From assembly GCA_963931865.1 (NCBI GenBank), contig OZ007513.1, forward strand, positions 6,804,157-6,868,156: a stretch of 64,000 nt of DNA, read 5' to 3'. The translations under genes and the position numbers were made by a program. Source of the stretch: Axinella damicornis. Lineage: Eukaryota; Porifera; Demospongiae; Axinellida; Axinellidae. Below, piece by piece: positions 1 to 64,000 of this stretch. The notes under the pieces were generated by a model. That model did no database searches. It saw only the letters and a program-made list of their open reading frames with translations, and was not told the DNA's origin. Position 1 is the stretch's first letter; the number at the start of each line of letters is the position of its first letter.

Positions 1-250
1 CTTGCCGTACTTGCATATGGCAAGTGATCAGATACTGGCGGTAGGAATGGCCTGGGAACGAGGCTAGGAGTATGTGATCCAACATAGTGTCCAATGGTTG
101 ACCAACTACTCCACATTTATTTATTAGCCTGGTTCCCACGCGGCCTGGGAACGAGGCTAGCCATAGTGCTCACCAAGTTCTCCACATTATTAGCCACATT
201 CCCACTCGGCCTGGGAACGAGGCTAGGAGTATGCGATCCTACATAGTGTC
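1..250. repeat. Direct repeats built on the GCCTGGGAACGAGGCTA module
   Basis: Three copies of GGCCTGGGAACGAGGCTA lie at about 47-65, 145-162 and 210-227. They are linked by a repeated flank (GTCCAATGGTTGACCAA near 90 and 247), so a unit of about 160 bp is partly duplicated. Two copies are preceded by an imperfect complement (TAGCCTGGTTCCCA, TAGCCACATTCCCA) and can fold into hairpins. Bases 1-45 also resemble 3200-3252, the end of the inverted-repeat element at 2871. No gene is visible. Confidence 0.75.
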
Positions 251-1459
251 CAATGGTTGACCAAGTACAAACAGCACTAGATTTTGCAAACACTGCAAAC
301 TTACTTTCAAGGTCAAAGGCAACAGTTCCCCCATCCTGGGAAGAGCTCCTTCTTGAGGGACACGAACCACTCCTGGAGGGAGGAGGAGCAGCAACTGGGG
401 ATGGTACGGTGACAGCAACTCCATGGACACCAACCGTACCCTGACCTCATACCCAGGCCACTCAGGCACACCAACTGTACCCTGACCTTTATAGATTCTA
501 GTGTGTTAGAACATGCAGATGTGAAGTGGTTTGTGCTCAAGCTAGTGATGACATTCCTTCATTCCTAAAATTAGTTCTCAATTGGCCAATTACAACTCAA
601 TTAGTCTGGCAAGGGAAATTCCCAACTTTGGTTGAGTCCTAATGCCTGGATGAAATGACATGCTGTGACATGCAGACATCATGTTTGTTTACATCACAAC
701 AAAGTGTTAGACAAGAAGTCAGCCTGAGAAGGGTCAAATTCAGAGGAGTTTTGTACACATGCAGTCATGTGACATATGCACAGGCAAATTGTATGGGAGA
801 GAGAGGTACACACATATGTACACTGTGTTTAACACACATTCAAAGCAGTGACAGTAAAATAGGGAGGGAACAAGTCCATTGTATAAATGGTTTCTTTACC
901 AACAGGAAGCAGACGTACTGTGCTCCCAGCACTGTCTACCTTAACTGTTTAGGGCCCAAATTTCTTTCTCTAGGTCATTTTCAGTCTATAGAACACTTAA
1001 ACATACCCTAATTTCTGTTCCCTGGCATTGCTGGGCTCGAAACTGCTCACACAGGTAATTTCCTATACTCAGCATATACGTGACTTAACCACACCCACCA
1101 ATTAACGAGCTTGCAATCAAGCCTCCCGAGAAATGCCAACCTGCCGTACCTGAAAAACGGGCAATGTATGCTGGAAATGGAGGCCCTACAAGGCAAGACA
1201 GCTACTTTCTAAGTCCATTTATGCCAAAAACGGCGGAAATGGCCTTCCCAGTGCCGACCAAGACCTTTCTATCGCGGAGCCCAGACACGGCCATGCTGTT
1301 TGCACCCTCCGGGTGCACCCACCCACCTCCCCCTGTCCCGCCCTTTCTGCTGTCGCAGAACCTATCTCCCAAGGACATTGCCGGAAGTCACATGATGAAG
1401 CTGAAAGTAATATGACGACATTTGGCGCTATGGGCCCTAAAGGGCTAAGCTCATGTATT
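251..1459. other. No supported gene
   Basis: Only short open frames of biased composition occur here, the longest 118 codons at 655-1011. None has a recognisable domain or a convincing splice context. I see no RNA gene or clear repeat. Confidence 0.5.
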
Positions 1460-1562
1460 CCCACACACCCACACACTCACACCCAGACACACACACACAA
1501 ACACACTCAGACACACATGCAAATGCCCATACATGTACACCACACACACACAACACATGCAT
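1460..1562. repeat. CA-rich microsatellite
   Basis: About 100 bp of interrupted CA repeats (ACACACAC with CTC and TGC interruptions). Open frames across it are low-complexity artefacts. Confidence 0.9.
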
Positions 1563-1563
1563 G

Positions 1564-1602
1564 TTAGTCTTGGAACCAGACTCCCAATGGGGGTCTGGTT
1601 CC
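1564..1602. mobile_element. Small hairpin element, TAGTCT type
   Basis: GGAACCAGACTCCC is followed after three bases by its complement GGGGTCTGGTTCC. The left end TAGTCT matches the hairpins at 47812, 60442 and 61693. No target duplication is visible here. Confidence 0.5.
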
Positions 1603-1652
1603 GTATGGGGGGCCAAATGAGTCAAAATTCCATTATCATTACTGCAGCTTTT

Positions 1653-2192
1653 CAGTGTATATATAGAACATCATACTTATAAATAGCACATTCTATATAG
1701 TAAATGGGAGGTCCTATATCATATTGAAGGTCTCCTATATCATATAGGAGGTCTGATATCATATCAGACACCTCCTATATCATATCGAAGGTCCAATATT
1801 ATATCGGACCCATCCTATATCATATCGGAGGTCCTATATAGTAAATAGGAGCTCCTATATCATATCGGACCCCTCCTATATCATAATATAATATAGGAGT
1901 TCCGATATAGTAAATAGGACCTCCGATATGATATAGGAGCTCCTATTTACTTTATCGGAACTCCTATATGATATAGGAGGGGTCCGATATGATATAGGAG
2001 CTCCTATTTACTGTATAGGACCCCCGATATGATATAGGAGGGGTCCGATATGATATTGGACCTCCGATATGATATAGGAGGTGTCTGATATGATATCAGA
2101 CCTCCTATATGATATAGGAGACCTCCAATATGATATAGGACCTCCCATTTACTATGCTATTTATAAGTATAATGTTCTATTATTATATACAC
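1653..2192. mobile_element. 540-bp AT-rich foldback element
   Basis: The whole interval is one long inverted repeat. The left end CAGTGTATATATAGAACAT is complemented by the right end near 2170-2192, with the centre near 1900-1915. Each arm is built of short sub-repeats such as CTCCTATATCATATCGGA, CCTATATAGTAAATAGGAG and GGTCTGATATCATATCAGAC, many of them palindromic. It has no coding capacity. The shape is that of a MITE or foldback element; the superfamily is not identified because I cannot see a clean target duplication. Confidence 0.8.
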
Positions 2193-2204
2193 TGGTACCG
2201 AGAC

Positions 2205-2275
2205 TAAGGAGCATGGGCCATGGGGAGTATAAGCCTGCAGGCTGGATAACTGTAAGTTAAGTCTCCGTCAACTAT
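2205..2275. repeat. Dispersed repeat with an inverted copy at about 9475-9555
   Basis: GCCTGCAGGCTGGATAACTG and the following AAGTTAAGTCTCCGTCAACT reappear as the reverse complement near 9480-9530, together with the words GGGGAGTATAA and GCATGGGCC. The two copies are about 7.3 kb apart and facing. No gene is seen between 2276 and 2870, apart from a repeat-like motif near 2722 (GTGGATACTTGTCCAACAGG, then AAGTA). Confidence 0.7.
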
Positions 2276-2870
2276 GCTATGAAGTATCAGTGCCAAAATT
2301 CATAAACTGAGGCACTATTTTGTACAAGGAGTATCACTGTTTTTTGTCTCTACCCAAAATCTCACCCTTTCTGCTGTCTGAGGGTGACGTCAGTGTCAAA
2401 CTGAATTTCCAACTCTAGTCTTTAGCTGCATGTAAATGACCCGATTGGTACATGCTTGCATACTGTCAGGTACATTAATTACCATTGATAGTTTCAGACT
2501 CTCGAGGGTAGGGTACCGACCAGTCTAGTCTGGCCCGCAAGACTAGCCAGTACTGGCTACCAACGGAGAGGGCTGTCCAGGTATGCGGTATGCGTGAAAC
2601 TGAACTGCGTGCATTGTGTAAAACGTTAATGATATGATATCAGACCGGTATCTACTGTGAACTATGTGCAGCAAGCTTCACAACCAACTAGTTGGAGATG
2701 CTGAGGTCTAAACAAAAGGTAGTGGATACTTGTCCAACAGGAAGTAGACACATATGCGCTGGCTGTGGACCTAACCTACCCTAACCATTGTCCTACTTAA
2801 ATTCCTGCGGGACTAATAACCAGAAAAGGATAGCAAAGCCACTGAATTAGCTAGCTAAACTATTAACTTT

Positions 2871-3252
2871 GGCTGTGTTCCCATGGCCATTCCCACTGCC
2901 ATATTTGATTGCTTGCAGTATGAATTATGCATGGTGGGGAGGAGGCCCGGGAGATCCGGTCGCGGTGCCATCAGGTAGACACACGGAGGGCAGCTCAGTG
3001 CCCAACGAAGATTCTCAATGTCCTTTCTTGTACCGTCCATCCAATGGTTGGATATCAGCAAGGCAGACGATTGATACAGGCATTGTAACGGTCGGTCACC
3101 ATGGTGACCGACCGTTACAATGCACCCACCATGTGTCTACTGTCTGTCTACCTGATGTCATTGCATGTGACCAGCTCTCCCAGGCTTTCCTTTCCCTACC
3201 TTATTTGCATACATCAAGTACGTGTAGTCAGATACTGGCGGTGGGAACAGCC
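2871..3252. mobile_element. Inverted-repeat element with a perfect central palindrome
   Basis: The left end GGCTGTGTTCCCA and the right end TGGGAACAGCC are imperfect complements, and a related right-end sequence is found at 1-50. Inside, at 3081-3122, lies a perfect 42-bp palindrome centred on CCATGG with arms reading CATTGTAACGGTCGGTCA. A 157-codon open frame runs through the element but is probably not a gene, because it crosses the palindrome and has repeat-like composition. Confidence 0.65.
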
Positions 3253-3535
3253 TTATACCACATAGGCAAGTGGGGTGACACTCCCATAATTTTATTCGCT
3301 GTAGTCACAGTTGTGACTGGGCATTTTGACCCTGTATACTAAGGAAGGGGTGGAGTCGCTACGCATTCTTCCGTATATTATACGATCAAGGTGCACGCGG
3401 TCAAACGGTCAATGGCTGAAATACAGTGCAGTCAAACGGTCAAGTCTCTCTCTGCAATGCAGTGAAGTAGCACAAAATAAATTCTTGCCCCCGGTCACAT
3501 GCAGCTGTGACTATCGTGTCTATGGAAGTGTCACG

Positions 3536-3660
3536 CCCTTGATATATACATGTATAATGGTTGCTGTAGTGAAACATATTGGGGTTGCAACGCCTACCAG
3601 GAGTGCGGTTGCCCCTCGATATACACATGTATAATGGTTGCTGTAGTGAAACGTATTGAA
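3536..3660. repeat. Local direct repeat and dispersed TTGCAACG repeat
   Basis: ACATGTATAATGGTTGCTGT followed by AGTGAAAC occurs twice, about 80 bp apart. The spacer GTTGCAACGCCTACCAGGAG with TGCGGTTGCCCCTCGA is repeated at about 7466-7502, and more loosely at 12829-12862. I see nothing else in 3253-4705 beyond purine-rich runs near 4180-4240 and 4440-4480. Confidence 0.7.
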
Positions 3661-4705
3661 ATGGCCAATAATTAAGCCATTAGAAATAGCTACGGTATTT
3701 TAACTACAGCAATTAGCTTCAAACATCTTGTAGCTGTACTGCTGTTCCATCCATATAGGTGTATATATTATTCATATTGCTGATTGGAGCTGATCAAGTT
3801 CGACATACTTTCTACAAGTCACTTCACAAGTATATTCTCGGTACCTTTTTGCCGAGTTGTATACGCTGGATTATTTTTTGTTCTGTTCTCTGAATAATAA
3901 TTATGAAGTTGAAGTCAATAATACAAAATCATGAGTTACAATGTTGTGCATTCCAAGAAGATTTCAAACTTGTGCATACATCCATGGCATGCATGTATTA
4001 GGTCAAGAGATAATAAAACACTGCTGAACTATATCTATATGCCCTATTAGCTATAGCTGATGAGCTAATTCTGACAGTCACAGTTGGCAAGCAACAATGA
4101 GCGATCATATTCGTCTTGGTGTAAGTGTTCATCTTGAATTGTGCAGGTAGTGATCAGTAAATTAAGACAACTTTCATCAGGGAGGGATCGAGGGGGGAGG
4201 GGAGACATAGAGGGTGGGAAGGAAGGAGGAAGAAGAGGCAGGTATTCAACTCTAAGTATAGATAATCATTTAAACCGGGAATAACTCAACCAAAGAACCA
4301 ACAGTATCACGCAGAGTATCTAGCTAGACCAGGCCAACTCACAGTCAATACGTACCTTGTGACCTGTAGCACTAGCTCCTGTCATCTTGCCTCTCCTGTT
4401 CCAGGGCACCCTGCTGCAGTTGCTACATGAGGTACCGGGTGAAAGTGGGAGGGTAGGGAGAATGGGGAGGAGGAGGAGAAACTACATCACCTGCACAATC
4501 ATGCTAAATGTGAACCAGAGAATATGCCCATTGAGTGGCTGCTAAAAGAAGTGGTGGGTGTATTTACTCAAAAGTATGGCTGCCATGGGTATAAATGAAT
4601 GTAAAGGTCCTACTGTCAGAGCATCCAGTTTCCTAGTGCTAGCAACAAGCTGCAGTGATTGATGCAGTACCAGCCATTTTAACAGAAATTGTCCCCCTCC
4701 TTCCT

Positions 4706-4731
4706 CCCCCCCCCCCCCCCCCCCCCCCCCC
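4706..4731. repeat. Poly-C tract, 26 bases
   Basis: An uninterrupted run of 26 C. Similar tracts of 25-34 C or G lie at 12203, 29101, 30119 and 57528. Proline-rich open frames here are artefacts of the tract. Confidence 0.95.
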
Positions 4732-6443
4732 GACCGTCCCTCCATCCTCCCTTCCTAAGTTTGTTTCAGATTCTTCAGAGACACTCCTGCTGGGTGTTAT
4801 ACTCATACTGGACTACGCAGACATGTCTCCATCCGTCTGTGTCCCTCCTCCCTGGTCATGGCAAAGGGTGTGGGTGTGCCTTCACTTGATACCATGCCCT
4901 CCTTCAACACATCCAGGTCTGGGAGGGATCACACAGGGGTACGGCCATAATCACATAACCTAGCTGTTCAGAACCAAATCATAACACGTACGCACCCATG
5001 AGTGAGTTCATCATTGTACATCACATTAATATGTCTGCATAGCCTTGTTTTAGGGCCAAGAAACTGGCTTTGCAAAATGCACCTAGCTCCAAAGGATCTC
5101 ATGATGGGAACTCTGTAATGAGTCTCCCAACAATCTTTGGCAGTCAGCCAATGCATCATGGAGAGACAATGATACACTTGTGCACTAAATTAGTAACACA
5201 CTACTGGGGATTGGCTTAATCTTTTGCGTGGTCGTTTCACGCTACTTCCCTTCTTCTGCTCTTTATGTCGACCATTATGTGCTCCTGGTACCATGCATAT
5301 TGGAACATGTACCATGCATATTGGTACCCTACAGAACATGGGAATTCACCTTTTGGCATAACTGTGATTAACCCAGGAGTCTACTTCAGAGAGCATCCTT
5401 CAAGTAGGCGTGGTTGTGAATACCAACTGGAAATCCCTACTGATTGGGACAGAAATACATCCTTGCATGTGTACGTGTGATGATCGATGGTTAATCCACA
5501 CCACGTAATGGGCCTTTTTCATTGAACTACAAAGTTCACAACATTTGGGGGGCAAGACGTTAACCCCCCAAAGACTACTGTACTGAGGTCCATTGGGCTA
5601 AACTTCCAGATTATATAACTGCACGACCAAGAAACCAAGCTTCCTGAATGTAGCAACTCAACAATGCAAACTATTGTTATGGACCTGTCCAGCATTCCTA
5701 TAGTAGACACGTCCAGCTCACCTGCTTGCTGGCTTCTCCTCCGGACCATTACCCAGTCAACCCCCTCTGCCCTGGTCAACTTGCTCTATACGGACGATGA
5801 CTTTGCCCCAGCGTCATCCACCACCTTGGTCTCATCAAGGGAACCTTTCTTAACGGGGTCCTCACGCAGAATCTCCAGGTTAGGAGGTCAGTTAGTCACG
5901 CCCCCAATACAATGACATCAATGGATTCACTATGTGGGGGGACAGGATCCAGAGTCTGTGGGTGGAAAGACGGAGGGTGAGGGAGGTGTGGAGAGAGGAG
6001 AGGAGGGAGGGCGGAGGGAAGAGAGGAAGGAGGCGGACGGTGAGGGGTGAAAAGAGGGAGGAGAGGATGGGGAGATGGAGGGAGGGAGGGGTGGAGGGAG
6101 ACGACAAGGGGATGAGAGGACACGTAAGAACTTTATGCATGCATGTACAACTCAGAGCTGAATCAGAGAACGCGGTAGCGTTCTCTATTTAGGGATGGTC
6201 AAGGAAATTTCGATTTTACCATACTGATGCACCAGCAGGATAACGGCCAACGAAGATGCAACCCCTCAAACCAAGCATGCAGACAGAATGATACTGCCTA
6301 GCAGTTCACAAAAACACTTACAAACGTACCCTAGAGTACGCGGGAGTCGATGAACAAGTCGCGGAGAAAAGTCCGATTTCGTCATCTTCTTCTTTCTTTC
6401 TTTCTTTCTCATACAAGACTTTGTGTAATGATAGCTTACCAAC
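4732..6443. other. No supported gene; polypurine tract at 5936-6112
   Basis: Several frames of 60-86 codons occur, but none has a domain. From 5936 to 6112 the plus strand is almost only G and A (GGGAGG and GAGAGGAGAGG words), a polypurine tract able to form triplex-like structure. A CT-rich TTTC microsatellite lies near 6391-6409. Confidence 0.6.
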
Positions 6444-7150
6444 TAAACCACTTCTTGAGCTAATTTACGCACAGGACAACACCGCTATCGCCGTAGCACT
6501 CGCCCTGACCACTTTTGTCTGCAAACTGGCAAGACCAGCAGTTATAGCTAGCTACGATCCGATGGCATTCTAGCACGACGCCATTTTGAGGCAATGAGGT
6601 CACGCGTTCGCCAATTGCGCACGCGCAATCCAAATGCAAGCGCATTTTGTGTTCTTTTTGCTTGTGATGGCTGCGTTTGGTACACTAACAGAATCCTTGT
6701 GAATCCGTCGTCTGGTGGTTCCTACCGCTATGAGGAATTTCTACCAACCTGTTCTTGTCAAGATCTATCGTGACTCTGCCATCATGGAGGCGTGGCTTTG
6801 TTTTCATGACGTACAGTGCAGAACGTCTGACCAACACTGTGAGGCTAGAGTTTTGAACGTACTTGGAGCCATTGCAAGCACATGACCTACATGACTGCCA
6901 TCGAGCTCTCTGATCTGATGAAGGGTGAGCCCCACCCCATGTCCGCCCCGCAAAGACAACACTAAACATTCATGACAACATTACACTCCTGGTAGGGGAA
7001 AAATTGTGCCGCGTAAATAATCTAAATAAATAATTAATTAAATAATCAAACCTCACAGCACGCAGGAAAGGTCTACAGAGATTCTGACTACACAGTCGTG
7101 ATTGCTATCATGGAGTGACACGACCACACAATAATTGTGGGGAAACTCAC

Positions 7151-7197
7151 CTTGGTGGTGGAGATACAAGCGCTTTTGTCATGCCGTCGGCCGCCAT
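7151..7197 (-). CDS. Candidate first coding exon (minus strand)
   Basis: On the minus strand an ATG in good context (AGCAATGGCGGCC) opens 47 bases that end in a strong donor, AAG|GTGAGT. The frame reads MAADGMTKALVSPPPR. The local sequence is CpG-rich, as promoters and first exons in otherwise AT-rich genomes often are. A possible continuation exon lies at about 6758-6890, but I could not prove the join. Product unknown. It could be a chance ATG plus donor. Confidence 0.25.
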
Positions 7198-7315
7198 TGC
7201 TCGATCGTTCTCTTCGACGTTGGTTGCCAGTACAGTCATACGAAAGGCCCACAAAGATTCTGACGACACAGCCGTAATCGCTGTTGTTCACTGACGCTTA
7301 CATGCCAAAACTCAC

Positions 7316-7372
7316 CGTGCTGGCAAAGTTGTAAATGCTGTTATAATTTCGTGTCTTCCCTTTGGTCGCCAT
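7316..7372 (-). CDS. Candidate first coding exon (minus strand), second module
   Basis: This is a second minus-strand ATG (GCAATGGCGACC) opening exactly 19 codons (MATKGKTRNYNSIYNFAST) before a donor GTGAGTTTTGG. It lies 120 bp upstream of the similar module at 7151-7197. Both share the contexts AGCAATGGCG and GTGAGTTT, so they may be duplicated or alternative first exons of one gene. There is no recognisable domain. Confidence 0.25.
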
Positions 7373-7616
7373 TGCTAGCGATCGACTGAGCGTGGTTGCC
7401 ACGTGGCATGTGCGTTAATTGGGAAAACTGCGATACTTAGCTTTCGCTACGGCGAGTCGCAGCCGGCGTTGCAACGGCTACCAGGAGTGCGGTTGCCCCT
7501 CGAAATACATGGAATAATATAAACAGAATGAAGCATCAAAGCCTGCTCAGTGCCCAGTGGAAGGTCGACGTCCATCAAGAGAGACTGTTGCAGCTTTGCT
7601 TTGTTGACATGGCCTG

Positions 7617-7648
7617 TAGTCTCAGGCTCGAGCCTAGGAACGAGGCTA
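7617..7648. mobile_element. Small hairpin element, degraded
   Basis: TAGTCTCAGGCTCGAGCCTAGGAACGAGGCTA, positions 7617-7648, has the family end AACGAGGCTA and a partial left complement. ACATGGC occurs just outside both ends, a possible eroded target duplication. Confidence 0.45.
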
Positions 7649-7795
7649 ACATGGCAACACAACATCTTAAAATCTGACATCAGGGCATAGCTACATCCAG
7701 TAGCTACCCCCGTACCCTTACGGTGACATTGCACGTAACATGACTAAGAAGTTACGCATTAACATTCATGCGCTTGAAAAATTGCACAAACTAAA

Positions 7796-8075
7796 GGCAA
7801 AAAATTTTCTCTGAAAAATTAAGAAGGATTTAGTGATGGCCTGTCACATTCGTAATTATTCCACCTCTCGAAAAAGCTAAGAAACAAGGAGAAATGCCAT
7901 TAACCAGGCTCAGTCCCATCCCGTCCCTAAATTCTACATTTTATAATGGGATGGGACTGAGCCTGGTTAATGGCATTTCTCCTTGTTTCTTAGCTTTTTC
8001 GAGAGGTGGAATAATTCCGATATGTGACAGGCCATCACTAAATCCTTTTTAATTTTTCAGAGAAAATTTTTGGCC
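7796..8075. mobile_element. 280-bp foldback element with nearly perfect arms
   Basis: The left arm 7796-7922 and right arm 7948-8075 are nearly perfect complements of about 125 bp, separated by 25 bp. The inner ends read CTGAGCCTGGTTAATGGCAT and the outer ends AAAAATTTTCTCTGA. Arms this similar suggest a recent insertion or ongoing arm-to-arm conversion. No open frame and no clear target duplication are seen. Confidence 0.85.
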
Positions 8076-8399
8076 TCTAGTATACAATGCACTACTAAAA
8101 CAAAATTAATGTACACAATAATCCCTACACACAGTACAGAATATCAGCTGTCCAAGTACACGCACACACAGAAACAGAGCCATTGGCAGTGGCAGCGTGT
8201 GGCTGAATATAAAGGGGGTCCTACGACAGCACTACATGCACTCTCCTGGATGCAAACTGTCTGCGGTGCCACAATACCACTGTGAGCCACAGTCATAACA
8301 GACAACAATCTTAAAGACACTCACACAGTATGCCATCACACACATGACAAGGGAGAGCCCCATCGCTTCAGCCACTAACAGTGAGATCTACCTGCAGCC

Positions 8400-8492
8400 T
8401 AGCCTCATTCCCAGGCTTCTCACCACAGCGTTTGTCGCTTGCACTACTGCAAGCGACAAACGCTGGGGTGAGAAGGCCTGGGAATGAGGCTA
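8400..8492. mobile_element. Micro-foldback with 9-bp target duplication
   Basis: The ends TAGCCTCATTCCCAGG and CCTGGGAATGAGGCTA enclose a stem (CAGCGTTTGTCGCTTGCA and its complement). CCTGCAGCC stands immediately on both sides (8391-8399 and 8493-8501), a perfect 9-bp duplication. The 9-bp length fits Mutator-like and Foldback-type elements. Confidence 0.85.
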
Positions 8493-8849
8493 CCTGCAGC
8501 CAATACCACAGTGCACCAACACCAAATTCTGGCTATGGGAAATGCTCATAGAGCTGGTTCATTGCACGAATAATGTTGTGCACCTGATAATCACATGACC
8601 ATCACATGATCATCATATGATCAATTCATATCAGCAAATGGCTCCACTCCTCCCTCCCCCTCATACCCCCTCCATTGTCACACCACCTCCTCCCTCCCCT
8701 GTGATATCACCTGTGGTTGAAAAAGGCCCTTGCCCCTTCCTCCTCCCTCCTTCCATTGGTGGAGGTGAGGGGAGAGGGGGCTACAGCTGGGACTCCCAAA
8801 GGTTCACACACTTTAGCATGTGTGGTGACATGCCAGGTTTCCTTTTGGC

Positions 8850-8926
8850 TGTGTGTGTGTATGTGTGTGTGTGTGTGTGTGTATGTGTGCGTATGTGTGT
8901 GTGTGTGTGTGTGTGTATGTGTGTGC

Positions 8927-9007
<81 letters not shown>
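8850..9007. repeat. TG microsatellite, about 158 bp
   Basis: A long GT run with a few GTAT, GTGC and GCAT interruptions in its first half and about 70 bp uninterrupted at its end. Open frames of alternating Val/Cys or His/Thr here are artefacts. Confidence 0.98.
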
Positions 9008-9008
<1 letters not shown>

Positions 9009-10327
9009 AAGTCAAAGAGGAAGTTCATCATGATGTAAAACACTCATTTCATTACAACTGGATACTATAGTCACTGAACCTTGGGCATAGGCATTGACCC
9101 CATACGAGCGACTACAGTACCACACTCCCCCACATACGCACATGACTTTGAGGGGATTGAGGCTTGAAATCTTTGTGGTGAGTCTTGGGACTGTTGTCCA
9201 GAGATTCATCTGAGCTCTCCCCTCCTCAGCCCCCTGCCCCTACCACCATCTGGCCAGCATGTCATATAGCTGTACATGCTTGATCACAGCTGGTACCTTC
9301 AGCATCGTACTGACTCAGTAGAAAATAGTCTCTGTCTATAACCCTGGAACAAATTTTTTGTGCGTTCTCTGAAGAGGAAACCCTTACTGTCTATGCCCTT
9401 GGTTCAAGTGTGCCTGACAGTAATAATGCCATTTCATGCTGTGTGTACATGTAACGGTGATCGAAAGCAGTTATACATAGCATAGTTGACGGAGACTTAA
9501 CTTACAGTCATCCAGCCTGCAGGCTTTTTGCGATTATACTCCCCAGGCCCATGCTCCTCCTGCCTGTACTCCTAAAGAAGCACTTCATGCGGGGTTCTAG
9601 CAAAGTTTCGAGTCGGCGGCCGCGGAAAAGTATACCGGAAGTCACTCGGCGGATGACTCGGCGGATAACTTAGCTGGTCACTATTTTCATGTCACACTGT
9701 CTGGTGGCCATTCTAGCCTGGACACTCCCTCCTCTTAATTCTTTCACCAGGCTACATGACCAGATCACCAGCATGCAACCACCCCTCTGTGAGCAAAAGT
9801 GAAAACCTGGAGCATGCAAGATTTAGGTGAAGACCAACAGAACTATAATAATTATTTTTCCTATAGTGTCATGTCGCTGGTTTCAATGTACTACATGGTT
9901 TGTTCATCCTACACGACAATACTTCTTCGTGAAATGTATTCAGCACTTCCCCAGCCAGCTGATATTTCTCCAGCACATTCTGCAAAATACAGGAGGGCAA
10001 AATAATGATAAGTGCATACCCCCTTCCCCCACACTCCCCCAAACGTACTTGTTTGAAACCAGGAGCGCATGAGCCGCAGAAGGCACGTCAAACTCAGCAT
10101 GCGCGCCCTATAGCCGAAGTAGTAGTCATTCACATGTCCTAAACGTTTACCTTGTACGGCAAGAGGCGTTACGTAAAAGTGTGTGAAAAATAACTTGGCA
10201 TTTGTGCGGTACCACAACGGCCTTCCATATAAGGTATGACCGTAAAGGCGTGAGGGATTACAGCATGTCTGTACTAGTTCGACGCTCCTTCGCCGCCTTA
10301 GGCGGCCCATGTGCTCCTGTTGAAACA
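9008..10327. other. No supported gene
   Basis: It contains the inverted partner of the 2205 repeat (about 9475-9555). A 139-codon minus-strand frame at 9909-10328 has no domain I recognise, and I do not call it. A CpG-rich patch lies near 9600-9665. Confidence 0.5.
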
Positions 10328-10708
10328 CAGTCTAGCCACTAGCCCCTCTCCACCCGGCTGTGCACGGAAGACAGAGAGGGTCTAGCAAACATTGCACTTG
10401 ATTACATTTTCACTGACTAATCAGATCACTGAAACGATACATATCTTTTATTCTCATCGTTGTAAACCGAGACATGCACATGTGATCACCCCGGTGGAGA
10501 GTGAGTAAATGACTAGACTGCTGGATGTCTCCAAGGGTACAGAACATGTCCTCAACTCTAGCTGGCACTCACTGGTTCACAGGTATACGTACATGTAATT
10601 GGCATTCCAGAGAAATGTGATCTAGTGCAATGTTTGTTAGACCCTCTCTGCCTTCCGCGCGCACATGTGACTGGCCAGGTGGAGAGGGGCTAGCGGCTGT
10701 ATAGACTG
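10328..10708. mobile_element. Inverted-repeat MITE, 381 bp
   Basis: The left end CAGTCTAGCCACTAGCCCCT and the right end AGGGGCTAGCGGCTGTATAG (then ACTG) are complementary. Complementarity continues for about 75 bp through CAGAGAGGGTCTA and AAACATTGCACT. No open frame is seen. The flanking 9-mers do not match, so the superfamily is open. Confidence 0.75.
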
Positions 10709-10970
10709 AATAAAACCCAGACTGGCAGCTCTTTCTCCAGTGAATCACGTTCTCACTAACATTGCTATACTATAACAACAACTGCATGTTTACACTAGTC
10801 TGACAACAACACTGAAAAAGGAAAGCCCACCCACACTTCATGAATTTGCTGCAAGTCTACAGTCTCCACCAGAACGGTATTCCAAGAAGGTACGACAATA
10901 CGCTGTGCGCATGTGCGCTACAGGGCTTAAGTGATTGGTTTGTGTCTGTCTGGCTGACACACAAATAGTA

Positions 10971-11540
10971 TACCGTAGTGTCCCGTTATTAATACGCCCC
11001 CTATTTTGTACACTACATCCAGCCCAAAGAGGGGAGGGGGCGTATTTTCGAGTACGCAATTAGTCTCGATTATACGCCCCCTCAAAATGTTTCGCTACGT
11101 TTATGACACTGCCAAGGTTCATGTTTACAGTTACAAAAGTACAAACGATCGCCAATACTGTTCGTGGTCATCATGCGTGGTCTCCCTACATCGGCGAGAA
11201 GAGCTGCGCTTCAACTCGAGGGCTATAACATTCACGACGACTTCGCTGTAGCCATCCTCAAGAACAGCAATACTGTCGGTCATGAACCACGGAACATTTC
11301 CTGGTATTTCCTGCGGAAGAGTGGCAGCGAGATGACTTGTACCGTCGGCGTCAATGGTCGATCTGCATCTGAGAGACGATCCTCAAAGTTGTGCACGTGT
11401 AGGTTGGATATTCCAGAAGACGCTCACTAGGGGGGGGGGGGGGGCGTTATAACGCGTCAAACTACCCTGTGCAGGAACTTGGGCGAAAAAGAGGGGAGGG
11501 CGTATTTTCGAAGGGGGCGTATTAGCGGGACACTACGGTA
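10971..11540. mobile_element. TACCGTAG TIR element carrying a decayed gene fragment
   Basis: The ends TACCGTAGTGTCCCG and CGGGACACTACGGTA are perfect complements, followed inside by related AATACGCCCCC words. The element at 38901-39320 has the same TACCGTAGTGT ends and shares an internal CTGTGCAGGAACTTG, so the two are one family. Both end in TA, which fits a TA-target insertion of Tc1/mariner type; this is inference. A G run of 15 lies at 11430-11444. Confidence 0.8.
11164..11430 (+). pseudogene. HIRAN-like domain fragment inside a TIR element
   Basis: The open frame contains HDDFAVAILKNSNTVGHEPR followed by NISWYFLRKSG. From family knowledge this looks like the core of HIRAN-type domains (a DNA-binding fold of some helicases and endonuclease-linked proteins): an Asp-rich turn, an Ala-Val-Ala strand, a Gly-His-x-Pro-Arg turn, then a hydrophobic helix. 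The match is by eye only. The fragment is isolated, has no partner domain, and needs a frame change near 11215 to join the upstream half. I read it as a host or transposon gene piece captured by the element. Confidence 0.4.
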
Positions 11541-14241
11541 CTACTAATAATAGTGTGTGCCCTAATGTTCAAGGCTTAGTTCAGGACAGAAGTGTCAGAA
11601 TTCAGAAAGTACTAATGTCTAAAGACCAGAGATCCACTCGAGAGGCTGAGAAAAGCTGTGTTATAGTCTGGTTTCTAATTTATACAACTTCACCACACCC
11701 CGCCACAACTTGCAGTATCTCATTCTGCATGCTGACATCACTGTAAGGTGGTTCACAGAACGGATACGACTGGAAAACCACTTGGGATACTGACATACCA
11801 AATTCTCTCGGCAACTGTTTCCCACCAAGTGAGCGGTCCAAATTGAGTGCTTTTAACAACGATACACTTCCCACAGTCATCTGTGCTCCAAAATGAGCAC
11901 TTTTCAACACAACATTACACCGCACTGAAATTACTGAATAAGGTTTTGGAGTGGGAGGGTGTGAGATGGAGGTGAGTGTGTGAGGGACGTGCGGGGACAC
12001 TCACTCTGACGTTTCTGCTGACGTCCTCCATGGACATGTTCGGAGTAGCAAATCTTGACACTGCCGGTAGACGAGTAGCGAACACAACCAAAGCTCTTCT
12101 GCAGTGAAGCCACTCTACCTTCCATCTGAATATGAGAAATTTGATTGGTCAGCTTGTCATTCCTCATTCTAGTTAATCTGATTGGTCAATAACAGGATTT
12201 TACCCCCCCCCCCCCCCCCCCCCCCCCTCACTGACAGATCACAGATTCAACCAATCAAAAGGCCACATTTGGCCGCTAGACAGGAAGTGACAGTGTCCAA
12301 TTTGTTGGTTAGTTGTTAGCAATTTCTGACCTTGCCAAGAATGGTCTGAGAAGGGAAGTGCCTGAAAATTACTTACTATGGCTATTCCCGATTCTCAAAA
12401 TTATACTCAATACTCCTAAGATTTTTGGGACCAAAACATCATCCAACAATGCTTTTGCCCAACACATCAAATCGTTGGATCCTAGCTATCAAACTATACA
12501 TGTACGCAGGGGCCTTCAGTCTGTCCAGAAGTGACAAGACTGTTCTTCAGCAGAACTGGACTGTCTTCAGGTTGGCTTGTACGTGTTGAGCCATACTAGT
12601 ACTATAAGTGCTACGTGTAAGTCTGTCTGGCTACCTTCCTAGCAGTGAACCATGGTACCACCTTTGCATGTGAGAAACGTTTGCCAATTTATGGGCTAAT
12701 AGTTTAAGCTGGCTACCTTCACAATTATGGCTGTGTGTTTCACAATCTTAGCCCCCCATTCAGTCACTACATGACTTGAGCATTAATTGGAACAAGCTGG
12801 TACTTAGCTTGCGCTACCAGTGAGTAGCAACCGGTTGCAATGGCTGAGTGTGGTTGCCTCTCAAAGGTTGTACTAACAATAAGTGCCTTCTAACCTCCAG
12901 TTATAGATCGTTTGCAGTATGGGAAAGGTCTGGGGATTTGTTCTCACGTGATCCGTGGCATGACCGTCATATGTCGTCACGCCTCATATCAACAGTCAAG
13001 GTCATGTGTGAGCCTGATCTTGCGTTCTGTGCTCGCTACGAAGAGCGCCAACTGAAAGCAACATGGAGTGTATGAAGGGTACCCAGGCTACAAGCCATGA
13101 CTCCAAACGGCTGCCGAGTAACAAATGTGAAAATCCCCAGCTATGACGCAATCTTCTCATGGAGTGAAAAGACGGCACTATTTGGAGTTTCACCCTTGTA
13201 TTACAGCTATCCCTCAGCGATTTTGCTTCAAACCTTGTTGTGTATTTACAGGTAGGGCCTACCTCTCCTCAGTTTTCTAGCTTCTCTGAAGCCATAAATA
13301 AGCCATTGCGTCTAGAAACATGGGATGCAAGCTGTGCCGTGGATCACGTGAGAAGATTCCCCAGGCCTTCACCCTCCGCATACTGCAAGCAATCAAAAAC
13401 TGGAGGTGTAGGGAACGAGGTTATAGTTTTCTGCCATGATACACAAGACTGGAATTGTTGCTGGGGACAGCTCGCTAGCATTCATTGCTGTACCCACACC
13501 TACTAAGAGTGTTTAAATGCTGCAATGTTTTAGTTGCGATGCTATCAGCACTCACAAACCCTGTAAAAATAAAGTACACACAAACTAAACTCTACACTCT
13601 ATTCTGGTAGTGATGCATTGAACCTTGGGGGGCAGTTCCAGCGCTGTCCTGACGGGCAGTGTGTGTACCTCCTCAGCAGAAATTGTTTGGTAGAAGTCAC
13701 TGTACTGATTAGGGAGGAGGACTACGGGGTAGCGTGAGGGATAACAGGAGCTGTCTGCTGGCTCTTCCACCCTTGCGAGGTATTTGGAGGATCTGCACAA
13801 TCAAAAGAGAGATGTCAAGGCAGGTTTCAGCCTGCAGCATAACAAAAACAAGCAGGGAGAGGCTGGGACACCAGTGGGCTGATTCATCTTCTAGAAGAAC
13901 GATGGACGAGGATCTAGATCTTAAGTTTGCATACATAGATGTGACCAGGCCTTACAGCGTATTTCTGTAACGTGAATTGATTACAGAGGAGGCATTACTG
14001 CAGCACAAATGAAGCCTTAGTGCTGTACCGGCAATGAGTTATGAAGTGAGTTCACAACCTGACCTTGACCTCAGCAGAGGATCACCTGATATTTTTCTTC
14101 CTCCCACGTCGCTCAACGCTGCCAAGAAATGGCCTAGTGACACAATACTGTTGTCAACCTTACTTAGCTATACCTTGCATGACAGCTGATTGAGATGCAG
14201 TGCACTTGTGATAGACTTAAACTACAATCGTAGGTCCAAAC
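11541..14241. other. No supported gene; poly-C tract at 12203-12227
   Basis: Only short unassignable frames are present. A pure run of 25 C lies at 12203-12227, flanked by ATTGGTCAATAA and CCAATCAAAAG (CCAAT-type words on both strands). A degraded copy of the TTGCAACGGCT repeat is near 12830. Nothing else stands out. Confidence 0.5.
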
Positions 14242-14287
14242 TAGTCTCGTTCACAGTGCAGGGGGAGCCTGCATGGGAACGAGGCTA
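14242..14287. mobile_element. Micro-foldback, 46 bp, with near-perfect 9-bp duplication
   Basis: TAGTCTCGTTCACAGTGCAG leads to GCATGGGAACGAGGCTA. The flanks GGTCCAAAC and GGTACAAAC differ at one of nine bases. This is one of the shortest family members. Confidence 0.75.
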
Positions 14288-14563
14288 GGTACAAACCAGC
14301 CTCGTACCCAGGTCCACACGCGGAACACAGAAGAGGGCCTGGTGACACTTGGCAAAATTCCTGTATGTGCATAATATTGTGTTACATTTCCTACTAGAAT
14401 TCACGCGGCAGGTACATGTAGCTGTTGGTGATGGCTAAGTACTGTAGAAAGTCCCTGCCGAGGAGTGACCAGAGGTGAGTCTTCAAGGCTAGAACATCGG
14501 TTTTATCAAACAGCTATACACTTTTCACGAAGCAAAGAATGTAATTACTCTGCAGTAGTTGGC

Positions 14564-14994
14564 TAGCCTCGTTCCCAGGCCTAACCCGTTTTTTCTGTTC
14601 TCCGGTTTCCGTTGACAATAATACACTTGCGGAAGGGCGGCGAAAAACGCAGAAGGCCTGGTACGATTCATCACGTGCTTTATGTCAAGTGGGCGCAAGG
14701 GGGTGTGTGACCCAACCACAAATATGTTTAAAAACCGCCCATAAAGTTGTGTAGATCATCTGAGAGTCTCGGCTAGCCATGGAGTGTTCGAAACTGAGCC
14801 GACAGGATGATGAACAGCCTTCAGGACCTGCTGAAATGACTACGGGCCTCACCCACCCTACGTCCACCCTTGCGTCGACCTGACGTCACTCACGTGATGA
14901 ATGATACCAGGCCTTCCGCATTTTTCACCGCCCTTCCGCATCCGTGTATTATTGTCAACGGAACAGAAGAACGGGGTAGGCCTGGGAACGAGGC
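14564..14994. mobile_element. Long member of the TAGCCTCGTTCCCAGG foldback family, cut by the assembly gap
   Basis: The left end TAGCCTCGTTCCCAGGCCTA opens an arm of about 140 bp that includes TTTCCGTTGACAATAATACA. The complement runs from about 14868 to 14994 and stops at GGCCTGGGAACGAGGC, where the Ns begin. The expected last two bases (TA) and the right target duplication fall in the gap. Being longer, it may show what the parent of the micro-hairpins looked like. Confidence 0.75.
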
Positions 14995-15194
14995 NNNNNN
15001 NNNNNNNNNNNNNNNNNNNNNNNNNNNNNNNNNNNNNNNNNNNNNNNNNNNNNNNNNNNNNNNNNNNNNNNNNNNNNNNNNNNNNNNNNNNNNNNNNNNN
15101 NNNNNNNNNNNNNNNNNNNNNNNNNNNNNNNNNNNNNNNNNNNNNNNNNNNNNNNNNNNNNNNNNNNNNNNNNNNNNNNNNNNNNNNNNNNNNN
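14995..15194. other. Assembly gap, 200 N
   Basis: Exactly 200 N, a conventional fixed size for scaffold joins, so the true distance is unknown. Frames drawn across it are meaningless. Confidence 0.99.
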
Positions 15195-15848
15195 GCTCAC
15201 CAAAATTTGGATGCAAGGGGCGATTCCTATGATGTACAAGGAGGCTGGAATTATAGGGAAGCGCCATAAATAGCCTACATGTCTTTCTATAAGACCACAT
15301 ATCTCCTAATCCCAATGGAGCCCCAGCAAAAATTTTTACAGCTTTTAGTTGAAAGCCTAGCGAGTATCACCACTAATTATCAGAAAATTTAAAGCGGCAC
15401 TTTCTTGTAAGGTCAAAGGTCAAAGGTTAGGAATGTGCATCTCTCCTAAACTTTGTTGGATGAAGCCATACAAGATACCATATGAAAGCCTATTCTTCAT
15501 GCTTCAAGATGGTGCAATCGATATTACAAAACAATCAAGTATGAGAAAGTTATGAGGATTTGAATAGTTACTACACCAGCAAAAATCAGGAAAAAGTTGA
15601 ATTTATGATGCGCTATAATCAGGAAGCCATACAACATACGAGTGTAACATTTTGTCTGGCTTCATAAAACCACAGGTAGTACTTACAAACCAAGTTTCGT
15701 CCAATTCTGAGGGGGTCACTTGCAAACTTTTGCTGAAATGATTTGGAATTACCCAATAGACAAACACACTAGCACTCGATCCAGACTCCACCCAACTTTG
15801 TGTTATATCACGTATACTGTTAATGATGTGTAGCATGGTGAGGCATAC
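15195..15848. other. No supported gene
   Basis: AT-rich sequence with no domain. GGTCAAAGGTCAAAGG at about 15413-15427 is a direct repeat resembling a nuclear-receptor DR1 half-site pair, but no linked gene is visible. It may be an intron or the 3' region of the minus-strand DEATH gene. Confidence 0.4.
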
Positions 15849-16115
15849 CCTGGACTGGCTCTGCATTGTGGCGTATCTTGTCCGCTGTTGACGAAAGGAA
15901 TAAGGATGCATCAAGTCGGTATATGAGCCTCCTCCAGGAGGGTGCTGGATCACTGGAAAACCACCAGTCCACTAACACCTTCACATGATCTTTGGCTGGA
16001 TAGCGGCATTTGATGTCATCCACTCTTGGTCCGGATGCATACAGGCACCAGGACAGCTGGTCCAAATCTACGTCCTTCACTGCCTCTGTCACTGCCTCCA
16101 GTGTGAATGGAGCAG
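15849..16115 (-). CDS. DEATH-domain exon (partial gene)
   Basis: An 89-codon minus-strand exon bounded by an acceptor (TTACAG|CTGCTCC) and a donor (CCAGG|GTATGCC). It encodes a complete-looking DEATH-fold domain: the opening helix is FTLEAVTEAVKDVDLDQLSW, followed by a VDDIKCRYP turn, a LVDWWFSSDPAPSWRRLI segment with the typical Pro-x-Pro-Ser-Trp, and a final helix ending AEPVQG. DEATH domains are six-helix adaptors that assemble immune and cell-death signalling complexes. The exon lacks its own start, so the rest of the gene must lie in exons I could not identify. Receptor, adaptor or NLR type cannot be told from one exon. The frame is clean, unlike the NLR copies further on. Confidence 0.75.
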
Positions 16116-17463
16116 CTGTAATCAGGGAGAACAGATGGTGAATTAACACAGTACACGGCAGACCAGATTTGGGTCAATATTAGGTGGGTCATCATCTTCC
16201 TCATGATTTCTTGATGACACTAATGCGTGTGTTAATCAACTCCACTGCTTGATTTTCTCATGGCATCACTGGTGTGCAAACTTAGTACTAGTCATGACTG
16301 CCCTGCAGACCAAACAAGCTTATGTGAACCACTGTACGAAAGTATGAGTATATATACTCATATCTGTTATCCTCAGGCCGCGAATCCAATTCTAAGAATT
16401 GGATTGCCTATCCTCTACAGAAGGAAATATATAGCTACGTATTTAATACAGATTTCTGTCATAATTATGTTGGTAGAGGATAGAAACGTTTGTCATAATT
16501 TCTCCAAACATCTATAGCCCCATTCCCAGGCCCTACGAGCCCGGGAATGAAGCTAGCAGACGATAGAGCCAAATGCATGAATACATGGCAATCAAGGGAA
16601 AGTTTCATGCTGTCTGCCATAATATTAATTAATCCTTTCATGATTGACTAATCAATAAAATAATATAGTAGCTAACTTATACTATTCAATGCCAGAACCT
16701 GATAAAGTGATTCTTAGTACTACATACCCCAAGAGGAAACTGCTATAACATTTTCTGATGCCACTAGCGCATAAACTTAGGCCAGCTGGCTGAAATAATG
16801 CCATCACTTAGTTGTCATATCCTGCTCTGACAAGGACATCTACCACATCCTGTACATGCAGTTAGATCAGTCAGAGTGCATCCTGTCAATGCAAAAGTCT
16901 CATTAGGCATAGCTACAAAGTCCAACAGGAACTGACCTAACTCTGCTCATCCTGTCATACTGGTAGTAGCTATAGGTGCACAAAGCTATCCACAAAGCCT
17001 CCACCACTGACCTAAAGCCTGACCTAAAGCCTCACATTAACTCCCATTGACCTAACTCTGTTCATCCTGTCAGGCGGCCAGCAACTCAACTCAACTCAAC
17101 TCAACTCTATGGCATCCTGTCATGCAAAGTCTCACAGCAACTCTAACTCCTGTTGTGCTAGGCAAACCCCACAGGAACTCTGACTGCATGACCTCACTGT
17201 ATTCATTGTATGCGGCATAATTAAGTGCTCTGTGTACAAATGCTGGTTCTATCATGTTATGCATAATAATTATGCTTGCCTACAGCAGCAGTGTTCCCTC
17301 AACCACCCTGTAGTTTAGACTCATACGCATTCTCACATGCTACAAGATATAGCTTGCTAGCTAGCTTAGCTACTATCATAGTACACAACGTGAGCTGGAA
17401 GTCGGCACCCATTGCTCCCTGTCATGATAGCTAGCTGCAGATCCTAGTGATTACATTATCGAA
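16116..17463. other. No supported gene; one hairpin at 16515-16555
   Basis: The hairpin TAGCCCCATTCCCAGG ... CCGGGAATGAAGCTA belongs to the micro-foldback family but has no matching flanks. GTCTCATTAGGC and CATCCTGTCA words recur between 16840 and 17150 as a loose repeat, with a short AACTC array at about 17085-17106. No gene is visible. Confidence 0.5.
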
Positions 17464-17511
17464 GTGGTTATTGGTCCACCAGGAAGTACCGGAGTGATGG
17501 GTTTAGGTAGC
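17464..17511 (+). repeat. Copy of the GTGGATATTGGTCC-AGGAAGTA motif block
   Basis: GTGGTTATTGGTCCACCAGG, AAGTACCGG and GATGGGTTTAGGTA match the block at 21800-21846 in the divergent promoter over nearly its whole length. The open frame starting here (to 17811) has no recognisable domain, so I treat the block as a repeat or promoter relic. Confidence 0.55.
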
Positions 17512-18022
17512 TATGTCATGTGTGGACCAATTGCTATGATGTTTGGCAACATGATGTCAAACATTATGGTAACCCTGTTATTACAGGAACATGTCTACAT
17601 GCAAGGATGTAAAGAAATTCCAACACTAGTAGCTACTAGGATGGTTTTGGCATCCAGTCAGACACCCATGTACAAACATTATACTATAACTGGAATGTGG
17701 AACTGGAAAGTCCCACGTTCCAGTGAAGAATCCAGTCCAGCAATTAGAGACACCCGTTCATGCATTATGGTAGTACGTACTCATCGATGTGAAGCAAGAC
17801 TGCGAAGTTAGTTACAACAAAGTCATAAAATTGTTCCACACGTACAACCAAAGCAACATTGTGAATTGTGTAAGTAAACTGACTTGCTATACTATGTTAT
17901 AGGGCACGTCTATGGTACAACATTCCTACACCTAATTCTATACTGGAGGTAGAAAAAGCTTTCTGGACAGTATTATACAGGAATATAGTATTGTGATGAA
18001 TCTCCATTGTCAATGTCATTTG

Positions 18023-18274
18023 TCATGCATGGACAACCTCCGGAGGATTTAACTGCAGGATCTCCTCGTCCATATCAGTCTCTGATCTCCTCTGAGATCT
18101 CCTCTTCAAGTACCATCCTAGTACTGGCAGTGGAAACGATGGGAGCAGTGACAGAACTATTCCCTTCACTCCAGTTTCAATGTGTACTTGCACCAGCAGC
18201 ATCACCTCGTACAGGACAAGCAGCATGAGGATGAGTCCAATGGTTGCAGTAATCACGACAAAATGCAAACACAT
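18023..18274 (-). pseudogene. Truncated C-terminal exon of the seven-segment membrane family (copy A)
   Basis: This minus-strand frame carries the last two hydrophobic segments of the family: VVITATIGLILMLLVLYEVM and the following GVKGIVLSLLPSFPLPVLGW. They are followed by the basic YLKRRSQRRSE stretch and an acidic tail. It closely matches the copies at 31706, 35376 and 41061. The ectodomain and first five segments are absent: beyond 18290 the sequence stops matching. It is therefore a fragment about 13 kb from the nearest relative. Confidence 0.75.
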
Positions 18275-18539
18275 ACTTCCAGAGAAAGGTGCAGGATTGG
18301 AAAACTATGATTTGTAGATTATACGCGACTAGATAAGTAATAGAATAATGTATTACAGCTATGGCCAAGTAGCGAATATTTCTAGTATACTTTACCAAGT
18401 TTAACGGCAGGAAGCACACAGGAAGAAGTCCTAGCTAGAGGTTTGGCTAGTGGATAATTAACATTAATTTGGATAGTTATGCAAGTTAGCCAGTGTTCGC
18501 TGCGCATGCAAGTGGTAATTACTGTGACCATGATACTGC

Positions 18540-19400
18540 CGCATTGACAAGGCACCTATTCATCCAAGTTGTCCTACTTGACTGCAACTTGTGGTACAAC
18601 TTGAATGTAACTATTGGCTGGTCAAGGTGAGTCTCTACTATAACAAGCCAAAGCTATGTATCACTAGACACATTCTTGAGTTGCTACTGCATGGAGTTGC
18701 TACTATAATAATCATGCATAGAACACACAGCTTGGCTACTTCGTAACATTTCAGGCTACCAATTCGTCCAAGTTGTCCTAGTTGAGTGCAGCTTGTGGTG
18801 CAACTTGAATGTAACTATTGGCTGGTCAAGGTGAGTCTCTACTATAACAAGCCAAAGCTATGTATCACTAGACACATTCTTGAGTTGCTACTGGAGTTGC
18901 TACTATAATAATCATGCATAGAACTCACACAGCTTGGCTACTTCGTAACATTGTCAAGCTACCTAATCATCCAAGTTGTCCTAGTTGAGTGCAGCTTGTG
19001 GTGCAACTTGAGTATAACTATTGGTAGGTTGAGGTGAGTTGCTACTAGAATACATGCACAATGGTCATAGAACTATAGAACACACACAGCTATAGCTACC
19101 ATAAAATTATAAGTACACACTTTGTTGAGTTGCCATGGCAATGATACACATTGACAAGGCTAGTACCTATTCATCCAAGTTGTCCTAGTAGAGTGCAGCT
19201 TGTAGTCCAACTAGAGTGTAACTATTGGTAGTTGGAGGTGAGCCTCAAGTATGCTAAACCATAGCATATATACACTGTTGAGTTGCTAACATTAATAAGC
19301 TTCATGCTAGTACCTAGTCATCCAAGTTGTCCTAGTAGAGTGCAGCTAGTAGTACAACTCGAGTGTAACTAGCATCAAGTAGAGGGTGAGGTCTACTAGA
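18540..19400 (+). repeat. Five-copy tandem repeat, about 200-bp unit
   Basis: The block CATCCAAGTTGTCCTA, then GAGTGCAGCTTGT and CAACTTGA-GTAACTATTGG, begins near 18560, 18762, 18965, 19162 and 19319. Copies 1-3 share long flanks, including TAACAAGCCAAAGCTATGTA; copies 4 and 5 are shorter and more diverged. Each core holds an 8-bp inverted repeat, CAAGTTGT and ACAACTTG, best preserved in copy 1. Confidence 0.85.
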
Positions 19401-19740
19401 GTATAATAAAGTGTGTATAGGCATTGCTATTGTTGAAAGAAGCCCTACAAGTGCACAGTCTCTTCAATTAGTATTCATTGTTTGTAGTTTCATGCATGAA
19501 CAGATCAACACAGTCAAAGTTTAAGTCAAAGTTTAAGTTGATGCATTTTAAAGAAGGTATAGTTTAAGCAGCCATGGATGGAGGTCTGAACTGCCTTCGT
19601 TGTTAATTGCTATGGTAACCAGATGATTGCAGAGATGCTGCATCATGTTGTGCAATTGGTGGTGTAGCTACCATAACTGTAACAGATAGTTTTGTCACTT
19701 GCTTGTACAAATTAAGTTGATTAATGTCATGATTGTACAT

Positions 19741-19965
19741 TTGCTGCAGGAAGAAGAATGACTGTATGGCTGAGCACGGCCAGGATGAATTCAGTAGCTA
19801 TATATAGCTGAGTTTGATGTAGATGTGAAGTGACTCAATGGATTATAACTTGCTGTAGCTAAGAAGAATGACTATAATAGGTATGGCTGAATTACAATAA
19901 TTATCTTTACCAAGAATGCAGTAGCCAAGTTTGAGATATCTGAAGTGACTCAATGGATATAAGTG
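19741..19965 (+). repeat. Two-copy tandem duplication, about 110 bp
   Basis: GAAGAATGACT, then ATGGCTGA, CAGTAGC, GAAGTGACTCAATGGAT and ATAA occur twice in order (about 19751-19850 and 19864-19962). The sequence is AT-rich and non-coding, just downstream of the DUF3987-like gene's stop codon. Confidence 0.65.
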
Positions 19966-20028
19966 GTATATGAATGGGTTGCCCATGGGGTGAATAATAA
20001 AGAAGAGTTGACCATGCATGTATTGAGC

Positions 20029-21688
20029 CTAAGATGTAGATGGAAAAGTACTGTCATAAGTTTGTGGTGTTAGTTTTAGCTTCTTAAGGCGGTTCTTTGT
20101 GGGTTCTGGAAGGTCTTGGTATCGTCGTTTGCGGAAAACTGTGGTTGTTCGGTTGTTTTGCGCAACTATTTGCTGCATGTCACCAAACCCAAATGTAGCA
20201 GCTAAATTGAGGAGGTTTTGAGCGTTCGTAGTTGGCTGTGCAATCCCCTTCTGAGAGATGACATAAGCCCGCACAATTCCTTCCGGTGAACTAACTGTTC
20301 CTAGCACTTTGGATAGTCGACGGACATCAGAAGGTGTTAAACTGTCTATCTCATCTTGATGTTTTCCAAGCATAACAATTTTTTGGTTGCAGAGGCTTGT
20401 AAGGATTTTCTCGGCCGCTTCGACAGCTTTCACACTAATCGAGCTTGACCAGGAAGGTGGTCGTGGTAGCCTTGCAATTTCAGTTTGGGTCTGCGAACTG
20501 CAGGTAGTAGAATCTGGTAATTAAATTTCCGAGATATTCAATGGCTTGTTCAAGTGCATACAAGATCATTGCCAAGCGAGCCATATATCCTTTGGCTTTG
20601 GACAAAATGCCTTGGATGTCTTCATCATCAGCTGCTTGCTTTCGATCAACCAGCGAGTCATGACCAGATTCAAAAGCAGTATATGCATCCCCTTCAAGGG
20701 TGTACTCCACCTGTTTGTTGTGCACTAGTTGCAGTATAGCATATATGTTTGAAAGCTTCGGGACGCTGTCGGGGATTGGCACTTTAAGCTCCCTCAAGTA
20801 TACTTCTCTCTCCGGTGGAAAGTCGAAAAGCTGGCGGTCGTTGAAACCGTCAGCATCTGACGACAGCAGCATCTTCTCAACAAATGCAGGCTGGATGAAC
20901 CCTGTCAATGTATAGTAGACCACAATGCAGTTACTCGAATGTTAATGCAACTCGCTGATTAGGTATAATAATAATATTATCATGCAGAAATCGCAAGGTG
21001 CCGATTTGCTTGCCGAATTAACACCATGCATGCATGCGCATTCGGATACAAGCACACTGATTATGATTCTTACCTGTAACGTTGAAAGCAGTTTGATCAA
21101 GGACTGCAGTATATGATCTGTAGTTCCGAGCCCAAGCACCTCCACCATTTAGACTAATTAAAGTTTTCCTGTCCATGGTTGAATTCGAGTGCTTGAAAAG
21201 GTCCAGCTGTGCGTACAAAGAACTTATTTCATCGAACAATCCCAGAATCTGCCCTCCGTTGCGTTTCATAACGCTGTGCAATTCTTCGAAACTGAAATGA
21301 TCAATCATCAGCTGCGGCGGAGTAGACGGTTTGGCTGCGTCTTGCGAAGATTGCCACTGTTTCTGGAGCTGCTTTTCGAGATCTTCGATGGGTGCGCGGA
21401 GACGTCTCAGAGCAGCAGTTTTTTTCTCTCCTTTCTTTAATTGGCAGCAACTACAAACCACAAAATAGCAGGTTCGGTCCACTCCGCGTTGACACGGACA
21501 CGAGCGTTTATGCCCATGAAGGATGCAGCAACGGTGAGGAGTGGGTAAGCGAGGAATTCCACCGGTGCGCCGATCGCATCTGCGTTACCGGTAACGACAC
21601 TGTAGAGGGCAGGAGAAAATAGTTCGGAAAAGTCCACCCTTTCGGAGTTAGCAGTGGTTAACTTCTCTTTCAGTGAATTTGATGCCAT
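20029..21688 (-). CDS. DUF3987-like P-loop protein, two exons, with possible frame breaks
   Basis: Read from the ATG at 21688 (MASNSLKEKL). The N-terminal part contains GAPVEFLAYPLLTVAASFMG and EWTEPAILWFVV, then GEKKT, a loose Walker A, and later ILGLFDEI, a good Walker B. This order matches DUF3987 proteins, a family of uncertain function related to primase-helicase ATPases and often found near mobile DNA. A clean intron lies at 20902-21073 (donor ACAG|GTAAGA, acceptor TTGACAG|G), joining FNVT to GFIQPAF in phase. Two places need a frame change: an A/T-rich stretch near 21437 and a point near 20510, before SISVKAVEAAEKIL. These may be indels, tiny introns or sequence errors. Total length is about 540 residues. 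It shares a promoter region with the divergent gene at 22003 and lies 1.8 kb from a transposase, so a role in a mobile element is possible but unproven. Confidence 0.65.
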
Positions 21689-22002
21689 CTTTGAGATTTC
21701 AAAGTCAGTCGAGAGTCGAGATTCCTATTTCTGTTAGAAGGCCCCTCGTTGCTGTGTATTTATAGGCATCGTTTAGCGGAAAATGGTTGGTATAATGAAG
21801 TGGATATTTGTCCGGTAGGAAGTATAGGGCGATGGGTTTGGGTATATTACAGGGCCGGTTCTGGATAAACGCGCGTTTCCGGTACTTATATCTACAGTAT
21901 GTACTTCCTGCCGGACCAATATCCACGTCTTAATCCTATAAAGTGGTTAGACGTTACGATTTTAAAGCGATATCAGTCCATTGCAATAGCATTATTTGTA
22001 AC
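21689..22002. promoter_or_regulatory. Divergent promoter with an inverted pair of a 27-bp motif
   Basis: The 314 bp between two divergent ATGs contains the motif GTGGATATTTGTCCGGTAGG (then AAGTATA) at 21800-21826. Its inverted copy GTGGATATTGGTCCGGCAGG (then AAGTACATA) lies on the other strand at about 21898-21927. Each copy points at one gene. The motif holds an AGGAAGT core of ETS-site type, and the second copy also holds CCAAT. I infer a bidirectional promoter. The same block occurs singly at 17464 and, more diverged, at 2722. Confidence 0.55.
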
Positions 22003-22668
22003 ATGGCATCGAGCACAGGTGAAGATCAAACTCTGTTCAACAATATTCCGGTTTGTTACTTCGACGCAAGGAAGTACTGCTACGCCAATGGAGATGAGAT
22101 TGCAGAGGACCCCGAAGCTGTCACCAAAATCGAGTACGAAATGCGCAAGTTTGAATACGCCATTGAGATCGCAAATGTTACGAAATCGGGCATTTACCTT
22201 GTTGGAGAATTCGTCGGTGATGTCCTCGTAACTCGCGCCGGGATTAGAGGAGTACGTTCCTACTATGGTAGACCCGAAGTGAAAGTGGAAGTTCTGGTGA
22301 GGAAAGGGAATGCATGCAGTTCAGATGAAACGATTAAAGCCTTGCAGCACTGGCAATTATTACGAACGAACACAAGTGCTTCACGTATGGACGACTACGT
22401 GGATTGGGGCCGTTTCGTCCATATTCGGGCTCATCCAGGATACTGCCTGGAAGCTATAATAACAATCAAAGGGGATGTTGTTGTAAAAGATTTGGAGGTA
22501 TTTATCCGTGTGCAATGTACAGAAAGGGTGGGTGGTGCGTACGATCATCCATCGTGGTCTCCCAAGAATGTGGCAAGGGGAGATGCCATCAAATCGGAGA
22601 AGAAATACAGCAAGTATAAATATCCTGACGATCGCGAAGATGTGGTTACTCGCAGCCTGTTCAATTAA
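22003..22668 (+). CDS. Uncharacterised 221-aa protein, divergent from the DUF3987-like gene
   Basis: A clean single-exon frame from MASSTGEDQTLF to VVTRSLFN. I chose the ATG at 22003 rather than the in-frame one at 21943, because the upstream 20 codons overlap the promoter motif region and the divergent partner also starts MAS. The protein is mixed charged, with a strand-rich centre (IYLVGEFVGDVLVTRAG, then VKVEVLVRKGN) and a basic end (KSEKKYSKYKYPDD). It has no signal peptide and no membrane segment. I recognise no family. Conservation with its neighbours would show whether it belongs to a mobile unit with the DUF3987-like gene and the transposase. Codon use looks normal and there are no frame breaks. 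Confidence 0.7.
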   Translation: MASSTGEDQTLFNNIPVCYFDARKYCYANGDEIAEDPEAVTKIEYEMRKFEYAIEIANVTKSGIYLVGEFVGDVLVTRAGIRGVRSYYGRPEVKVEVLVRKGNACSSDETIKALQHWQLLRTNTSASRMDDYVDWGRFVHIRAHPGYCLEAIITIKGDVVVKDLEVFIRVQCTERVGGAYDHPSWSPKNVARGDAIKSEKKYSKYKYPDDREDVVTRSLFN

Positions 22669-23521
22669 AGATGTCCAGCTGCGTGCATGAACTATTCTAC
22701 TTGTATAGCTACACTACAATGGTGATTAACGTTGTGATGGATTAGGCCTTTATGAATGCCCCTATATATACTACTCTTCTATTCTTACAGTCACCTAGCT
22801 ATTATTCTTTTTGCCATACTGGCACATCTATAATTATGCAGAGAACTTGAATGAAAAGCGAGTCACGGGAGACCATGCATGTGGACAATGCGATTTTGTC
22901 CCCAGTAGCTAACTTGAACGTGCATGCAGTCTGCATGCAGTCTGGGATGAGACTACATACAAGCGTAATTGTCTATACATATTACATGAACACGTTCCCT
23001 GGCCGTTTATCCAGCGCGTGTATCGCTTCCAGTATAACGCGCGATACTAAAAGCGATCCGTGCTGGGGTTGGTTGGGTCTGGGACCGAGACTAATGGCAT
23101 AAAAGTAAGTTGGCATAATTTTAGGTGCCTATTATCAATAGGATACCTATAGGTGATGTAAGGCCGCATTGGGCACCAAAGGCAATAATATGAATCACAC
23201 CCATGCATTATGCATGTACGCATACTAGTCTCGTGCCCAGACGTCACGCGCCTCGCCGGTGGGCGTGGACGCCGGCAGCGGACGGTGGCAATTCCTATAT
23301 GCGCGTTCGGAATTCACTATCTGCACTCAAGCGCCCATAAGCAGTAAAGTGCTCTATAAATGTTAAATATCTCGGTTTCGGCAAAATGAGTGGTTTGTGC
23401 TGAGAAACTAGGGCCATGCACCTACGCGGAAACGGAAGATCGGCGGAACAGAAAACAGAGTATATGGCCTGCATGTGCAAGTCAAGCATTACTAATATAC
23501 TCTTGGTGCGCTATACAAGTG
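22669..23521. other. Intergenic; promoter-like CpG patch and a TAGTCT-family remnant
   Basis: GGTTGGTTGGGTCTGGGACC near 23056 followed by GAGACTA is an end of the TAGTCT hairpin family, related to 60442-60600. The stretch 23232-23290 is CpG-rich (ACGTCACGCGCCTCGCCGG), and may mark the start region of the transposase gene. There is no other gene. Confidence 0.5.
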
Positions 23522-25345
23522 ATGGCTTCATATGAACTCAACTATTTGCAGCTAGCCGATCTGTTATATGCATTGGATCACTTCCCACCCAACACTCCAA
23601 AACGATGGGAGGAGGTTGCTGACTACATGAGCAAACGGAAGGCCTTGTACGTCGGAAGCGCAGATATCGCAACCATGCAAATCCGCACTGAGCGTGGTCT
23701 GAGTAGTGCATCCAAATGCAAGAAAATAGAGTTTAGTTGTTCACCAAAAGAGTGCAAAGAAGTTGGAAGTTTCATCATGACTGAAGGCACACTCATTGAT
23801 GCTCTACGCACACAGAGTGTTCCTTTGTATTCCACTCCTAGCAGACGGTCAGCACTCAAACCACTTGTTCTGACAAGTTACAGGAAGGAATGCTGTGGGG
23901 CTCCTCTGACTATGAGGTACAGACCATCCTCTCCTGTTGTCTACACTACCCAAGGTGCATCAATTGCTGCTGCATTTCATGCTTATTGCCAGCACTGTCA
24001 CTTCACATATTATGCAAACAGCTGTGCAAATGTTGAAATGGAATATTACCATACAATTGGGGATGTAGAATACTTTCAGATTAGTTCCCAAACAGTTTTT
24101 CAAGTGAGTTTCCTGAAGGAGGTGACCAATTTGCTGGCATTGTGCAGTACAACATTTGAAGCTATTGCAAATTCATACAATGCCACTCATGGGAGCACTG
24201 ATAACATGCAGTTAAAGTGTTTTGAGGAGTATGCTAGGACACCCAAAGCAGAATACAAATGGGAACTGAATCCACAACGATTAGAGGAAGGATGGTTCTT
24301 GTACAAGCTTGTTGAGTTCTTTTCACATCACGGGGAGCCAAGCAAAAACTACTACACAACACCCATCAGTGGTAGGTGCAACATAGAAAAGCTGTGTCAA
24401 GATGCCTGCCATGACCTCTTCGTAGGGAGACCAAGCTGGATTGACCATCGTTGCACAGTAAAAGGGTGTGCTGAGGGGTATGCAACCGTTGATGGGAATC
24501 AGAAGGTTTGCCGTTCCATGTGTTGTGCACCAAAGGCCGCAGTTAAATTGGACAAAGGAAAGTTCAGCCTGATGAGTTGCTGCCCTAATACGCCGATTGG
24601 TGGAGGAAAACATCAACTGCCATCTAAATATTGCTCAGTGCACATGAACCTGGAAGTGGGGACAGAGTCAGATAGTGTTGACTTGGGTTCAGATATCCAG
24701 AATGAAGCATTTGTACAAGCTGCAACAAGCGAAATGGCTGAGTTACTTCCCCCTTTAGAGGATTGCACAGCTGCAGGTGAGAGCAATGAATCGTGCAAAC
24801 CAGGCAAAAAGAGAGATTCATTTTTTGATCAGACAGCAGGGATCCTTGCGCTTGTGCGGCCTTGTGGAATTATTGTTAACTGGTCAGAGATGTACACTGC
24901 AGAATCCGCATCACAAGTATTTTTCTTCTTGATCAATACTTTTGGTAGAGGGAAAGATATATCATCTCTCCGGTACCTTGGATATGATCGTGGGTGTAGC
25001 CTTCACCCATATCTGGTGAATCTTGCAAAACATAAAGCTTCATTCGCTCAGTACTTTCTTCGTCATGTCAAGTTCCTTGTTGACCGTTTTCACATTGAGA
25101 AGCATGTCAGTGCTACGTGCATGCCTCTGGGAAATCCAGAATGCAAGTACCATCCTGACCTAGAGGAATTTAAAGAAATAAAGGAGTGTAATACACAATG
25201 TGCTGAACAAGCATTTAAATGGATCAATAAACTGAGAAGTGGGACTCGTAACATGAGTCGATTCAAGTTCAACTTCTATTTGCATACAATGATAGAAATA
25301 CACAATGCACAGCGAGAACAACAATTACAGCAACGAAAGAAATAG
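23522..25345 (+). CDS. KDZ-superfamily transposase with CxC cysteine clusters
   Basis: An intact 607-residue frame from MASYELNYLQL. An in-frame ATG at 23390 would add 44 residues of poor quality, so I prefer 23522. Order of parts: a helical N-terminus; a first cysteine cluster at about residues 115-165 (ECCGAPL, then YCQHCHFTYYANSC) of the type called CxC5; a second at about residues 300-345 (LCQDACHDLFVGRPSW, then KGCAEGYATVDGNQKVCRSM) of the CxC6 type; and a catalytic-looking C-terminal half. There, YDRGCSL (Asp489), LVDRFHIEKH (Asp521) and NTQCAEQAFKW (Glu562) match the conserved acidic positions of KDZ (Kyakuja-Dileera-Zisupton) RNase-H-fold transposases. Such enzymes cut and paste DNA in the nucleus. 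I found no terminal inverted repeats, so it is either an active single gene of a larger element or a domesticated copy. It is the longest clean frame in the window. Confidence 0.8.
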   Translation: MASYELNYLQLADLLYALDHFPPNTPKRWEEVADYMSKRKALYVGSADIATMQIRTERGLSSASKCKKIEFSCSPKECKEVGSFIMTEGTLIDALRTQSVPLYSTPSRRSALKPLVLTSYRKECCGAPLTMRYRPSSPVVYTTQGASIAAAFHAYCQHCHFTYYANSCANVEMEYYHTIGDVEYFQISSQTVFQVSFLKEVTNLLALCSTTFEAIANSYNATHGSTDNMQLKCFEEYARTPKAEYKWELNPQRLEEGWFLYKLVEFFSHHGEPSKNYYTTPISGRCNIEKLCQDACHDLFVGRPSWIDHRCTVKGCAEGYATVDGNQKVCRSMCCAPKAAVKLDKGKFSLMSCCPNTPIGGGKHQLPSKYCSVHMNLEVGTESDSVDLGSDIQNEAFVQAATSEMAELLPPLEDCTAAGESNESCKPGKKRDSFFDQTAGILALVRPCGIIVNWSEMYTAESASQVFFFLINTFGRGKDISSLRYLGYDRGCSLHPYLVNLAKHKASFAQYFLRHVKFLVDRFHIEKHVSATCMPLGNPECKYHPDLEEFKEIKECNTQCAEQAFKWINKLRSGTRNMSRFKFNFYLHTMIEIHNAQREQQLQQRKK

Positions 25346-26059
25346 TAATACCTCTTAGGGGTTTTGCAGTCTTCTTGTAATGTACTCATTGTTTATATTA
25401 TTATTTCAGTTCAAGAACAAATGAACGATTATACATTCCTCAGGAAATGCATATGTACAGTACACTATCAAAGAAATGATTCTGTGTATTGAATTTCACT
25501 GAGGTACTGATCCTGACCTGTGTACATGTACACATAATATTATGCATATGACAATTCAATGAGGAGAGCCTGCTACATTACAGAGATGCATGACTTTGCA
25601 GTATGCCATAATCATTTGAGGAATGTAATATATCCTGGTGTGTCATTCAGGGTAACTTAATAGGTAGCCTAATCAAGTACCATAAGTGGGTGCTATACAA
25701 ATACCAAGTAGGTATACGTGTTGACTAATTGCATTAGAGTTGCATGGTTTGCCTGAGTGCATTTACATGCATTTCATAGTATTGAAGCCCCCTCTTGGGA
25801 ACTGTTTCAAGGAGCTAATTAGACAGAAATGGTTTGTCACCGTGTCAAGCAGTTGGATATGCAGGAATCATTTGGCACAGAGCAAGCAGTTGGACAGAAG
25901 CTGCATGCTAGGGACTGGGTATGAAACACTGATTTACAGTAACTGTTTACCACTGCACTGTGTCAAGCAGTAGGCACAAATGTTTGGCTGAATGCCAGGC
26001 ACTTGCATGTACTGTGAACTTGGGCACTGTGAGTTAAGTTTGTCTTAATAACAAATTTA
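25346..26059. other. Intergenic with single units related to the 34-bp satellite
   Basis: GTTTGTCACCGTGTCAAGCA near 25830, AGCAAGCAGTTGGACAG near 25880, and CTGTGTCAAGCAGTAGGCAC near 25958 look like single diverged units of the satellite that begins at 27447. A further one is at about 26638-26690. They may be the seeds of the array. No gene. Confidence 0.55.
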
Positions 26060-26525
26060 TCTACATGTAGGGCACTTTGGACTGACAGGACAAGTAGAAG
26101 GATGTGAGCTCAGGCCATTGTTTTCAGAGAATTCACTTCCAACAGGAGACAGAACTGTAACTGAAAGGAAAGCTACTTGGGTGTAGCTACCAATGAAGGA
26201 TGTGAGCTCACACCATTCCTTTCAAAGAGGCAGCCAATCCACCTCCCACACAGGAGACTAACATGTGAATGCAAGGAAACCTACTTGAGCTCATCCTTGT
26301 TCAATCAATCATTGTCGTAGTAATCATGGGGACTATGCACCCACAAGCTTAAGACAAGTAGAAGGACATGTCAGAGCTCACATGCACCACTAATTCCTTT
26401 CAACTTCCAGCCAACTCACTCCCATTCACGAGACAGCAACAATAACGTAGCTACAGAAGCAAAGCTATACTTGGGTGGCCAACAAGACAACTATATAGAA
26501 TTCGAAAGATGTGAGCTCACATCAA
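26060..26525 (+). repeat. Segmental duplication, copy 1
   Basis: GACAAGTAGAAGGATGTGAG, CTACTTGGGTGTAG, CACCTCCCACACAGGAGACT, GGGACTATGCACCCACAAG and GAATTCGAAAGATGTGAGCT recur in the same order at 27030-27435. Within each copy, GATGTGAGCTCAC itself recurs, so there is an older internal duplication. Confidence 0.85.
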
Positions 26526-27029
26526 GCAAAACTGTTTAACACATGTACAGTGTGCTGAATTACTTTCTGCTTTGCCATGGATGGTATAGTTTATAGACAT
26601 GGCCTAGCTAACTGCATGGCATGGGGGAAAATGGTTTCTGTCTAACACAGTGGCAAGCAGCTAGATGGAAACCGTTTGGCTTTCATCTTCGGTCAGGCTA
26701 ACTAAGTACCATAAAGTATGTGCTACCTATCAATCAGTAGGTGGTTAGCTAGTTGAATAATTGCCCTAAAGCCATCAGTACTCTGTATATGGCATGGCTG
26801 CAACCATCATGTACTCCACGTTTTTCACGGTCAGTTTTGCTGTGAGGAATATATTGAATGTGCATGCAGTGTATGCATTTGACAGGAATCATTCCATGCA
26901 GGGATAGGAACTTTTCGGGACTGTATATATACAGACCGAAGGGTATGGGTCACCTGGTTAGAACGAAAGCGGGTTAGGACCTTACATATTATAGCGGACA
27001 AAAAAGGTTTAACAATTGTCTTAGTGGAC

Positions 27030-27435
27030 TTTGCACCCAACTAGACAAGTACAAGGATGTTAGCTCACAGAAATGTAACTGAAAGGAAAGCTACTTGGGT
27101 GTAGTTATACCAATGAAGGATGTGAGCTCACACCATTCTTTTCAAAGATGCAGCCAATTCACCTCCCACACAGGAGACTAACATGTGAATGCAAGGAAAC
27201 CTACTTGAGCTCATCCTTGTTCCATCAATGATTGTCATAGTAATCATGGGGACTATGCACCCACAAGACAAGTAGAAGGACAGTGGGAGCTGACAATGCA
27301 CCATTAATTCCTTTCAACCTCCAGCCAATTCACTCCCATTCACGAGACAGCAACGTAACTATAGAAGCAAAGCTATACTTGGGTGGCCAACAAGACAACT
27401 GGAATTCGAAAGATGTGAGCTCACAACAAAGATTC
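27030..27435 (+). repeat. Segmental duplication, copy 2, abutting the satellite
   Basis: Second copy of the 26060-26525 segment. It ends with GATGTGAGCTCACAACAAAG and runs straight into the 34-bp satellite, as if the array had expanded from the right edge of this copy. The spacer 26526-27029 holds no gene. Confidence 0.85.
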
Positions 27436-27446
27436 GCCAGATCACA

Positions 27447-28970
27447 GCAAACATTTGACACCGTGTCAGACTGCTAGACAGCAACCGTTTAATACCGTGT
27501 CAGGCTGCTAGACCGTTTGGCACCGTGTCACTGCTAGACAGTACTAACCAATTGACACCGTGACCGTGTCAGGCTGCTAGACAGCAACCGTTTGGCACCG
27601 TGTCAGGCTGCTAGACAGCAACCGTTTGGCACCGTGTCAGGCTGCTAGACAGCAACCGTTCGACACCGTGTCAGGCTGCTAGACAGCAACCGTTTGACAC
27701 CGTGTCAGGCTGCTAGACAGCAACCGTAAACATTTGACTCCATGTCAGGCTGCTAGACAGCAACCGTTCGACACCGTGTCAGGCTGCTAGACAGCAACCG
27801 TTTGGCACCGTGTCAGGCTGCTAGACAGCAACCGTTTGGCACCGTGTCAGGCTGCTAGACAGCAACCGTTCGACACCGTGTCAGGCTGCTAGACAGCAAC
27901 CGTTTGGCACCGTGTCAGGCTGCTAGACAGCAACCGTGTCAGTCTGCTAGACAGCAACCGTTCGACACCGTGTCAGGCTGCTAGACAGCAACCGTTTGGC
28001 ACCGTGTCAGGCTGCTAGACAGCAACGTTCGACACCGTGTCAGGCTGCTAGACAGCAACCGTTTGGCACCGTGTCAGGCTGCTAGACAGCAACCGTTTGG
28101 CACCGTGTCAGGCTGCTAGACAGCAACGTTCGACACCGTGTCAGGCTGCTAGACAGCAACCGTTTGGCACCGTGTCAGGCTGCTAGACAGCAAACATTTG
28201 ACTCCATGTCAGGCTGCTAGACAGCAACCGTTCGACACCGTGTCAGGCTGCTAGACAGCAACCGTTTGGCACCGTGTCAGGCTGCTAGACAGCAAACATT
28301 TGACTCCATGTCAGGCTGCTAGACAGCAACCGTTCGACACCGTGTCAGGCTGCTAGACAGCAACCGTTTGGCACCGTGTCAGGCTGCTAGACAGCAACCG
28401 TTTGGCACCGTGTCAGGCTGCTAGACAGCAACCGTTTGGCACCGTGTCAGGCTGCTAGACAGCAACCGTTCGACACCGTGTCCGGCTACTAGACAGCAAC
28501 CGTTTGGCACCGTGTCAGACTGCTAGACAGCAACCGTGTCAGGCTGCTAGACAGCAACCGTTTGACACCGTGTCAGGCTGCTAGACAGCAACCGTTTGAC
28601 ACCGTGTCAGGCTGCTAGACAGCAACCGTTCGACACCGTGTCAGGCTGCTAGACAGCAACAGTTTGGCACCGTGTCAGGCTGCCAGACAGCAACCGTTTG
28701 ACACCGTGTCAGGCTGCTAGACAGCAACCGTTTGACACTATGTCAGGCTGCTAGACAGAAACCGTTTGACACCGTGTCAGGCTACTAGACAACAACCATT
28801 TTGACAGGCTGCTAGACAGCAACCGTTTGACACCGTGTCAGGCTGCTAGACAGCAACCATTTTGACACCGTGTCAGGCTGCTAGACAGCAACCCTTTGGC
28901 ACCGTGTCAGGCTACTAGACAGCAACCATTTGACACCATGTCAGGCTGTTGGCACCGTGTGAAGCAGTTA
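27447..28970 (+). repeat. 34-bp satellite array, about 45 units
   Basis: The unit is ACCGTTTGGCACCGTGTCAG followed by GCTGCTAGACAGCA (34 bp). Variant types are interspersed: CGTTTGGCACC, CGTTCGACACC, CGTTTGACACC and ACATTTGACTCCATG, plus shortened units lacking the first half. Units at both ends are more diverged than those in the middle, as expected under unequal exchange. GCTG-CTAGA-CAGC can form a small hairpin in each unit. It is non-coding. Confidence 0.97.
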
Positions 28971-28973
28971 GAC

Positions 28974-29220
28974 TCTTGCTGAGGGGGTAGAGATCCCTGA
29001 TAGACAATTCAATATGGCATTGTAGCTACGTTGTCTAATTACCCACACACCCTTCTGATTCATGAATAGTCTGCCACACCCTCATTTTGGGTATCTTGCT
29101 GGGGGGGGGGGGGGGGGGGGGGGGGGGAGGGGGCAGAGATCCCTGGTAGACAATTCAATATGGCATTGTACATTGTCTAATTACCCACACAGCCTTCTGA
29201 TTCATGAATACCCTCATTTA
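28974..29220 (+). repeat. Two-copy duplication with a poly-G expansion
   Basis: Copy 1 (about 28974-29070) and copy 2 (about 29095-29215) share AGAGATCCCTG, TAGACAATTCAATATGGCAT and TTCTGATTCATGAATA. Copy 1 begins GCTGAGGGGGT; in copy 2 the G run has grown to 27 G (29101-29127) before AGGGGGC. The region 29221-29583 shows no gene. Confidence 0.85.
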
Positions 29221-29583
29221 GGGTGTGGTTTAACAACTAATAAATTATTACACAGTGTACCTCATGTACCTTCAGAACTTGAATCCGCTTCTGCTCTAGG
29301 TAAGGTAGCCACACCCCCGCTTTGTGGTGTGGTGCTAATCAATCCCTATGACGGCTTTCTGTCCTAGGATTGTTCCCAGGCCGGTTCATATGCAAGAATG
29401 AGACTGCTGCCAATCAAGTGGGTGAGGCTTCCTTTCCAGGTTAAAGTTCGAAGCCGTGTGTGTGCAAGTAGCAGGAAGTAGTTCTGTGGAGATGCGTTAT
29501 GCGTTTGCAACTAGCAGCTTAGACAGGAAGTTGTCCTAGTTCTGTACTAGCTTGTACAAGTTTGCCAATCCTGCACCCTTGTG

Positions 29584-29745
29584 GAAACCACGGTAACCCA
29601 CATTCTTGACACAGTAAAATACTATCATAACTAGCAGCACTGAATCTAGACTAGATAGCTAAGAAGCATATCGATCGAATCATTAGTGAAACTTGCGTCA
29701 CCACCTGCTCATCAGATGCCAGTAGTTGGATGGCCTAAGTAGATT
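29584..29745 (+). repeat. Dispersed repeat, copy at 48186-48345
   Basis: AAACCACGGTAACCCACATT, GCATATCGATCGAATCATTA and CACCTGCTCATCAGATGCC are shared in order with 48186-48345 (about 90 percent by eye, not computed). The copies are in the same orientation, 18.6 kb apart. Confidence 0.85.
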
Positions 29746-30118
29746 GTTTCCTCATCAACTGCTCATCAGATTCATGTAGTTGGATGACCCAAGTTGTACA
29801 GAATATTTGTTGCTTTAAATTTTGAATCTAAACACTACCCACACATCCCACTATCAAAACTTCCTTCATTGTAGGCTGTTGATTAGTAAATCCTTATGAG
29901 GAATCCCGCTATGATGCTTTTACTTACAGTAGCTATAAGGAACTGCAATGGCATCTCCACTATCAAAAACTTTCAGTTTGTACAGATGCTTAGAATCACA
30001 AATTTGGCGTATGTTGAAAAGCAGATCATTGTGGGGAATCCTGCTAAAATGCTGACGTTTTGCAAGCAATGCTGTCAGTGTTAAGATAATGATATATAGT
30101 CCTGGAAATTTAGAGGAT

Positions 30119-30153
<35 letters not shown>

Positions 30154-31705
30154 TCTTTGATCCACTGAGCTTTAGTCTTCAGGAAAATTGAAACTAAAGT
30201 GAGGTTAAAAAAATCCCTGGAAAGATAATATTATGAGGTCAGCCTTTTGTACATCATCCATGCCAGGCAGTCTCGAGCACAGTGGTTCTTTCCACATTGG
30301 GTGACCTTGATCAGTGATGACCTTTTAAATTCCCTTAATTGGTCGACTGTTACTGGCTAGGTAAGTATCTCCACCATTAATTTTTCTACTGACCTCAGCA
30401 GGTTAAGTTGTTGTTAAACAAATTCATTTAGCTAGGGATCTTGTGGTGACCTTCAAACCACATATACTTCAAACAAAGATCTTTTGTTAGCAGTAACAAG
30501 CATAAAACCCAATCAGAAATCTCAGTAACATTGTGTTTATATTGACTTCTCTCTATAATAAGCCGTCAACACTAAGTTCAACTTCAGTGTGAACATTGAG
30601 TTTCTTGCATTCAACTTTCGATTAGGAGAAACATTATGTTAGTATTGATTGAAGACGTACAGTACTGCAGTATGTCATTACCCATGAATGAATTCTTGAG
30701 TCACACGGTCACTCATGCTGACTGCAGGTCAATGACCATGAGAATGTAGTAGATTTAGTGAGAATAGCAATCAGTGTTTGATTTGAGTTCAGTTTTGCCA
30801 ACTTATGCTTGTACAATAATTAACGCTATTCACATCCCTAAATCTGGTGATACTGAAAGTCCTGGAAATTTAGAAGCCGAACTTCGGTGAGCCAAAACTC
30901 ATTCTAGTTGGAAACTGAAATTTTCGACCACTTGTCACAATTACTGGAGCCTGGGAACAAGGAGGGCTTGCTAAGAATAAAATTCCCTATGTGCATGCAG
31001 CACCCCAAAGAACACATTTTCATGCATTCAGCACATACCACATTCACAGGTCCTCCTCTCCCTCAGGATTCACTCATCAGGGGCCATCTGGCAATTAACT
31101 ACTGGCAATACCATTCATGACCACAGCAATTGGAGGTCAAATGTGGATGTCAGCCAGATTCTCACCCAGGACAACCAGTGCAGACACCTCAGCTTGGATG
31201 ACACAGCTATGAAATTTATTTTGCGATAAAAGTGTAACTGTGCTGGTACTTACAGGTCTATACAGTAGGTGCTACAGGCAAAGGCTACTCAACTGCACCC
31301 AACTTCAGCTCAAAGAACTCTAACACACGGTTTGACTTATGTATTAAGTCATAGATGACATAATACACAAATCATGGTCTATAGCTACAAATGTATAGCT
31401 CTGCCAGGGTTTCCTTTTGATGGCATCGTGAAAAGTTATTTTGTAATGAAAGCAACATCATGAATTGTGTAATAAAACATACTGTGTTGCAAGGTACAAA
31501 ATTAAAGACTACGTTAATAAATGCAAAATGCATATTACAGGGATAACTTAATGTCATACTGTTACAAAACATTGTTATACAAAATGTTAAAGTGACTACA
31601 AGTTCTTCTTACATCATGAACACAGAGCAGAGGTGGTTGTGATGCAGTTATCAGTATGCCTTTGCATATATGAAAGAAATCATCTGTCAACTTTTGTGAA
31701 CAGCA
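29746..31705. other. No supported gene; poly-G tract at 30119-30152
   Basis: An uninterrupted run of 34 G (30119-30152) is the longest homopolymer in the window. CAAATCCTTATGAGGAATCC (29889) and TGTGGGGAATCCTGC (30030) belong to a dispersed repeat also seen near 34632 and 37528. No domain-bearing frame is present. Confidence 0.55.
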
Positions 31706-33507
31706 TTATGCCGGCAAAGGCAATGAATCTCCACCGTCACTATTATCAGTCGTTTGAGTCATGCATGGAGAATCTTCATTAGGAAGTAACTGCATCATCT
31801 CCTCATTCAAATCGGTCTCCGATCTCCTCTGTGTCCAGTTTATCCTCTGGGATCTCTTCCTCAAGTACCATCCCAGTGCAGACAATGGAAACGATGGGAG
31901 AAGTGACAGAACTATCCCCTTTAATCCAGTTTCAATTTGTACTTGCACCAGCAGCATCACCTCGTACAAGATCAGCAGTGTGAGAATGAGTCCAATGGTT
32001 GCAGTAATCACAATAAAGTACACACACATACTTCCACAACACCTTACACTGCTCTGGAAACTTCTCCTTCTTGGTTGTTGACACAGATACAGCATGTAGG
32101 CAACAATGACTGTGAAACCAACTGGTGCTAGTAACCCAAAAATTATACTAGTGATAGTCACTTGAGGGCGGATCAGCAGCAGCACACAAAGTGGAGTAAC
32201 AGTCATGGTAAGAAGTTGTATGGCCATTAGAATACTCCATAACGCAATTGTCTGAACTGAGAGTAGCAGGTAGTGCTTTAAGGAGGAACGCTTGCAACCG
32301 ACATACATCACAATCGTTTTTGACAGTGTACACCGAAATCAGAAGTTCTATAAACACTGCAACTGGGACGATGGGACGATGGTAAACTTGGCCACAAGAG
32401 TAAGCACTTCGTCATTGTAAACACTTGTATCAGTTGGAATCAAGCATTTGTAATTAGAAAGCTGGAGCATACAGGATGTAATTGATGGATGATTGAAGTA
32501 ATATTGTTGTGCAAGTGAAGTTGCAATGTATCCAACATTGATTAGGAAAGCTATACCTGCCGCTGCCCAGTACAAATATCTCATGAAGTGTCCAGTTGAA
32601 GCTTTGGTCCTCATCTTGGGATAGTGTAAAGACACTAACTTTGCCAGCACAATTGGTGTGAGAATACTTAGGAACACAAAAAAGCACCCAATAGACAGTG
32701 ACGATAGAAGTGCGTATACTGATCTGATCCATTGTAAGATCCTGAAACATACTTGTCATAGCTTATGGAGACGTATCCTTTGTCGTTTTCATCTCTTTGT
32801 CCACCGACTCGGGCATATGACTTTACCTGTACATAAGGCAGAGTGAGTGTTGCAACATGTTATAATGAGTGCGCCTGCATAGATATATAGACTATATAGG
32901 TCTACCACCGAGAAAATGACAAGTTACAGCTAGTGACAAGTTATTAGGCTAGCTTCTTTCCAACACCATGCATATGCCCATCCTTACACATGCATATGAT
33001 GCCATACACATGCACACACTGCATGAATCGGATGCGCTCACCCAAGGTAGGAGTTGCATCCATGCTTCCAACATGTCATCCTCAGAAGTGTTACAAGGAA
33101 GAGTGTCGATGTGAAGCAAAATATTCAAGAAATCGTGATGCTGCGTAATTCGGTAAATGATTTCACTTATGACATTATCTAGTATTAGTAACTGATCAAT
33201 TGATATGAGGCTGAGTAAGGGAGAACTGCTCCACTGAAATTTCTGGAAGTACGAGAAGTTAACTGGTGCATTGGGTAACATACTGTCAACGGTGACGTTC
33301 ACACTAATAAAGATTAAGTCTTGAGGAGAACCTTGTGATGGCAAGAAAGTGTCTTGCAGCAAGTGTCCTACTTTGCTATCTGTGATGAAAGCATGTTCTA
33401 GTTTCTGATACACAGGTTGTGTTGCAAGGTGGCTTGTGCTTCGTGCAGTTGATGCAACAGTCAGTTATCAGAATGAAGATGCTAGCTTGCAGTGTCCACA
33501 TATCCAT
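31706..33507 (-). pseudogene. Seven-segment membrane protein with secreted ectodomain, frame-broken (copy B)
   Basis: Most complete copy. Exon 1 (from the ATG at 33507) gives a signal peptide (MDMWTLQASIFILIT) and an ectodomain with ITDSKVGHLLQDTFLPSQG, FQWSSSPLLSLIS and CNTSEDDMLEAWMQLLPW. Exon 2 begins after an acceptor at about 32828 (TACAG|GTAAAGTC, reading VKSYARVGG) and adds seven hydrophobic stretches: GAFVFLSILTPIVLAKL, YWAAAGIAFLINVGYIAT, KFTIVPVAVFIELLISV, a long LLLSVQTIALWSILMAI region, IIFGLLAPVGFTVIVAYM, IVITATIGLILTLLILYEVM and IVLSLLPSFPLSALGWYL. The tail is basic, then acidic. I recognise no family; the layout is receptor-like. Breaks: one base in the signal peptide (about 33465), a run of six T on the coding strand (32678-32683), an 8-bp tandem duplication (32365-32380), and a shift near 32305. 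It is either a pseudogene or uncorrected sequence. Confidence 0.7.
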
Positions 33508-33791
33508 AGTGTTCAGTATCTGCACAGGGAATGTAGAACCATACACAAAACAGGTAGGACAAAATAACTAAGTCACCTACTGACCACATATATTAAATAA
33601 TTCAGGTGCAATTTTGTGAAATTGAAATCTGTAGAGCACACAACGTGGTTAATATTGATTGGATTGTAGCTACCTTGTAATTTTATTTCAGCATAATTAT
33701 TTCCAGTGTGTATTACAAATCAGTCAAATTGGATGGCTGAGATTGCCAGTGAACTAACCACATCACTAACCTGTTTCAAATTATTCATGAT

Positions 33792-34021
33792 GTAAGGTAG
33801 GTGGGGTAATTCGGGCCACAGGTAATTCGGGCCACTTCAACTTCAGGTCAACGGTAACTAAAAACGGACAGACTTTAGGCAAACTTCTGGCCATGTATAT
33901 CCAGGGACTCAACCTGCCTACAACTCACTAGAAGCAAGAATCCAATGGATGCTTCTTTTCCTGTTGCAACGTTGAAGTGGCCCGAATTACCACGTGGCCC
34001 AAATTACCCTGCCCCACCTTA
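33792..34021. mobile_element. 230-bp MITE with TAAGGTRGG ends
   Basis: The left end TAAGGTAGGTGGGGTAATTC and the right end GCCCCACCTTA are complementary, with internal complementary GTAATTCGGGCCAC and GTGGCCCGAATTAC. No coding capacity. Confidence 0.8.
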
Positions 34022-35209
34022 CCAGCTATGTATTGCATGTCCACTAAACCCATGCACTGTCCCTCAAGTTTAAATACTTCATGCTGAGATGTGACCAATA
34101 CCTACACCAGCTATATAGAATGCATGAGCTCTAGGAGTACATCCCAAGTTGTACAGAAGTTCAATAACTTATTGAGATGCATGGGACATGAACTGACGTA
34201 ACTAATGTATCGGTACAAGGCGCATTCCTACAGGACAATTGTAGGTGGTACGCACATGAATCAGACCAAATCCAAGCATGATCTGAAACCATGATAACCC
34301 ACAAGATAAATCCACACTGTAGTTAATTATTACATGGTCAACAGCTAGCTAGCTACGTAGCTAGCTAGCGTTTATCTAGCTACCCTAAGGTGTACTGCTA
34401 CTACACAAGAAGCATTGATTACGGCTATATACAGATTGACCGATCAGCAGCTCACCGATGCCTGTATTTGTAGCTAGCTGTAGTTCAAGTTTGTAGACTT
34501 TTCTTTACTTTTTGTGAGTGTAGGCTTATAAAAATCATATACCGGTAGAGCGGAAATGCAATGGTTGCAATCCCATGGGATTGCAAACTTTCAGTGAGTA
34601 TTTATAATAACCAAATTTTGTCTATTTTGATAGGCAAATCCTTGTAAGGGGAATCCAGCCACAATGGTGGAACTTTGCTTTAGGCAGCAACATGTTTATT
34701 TTGCATGTTACTGTTGGGATTATGTCACCCTAATATTACAGATATCATGTCCAAGCATGAAGGCGGATATTCTCTTACAGGCTGTGTCTCCTTTAGTTCC
34801 CTTCCTTCCCGTATGAGAGATACAAATCTGTGAACTGTGCATATACAGCACAGGTCTGACAAGCAAATAGCAAGTTTGCAAAGATAAAGAGCAAGATGAT
34901 TGTAACCATCTTACAATTTGCACTAGTGCATGTAGAGGAGGGAGGACACGATCACGTGTTGCATATTTAATCATATAGTGATAACAAGGTTCTGTATAAA
35001 ACGCCTATACCGCGAGAGTGTAATTATTTCAGTAATCTGCACTGCTTTCAGCCAATCAGCTGCTGATTACACTTTTTTGCACTGGTACGAGTGCTAAAAA
35101 GTGTAATCACGAGCTGATTGGTTATGCCGCTGCGGTTTCTACGTGGTTTCTAGCTTCGAACAGAAAAGTAAACAAACGATTATCGAGTGCATAAAGGTAG
35201 CTAAGCGTC
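34022..35209. other. No gene; CCAAT-bearing foldback at 35052-35121 before the chimeric ORF
   Basis: CCAATCAGCTGCTGATTACA and its complement TGTAATCACGAGCTGATTGG form a foldback of about 70 bp placed 90 bp upstream of the ATG at 35210. The two CCAATCAGC words face each other and would serve as Y-box (NF-Y type) sites. GGCAAATCCTTGTAAGGGGA near 34630 is a dispersed repeat. No other feature. Confidence 0.5.
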
Positions 35210-35659
35210 ATGGCGGAGGGTAGCTACTGGTCAAATGAATTTTCCTGTCCCACTATTGCTGCGTTTCTTCATGAGAGCGTGTGCGAAAATACCGAAGATG
35301 TTGGGCTGGAGAACTCGTACTCGACGCGACTGACACCGAAACTCGTACACGACGGTCGCCGAACCATGGACAATAAACAGTCCATTGGACTCATCCTCAC
35401 ACTGCTGATCCTATACGAGGTGATGCTGCTGGTGCAAGTACAAATTGAAACTGGAGTGAAGGGAGTGTTTCTGTCACTGCTCCCATCGTTTTCATTGTCT
35501 GCACTGGGATGGTACTTGAAGAAGAGATTCCAGAGGAAAAAGAGGTCCCAGAGGAGATCGGAGACTGATTTGGAGGAGGAACTGTTGATGCCTGAGGAAC
35601 ATTCCTCAATCACAATTGAAGAGACTGAGAACAGTGACAGTGATTTGACACGTTTGTAA
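35210..35659 (+). CDS. Chimeric ORF: new N-terminus fused to an inverted membrane-protein exon
   Basis: A clean 149-codon frame on the plus strand in strong start context (GTCATGGCGG). The first 57 residues (MAEGSYWSNEFSCPTIAAFL onward) match nothing else in the window. From about 35376 the sequence is the family's last exon read in the opposite orientation to its neighbours: SIGLILTLLILYEVMLLVQV, IVLSLLPSF-like FLSLLPSFSLSALGWYL, KKRSQRRSETD, then the acidic EEHSSITIEETENSDSD tail. The predicted product has two membrane segments and a charged tail. It was formed by a local inversion inside copy C. Whether it is expressed is unknown; the CCAAT foldback upstream could act as promoter. Confidence 0.55.
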   Translation: MAEGSYWSNEFSCPTIAAFLHESVCENTEDVGLENSYSTRLTPKLVHDGRRTMDNKQSIGLILTLLILYEVMLLVQVQIETGVKGVFLSLLPSFSLSALGWYLKKRFQRKKRSQRRSETDLEEELLMPEEHSSITIEETENSDSDLTRL

Positions 35660-36964
35660 TGTTCATTTAGTAAGTCCTGAAGATATATCTTTAGCATTCT
35701 CCTTGATTTTATTACTCCATTGTAAGTCCCTAACTTGGCAACTAGAGTAAGCACTTCATCATAGTAAACACTTGTACCAGACGGAATAGTGCAGGGATGA
35801 TTAGGAAGCTGGATTATACAGGATGTAATGGATGGATGATTGCGAGTATATTGATGTGTAAGTGACTGTGTAGTGTATCCGATGTTGATTAAGTTATACC
35901 TGCTGCTGCCCAGTACAAATATTTCATGAAGTCTTCAGTTTGAAGCTTTGTTCCTCATCTTGCGATAGTGTAAAGACACTAACTTTGCCAGCACAATTGG
36001 CATCAGAATGTTTAGGAATGCAAAAGCAGACATTATAATGAGACGATAGAAGTGAGATCGGTCAAGGTGTGATCCGTAAGATCCTGTAACCCATTGGTTA
36101 TAGCTTATAGATACATATCCTTTGTCATTTTCATCTGCAGTTTGTCCATGAACGTGTGCATATGACTTTACCTGTACAGCACATGGGTATGCAACATGTT
36201 ATGTGAGAGGATAAGATCACAGACACAGGTGTAACAGACTATTAACTCTCAGTACCAACCAATGACTGAAAAAGCCGTCATGAGTTCCAATAAGCCCATA
36301 AGAAGTTATGTGGGGGCTTTACTAGCGTAATGCTTCAATAGCTACAGGGTTTTTGCTTAATTCCTTATAAGCTGGTTGTTAAAGGGCGTAATTTAAGCTT
36401 CTCTTTTCTAAGACACTGCATGCAAGTACCCTTACACACCATGCCATACACACAGAAGATGTTCTTACCCAAGGGAAGAGTTTCATCAACGCTGCCAATA
36501 GGTCATCCTCAGTGGTGTTACAGGGAACATCATCAATGTGCATGCAGTGAAGCATGTAGGTAACCATGATGTTGCAAGCAACGGCAAATAGTTCCACTCA
36601 GAACGTTATCTAGTATCAGTACCTGATCTACTGAAATGAGATTGAGTAAGGGAGAACTGCTCCACTGAAATTCGTAGTAGTATGAGCGGTTAATCAGTGT
36701 AACAGACAAGGGAGGATGTCTGCCACAACTCCGTGGTAGCATACTGTCAATAACGATATTCACATGAATATAGACTATGTCTCGAGGCAACCATTGAGAT
36801 GGAGAAAAAGCGTCTTGCATCAGGTAACTCACTTTGCTGTCCGTGATCAGAACATGTTCCAATTTCTGATACAAAATTTGGGCACGGGTTGCGAGGTGGT
36901 GTGCACTTGCGGTCACAGCTATCAGAATAAAGATGCTAGTGAGCAGCGTCCACTCTGCAGCCAT
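35376..36964 (-). pseudogene. Membrane family copy C, with last exon inverted
   Basis: The ectodomain exon starts at 36964 (MAAEWTLLTSIFILIAVTAS) and contains ITDSKVSYLMQDAFSPSQW, FQWSSSPLLNLIS and, after a frame break near 36535, CNTTEDDLLAALMKLFPW. The second part (about 35700-36175, minus) keeps remnants of the first membrane segments up to VLTLVAKLGTY. At about 35684 the match stops, and 35376-35684 continues the gene on the plus strand, including 3' flank AGTCCTGA shared with copy D. Thus the C-terminal block has been flipped in place. The copy cannot make the original protein. Confidence 0.75.
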
Positions 36965-38441
36965 GGCTAGTCAATATCTGCACAGAAAGAAAAGATCACA
37001 ACGATGAAGCCTGACAAAACACAAAGCCATGTAGCTAGCTACTGATTGTAAACTAGCCAAACAAATAGTTATTCTCTGCTAAATTAATTTCCATCCGTCC
37101 AGCTAATGAACGTATTATTTTATAGTATGCACATAAGAACACACACTGCAATAATTATTATTATAGCTGCAGTATGTATATTTGCTATAACTATGCATAA
37201 CAAGCTAGCAAGGTGTTATTACAATCATGATGACTAGTTTAATAATTTCTAACCTATGACGTAGAGAGATGATTGCTATAGGTTTAGCAAATAGCTAGCT
37301 ATCGATTGAACTAATCACTTCACTAGCCTACTTCCGACATTCAAGCTAGGTAAACACACGCTAGCAAAATTTCAGCTAGTGCTGCATGCGTCTATGTGGA
37401 GTATATATGTACGAAGCGCTGCTTTGATAAAATCTATGTTTCTCAATCGTGTGCCTATTGAATAAGGAACTGCAATTGTATCCCACTATCAGGGCTTTCA
37501 GTGTGTTCTTATACAACTAACATTGATAGGCAAATCCCTGTGGGGGATCCTCCTCAATGATAGCTTTGTTCCAGATACATAGCAACATCTAAACATCCTC
37601 TGGCCCAGCTGAATACAGATTCAGATTGTTGTTCTGAAAGCTAAAACTTCCTCTGCCCGGCTGATTCCAGACTTGATTGCTGTTTTGAAAGATGAAAACT
37701 TCTAATTTGATTGCTGTTCTGAAAACTGAAACCTGCCCGGCTGATTCCACACTTGATTGCTATTCTGAAACTTCTTCTGATGATTGCTGTTCTGAAAGCT
37801 GAAACTTCCCCTGGTCCGGCTTATTCCAGATTTGTTCTGAAAGATCCAAACTTTTCTGTTTTGATTGTCATTCTGAATGCAAAAATTTCCGCCTGACTTG
37901 ATAGCTGTCCGAGGCTCCAACCTCGCCTGTGACCATGCAGTCTGGGAATGGGCTCCTCTAAAATCTATCACTATTGTCTGTGCTGCAATTCTGCTGGAAA
38001 TTCATGCCCACTCAACTGAAATCCACTGTATAGCTAGTCAACACCCAACACTCTTCGGGTTTTCAGTAGCTACCTGGTCATGGACACAACGATCTAGTTA
38101 TACCTGAATAGATAACTGAATACAGATCCAGCTACCTGATATCTAACTCAATTTGTCAAAGCATGACTGTGTGGTCAACAAATGTAGAGTTCAATTAGCT
38201 ACTGAAAAATGACGACTATAATTATATGTGAATGTGTAGTATTATAGTGACTGGGTTGACAAGTCAACACTGTGTGTAATAATGCAACTATATAGCTCAA
38301 GAGAAATATTTGGGCACTAAGTGTCACTACTGAGTGAATATACTATAATTATATAAATCCACTGTAAAACTTGTACTTACCTGCACTGTTCTCAATGTGG
38401 CTGACACCGAGACATTAGTAGCTACCAGGTTGACGCGAGTT
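36965..38441. other. No gene; irregular tandem repeat at about 37620-37870
   Basis: GATTGCTGTTCTGAAA and CCCGGCTGATTCCA alternate about four times between 37620 and 37870 with a period near 60 bp and uneven spacing. GGCAAATCCCTGTGGGGGAT near 37528 is the dispersed repeat noted at 30030 and 34632. Confidence 0.65.
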
Positions 38442-38783
38442 CATGGGCGTAGCTAGCAATGAGGCGAGGGAGGCAGTTGCCTCCTCGCTTTTCTGGATAA
38501 TGACGCGCGTGTCCGGAGTCTCGCACACTCCGCGTACGATGTGCGTTCGATCTGATGACAGAGACATGAGCTAGGCTGACCATGAGCCGGTGTATACTCT
38601 TAACGCTGATAGTGCTGCAAGTCTGGGACAGTCAGGGCACCGGCATATTCCGAGAGCAACTGTTTGCGCGCACTGCGGATTAACTCATGAATAATTAATT
38701 AGCTCGGAAAATTTTCGCAGCACGCTTCGCGCGCGCTGAGAACTCCATGCCTCCTCAGTCTCCAAATCCTAGCTACGCCCCTG
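38442..38783. mobile_element. hAT-like MITE
   Basis: The left end CATGGGCGTAGCTAGCAATG and the right end CCTAGCTACGCCCCTG resemble the CAGGGGCGTAGC termini of a hAT-type family common in animals (family knowledge). The interior has GAGGCGAGGGAGGCA and a CpG-rich centre. The flanking 8-mers match only partly. Confidence 0.6.
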
Positions 38784-38900
38784 GCTCAGTTGTGGGACTG
38801 TCACCTTCGTTTGAGATTCAACATGAATGATTGGCACAGATTAGGGTACTTACCACCAGGCCACATTTTATTTGTGCTTGGATACTGACATGTGCACATG

Positions 38901-39320
38901 TACCGTAGTGTACGTATTAAGCGCCCAGGGGTCAGGGTTCAATAGAATCCCGCTGAACAGGGGGGTGGGCGCTAGATGCGTACTCAGACTACTTAGGCAT
39001 GTAGTATCCGCCCACCCATTCAGCACTGTATAAACAACAAGCGCTGCGGTAAGCTGTGAATACCAATGACCGGCTATGAATATCTAAGTCCATTTTTCAC
39101 GCATAGAAATTGATCGCGCATCTTTAAGCTCGCCGTAGTTGACTGTAAATCGGCCTTTTTGAATGCACAACCTCGCCGAGAGGTTAAGAAATGCTGCTCA
39201 AAACTTTTGTGATGGGTGGGCTCTTACTACACTGCTTTTGGACCCTGTGCAGGAACTTGAGCCAAAACAGGGGGGTGGGCGGTTGATCCGTGGTGGGCGC
39301 TTGATACGTACACTACGGTA
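38901..39320. mobile_element. TACCGTAG TIR element, second copy
   Basis: The ends TACCGTAGTGTACGTATTAA and TACGTACACTACGGTA are complementary. CTGTGCAGGAACTTG inside matches the element at 10971-11540. It holds no open frame comparable to the HIRAN-like one there, so cargo differs between copies. Confidence 0.75.
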
Positions 39321-40353
39321 CGTGTCTTAGGTATGAGTTGTGGGGCTGTCCAATATGATTAATTAACCCTCGGCGCGCATGCGCACAGGGTTACTGTAGT
39401 CGTTTTGTGTGTCTGTCTGTTTGTCTGTTTGTCTGTTTGTCCAAGAAACTTATCTGCCAACTGGTGCTAGTAAACGTAGAACTAAAGGCACTAGCGGTAC
39501 AAGCGGGATACATACATGGATTTAAAACTGGCGTTTTTCCTAAAAATACTTAGTTAGGAAGCTAGAGCGCTTCTTGCTTACCGCGATAATGTCCGCCATT
39601 TTGTCCAACATGCAATTTTCCAGGCGTACTTGCAAATGATTATGGGTTTCCTGGTTGCTTCATGAATATACTTACCTAGTCAGAGTGAGCTACATGAATA
39701 TCTTTACCAGGCTGTGAATACGACAATGCCCACTCGCTTCGCGTGAGGCTCTTCTGCGTGTATTCACGTATGCACTGCATGTAGTTCATAATGATTACAT
39801 CATGCACCATTTGGATGTAGATTTCTGGCGAGAACCCTGTTGGTTGGCCACTGGTGACTGACAATGGAGTCTGTATGGTCTATGCGTCTGAGAAAGACAT
39901 GTCCAATGTGTGGTGCAGTAGTACAGTGCATGCGAAGAGGGCGGTTTGTGATTGTGGCCATGCCTTTGCGTGTAAAAGGAGGGCACGTTGCAGTGATGAT
40001 TGTGAGCCTAAGAAAGCTACCAAACGCCGAGGGTTTGCACTTTAGTGCTTTTCATTTTGAGTGTAATGTTCTTGCGTAATGATTTCAACCACCACAGTTT
40101 TCTTTGTGCTTGGATGTGACTGACACCCAGACATGTGTACTAGTCCAGGTATACTAGATGTGAGTTGTGGGACTGTCCTTTTTCGAATAGGGAACATTCT
40201 TTCTGTTTCATAATGGCTCATACAGATTCAGTCGTGAAGTGGTACATCGATCATTATTTTCCTGTGGTAACAGTTCATTGTGTACTATGCATGCAGTCCA
40301 GTTGTCCATATGCATTCCCTCATCCATTCTGGTCCCTGTATGTACCACGACAG
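39321..40353. other. No supported gene; GCGCATGCGC repeat with GTCTGT array
   Basis: TCGGCGCGCATGCGC, then AGGGTTACTG and GTGTGTCTGTCTG (39370-39440) recur in altered form at 42922-42978 and 10903-10960. This is a dispersed repeat with a palindromic core. Short frames downstream have no domain. Confidence 0.5.
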
Positions 40354-40453
40354 GAGTAGTGTGATTGGTACAAGCTAGCATGAATGAGTCCTGCATGCAT
40401 GTATACATGCGGGACTCATTCATGCTAGCTTGTACCACTGCATTACACTACTC
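40354..40453. repeat. 100-bp hairpin whose arms resemble the adjacent exon relic
   Basis: GTACAAGCTAGCATGAATGA with GTCCTGCATG faces CATGCGGGACTCATTCATGC with TAGCTTGTACC across a short centre; the outer words GAGTAGTGT and ACACTACTC also pair. CATTCATGCTAGCTTGTA in the right arm resembles GAACATGCTAGCTTGTAG 56 bp further on, inside a relic of the membrane-family first exon. Confidence 0.7.
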
Positions 40454-40469
40454 ACATTTCAGCTCATTG

Positions 40470-40540
40470 GTCCACTTGATCAGAATGAACATGCTAGCTT
40501 GTAGGGTGCACATATAATCAAGATCTGCACATAATGAATA
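40470..40540 (-). pseudogene. Relic of a membrane-family first exon (copy E)
   Basis: On the minus strand, ATGTGCACCCTACAAGCTAG followed by CATGTTCATTCTGATCA matches the signal-peptide start of copy B, with one base missing relative to it, so the frame is lost after a few residues. The flanking GATCTGCACA also matches copy B's upstream sequence. Only about 70 bp remain. Confidence 0.6.
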
Positions 40541-40988
40541 TCATAATTGTACAGTGCACCAGTTATACCTAAACAGAAACTTCTAACGCTGAATCATAAC
40601 TATGTTGGTGGTACCAGTTCAGTCTGAATGCGTGCCGCAGTAGATCTACTGTCCTTGCCTGTTTCAAATGTTTAACACACTGCTACGATACTAGAGCATC
40701 TGTACGGTAGCTGCACTGTTTCGTGATCCCTTCTTCCCTGGATGTTTTCTCTCCAGCTCTAGCTAGCTCAGCTACATCCTGGTTATAGCTACTAGCTACT
40801 GCAATCACGCACGGCTTTGTATACAGTATCATCATTCCAGTGTTGACTGCATACTATATGTAGTCCAGTAGTCCTTTCACACCCACCAAATAAAGATTGG
40901 ATTTCTGCACAGCAAATACATTACGTATGTGGGAAATAGGGACTTGCACTTGATGAGTGCTAAACAGATTCTTAACTATCATCAGGAC

Positions 40989-41039
40989 TAGCCTCGTTCC
41001 CAGGCCCGAGACGGCGTCTCGGGCCTGGGAACAAGGCTA
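40989..41039. mobile_element. Micro-foldback with perfect 9-bp target duplication
   Basis: TAGCCTCGTTCCCAGGCCCG and CGGGCCTGGGAACAAGGCTA meet at a GAGACGGCGTCTC centre. CATCAGGAC flanks both ends (40980-40988 and 41040-41048). It sits just beyond the 3' end of membrane copy D. The related 3' flank of copy C near 35680 has the same AGTCCTGA word without the insertion, so it serves as an empty site. Confidence 0.9.
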
Positions 41040-41060
41040 CATCAGGACTTACAAAAAACA

Positions 41061-42830
41061 CTACAAAAGTATCAAATCACCGTCACTATTCTCAGTCTCT
41101 TGAATTGTGATTGAGGAATGTTCCTCAGGCATCAACAGCTCCTCCTCCAAATCAATCTCTGATCTCCTTTCAGAAATCTTTTTCCTTTGGGATCTCCTCT
41201 TCAAGTACCATCCTAGCACTGGCAGTGGGAACGATGGGAGCAGCGACAGAACTATTCCCTTCACTCCAGTTTCAATGTGTACTTGCACTAGCAGCATCAC
41301 CTCGTACAGGATCAGCAGTGCGAGGATGAGTCCAATGGTTGCAGTAATTATGACAAAGTGCAAACACATACTTCCACAGCACCTCACACTGCTCTGGATA
41401 TTTCTCCCACTTGATCGCCTTTGCCACTGATACAGCAAGTAAGCAGCAATGGTTGTGAAACCAGCAGGTATCATTAGCAAAAATAATATATACATGATAG
41501 TCACTTGAGGATGGCACGAAAAGGGGAATAACAGTCATGGTGAAAAGCTGTATATATCACTATCAGAACATTCCATAATGCAAGTGTCTGGACTAAACGC
41601 TTCAAGGAAGAACATCTGCAACCAACACACTTCTGCCTTTAAGGAAATTGTTCTTCACAGTGTACACGGAAATGAGAAGTTCAATAAACACTGCAATCGG
41701 GATGACGGTAAACTTGGTCACAAGGGTAAGCACTTCCACATTATAAGTACTTGTACCGGATGGAATTGTGCATTGATGATTAGAGAGCTGGATGATGCAG
41801 GATGCAATTGTTGGGTGATTGTTAAAAAGTTCCTTAACTGAGGTTGTAGTGTATCCGACATTGGTCAGGAAGGCCATACCTGCTGCTGCCCAATCTCCCT
41901 TTGAAGCTTTGGTCATCATCTTGGGATAATATGAGGAGAGTAACTTTGCAAGCACAATTGGTGTGAGAGTATTTAGGAACACAAAAGCACCAAATAGAGA
42001 AAAACGACAGACGTCAGTATTGCGACCTGATCCTTTGAAAGGTCTTGCTACCTTATCATTATAGCACATGGCGACATATCCTCTGTCATTTTCATTTGTT
42101 GGTTTATTGATGCGGGCGTATGACTTTACCTGTACAAAAGAGGGATCATGAGTATTCAACATGTAAAGAGATATCACCCCAAAAAAACAACATCATTTTG
42201 CAATGACAGGCTAGGTGAGCTTACACTACCAATTCTTTGATGATCAAGTATGCATGCCTTAGCTACCATACAAAATACCAAGATACCATACAAAATACCA
42301 AGATACCATACACAAGCATGCACTGATGTTCATACCCAAGGTAGGAGTTGCATCAATGCTTCCAACAGGTCATCCTCGGAAGTGTTACAAGGAAGAGGTC
42401 AATGTGGAGCGAACTCTGTAAGAAATCGGTGTTTTGTATGGTTATGTGAATACTGCGGCATATCACATTGTCTAATATTAGCAATCGGAATGATGTTGAG
42501 TAAGGAAGAACTGCTCCACTGAAAGTTCTGGTGGTATGAGAAGCTGACCAGTGTACCAGGCAAGACAGGATGTCCATCACAACTCTCTGGTAGCGTACTG
42601 ACAACGCTGACATTGATGAAGAATAAGTCTTGGGATGATCCTTGGGACGGAAAGAACGTGTGCTGCATCAGGTACCCTACTTTCCTGTCTGTGATCAACG
42701 CATGTTCTAGTTTCTGATACACAACTTGGGGTGCAAGGTACTGGATTGTGCTTCTTGCTGTCACAGCTATAGTAACTGTTATCAGAACAAAGGTGCTAGC
42801 ATGCAGTGTCCACATATCCTTGGTGGTCAA
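41061..42830 (-). pseudogene. Seven-segment membrane protein, frame-broken (copy D)
   Basis: The ectodomain exon starts at 42830 (MTTKDMWTLHASTFVLITVT). It contains ITDRKVGYLMQHTFFPSQG, SCDGHPVLP and FQWSSSSLLNII, then shifts frame near 42480 (LLILDNVI) and again near 42395 (CNTSEDDLLEALMQLLPW). The second exon follows TGTACAG|GTAAAGTCATACGCC (VKSYARINK) and gives the hydrophobic segments, with another shift near 41625. The final block MTIMYILFLLMIPAGFTTIA to the NSDGDLILL tail is open. The break near VYTVKN falls at the same place as in copy B but in a different reading phase. Overall layout as copy B; family unknown. Confidence 0.7.
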
Positions 42831-43278
42831 TTAGTACCTGCATATAGAGAGAATAAAACAAATCTGACATACATAATGTAACTATGGCTGAGTGTAGACC
42901 GCATCCTACTCATAATTACCCCGTGCGCGCATGCGCGAAGCAGGGTTAAGCAATCGGTTTTGTCTGTCTGTCTGTCCGGCGTCTGTCAGCCGTGTAAAAT
43001 TGAAATCTCGCAATGTACAGTTGCTAAACCAGACAAAAAGATGGGAATACGAAAAAAAGAAGCGTTTGTGTACCTGATAGCTACGAAGCCGCTTGAATTC
43101 GTTGCATATGGCAGGTCTTTCTTATTAAACATCGGCCATTTTTACGGTCTGCAATTGCGCAACTCAAATACGGACGTAAATACGGATGTACGCGGATTCT
43201 GGCACGTGTTCATACTGAAGATTGAATTGAATTATGGATCTTAGAAGGGCTTAGAAGCGTTCCCTTAAGGTAGTAAAC
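42831..43278. other. No confident gene; GCGCATGCGC repeat
   Basis: GCGCGCATGCGCGAAGCAGG and a GTCTGTCT array at 42922-42978 repeat 39370-39440. A 94-codon frame (42960-43244) begins inside this repeat; I do not call it. Confidence 0.45.
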
Positions 43279-43830
43279 ATGGGTACCGCGATCTCCGAAA
43301 CCAAGTTGATGGATAAATGGGCAGCATCAAAGCGTACACAAGTTTCAGCAATACTTTGCATCAAACTGCTCCCTCTGCTTGAAAATGCCCTAAAACTCAA
43401 TTTTAAGGCCCTCTACGAAACTGAAAATTTGGACCCTCTCCAAGGCCCCACCCACACTCTGACCCCATCATCAATACACACACAAAACAGGCCCCAAAAC
43501 TACGGATGGATTTACCACCTGCTCTCCTCACTTGCAGGCTACAGCCCAAAACTCACTGCCACCCTCAAAAACAGAGGTTTGGCTACCCTAGGCTTTCAAA
43601 AAAAATTCCACGCACACCAACTAAAACCGACTCAAGCCAAGGCCAGTTTCCAAAAGGTCAACCTACCCCCTGCAAAACTAGGGATGCATTTCCACGTTCA
43701 CCTCTCGGTTACCGAGTTTTGGCCACACATCTACTCCCTCTCACCAGCCCAGTCCAGCTACCAAACCAGCCAAATTCGCCCTAACACGAAAATGGGCGGG
43801 GCCTGTAATGCCGAAGGGTCAACTCTCTAG
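43279..43830 (+). CDS. Unassigned 183-codon ORF with strong C-over-G skew
   Basis: It starts MGTAISETKLMDKWAASKR, so Gly2 and Ser6 fit the N-myristoylation pattern. From about 43430 the plus strand is very rich in C and A and poor in G, giving many Pro, Thr, His and Gln residues and a parallel long frame in another phase. That favours a compositional artefact over a real protein beyond the first 50 residues. No domain recognised. It could be the 5' exon of something larger or a repeat. Confidence 0.25.
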   Translation: MGTAISETKLMDKWAASKRTQVSAILCIKLLPLLENALKLNFKALYETENLDPLQGPTHTLTPSSIHTQNRPQNYGWIYHLLSSLAGYSPKLTATLKNRGLATLGFQKKFHAHQLKPTQAKASFQKVNLPPAKLGMHFHVHLSVTEFWPHIYSLSPAQSSYQTSQIRPNTKMGGACNAEGSTL

Positions 43831-44130
43831 AGTACCTTGGCCAGGGAGCTGTCGGAGGCTGTTCACTTTCCAGGCTGTTCTTCGGCCACTTCAGCAGACC
43901 CACAAACATTCCTGCTCACTCCACCTAGCTATTCACACACAGATAGCCCATCGCCACATTCAATCAGCTAGAAACAAATCTTCAAAGTACCGCACGGCCA
44001 CATCAGAGTACCGATTTGAAACTCGAAAGGGCCGCTAGCCGCATCAAAGAAAGAAGCCCCCCTTGTTTATTCCGGTTGCCGCCATGGGAAAACGTAAACA
44101 GATGAATAACTCTAAATAACCGTATGCAAG

Positions 44131-44138
44131 TGACGTCA
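44131..44138. promoter_or_regulatory. CRE-type palindrome TGACGTCA
   Basis: A perfect TGACGTCA lies 16-23 bp before the ATG at 44154. This is the consensus site for CREB/ATF bZIP factors. The close spacing suggests a short 5' leader or chance. Confidence 0.4.
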
Positions 44139-44153
44139 TCTCATTAATTATTC

Positions 44154-47144
44154 ATGAGCAAAATTGCGCGATTTCGCCGATGCCGTGCTTCCTACCTTAA
44201 ACTTAGAGAAATGCGGGTTGGTAGATAAGTACTTTATGAAGGAAAAGATCCGTTTACTATATGGGTCTGTTTTATGTACATCAGGCCCCTTTGCTATGGG
44301 TCTGTTTTATGTACTAACTATTAAGGGTCTGTTTTATGTACATGAGACCCTTATACTATAAGGGTCTTTCTTATGTCAGCAGACCCCTATACTATATGGG
44401 TCTGTCTTATGTACTCTGCTCATCTAATTTACAGAAACTTACCCATGCTCCACCCATCTAGCTACATAAGAGAAACCCATTATATATGCTAGGTCTGGTG
44501 CTATATAATGGGTCCTTCTTATGTACTCTGATTACCTACCAATTATGCAGGGGCAGCCCTTGCTACAAAAGAGAGACCCATTATATATGCTAGGTCTGGT
44601 GCTATATAGCTAATGGGTCCTTCTTATGTACTTTGATTACCTACCAATTATCCAGGGGCTGTCCTTGCTACATAAAAGTGACCCATTATATATGCTAGGT
44701 CTTGTACTATATAATGGGTCCTTCTTATGTACTTTGATTACCTACCAATTATCCAGGGGCAGCCCTTGCTACATAAGAGTGATCCATTATATATGCTAGG
44801 TCTTGTACTATCCTTCATATGTACTTTGATTACCATTATTTTCATTTTTCCAGGAGCCCCACCCACTTTTGCTCTCAGCACACAGGAGCCCCACCCACTC
44901 ATGCTAGGCCACAAGAGTATATAGCTAATTCAATTTTCATTGCTGCAGTCTTTTTCAAACGTATGGTCACAATTAAATTCATAGTCATTGTCTGCATCAG
45001 GATCCGCCTTTTTTGTAGATGTCGACTTCCTCTTCAGTGAATCCAAAGAATGAAGTGGATGTTTCAGTAGTGACTGTGGATTAGTATACTAGCATAATGC
45101 AATTGGCTCAGTAAGGCTTGTTTATACCAGGTCCTACATGCTGCTGCCTTTCCGCAATGGTTTGTGTTTTTAGCTGGGAACAGGAAGGAAATGTGAATGA
45201 TCGAATGCAAAGTTGGGGAAATTTCAAGCTTAAACACATTCGCATTTCTTTACTGCTCCCAGCCAAACACACAAACCACTGCGGAAATTAAGGCAAGCAG
45301 CATGGACCTGGTATACTAGCACCTAATCCACAGCCACTACCATCCTTTGGAAGGAGGGTCAAGGTCCTGTTTGATGGCAAGAAGAGGTACCCAGCGGTGA
45401 TAATAGGGCAAGATAATAGCTGCAAATGGATCACCCATTTTGAGGATGGAACAGAAGATACAGTGTCGGATCCTGATGCAGACAATGACTATGAATTTGA
45501 TTATGACTAGTCTATGCATTTGTTTGGTATGGTGAAAAAGACTGCAGCAATGAAAATTGAATTAGCTATATACTCTTGTGGCCTAGCATGAGTGGGTGGG
45601 GCTCCTGTGTGCTGAGAGCATGAGTGGGTGGGGCTCCTGTGTGCTGAGAGCAAAAGTGGGTGGGGCTCCTGTGTGCTGAGAGCAAAAGTGGGTGGGGCTC
45701 CTGTGTGCTGAGAGCAAAAGTGGGTGGGGCTCCTGGAAAAATAAAAATAGAACTGTGACATGGTAATGGTATGTAGCAAGGACAGCCCCTGGATAATTGG
45801 TAGGTAATCAAAGTACATAAGAAGGACCCATTATATAGCACCAGACCTAGCATATATAATGGGTCTCTCTTATGTAGCAAGGGCTGCCCCTGCATAATTG
45901 GTAGGTAATCAGAGTACATAAGAAGGACCCATTATATAGCACCAGACCTAGCATATATAATGGGTCCCTCTTATGTAGATGGGTGGAGCATGGGTAAGTT
46001 TCTGTAAATTAGATGAGCAGAGTACATAAGACAGACCCATATAGTAAAGGGGCCTGATGTACATAAAACAGACCCATATAGTAAACGGATCTTTTCCTTC
46101 ATAAAGTACTTGTCTACCAACCCGAGAAATGCAAGAAGCTGAGGAATACGGCGAAATGCAAGAAGCTCAGGATACGGAGACAAAAAGACAGCAAGAAGCT
46201 CGTGATGCGGCGGCAAGGAGACAGCAAGAAGCCCAAGCTCAGGCAGCTAAGCGTCGATCTGAGTCACTCGAGGATGCGGCGGCAAGAAGACATCAAGATG
46301 CCCAGACCAAGAAAAGGTAATACATGTAGTTATAATATATACGAGGTTGATTACAATGCATGCACATTTCTGTGTACATGCTTTTTAGACTGACTATGTA
46401 TATGTTTAGGAAGCGCTGCTCTAAGGATAAGAGACAGCAAGAAGCCCAGGCTAAGGCAACTAAGCGCCAATCTCAGTCAGTCGAGGATGCGGAGGCAAGG
46501 AGACAGCGAGAAGCCCAGGCTCAGGCAGCTAAACGTCGATCTGAGTCACTCGAGGATGCAGAGGCAAGAAGACAGCAAGATGCCCAGACCAAGATAAGGT
46601 AATACATGTAGTTATAATATGTGCGAGGTAGATTACAATGCATGCACATTTCTGTGTACATGCTTTTTATACTGACTATGTATATGTTTAGGAAGCGCTG
46701 CTCTAGGGAGAAGAGACAGCAAGAAGCCCAGGCTAAGGCAACTAAGCGCCAATCTCAGTCAGTCGAGGATGTGGAGGCAAGGAGACAGCAAGAAGCCCAG
46801 GCTCAGGCAGCTAAACGTCGATCTGAGTCACTCGAGGATGCAGAGGCAAGAAGACAGCAAGATGCCCGGGCTAAAGCAGCTAAGCGCCGATCTGAGTCAC
46901 TCGAGGATGCGGAGGCAAGAAGACAGCAAGATTCCCGGGCTAAGGCAGCTAAGCGTCAATCTGAGTCACTCGAGGATTCAGAGGCAAGGAGACAGCGAGA
47001 AGCCCGGGCTCAGAAAAGGTACAGTCCAAGGGTTATATTGTGTACAAGGTTGTTTACATTTCTGTATACACAGTTGATGACTTTCTGTTCAAATTTAGGA
47101 AACGTAACTCAGGGACGGAAGAAGTAAAGAGAAAACTGAAGTAG
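44154..47144 (+). CDS. Arg/Gln/Glu-rich repeat protein, four exons, exon 1 split by a foldback transposon
   Basis: Removing the 44215-46123 element and one 9-bp duplication gives a four-exon gene: 44154-44214 plus 46133-46316, 46410-46598, 46692-47018, and 47099-47144 (stop TAG). Donors are AAAAG|GTAATA, ATAAG|GTAATA and AAAAG|GTACAG; acceptors TTTAG|GA all split an AG|G codon, so phase is kept throughout (268 residues). The protein is nearly all helix, with a repeat of about 23 residues centred on AAKRRSESLEDAEARRQQ. Exons 2 and 3 with their introns are tandem duplicates. Similar charged repeats precede helicase domains in some Helitron-like proteins, but no helicase is here; that link is weak. 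As it stands, the upstream half ends 10 bases into the transposon. The downstream half has an ATG at 46129, inside the right target duplication. Confidence 0.65.
45292..45510 (+). pseudogene. Captured Tudor-like domain exon inside the foldback
   Basis: An open stretch without its own ATG reads FGRRVKVLFDGKKRYPAVII, then WITHFEDGTEDTVSDPDADN and DYEFDYD before TAG. The order of a basic strand, an aromatic KRYPA turn, a FEDG turn and a PDxD end is that of Tudor/SH3-like chromatin-reader domains. A likely acceptor is TCCACAG|CC. The left arm carries, on the minus strand at about 44935-45066, a related 3' part (SLKRKSTSTKKA joined to DPDADNDYEF), so the two arms hold different versions of a gene end. 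I infer capture of a host gene piece by the element. Confidence 0.55.
45592..45740 (+). repeat. 32-bp tandem repeat in the right arm of the foldback
   Basis: AAAAGTGGGTGGGGCTCCTG followed by TGTGCTGAGAGC is repeated about 4.5 times. The left arm (about 44850-44910) has fewer units, so the arms differ in repeat number as in classical Foldback elements. Confidence 0.9.
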
Positions 47145-47811
47145 CAAGATCAGCCAAAAGAGAGCGCAGGATCAAGCAACTACTCTGCTGTGTGAAGCGT
47201 AGAGGAAGTCTCAAAGGTTTTCCTCTCAGCTGTGAAGGAAGGGCCTGACTACATCTGTGCCTGTTGTCATGTTACAAATATACCTAGTGACAGCAAACTA
47301 CTGGCTAGGCACACACTGTAAATCTTTGAATTTCAAATTATCCAATGATCAAAGAATCATCATGTAATCTCTATGTACTCTCACTCCATTGATCAAATAC
47401 TTCTGCTCAGCACTCCAAATGCTCAAGCTAATTATACGTAAAGGTTTCCAAGTCATATTATCATCTACACCTGCCCACAGCTACTACCATCACCATACAC
47501 TGCAGCATACTGCGCACGGGGTATGTGCTCTACAGAGCTCTAGTTATAATTGTGACAAATAAATTAGCTAGTTCTTTCCTCTATGCATATGCACAGCATG
47601 CATATTACAACAAGTCAGCTGTTTACAGCTTTCTAATTTTACGACTTGCCATCTAGCTATGTGGTATGTTAGAATGTATAGAGACCACATTAGCATGATT
47701 GCTTTTATGTAGCCTTTGTCTATTTGAGACAGAGATTTACATCGGAAAAAAAAAACAGTAGCTACTCTGGTTTAGCAATAGAATACTGTAGCTAATAACC
47801 AACACATCGCC

Positions 47812-47848
47812 TAGTCTCGTTCCTAGACCCCCTTCGGGAACGAGACTA
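47812..47848. mobile_element. 37-bp micro-foldback, 8 of 9 bp target duplication
   Basis: TAGTCTCGTTCCTAGACCCC folds on CGGGAACGAGACTA. The flanks CACATCGCC and CACATTGCC differ at one base. It is the smallest element in the window with a convincing duplication. Confidence 0.85.
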
Positions 47849-48185
47849 CACATTGCCATTGTTCAAATGAGCTAACCATGCACTTCAATTTGCAGCGGTC
47901 AACAAACTATACTGCAGAAACCCAGTTGTGGGGTACAGTTCCTTTGCGTTTGGTATAGTGCTTACACATGTGCAGCTAGAATGAGATTGATTAAGTCGTG
48001 ACACTTCATAAACTAACCTACACTGAGGGATCACTGTGTACCAAACTTCAAGGTTTGAGGTTCCATGGCTATACCACTTCAATTCATAAACTGGGTTTGT
48101 AGCTAATAAATATTAAATGGATTCCCGGCCCATGGCGGATTCTACTTGGTACAGAAATAAATCTGGCCATATCCAAATGAGGTCC

Positions 48186-48345
48186 GAAACCACGGTAACC
48201 CACATTGTTGACACAGTAAATATTATTATAACTAACAGCAATGAATCTAGACTAGGTAGCTAAGTAGCATATCGATCGAATCATTAGTGAAAACTTGCCT
48301 CATCACCTGCTCATCAGATGCCTGTAGTTGGATGGCTCAAGCTGT
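48186..48345 (+). repeat. Dispersed repeat, copy of 29584-29745
   Basis: See 29584-29745 for the shared words. Confidence 0.85.
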
Positions 48346-49000
48346 TAAAATTGGGATGCTCATTCGCATGTTCCACAATAGCACCCTGGGGGTGCTGTGG
48401 TGGTTTCCATGGTAACCTTGATGTAAAACCAGGGATTCAATGGATATGGATCCACAATATGGTGTGTACAACAAATTGTCATAGTGACAATCAATTTCTG
48501 GGAACAAAGAACAATCAGATTCTGTGGAAACCGTGACCAATGTTACCATGGAAACCGGTGCTAGTGGGATTCTATTCTGGGGCATGCAAATGAGCGCCAA
48601 ATTTAACAGTGTACAGCAATACTGAAGATGTACGTCCACCGCCTGTTTGTTAGCAACCGATGCTTCACTGGTTAGCGAACGTCACTGACTGCTTCAAGGT
48701 ACATGACAAATAGTATGGAAAGGAGCATCTATCTTCAATTTTCTCTGATAATTGCATTCTTAACGCAACCAACGCTTTCAAAGACACCTTTGCCAGACAC
48801 GACTCTGTGAAAAGAAATGTACCTCAAGCCGCCAAATGTTCTGTGCCGGTAGGCATGGACGTTTGGGGATGAGACGAAGTATTACTGAGGTCAAGAGCGC
48901 ATGATGACATCATCGTCATGCACTCTTGCCCTGGTCTGAGTATGTCCCAACATGAGTACCCACAACATGACTGTACACCAAATGTCCACGTTCCTTTTAG

Positions 49001-50340
49001 GTTCCACAGGCCTTCATCATACCAACTAGTCTTTCCAGCTGAGCAGGTGGACTTTGACCCCCTCTGCCTGATGCAGGAGACCCCTCAGCTTTACATGAGA
49101 AGAGGCAGCCCCTCCTCATTTCACTTCATTCACCCGACTCTACAAGAGTGTTTGGTGGCTGTTCATATCTCACAGCTACCCTCCAAGGAACAGGCAGAGC
49201 TGATTGAACAACACCTGAGACATGGCTAGCTACTTCAAAATGGTCTTCAGATTTCTAGCAGGACTAACCAAGTTGGAAAACATCACCCAGAGCATCATTC
49301 AGCAACTGCTACATAGTGACAAACTGATTCGGCTGTATGGTAGACAAATAGTGGTGATGACGAACTGCTGCTGGTTATTCAAATCTCACAGTGATGTGAC
49401 AACTGTGAAAGTTCTCTGTTCAGATGAAATGGATATTTGGTTTGGGCGTACGTGGACTTCTACATCACTGGGTACTGTGTAGCTCACTCCCAGTGCAACT
49501 GCTGGTCGCTTCATTCTTGTGTTCATTGTATAGACGGAACTGTTCTCCCAAGGTTATCACACTTCCAGTACAACCAGGGATAGTGGATGCATCTCTCAAG
49601 TGTTTACTTTGGTTCAAATTACATTACATCAGAAGGTATTCTACATTTCCGGAGCATTCCTCAACACATTCGACAAGGCATATCAGGAAAGAGTTATCAA
49701 TGTGGAATAATGAACTGGATGCACATGCATGTGACCTCCTAGCCAAGGCTGTATCAGAAATGCCTATGTTAGAGGAAGTTAATTTTGACTACAATTCAGC
49801 CATTGGAAATGGTGGAGCTGTGTCACTCATAAGGTCACTGTACACCAGCAAGGTGAAGACTCTGAGACTCTGGACACTGGCATCTGTGAAGAGGACTGTA
49901 TGAGTTTGTCAGAATTAACTATCAAAATCCAGTCACTACCTCAAAGACCTTACTGTTTGGGTCAACAAATTGTCATCTGAGAGTGTGGAAATCATCACCA
50001 GGGGAATCACACAGCAGTTCCCTGAAAGAACTGAACATGTCACATTCCCAGTTCAGTATGGCAGCTGCGGTCGACTTAGCATCACTACTGAGTGAACAAT
50101 CCAACTGTAAACTGGAGGAGTTGTATTTACGGCACTGTAACATCAGCAGTGAGGGAACAGTTGCCTTTGCAACAGCCCTTTGTAAAAATTCAACCCTTCG
50201 TAATGTGAATTTGGATCTCAACCACATTGGACAAGATGGAGCAGCTGCAATTTCCCTCTCAGAACAGAACACTGAGGGGGATAGACCTGGACGATGACTC
50301 CATGGGTGAAGAGGGTGTTCTGGTGTTTACAGTAAATGTG
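49001..50340 (+). pseudogene. NLR fragment: end of NACHT helical region plus leucine-rich repeats
   Basis: After a possible acceptor (CCTTTTAG|GTTCC) the frame reads FDPLCLMQETPQLYMRRGS and SFHFIHPTLQECLVAVHISQ, the helical segment that follows NACHT ATPases in animal NLRs. After a 4-base insertion (GGC-TAGC-TAC near 49225) it continues YFKMVFRFLAGLTKL. Leucine-rich repeats follow: LEEVNFDYNSAIGNGGAVSL, LKELNMSHSQFSMAAAVDLA, LEELYLRHCNISSEGTVAFA, LRNVNLDLNHIGQDGAAAIS and, after another shift near 50265, LRGIDLDDDSMGEEGV. NLRs sense cytosolic danger or microbe signals and oligomerise through NACHT. There are at least four frame breaks, no NACHT core and no N-terminal domain: a decayed C-terminal half, or uncorrected sequence. 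Confidence 0.8.
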
Positions 50341-52552
50341 ACTGACTTTCTGCCATTTCTCTAGTCTTGTTAAGGTAGCATTATACCTTTACCGTTAGGG
50401 TACCTTTAATTTCACAGTGTTTGTACATTCACACACAATTGCATTTTTTTTTCATGTATCTGAGTCTGCCCTATAAAATGAGTCCCTGATGCAAACGCGC
50501 GGACACATTATGACCTTCCGTATAGACTGTGTACAGCTGATCGGGCAGTGCAGAACTGGCTGATCTGAAGGTTACCAAATGCAATAAAATTCATGAAGGA
50601 GGAGTGGCTAGCCATGTACATGTACCCATACAGCCTATCAACCCCACTGGATCAGCCCTTGGAGTAACCTCATTATTCCTATATATAGCTTTGTTCCTGG
50701 GCCAAACAGGAGAAGTGAAGGCTATAGCTATACGCCCTGAACTGACCAGCAGCTCTGCCTAGAGATCAATTGTATATACAAGGCCCCACCTACATAATAA
50801 TATTATGTAGGTGGGGCCTTGAACAAGGCTATAGTGGTCAAAAATACTATGGGTGTTGTCCGATTATTGATAGGTTAACCACAGCTACACAATTAAGCCG
50901 GCCACCAATCTTCATTAGAGGCCAAAACTGTCACATTGAAGCACTTTAACTCCCTGTCTAGGAGCTCTGATTGGCTGAATCTACGTAATCAGTGAATTAT
51001 ATTTATCTTTGTCCCTAGCTCTCGATCTGGGCAGAGGGTAGGGGCCAGCTTCACTGAGAGGTTTAGTCAAAATAGAAACAGGTTTCACACAATGCTAGCT
51101 GGTATGGTAATTTTGCATGTTTGTGACATTTGCCTGGTATCAGGTTACCAGGGATGCCCCTGGACAAAGTGACAGATTGGAAACCACACCGGCAGACAGA
51201 ATGCACAGTCAGCATCGAGCAAAGGGTATCATCACAGCAAACAACAGCCAGCAAATGCAATAATTAAGGCGGTCACACGATTTGGTTCATTAAGTTGCGT
51301 CTGCTAGGATTGCTGACTTTGTGGTCCCACCAGCCCCTTCTGAAGATTCCTCCAACTCAGGCAGCTCCTGGGAGAGGGGAACAACAGAGTGCAGCAGTAC
51401 CAGGTGACACCTGTCATACCCACAACCACACAGAGGAAGGCTAGAGATGGTTGTGTCTGATGATCCAAGGCATTGGAATTGAATAATTGATTTGCATCTG
51501 CGTGACTAAGGCATGGAATGGTATGGAATGGAATCGGAAGTTTAGAGTGGAATCCTATAATTCCATCATTTCCGCAACTTGGCGAGTTTGTGCATCCCTG
51601 CCAATTCGTATGCACATGTAAACCCCGGTTCCAAGATCAAGTATGGAAAAACAGAGCTAGAGAGGCCAGACGTGGTCGAAAATTAGTTTTGTTAATTGCT
51701 GCCAATGTTGGTGTAAAACAAACGTTTCCTCATGGAATTGTGGGGAATTGGGCAAATTTATACAGAATTGGGTAGACATCTGGACTTATTGGAATTGAAT
51801 TTGAGCTGGAAGTGACTAATTATTGCATCTGAATTGCATTAGTGCATGAAAACAATATGAATAGAATGATTCCATGTGCTCCTGATCTTCAATTCCCAAT
51901 GTGAGAGTGTGTGTGGATGGGATAGGGATCGAACTTCTATCCCATCCTTATCCCGTCCACATCCACCCACACACGTCATACATACACACACACACACACA
52001 AACATACATCACTTAATCTAGCATGGAGCATGACTTTTTGTGTGTTAAAGTTAGTAGTAGTCACAGAAGAAATCACTGAAGTACGTACATAAGAGTATGA
52101 ACTGCTCCCAGTTTCATTCCTGGACCTCCTCTTCCTCAGCTGGTGGTGATGGTACTGCAAGTGCATGACCAGAGCTGGGGAGGAGGTCTGGGAATGAGGC
52201 TAGTAGGAACACGTACCAGTGAGTCCATTCACATTGTCATACATTTCTGGCTGCACATGATGATGTTCTCACAAATTATTGCATTCACAGATCTACATGA
52301 CATTGTGTTGTGTGGCTATACCACCTGAGATAAAAAACGGACCAACCTTGTGCCCATGCAGGCTCCACCCCAGCTGTTGTTCACATACAGTAACACAAGT
52401 CCGGGCTAGTGTTCCACCAAGCTGGGGGGTGGAGGTTGACAACCATGGTAGTGTCACACTAGGATGTGAAGTCTTGTCATGGGGTGGTCACTGTCAGCTA
52501 CAAGGATGGGACAACGTATACTGCATGAGTGGGAATGGCTTATGCTCCAGAT
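50341..52552. other. No supported gene; palindrome at 50779-50821
   Basis: CAAGGCCCCACCTACATAAT, centre, ATTATGTAGGTGGGGCCTTG is a nearly perfect 43-bp palindrome. It sits inside a wider pair, TAGCTTTGTTCCTGGGCC (50686) and TTGAACAAGGCTA (to 50832), of the micro-foldback family, as if one hairpin were nested in another. The 62-65 codon frames show no domain. Confidence 0.55.
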
Positions 52553-52605
52553 TAGCCTCGTACACAGGCCCCACCCGCCGCTGGTGGGGCCTGGGTATGA
52601 GGCTA
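52553..52605. mobile_element. Micro-foldback, 7 of 9 bp target duplication
   Basis: TAGCCTCGTACACAGGCCCC and GGGGCCTGGGTATGAGGCTA enclose CACC-CGCCGCT-GGTG. The flanks GCTCCAGAT and ACACCAGAT match at 7 of 9. Even the arm change GTACACAGG is partly mirrored (CCTGGGTAT). Confidence 0.7.
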
Positions 52606-53363
52606 ACACCAGATTGCTCCACTACTACTGGGAGTCACAAGTCACACGGTCACAGGAGATTTAACTGCACAGTCACATGCACGATCACAGGCAGTCTTTG
52701 GATGGTCACAGAGCTAGAATTTGCAAGGATTGAGTTACAGCACTTATTGGAGTGACCATCCAAAATAGGCCCAACAAGTCAACTTTAGATCGATGGTCTT
52801 GCACATTATTTCGCCAGACAAACCATTCACTAGCTGGACATGCTGCTAGCTCTTGACCGCTTGTGCACACTCTGACTGGTACTACGTGTATGTTCACTCA
52901 TGAACAGGTTAATCAGATGACAGCAGAAAGCTAGATGCCAACTCACATGTAGTGGACTGATAGCTAATTTTCATTGCTACGTAGGAAACATGGAAATTGT
53001 ACGCACAACACGTGTTCCAAACAGTGCACACTACAAGGTTAGCTTGGCCTACTCCTGTAGCAGCCTCGTCCCGAGGTGATATCTCCCTGGTGATATTGCC
53101 CAGCTTTTCATCGCTTTTTGTTCGCATGTGGGACAGCCTGGCAACGAGGCTACAACTGCAGCACAAGTTCTATTTAGGCTGGACAGAGTGAAGCAGATCA
53201 CGGACCACAGTGAGGAAGTGGGTGTGACAGGGCAGCTACCACACAGTGGGGATGTGCTAAGTACACCACCACCATGATATTGCATACACTGTACACCACC
53301 ACCATGATATTACATACCCTCCTACTAACGCGTCTTGCGACAAAGCAGATGAGGGACACATCC

Positions 53364-54340
53364 AGCAAGACACACTTGATTAACCCCAGCATGGATCACT
53401 CACACTAGCCTCATTCCCATGCCCGCACTGTTTTAAAACAGCGTGGGCCTGGGAACGAGGCTACACTCTCACCAGCCTGGCAGGAATACTGCAGGTGGTC
53501 CACACAGGGGTTGACTGTGTCCGTGCTGAGTTTCAAGACCTGCACTTAATACCTAATTGGGACAGTCCCTTGCACAAACAGAATTAGAATTTTGTTCAAT
53601 TCAAAGTGGCATACTTTAGTATAGCAAGCACAAAGGAAGTTAAGATGTGCTGGGCCTCAGATACTTTTATCTAGGTGGAGACAGTCCACCAAGTTTGACA
53701 TAATTATTATGGCCTTGGCATGACACTGGGAGAACAGTTCAAACTTAGGCACACACAAAGTGAACAAATATTCCACAGGGACAGCTACAATCAAATCACC
53801 TCTTGTCGTGATGGTATCAGTCACAGTCTCCTCCTCCCTGAGCTCCCTCATGACCGTGTGAGTGCCGGAGATTGGGTCTGGGAACAAAGGGTGTGCAGCA
53901 GTGAACAGGAGTGTCTATAGGACTGGACTATTGTGTTTAATAGGTGTACCTGCATATGGAGGATCTAGATTGTGTCCAGGGGGTGGAGTCAAGTCAGTCA
54001 AGTAATTACATACTGGGAGCGAAATGTCCCCTGGTACACTATCATAAAAGCTTCCTGAGGGAGACTTTTGCCCAAACACGATTTTTGCTGTGAGGAATAA
54101 CCGAGTCTGGGAGCCTGTAAACTGGCAACATAAACTGTTGATTTCAGCTCACTTTGAACGCAGTATTTCATCTGTCCCCGTTCATCGGCCATGGTGTAAG
54201 TGGGCATAACTGAATCAACCATTGGGAAACCTACTTAGGGAAGACAGGTTATATTACATAGTGCTTTAGTGTTCAAAATCTACAGTATGCATCCTAAAAT
54301 CTCGTAAGTTCCATTTTTATTCCTTCATAGCTATACACAT
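53364..54340 (+). repeat. Segmental duplication, copy 1 (partner 56234-56950)
   Basis: GCAAGACACACTTGATTAAC, CCAGCATGGATCACTCACAC, CACACAGGGGTTGAC, GAGTTTCAAGAC, GCTACAATCAAATCACCTCT, GTGTGAGTGCCGGAGATTGG and ATAACCGAGTCTGGGA occur in the same order in both copies. Each copy contains a micro-foldback at the same site. Confidence 0.85.
53406..53463. mobile_element. Micro-foldback inside segmental duplication, copy 1
   Basis: The ends TAGCCTCATTCCCA and GCCTGGGAACGAGGCTA enclose the stem CACTG-TTTTAAAA-CAGCGTG. The flanks CACTCACAC and CACTCTCAC match at 8 of 9. The paralogous hairpin is at 56275. Confidence 0.85.
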
Positions 54341-55119
54341 CATTTCCATGAGCTTATTTGACCATAACACATGTCAATGTGCAGGTTTAGCCTAAAGTAG
54401 CCTCCGATCCCCATTCTGATATTTCAAGGTTATGCCAATAATCCTTTTATTTTAAGCCCATCAAGCCGATATCCAATATCATTGAAGAATGGGCTTGCTG
54501 TCTTTCATTTTCAGCCACCACTAACTTCTTATTTTCCATCTACACAAGCTTGCAGTGTTGAAGGACTTAATTAGTGCATTCCCAACCATTGGAATCCTTT
54601 CGCCGCAAATCTTGCCAAATGCACGCAGCAGAAGTCAGACCTGTATATCCATGCAGTTTGTAGTGACATTTATCTTAACCATACCTGACAGGCATATAGT
54701 AGGTAGTCTTGATTTCAAAGTTCAAGGTTGCTCTGTGTGAAATGAAGAGAATGGCATCGCAAATGAGGTCATATTTATTGAGTGGGTGGTTTCAAGCACT
54801 TCGTGAGACTTCGAAGCAGTGACAAAGCTATGCATGGCATGCACTGCTCAGTGTGGCACAGTCAGCATGATGAGCATAATAGAATGCATGTACAGTGTAC
54901 AGTGTACTAATCAATATCAGACCTGGCCAAACATGTTTGACAATACTTATGAGATGGTCAAGGAGTCAACATAGACCATATAAGGGTTAACCTGCCTTGC
55001 CCTCCAACTGAATTTATTGTTGTATGGGAAAGGGAGTTAAATTTAGAATACACATGTACAGTTCCCCATCAGGTCTTGTTGTGCTGTTGATATTTTCATT
55101 TTGTTTGCTCATTCGAAAT
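54341..55119. other. No supported gene
   Basis: AT-rich sequence preceding the NACHT fragment. No domain, repeat or RNA gene is recognised. Confidence 0.45.
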
Positions 55120-56090
55120 AAACAAGAGAGTTCGCTGTCGTTATGCCGACTTCATTCGAGGCAAGTATTGCTCTGAAATTCCATCATTCCGCAATCTCGA
55201 ATGGCTCCCTTTACCCACCCGAAAGGTCTTCAACCTCACCATGGTCGCCCATGAACAGCAGTGGTACGGTCCCAATGAAGAGGAGGTGAAGCTTCTACTG
55301 ACGGGGGATGTCAGTGGTGAAATGCGACGTAAAGAAAAAGTGACACTGAAGAAACTATCAGATAATTATGCTGAACCCAAATGGTTGTTACAGTGGGGAT
55401 CATAGAATTGTCCTGATTGAAGGAGCCCCCGGTGTTGGTAAGAGCACCATGGCCTGGGATATTTGTCGGAAGTGGGGAATGGGAGAGCTGTTTGAAGAAT
55501 TGTGCTGTTTGTCCAGCTACGAGATGAAGCCATTCAGTCTGCTCGGTCTCTTGAGGACCTGTTTCCAGATGATTTGAATAGCAATATTGAGGCAGTGCAT
55601 CCTGTTCAGGATTATGGTAGTCTCAAAGTTGTGCTTGTCCTAGATGGCTGGGATGAATTTCCACCGGGGCTTCATGGAAACTCTATCATCAGAAAGCTCA
55701 TAATTATGTAGTCCTGCAAGTCTCAAAATGCAGGACAGTGTACTGATCATTACCTCTCGACCCATAGCAACAGCTGAACTACAACGTTATGCCACTTTCA
55801 CAATTGAAATTTTTGGATTCAGGCAAACCGAGGTAGAAGACTACCTTGCACAAGCAATTCGCAATCCCCAGATTCAGAAGAAGCTAAAAGACCTTCTAAA
55901 GGAGAGACCAGTCATTAAATCCAGTTGCTACATTCCCATGAATGCCATAATTGTTGCCAACTGCATACTTTGAGAGCTACAATCTTCCAAAGGAACCAAG
56001 CACTCTCAGTTTGATTGGAAAGCTTTGCACGTCTCGGGGCATCCAAGTCATACCACTTCCTCCATCTCTCGATTTAGGAACTGCTTGCTG
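55120..56090 (+). pseudogene. NLR fragment: NACHT ATPase core
   Basis: The frame before NACHT reads KLLLTGDVSGEMRRKEKVTL. After a shift near 55360 it continues CYSGDHRIVLIEGAPGVGKS with a complete Walker A (55422-55448). After another shift near 55495 comes VQLRDEAIQSARSLEDLFP, then LKVVLVLDGWDEFPPGLHGN, the Walker B with the Asp-Gly-x-Asp-Glu signature (about 55638-55655). The sensor LIITSRPIATAELQRY and FGFRQTEVEDYLAQAI follow, ending after a shift near 55968 in ESYNLPKEPSTLS. All core ATPase motifs are recognisable, but at least four frame changes separate them, and neither an N-terminal domain nor LRRs are attached. It lies 5 kb downstream of the LRR fragment, in the same orientation. Confidence 0.85.
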
Positions 56091-56233
56091 CATTTCACAT
56101 TTCTACACAACAAACATAATACAGTGCACCAGCATTCCGGTGCACCTGTAGTAAAGTGTCTGCATGTGACGTTTCACAGAGTGCACAGGTTGAATTACAT
56201 GTTTCACGTTAGTATGAAACAAGCACATTTGCT

Positions 56234-56950
56234 GCAAGACACACTTGATTAACCCCAGCATGGATCACTCACACTAGCCTCATTCCCAGGTCCGCGCCAT
56301 TTTAAAATGGTGTGGGCCTGGGTACGAGGCTACGATCATACCAGGAATACTGCAAGAGGTCCACACAGGGGTTGACAGTCTCCATGTTGAGTTTCAAGAC
56401 TTGCACTTAATTGGGACAGTCCAAACCCAATATTAGTAATAATTTATAGCGGCATACTTTTGTATTGCAAGCACATTAAGATGCGGCATCTACATGTCTC
56501 GTGGGACTGCTACAATCAAATCACCTCTTGTGGTGTTGGTATCAGTCACAGTCTCCTCCTACCTGAGCTGCCTCATGACTGTGTGAGTGCCGGAGATTGG
56601 GTCAGGGAACCAAGTGAGTAGACACAGACTATTCAATTCAATAGGTGTACACGTGCATATGGAGGAGCTTGATCATATCCAGGGGGTGGAGTCAAGTCAG
56701 TCATGTAACTGTAGGGGGAAATACACTACAATAAAAGCATCTTGAGGGGAGGGAAGGAGGACCTTTTGTCTAAAAACTGTGAAGGATAACCGAGTCTGGG
56801 AACCTGCAAACTGGCAATGCACTTACACCTTCTACTACCATAGGCACACGTGTATCACAAATCTCAATGACTTTCACCGGAGCTGCAAGTTCCATTCTTA
56901 TTCATTGGTTTTCATCATTTCTATTATACTTCACTACTATAGTTTTGACC
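56234..56950 (+). repeat. Segmental duplication, copy 2, flanked by a further direct repeat
   Basis: Partner of 53364-54340. It is bracketed by a second repeated block: ATACAGTGCACCAGC, GTGCACCTGTAGTAAAGTGT and GCACAGGTTGAA at about 56110-56195 and again at 57053-57130. The region has therefore been rearranged more than once. Confidence 0.8.
56275..56332. mobile_element. Micro-foldback inside segmental duplication, copy 2
   Basis: Same insertion site as 53406. The stem now reads GCCA-TTTTAAAA-TGGTG: the two base pairs next to and one from the TTTTAAAA centre differ from copy 1 on both arms (G-C to A-T, T-A to C-G). The right flank has decayed. Confidence 0.8.
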
Positions 56951-57504
56951 AAAATTCACAAACAAAAACAAAACTAGGTGGTGGTGAAAGGGTTAACCTG
57001 GAATCTATGGAATGTAATACTCTGTACCGGTACGATACATGCTGTCACTTCATAATACAGTGCACCAGCTTTCTAGTGCACCTGTAGTAAAGTGTTTGCA
57101 TGTGACGTCTCACAGAGTGCACAGGTTGAACGGAGACTTTGTATCGAATACGGTGCACATGCAAAAGACACTCCAAACCTGATGGTTGATGACCTACCTC
57201 ACAAGTATGTTCAGTGCAGTATTAAACGAGCACATTGACAGCTACAGATTTCCACACACTTGTTCCGTGAAGCCAGTCTGACTAACTCCATATGCATACA
57301 AGCTTCTACCAACACCAAGATGGTACGCATGTGCGAGAGGGTCTGGGGACGAGATTAGATGGCACAGAGTCTCCATTACTGTCCTCTTGCATGGCAGAAA
57401 GAAGTTCGGGTATAACACTGGAGAGTACAGTGTTTAGGAGTTCAAAAGAACAACCTGTTCACAATTAAGGGATTATCTTCTTCACTGGAATGTACACAGC
57501 CATT

Positions 57505-57749
57505 GGGCTATTCCATTTGATGTCCGACCCCCCCCCCCCCCCCCCCCCCCCCACCGATGACCGGTTTGTCCAGGGGGTACAAAACCTTGGCTGTCCAGGG
57601 GGTTGTCAGCCATTTTGTTGTTGTCCAGGGGGTAAAGTCTTTTTTCCAGGGGTATAGGACAATTTAGTCATTTGTCCAGGGGGCCAAGAAGCCTGAAGTG
57701 TAGTCCAAACACTTCAGTCATCTGTAGGGGACATCAAATGGAATAGCCC
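57505..57749. mobile_element. MITE with GGGCTATTCCATTTGATGTC ends
   Basis: The left end GGGCTATTCCATTTGATGTC and the right end GACATCAAATGGAATAGCCC are perfect 20-bp complements. The interior has a 25-C tract (57528-57552) and several TGTCCAGGGGG words. MITEs with GGGCTATTCCATTT ends are, to my recollection, widespread in marine invertebrates. Confidence 0.8.
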
Positions 57750-60441
57750 ATTGGTCCAATGAAGACTACAGAACTAATACAATTTCCCCCCACCTGATTG
57801 CTTGCTGTTCGGCTCTGCTGTTCTTGGACATCCTTTGGATCCGTTGCCTTTGCCACAGCATAGACTATTAGTCGCTCGATCTGCTGCAAGCTTGCACTTC
57901 CACCTCCTGCACGTTTGCACTTTGACCTCTAACCTCGAACCCAGGCGAGTTCCACCTCCTGCGAGCTTGCACTTCGACCTCCAATAGCCCCGCCCTTCTT
58001 TTGGTGTGCAAACGAGCTTCCGTTCCGTTCCAGTATGAAACGAGAAGAGGGACTCATGTGATCAGCTGTGTATTAGATGACATGGATGAGATCTGTATAG
58101 CTACCTATATGGCGATCTAGGTCGAGGTACAAGCATCTGATCTGCCGACCAGCGTTGCTAGGTGGACAGCAGTTGAGAAAATTAATTGTAAGCAAGTTAG
58201 TGTTTGTTTTGGGGGTGTGCTGTGACCCAATTTAAGCCTGTCCAAGACTAGTTATATTCTTGTGTCCAGTGCCTTGAGGTTAGGACCTTGTCTCCAAGGG
58301 GGATTATGTCGAAGGTGGGAAACTCCTCCTAGTCTCTTGGGCCAGACGTTAGCAGGGGGAAGATCATAACTTGGCTACTATATTTATGGTAGCGATTCCG
58401 GACGGATTTTTCAAATTGGTGTGAGCGTTTTGAAATATTTATCATAAAATTCTGCACTGAATTGCGAGTTGACTGGCTTTTGTCCGGTGCAAATCGGTTG
58501 CGTAGAAGTCGAGATACGTAACTCAGAAGATAAGTCACACACGAAAATATTTCCCACTCCTTTTAAATAGAAAAGTGGTAGGCGTACATTTGCGGTATAT
58601 TCACGTGGTCTCCATCAAAGTGTTCATATCTCGAGAACGGCTGCACGGATTTCACTGAAACTTGCACCAAATTGATCGCCATTGAATTTGCAGTTCAGCT
58701 GTGGCGATTCTGTATCTGTAGAAGATGAGACGCTGCACTCCTGGCAATGAGGTATGTGACCTGATGTGTGTTTATACTTGTGGGATCATGTGGGAAGGGG
58801 TAGTGCACCTGGATTAGAGCTAACAAGCTCAAACACTCTTGCTGAGGCTGCTCATCTACTTATGAGGCGGTTTTCTTCCCCTCTTTCTAGCCACAGCTAC
58901 TGAGATCATTCACCATTTGTGGCACGTTGTGGAAAGGGAGGGGCTACAAATATTATATGACCATTGTGATTGAGTTTATGCTCCATAGTCATGAAAAGAG
59001 CACACATGGGCACCCAAAGAAAAGAGTGGATGCTTGTTGAAGTGTTTCCATACCAATACACACCTCAGCAGACAGGAAATGTTTCAACATAGCCGCCAGA
59101 TTTTGAAGCCGGCAAGTTGTGGCAGCTCTGAATGGCAGTATGCCACTGTGATGTAGCTATAGTCCAGGTGGCCGAATTAGCTATGACGTTGTGATCTGCT
59201 TCTCAAGTGCATTTCATACCACGGAGATGCACAATACTTGTCTAGTAGTGCACTGTGCTATAGCTATGCAAGACAAGTTCAAGGGTGGGCATTTATTCAA
59301 GTGTACTTTGATTCTATACACAGAATTGGGATTGTAGTCCTTAGGCCTCTACTTAATTACCATGATGCATGCATAAATTGGTTAGCTAGTCATCAATTTG
59401 TGACGAACCTGAGGAATCCTGCCTATCATGAAAGTCACCAGACTCTCTCCACTTGGGTCATGCTGCCTACATATCATCGTTCAAGTTTTGCCGCCGGACA
59501 AACCGTATATTTCTTCCTACAGACGGCAATACTACTATCAAACAGACTGGCTTACTGCATGTTTGGCAGTTCTCATTACTGTACGTTGCTATTCCCTCCA
59601 CATGCAGGTGTATACGTCGCTATTCCCTCCACATGCAGGTGTATACGTTGCTATTCCCCCCACATACATGGTGCACCAGACACTAAAGTGTAGCATCACT
59701 GAAAAACCAAGCATTATACTCAAGGGACAAGTCGTCTGTCTTGTGACGAAGACCGTAATTGTGCATACACTTTCAGTTGCATACGTGTAGGTACTAGACA
59801 TTATTTTGGCATTGTCTTGATCTCTCCCTCAGCTATCTGTGGTCATTTTGAACACTGTAATAATTACATTCCAGATTTTTTAACTGTAGCTATCGTTCTC
59901 GCTGGGTGTCACTGTTGCCTTCCGGGTTCATAAGGACTGTTTCAAGTACTTTCCGAGTCGCTGATTCCGAATATGGGCGTTGGTAGCACTTTCGAGGTCT
60001 GCAACACCATGAATTGGAGTTTTTAAGGACGATTTACTCCGTGGTATCCCACGACTTGATCGTTACTTTTGCCAACTCACAGAATCGGATTCTTCAGGCA
60101 ATGGCGATTCCAGCGATATGTATTTTACCTAGGTTTCGTTGAGAGAAAGCGTGCGCTTTTGTTTACAGTCGATGCCCTTCAACGTACCACTTCAATAATT
60201 CAAATTTGGCCGGAAAAATTTCGTTTGTTTACGTAACTTCCGGAATCGCTATTTATGGAGGAATTAAAAGTGGAACATCAGCGAATGTCACAATTACAGT
60301 GTGTGTAGCTACTGCTGTACTATGATGTCCAATAACAGATTGTGTGTTGTTTGGCCTGGGAACGAGGCTATATTCTCCCTAGATGTGCTTGAGACTTCAG
60401 TAACCTATAATAGCTCCACCTTCTTTACATGCCAAGGTGAG
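57750..60441. other. No supported gene
   Basis: CCACCTCCTGC and GAGCTTGCACTTCGACCTC-like words repeat near 57895-57985. TATTCCCTCCACATGCAGGT with GTATACGT is repeated two to three times near 59588-59660 and gives a false open frame. An isolated family end, GGCCTGGGAACGAGGCTA, lies at 60353-60370. Confidence 0.5.
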
Positions 60442-60515
60442 TAGTCTCGTTCCCAGACCCAAACAACCCCAGCGAAGATCGCTTGCAGTATTGTTTGGGT
60501 CTGGGAACGAGACTA
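60442..60515. mobile_element. Micro-foldback with perfect 9-bp target duplication
   Basis: TAGTCTCGTTCCCAGACCCA and TGGGTCTGGGAACGAGACTA with AACAA/TTGTT inner pairing. CAAGGTGAG on both sides (60433-60441 and 60516-60524) is perfect. Its loop shares GCGAAGATCGCTTGCAG-type sequence with the related remnant near 23040. Confidence 0.9.
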
Positions 60516-60679
60516 CAAGGTGAGCAGACTTGTTAGACTCGTCTTGGTCCCAGACCCAACCAAACCCAGCACGGTTAGCTTCCAGTATCATGCACAAGGG
60601 ACTTTGAAATCTTACAGCCTTCAATGTACAGCACAATAGCTAGATTGTGTGTTGCATAAGGATGTGCGTAGCTACATGC

Positions 60680-60771
60680 TAGCCTCGTTCCGCCCAGATT
60701 TTATCTCGCAGCCACGATTTTTCATCACGGCTGCAAGACAAAATCTGGGCGGAGGCCTGGGAACGAGGCTA
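60680..60771. mobile_element. Micro-foldback with perfect 9-bp target duplication
   Basis: TAGCCTCGTTCCGCCCAGAT and ATCTGGGCGGAGGCCTGGGA (then ACGAGGCTA) enclose a further GCAGCC/GGCTGC stem. GCTACATGC flanks both ends (60671-60679 and 60772-60780). The interior bears no resemblance to those of other family members. Confidence 0.9.
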
Positions 60772-61210
60772 GCTACATGCCAGTTTGCAATGATGCAGAG
60801 CTGAAAATTGATGTGTATTGGTTGGTCAACTTCGATTTTGCCCCGCCATTGATCGAGTTGCTTTGGTTGTCCGATTATAAATTGGTGTAGCTATGCACAA
60901 GTGAATAGAAACATTACTTTTAGGCAGGCTAAGTAGAAAGATAGAACAGAAGGCAGCTGAGCAGAACTAGCCAATCAGAACTCCCAGGGAAAGAGCACAT
61001 CCTGAACCAAGATGTTCAGGGGCAGATCCAGGAAAATTTATTAGAGGGGGGGGGGGACACTCCCCCTTGATGCTGCCACATCTTGACACTGTGCCACCAG
61101 CATTAGTGCTACAGAACAATCAGGTGACCATCAGGTCCTCCTCGTCCCACTCCAGAGTCCGTCGTGTTTCCCCCAGCCCTGGTCTCGGTGTCCCCTCTGG
61201 TCTGGGGAGG

Positions 61211-61276
61211 ATGGTGGTGGGAGTGATTCTACTGTTGTTGGTCCTCAGTGGGGACGTGGAAACTAACCCAGGACCT
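61211..61276 (+). other. Hydrophobic leader fused to a 2A ribosome-skipping motif
   Basis: From the ATG at 61211 the frame reads MVVGVILLLLVLSG and then DVETNPGP (61253-61276). D-V/I-E-x-N-P-G-P is the defining 2A motif: the ribosome fails to join the last Gly and Pro, releasing the upstream peptide and continuing from Pro. NLR proteins of sea urchin have been reported with such motifs at the N-terminus, doubling as a signal peptide, so the protein goes either outside the cell or, after skipping, to the cytosol. Here skipping would release a product beginning Pro-Val-Gly just before the DEATH domain. An in-frame ATG at 61067 would give a longer, less hydrophobic start. Confidence 0.85.
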
Positions 61277-61692
61277 GTCGGTGAGTTTAGTGTCGTGTTG
61301 TATTTTTTGTATACTAATTATGTGAACAATGGTCATACTTGTCTGGGTTGGAAGTGTACGGTGTGGAATGTGTAATGTACCCACTCAATGACTCAGAGTA
61401 TTCCTGGCAGATGTCATGGCGTGAATGTGTTCTTACGTATGTGCAAATTATTGGAAATGCTAAGCGCATGAGAGACTCACAAGGGAATTCAACTCTGTTT
61501 GGGCCTGTCAGGGAAGTGTGCTGCTGGTAGCAGTATAGCCTCGTAGTGTTGTCCTGATAGACCTGCAGTTGCTGTTTCTTGAAAACATCACACATTCGAC
61601 ACAAAAATTTCATCTTTCCTCTTATGAATGCATAATTAAGCACAAGCCATGTCAAAATAGTGAGAACCAGGCCTTCTCTGTTTATGTCTGGC

Positions 61693-61760
61693 TAGTCTGA
61701 TACCAGACCCTCCACACCCTCACACGTGGGAGGGTGTGGGAGGGTCTGGTTACGGAGACT
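61693..61760. mobile_element. TAGTCT-type foldback in intron 1 of the 2A NLR
   Basis: TACCAGACCCTCCACACCCT pairs with AGGGTGTGGGAGGGTCTGGT. The outer TAGTCTG and GGAGACTG are family ends. TGTCTGGC and TGTCTGAC flank it, a probable eroded duplication. Confidence 0.6.
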
Positions 61761-62335
61761 GTCTGACCTGAGAACAAAGCTATCCCCTCTAATCCAATTA
61801 TGTACTAAGCATGTGTTGTTTCTTGTTCCTGGAGTGTATTCATGGGAGTGTCAGGTTGCCTCCTGATAACACTCTGCATATGTGTACCAGATGCTTATGA
61901 ATTCACACAGAGTCATGGCAATCAGCTGAATGCTAAACAGGTTACTTTCATCCCCTCAGGGCAACTTACACTGGAAGATCTGAGTGAAGTGAGGGGAGCC
62001 TTGTATGAGGCCCGTGCCAAGTGGTACCATATTATCGGAGTTGAGCTGAAGCTTTCGGTAGGAACACTGAATGCCATCAGATCAGAGTTTCCTGACAAGA
62101 ACGACTGCAACACTGAGATGTGCAGTCACTGGTTGAGACGTATCGACCCCTGTCCCTCCTGGGAAGCTCTGACTAAAGCGTCCTCCTGTGGGGGAGGGAC
62201 ACCTGGCCCAGCAGCTGAGGGACAAGTACTGCCCAGGAAGAGAGGAAACAATACCCCACGTCTACTACACCCCAGGACCATCACCCGCTGGTGCCCCCCC
62301 CCTCACAAGGTAGCTAGCCCAGTGTATTCTAGTCC

Positions 62336-62572
62336 TGTCACGCACTGCAGTCGGTAGTAGTGATCTGTGAGTGTACTGTGTGGTACTGTCACAGACTGAA
62401 AATTGATGGCAGTCGGTAGTAGTGATCTGTGAGTGTACTGTGTGGTATTGTCACACATTGACAAATGATGGCAGTCGGTAGTAGTGATCTGTGAGTGTAC
62501 TGTGTGGTACTGTCACACACTGACAACTGATGGCGGTCGGTAGTAGTGATCTGTGAGTGTACTGTGTGGGAT
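62336..62572 (+). repeat. Intronic minisatellite, about 64-bp unit, four copies
   Basis: GCAGTCGGTAGTAGTGATCT followed by GTGAGTGTACTGTGTGG recurs four times, with small differences in the spacer (ACTGTCACAGACTG, ATTGTCACACATTG, ACTGTCACACACTG). It lies between exons 2 and 3 of the NLR-like gene. Each unit contains GTGAGTGT, a donor-like word. Confidence 0.95.
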
Positions 62573-64000
62573 GTTTAGAGTCATTGTACTGGCAAACCTG
62601 CATACATGTTCTGTGACCACACACTCCTCTGTCTCCCTGCAGTACCAATTGGTGAGTCTCCTTTGACAACGACACTGGCATCCCTCCTGCTGTGATACTT
62701 CCCACCTCACAAGTGACCACACCTCCTCACCAGCCCACGCCAGGGCACGCCGGTATGTCATTTGTAACAGTGTGTCGCTATATGCAGGATGCACGTTGCC
62801 TACTCCTCACTGAAACAGGACCATGCTTTGTTGCTATGTATTTCTGTAGGTGGTGGAGTAAATAACTTGAGCTGGTAGTGTTTGACGGTTCTTAATCAGA
62901 GTGTGAAGGTTATTGTGCTTGCATTTTGGAACCATTCCGACAAGCTACATGTAATTTGGAACTCAAGAATTACCATTAACGTACGTTTGAAGGCTCCATG
63001 CAGTTTTGGAACCATACCAACTAGCTGTATGTAGTTAATTCGAATTACCATAAGATAATTAATGTATACACTGAATCCATTCAGGTTCCACTACGCTACG
63101 CAATGTGGCAGACCAAGTTGAATACTTTGAGACTGAATTTGCCAGTCTTGTCGACAAAGCTTGTCACGATGTGAGGAAAAGAGATCTGGAACCCTCCATC
63201 TTCCTCTCCCGAGTTACCACCCTGCGAGTATCCAACCGTACCGAGCATCGAAGCTTCATCCAGGAGAATTTCCACCCCCAGTAACGTTCGAGAAGATCTG
63301 GTCGCGTCTCACCATTTACCGGGACTAGATGAACTATGGACTTCTGGAACAGTCATCAACAAATTGGGAAGTGAAGACTTGAAACATCAGATGCAGGTCT
63401 ACTTGCAGGAATTGTCCACGTTCAAGGACAGAACTCAGCTCTGTGACTTCATTGATAGCTGGCCGTGCAAAGATAACAGGCCATCGGAAGACGAAATAAA
63501 GAAAATAGTCATCAAAATGAACCACGAATGGATGAAGTGCACACTGCAAGATGTGGAATCATTCAGAAAGAACGGCTCTCATTCACAAGTTCTTCCTACA
63601 AGAATTTGACGTAATCCTCCAGAATGCTATCAGGGGGTGTGTCTGTGTCACATGGCTCACCTCTCCCTCTACTGCCACACTACTGCAGCAGAGTTCTCCA
63701 AGGAATACAGCATTGAGGCAGTGACCGTCGATGGTCAGGACATCTACCTCATGTCTGTCAAGAAGTACGGTGGCTACCTGAGGGAGCTGTACACCTCAGA
63801 AAGACCGCTAGTGGGTGTTGGCCCTCCTACCCCAACTGAAAAGCTCCTCCCCTTCAAGTGAGGCAGGATCGTCGTGGAGAAAATTGACCTGCAACATGCA
63901 GATCACTTCACCAGGAGATATGTACAGGGAGACCTAGACGATGTGGACTATTCTAAAGGTATTGTTTACAAGAAGTCTCCAATGATTTTAGCTATCAGAA

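Follow-up and report, generated by a model that had tools for sequence, protein, structure and literature searches.

A 2A leader exon in phase with a DEATH-type exon in the sponge Axinella damicornis: a dispersed pseudogene copy and the leader-exon family to which it probably belongs

In Strongylocentrotus purpuratus, a 2A sequence is present in about 35% (85/241) of the NLR proteins, where it ends, with D(V/I)ExNPGP, the short hydrophobic N-terminal leader of DEATH-NACHT-LRR receptors from a large family; according to the available part of that report, the sea urchin leader gave about 80% skipping in vitro and, with skipping mutated, brought a reporter to the Golgi (Roulston et al. 2016, PMC4981915). 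In viruses, 2A (or StopGo) splits polyproteins and, as far as the accessible sections of a survey go, one upstream class consists of L-rich motifs in which (A/S/C)G stands before Asp, and an example of motif class 6 was active in vitro (PMC12846837). Besides, the sequence in front of a 2A can have an inhibitory effect on the reaction at the translocon, as stated in the available portion of another study (PMC2978324). Regarding sponges, a literature search covering few subscription papers returned no report of 2A leaders in NLRs, and the part of a sponge NLR paper that is available mentions neither a signal peptide nor skipping (PMC12909245); text matches to '2A-like' in PMC5890393 refer to a gene name and not to a 2A peptide.

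The window considered here, i.e. the whole stretch of 64,000 nucleotides analysed, lies at C9:6804157-6868156 (contig OZ007513.1) in the genome of Axinella damicornis (226.5 Mb in 120 contigs), and the leader that a first-pass annotation had placed in it is confirmed to the base. The coding part of the leader exon (61211..61280, forward strand) comprises 22 codons, MVVGVILLLLVLSG-DVETNPGP, after which come a Val codon and the first base of a codon for Gly. Its first 14 codons (61211..61252, forward strand) encode the hydrophobic segment MVVGVILLLLVLSG, with a highest 9-residue Kyte-Doolittle mean of 3.5, which looks signal-peptide-like and also resembles the L-rich element known before many 2A cores; LLVLSG before the core matches those L-rich classes in which (A/S/C)G precedes D, as far as these are described in the available text (PMC12846837). 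The 2A octamer DVETNPGP occupies 61253..61276 (forward strand), with the skip predicted between Gly (61271-61273) and Pro (61274-61276). With D(V/I)ExNPGP at 61253-61276, a hydrophobic tract upstream and 22 codons from the ATG at 61211 to the octamer Pro, the leader has the features of the sea urchin type, in which the octamer lies within about 26 residues from Met. The likeness to viral upstream motifs 2 and 6 concerns the same core, an LLLLSG-like motif and D at p12 in the part of the source available, while the 2A here closes the N-terminal leader of a cellular gene instead of splitting a polyprotein (PMC12846837).

The leader exon ends at a GTGAGT donor at 61281, and intron 1 (61281..61959, forward strand, phase 1) runs to the acceptor CCCCTCAG ending at 61959, so that the splice is in phase with a DEATH-type exon from 61960, in agreement with what the first-pass annotation had proposed for a 2A leader joined to a DEATH exon. 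Since the leader and DEATH blocks align with those of paralogues and most of the sequence between them does not, both exon borders are comparatively supported. A second in-frame ATG lies upstream in the window copy, at 61070; the stretch above the leader ATG is interrupted by stops in several paralogues, and the leader ATG itself is retained in 39 of 40 matches.

The leader, donor and acceptor remain whole in the window copy. The DEATH exon (61960..62309, forward strand, donor GTAGCT at 62310) is decayed: a gap of 8 bases, seen in none of the five aligned paralogues, lies between 62179 and 62180 and breaks the DEATH frame. The window DEATH peptide returned no Pfam family at E<=1, and thus no match to Death (PF00531), which was found at E<=0.01 in two of 40 relatives; a profile of the relatives compared with solved structures gave two weak rows, both PIDD-type death domains (E 0.16 and 0.23), and the six-helix death fold of a DEATH domain was recognised. 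Downstream, the remnant of an NLR exon with several frame changes occupies 63085..64000 (forward strand), its start being set by comparison with the paralogous locus L014. Its matches follow the L014 frame in frames 3, 2, 1, 2, 3 and 1 and then jump from residue 419 to residue 820, cutting the NACHT domain, which corresponds to residues 328-480 of the L014 frame; beyond the window they extend as far as about C9:6868698, and they lack the middle of the receptor. As read from its letters, the window carries a dispersed pseudogene copy of the 2A-leader family, which cannot make the receptor. The broken DEATH frame, together with an NLR exon disrupted by frame shifts and a large deletion, rules out a working NLR gene in the window, and the earlier idea that its mRNA would yield an immune receptor falls with it. 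A 62-base tandem repeat of 3.6 copies (62347-62569) is also present 3' of the DEATH exon.

A DNA query covering 61180-61290, octamer included, gave 40 scored matches among 67 candidates, the window among the 40, and 35 of the 40 lie in an array at C4 4.24-5.15 Mb. All 40, the window copy counted in, retain D(V/I)ExNPGP and the GTGAGT donor. It is in L014, as far as read, and not in the window, that such a leader heads an intact NLR, with the leader at 3579-3648, the DEATH exon at 5311-5667 and a third frame that opens at 6850 and runs to the locus end, in which NACHT (E 5.9e-17; residues 328-480) and LRR are found; the leader, DEATH and NACHT-LRR exons are intact and both introns are in phase 1. 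A DEATH match was obtained in 12 of the 13 array-type loci read at length (L012-L023 and L028), the exception being L022, with none in the stretch examined. In protein data, a search of 187 proteins for a frame fusing leader and DEATH found the octamer in none, as expected from the intron separating the two; leader-only frames do occur, 24 of 25 with the octamer, P0211 being without it and P0190 reading as the window's own. Within the array-type copies, L076 and L080 keep the octamer and donor and have lost the hydrophobic core. The receptor frames of L012, L013 and L020, about 1070 amino acids long, are without Walker A in a motif pattern search, with a Pfam LRR match in L012; these may be NLR-like members that lost nucleotide binding.

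A genome-wide search gave 211 sites for a degenerate octamer pattern versus one for the reversed control pattern. As many as 196 of the 211 were placed and 113 site records were read at base level, with 62 of the 196 and nearly all of a minisatellite on C6 lying outside this reading. A donor scoring at least 6 is found within 25 bases at 100 of the 113 sites and is in phase 1 at all 100; the remaining 13 comprise nine sites followed by a PHD-type frame, one more from L041 and three without a good donor. The donor scan was first run to the next stop and later restricted to 25 bases, the wider scan giving equally scoring GTs of another phase 56 (L042) and 33 (L094) bases on. By blastn (E 1e-3, 30 bases; PHD-type sites, L041 and L046 excluded), 102 sites fall into 18 DNA groups. 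The best donor within 25 bases is in phase 1 in 18 of 18, at 1, 4, 7, 10, 13, 16 or 19 bases, against a chance expectation of one in three per group, the groups being partly dependent: L080, for instance, has an array-type octamer and donor behind altered upstream DNA. The peptide LLIVAG before the core is common to groups 2 and 6. With leaders of this kind heading both NACHT and ZU5/Roc-type genes, the earlier suggestion of a movable cassette gains support from this phase rule. With 100 leader-plus-donor and 10 retrotransposon or minisatellite sites among the 113 read of 211, the sponge would provide a second, large cellular case of 2A beside the sea urchin.

Downstream of the leaders, a DEATH-like frame was found by eye and BLAST in all eight groups examined, though not at every site. 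None is present in the pieces examined of L022, L043 and L047, the DEATH match of L043 beginning just beyond the end of the piece, at C1:10927643. Pfam Death was matched above its cut-off in L031 (3e-7), L090 (4.4e-7), L092 (8.8e-7), the second DEATH of L025 (6.5e-6), L029 (7.8e-6) and L091 (8e-5), and below it in L037 (2.4e-4), L024 (0.005), L042 (0.0079) and L039 (0.016), while the C10 exon of L089 gave no Death match with Pfam. With at most two acceptors shown per DEATH exon, the nearer one is in phase 1 in 17 of 17, and the best-scoring one in 14 of 17 (exceptions L024, L031 and L037); in L040, the best-scoring acceptor is followed by a stop. NACHT matches lie downstream of leaders on C2, C4, C7, C10 and C14. 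In the group at C4 5.7-8.8 Mb, L025 contains additional DEATH frames along with a ZU5 domain (E 2.3e-5), and L026 a GTPase (MMR_HSR1 2.9e-5; Roc 1.1e-4, below its cut-off); since ZU5 and GTPase were found at separate loci within the group, one gene combining ZU5 and Roc is suggested rather than seen. Compared with the sea urchin NLRs, for which the available text gives no exon structure, the leaders of this other animal form a separate exon whose phase-1 donor lies 1-19 bases beyond the 2A, in 18 DNA groups, and stand also before DEATH exons of ZU5/Roc-type genes (PMC4981915). In other words, the principle is already known from the sea urchin; the exon cassette, the phase rule and the use outside NLRs are new as far as the literature consulted goes.

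The association with receptor genes also appears in the placement of the sites. Among the 103 scored NACHT matches (of 243 candidates), 23 have a same-strand 2A upstream within 20 kb, 11 of them within 5 kb, against none of 103 with an opposite-strand 2A upstream within 20 kb; the same-strand 2A found downstream in 6 of 103 fits a head-to-tail array. A random-placement control at 20 kb (200 draws with 175 sites, 196 having been placed later) gave a mean of 0.77 and a maximum of 4. Regarding DEATH exons, 145 of 150 rows were kept in a cross-match (150 scored of 736 candidates, five second-fragment rows being dropped), and the Pfam Death model over the genome gave 150 scored of 980 candidates. 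The 59 exons at least 60% identical to that of L014 include 45 with a same-strand 2A within 3 kb upstream and none with a 2A within 3 kb on the other strand or downstream; at 7 kb, the figures for the same 59 are 48 same-strand upstream versus two upstream on the opposite strand and two downstream. Among more distant DEATH matches, 12 of 86 have a 2A site within 7 kb. Conversely, 41 of the 46 2A sites of the C4 array have a DEATH match within 8 kb downstream. In 11 of the 59 close DEATH exons no 2A site lies within 7 kb upstream, and the leader may there be absent, changed or replaced; four of these 11, 91-92% identical, are clustered at C8:8763243-8909677.

Quite probably, the window leader belongs to a large family of 2A leader exons heading DEATH exons, in which skipping would give a cytosolic receptor and its failure a secretory-route one. 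The anatomy, the constraint on the octamer, the phase-1 cassette and the association with DEATH exons are read directly from the DNA; from these we infer skipping, ER targeting, their ratio and their purpose. In the intact genes, the leader exon would be spliced via the phase-1 intron to the DEATH exon heading a NACHT-LRR receptor, and like leaders would precede DEATH exons in genes that carry ZU5 or Roc-type GTPase domains. Once about 21 residues are translated, the 2A would block the Gly-Pro bond, the leader being released and translation continuing, and most of the receptor would begin with Pro and remain cytosolic. Where the Gly-Pro bond is formed, the hydrophobic leader would be retained and may route the receptor into the secretory pathway. 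As the ribosomal exit tunnel is longer than the leader, the latter should still be inside it at the break, and the decision to skip would thus depend on the leader and on the state of the ribosome, before any contact with the signal recognition particle or the ER.

A serious competitor, held to be possible though less likely than not, keeps the skipping and supposes that the leader is never a signal: the L-rich stretch would serve the 2A reaction, and the benefit would be a trimmed N-terminal Pro, a released leader peptide or a brake on the translation of a cell-death receptor. That proteins with DEATH, NACHT or Roc domains normally stay in the cytosol suits this explanation, as does a leader shorter than the exit tunnel at the break. 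Phase-1 introns are common after signal peptides, and signal-peptide exons typically have one directly behind them, as the leader does, which speaks against a leader that never acts as a signal and would equally be found with a plain signal peptide. The L-rich stretches ending in (A/S/C)G, with their active class 6 member, again favour a role in the 2A reaction, as far as the source is available (PMC12846837), and the sea urchin counterpart, a signal for the secretory route once its skipping is abolished, runs counter to it within the same limits (PMC4981915). Regarding the dual-fate receptors, we lean slightly towards skipping as the standard, selected first step for at least dozens of DEATH-led receptors (NACHT-LRR as well as ZU5/Roc), the phase-1 2A leader exon being an exchangeable cassette in which leader changes would set the cytosolic versus secretory share. 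The leader family constitutes a natural library for separating the requirements of the 2A reaction from those of ER targeting, and why an animal places a skipping signal before cell-death receptors becomes a testable question.

Over 33 haplotypes, the six fixed codons of the octamer show pS 0.321 and pN 0.000, only Val or Ile occurs at its position 2, and Thr, Ile, Arg or Ser at x; in the hydrophobic part of the leader, pS is 0.110 and pN 0.016. Judging from this pattern, the octamer peptide is kept by selection, with the cautions that the query contained the octamer and that the array copies are not independent, being near-identical paralogues that may undergo gene conversion. The excess of silent change argues against a plain signal-peptide exon without skipping, whose octamer would be kept only through recent duplication or gene conversion of array copies, an explanation rated as improbable even though the largest DNA group gathers 57 of the 102 grouped non-retrotransposon sites. 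The DNA-separable leader groups all end in the octamer, which is admittedly the search key, and the octamer pattern with its first Pro changed to Ala has no site in the genome, two further points against it.

Reportedly, in work of Odon et al. in 2013, 2A sequences occur in APE-type non-LTR retrotransposons, with the same octamer and L-rich residues before it as in the leaders here, followed, unlike here, by PHD and endonuclease in one frame and by no DEATH exon. That the octamer is a relic of such an element is highly improbable: L048 does have a single frame combining 2A, PHD (E 1.2e-6) and endonuclease (E 3.8e-10), and the 2A-PHD form is found at 9 of the 113 sites read (three of them in L041, as units of the C6 minisatellite), but from 61277 on the window has a donor, an intron and a DEATH exon, with neither PHD nor endonuclease. 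An unsystematic look noted no retrotransposon stretch beyond the octamer in the DEATH-led loci read. A distant origin of the leader 2A by exaptation from a retrotransposon is possible.

Some other elements carry the octamer. Retrotransposon-type frames with the 2A immediately before a PHD-like stretch occur in L044, L045, L048, L095, L106 and L108, Pfam having been run on L048 alone. The minisatellite (C6:9399531-9404022, with L041 at C6:9403400-9405400) proceeds in steps of about 128 bases or multiples, its units carrying a 2A octamer and, after it, the start of a PHD-like frame, with one unit reading EVEANPGP; it is apparently made from a piece of retrotransposon. At L011 (C1:5418000-5426500), eleven leaders LLIVAG-D(V/I)ETNPGPIS stand in tandem, nine of the ten steps being of about 690 bases and one of 270, and represent either alternative first exons or a repeat array. 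Lastly, a further codon form, GAYATNGAGACCAACCCNGGCCC, is present in L046 (C4:8528300-8530300) and at C2:11824404, C4:5654950, C4:8754460, C6:10313115 and C8:6793092; L046, the sole site of this form that was read, is without a leader, and four of these six sites have a 2A leader site about 9-17 kb away.
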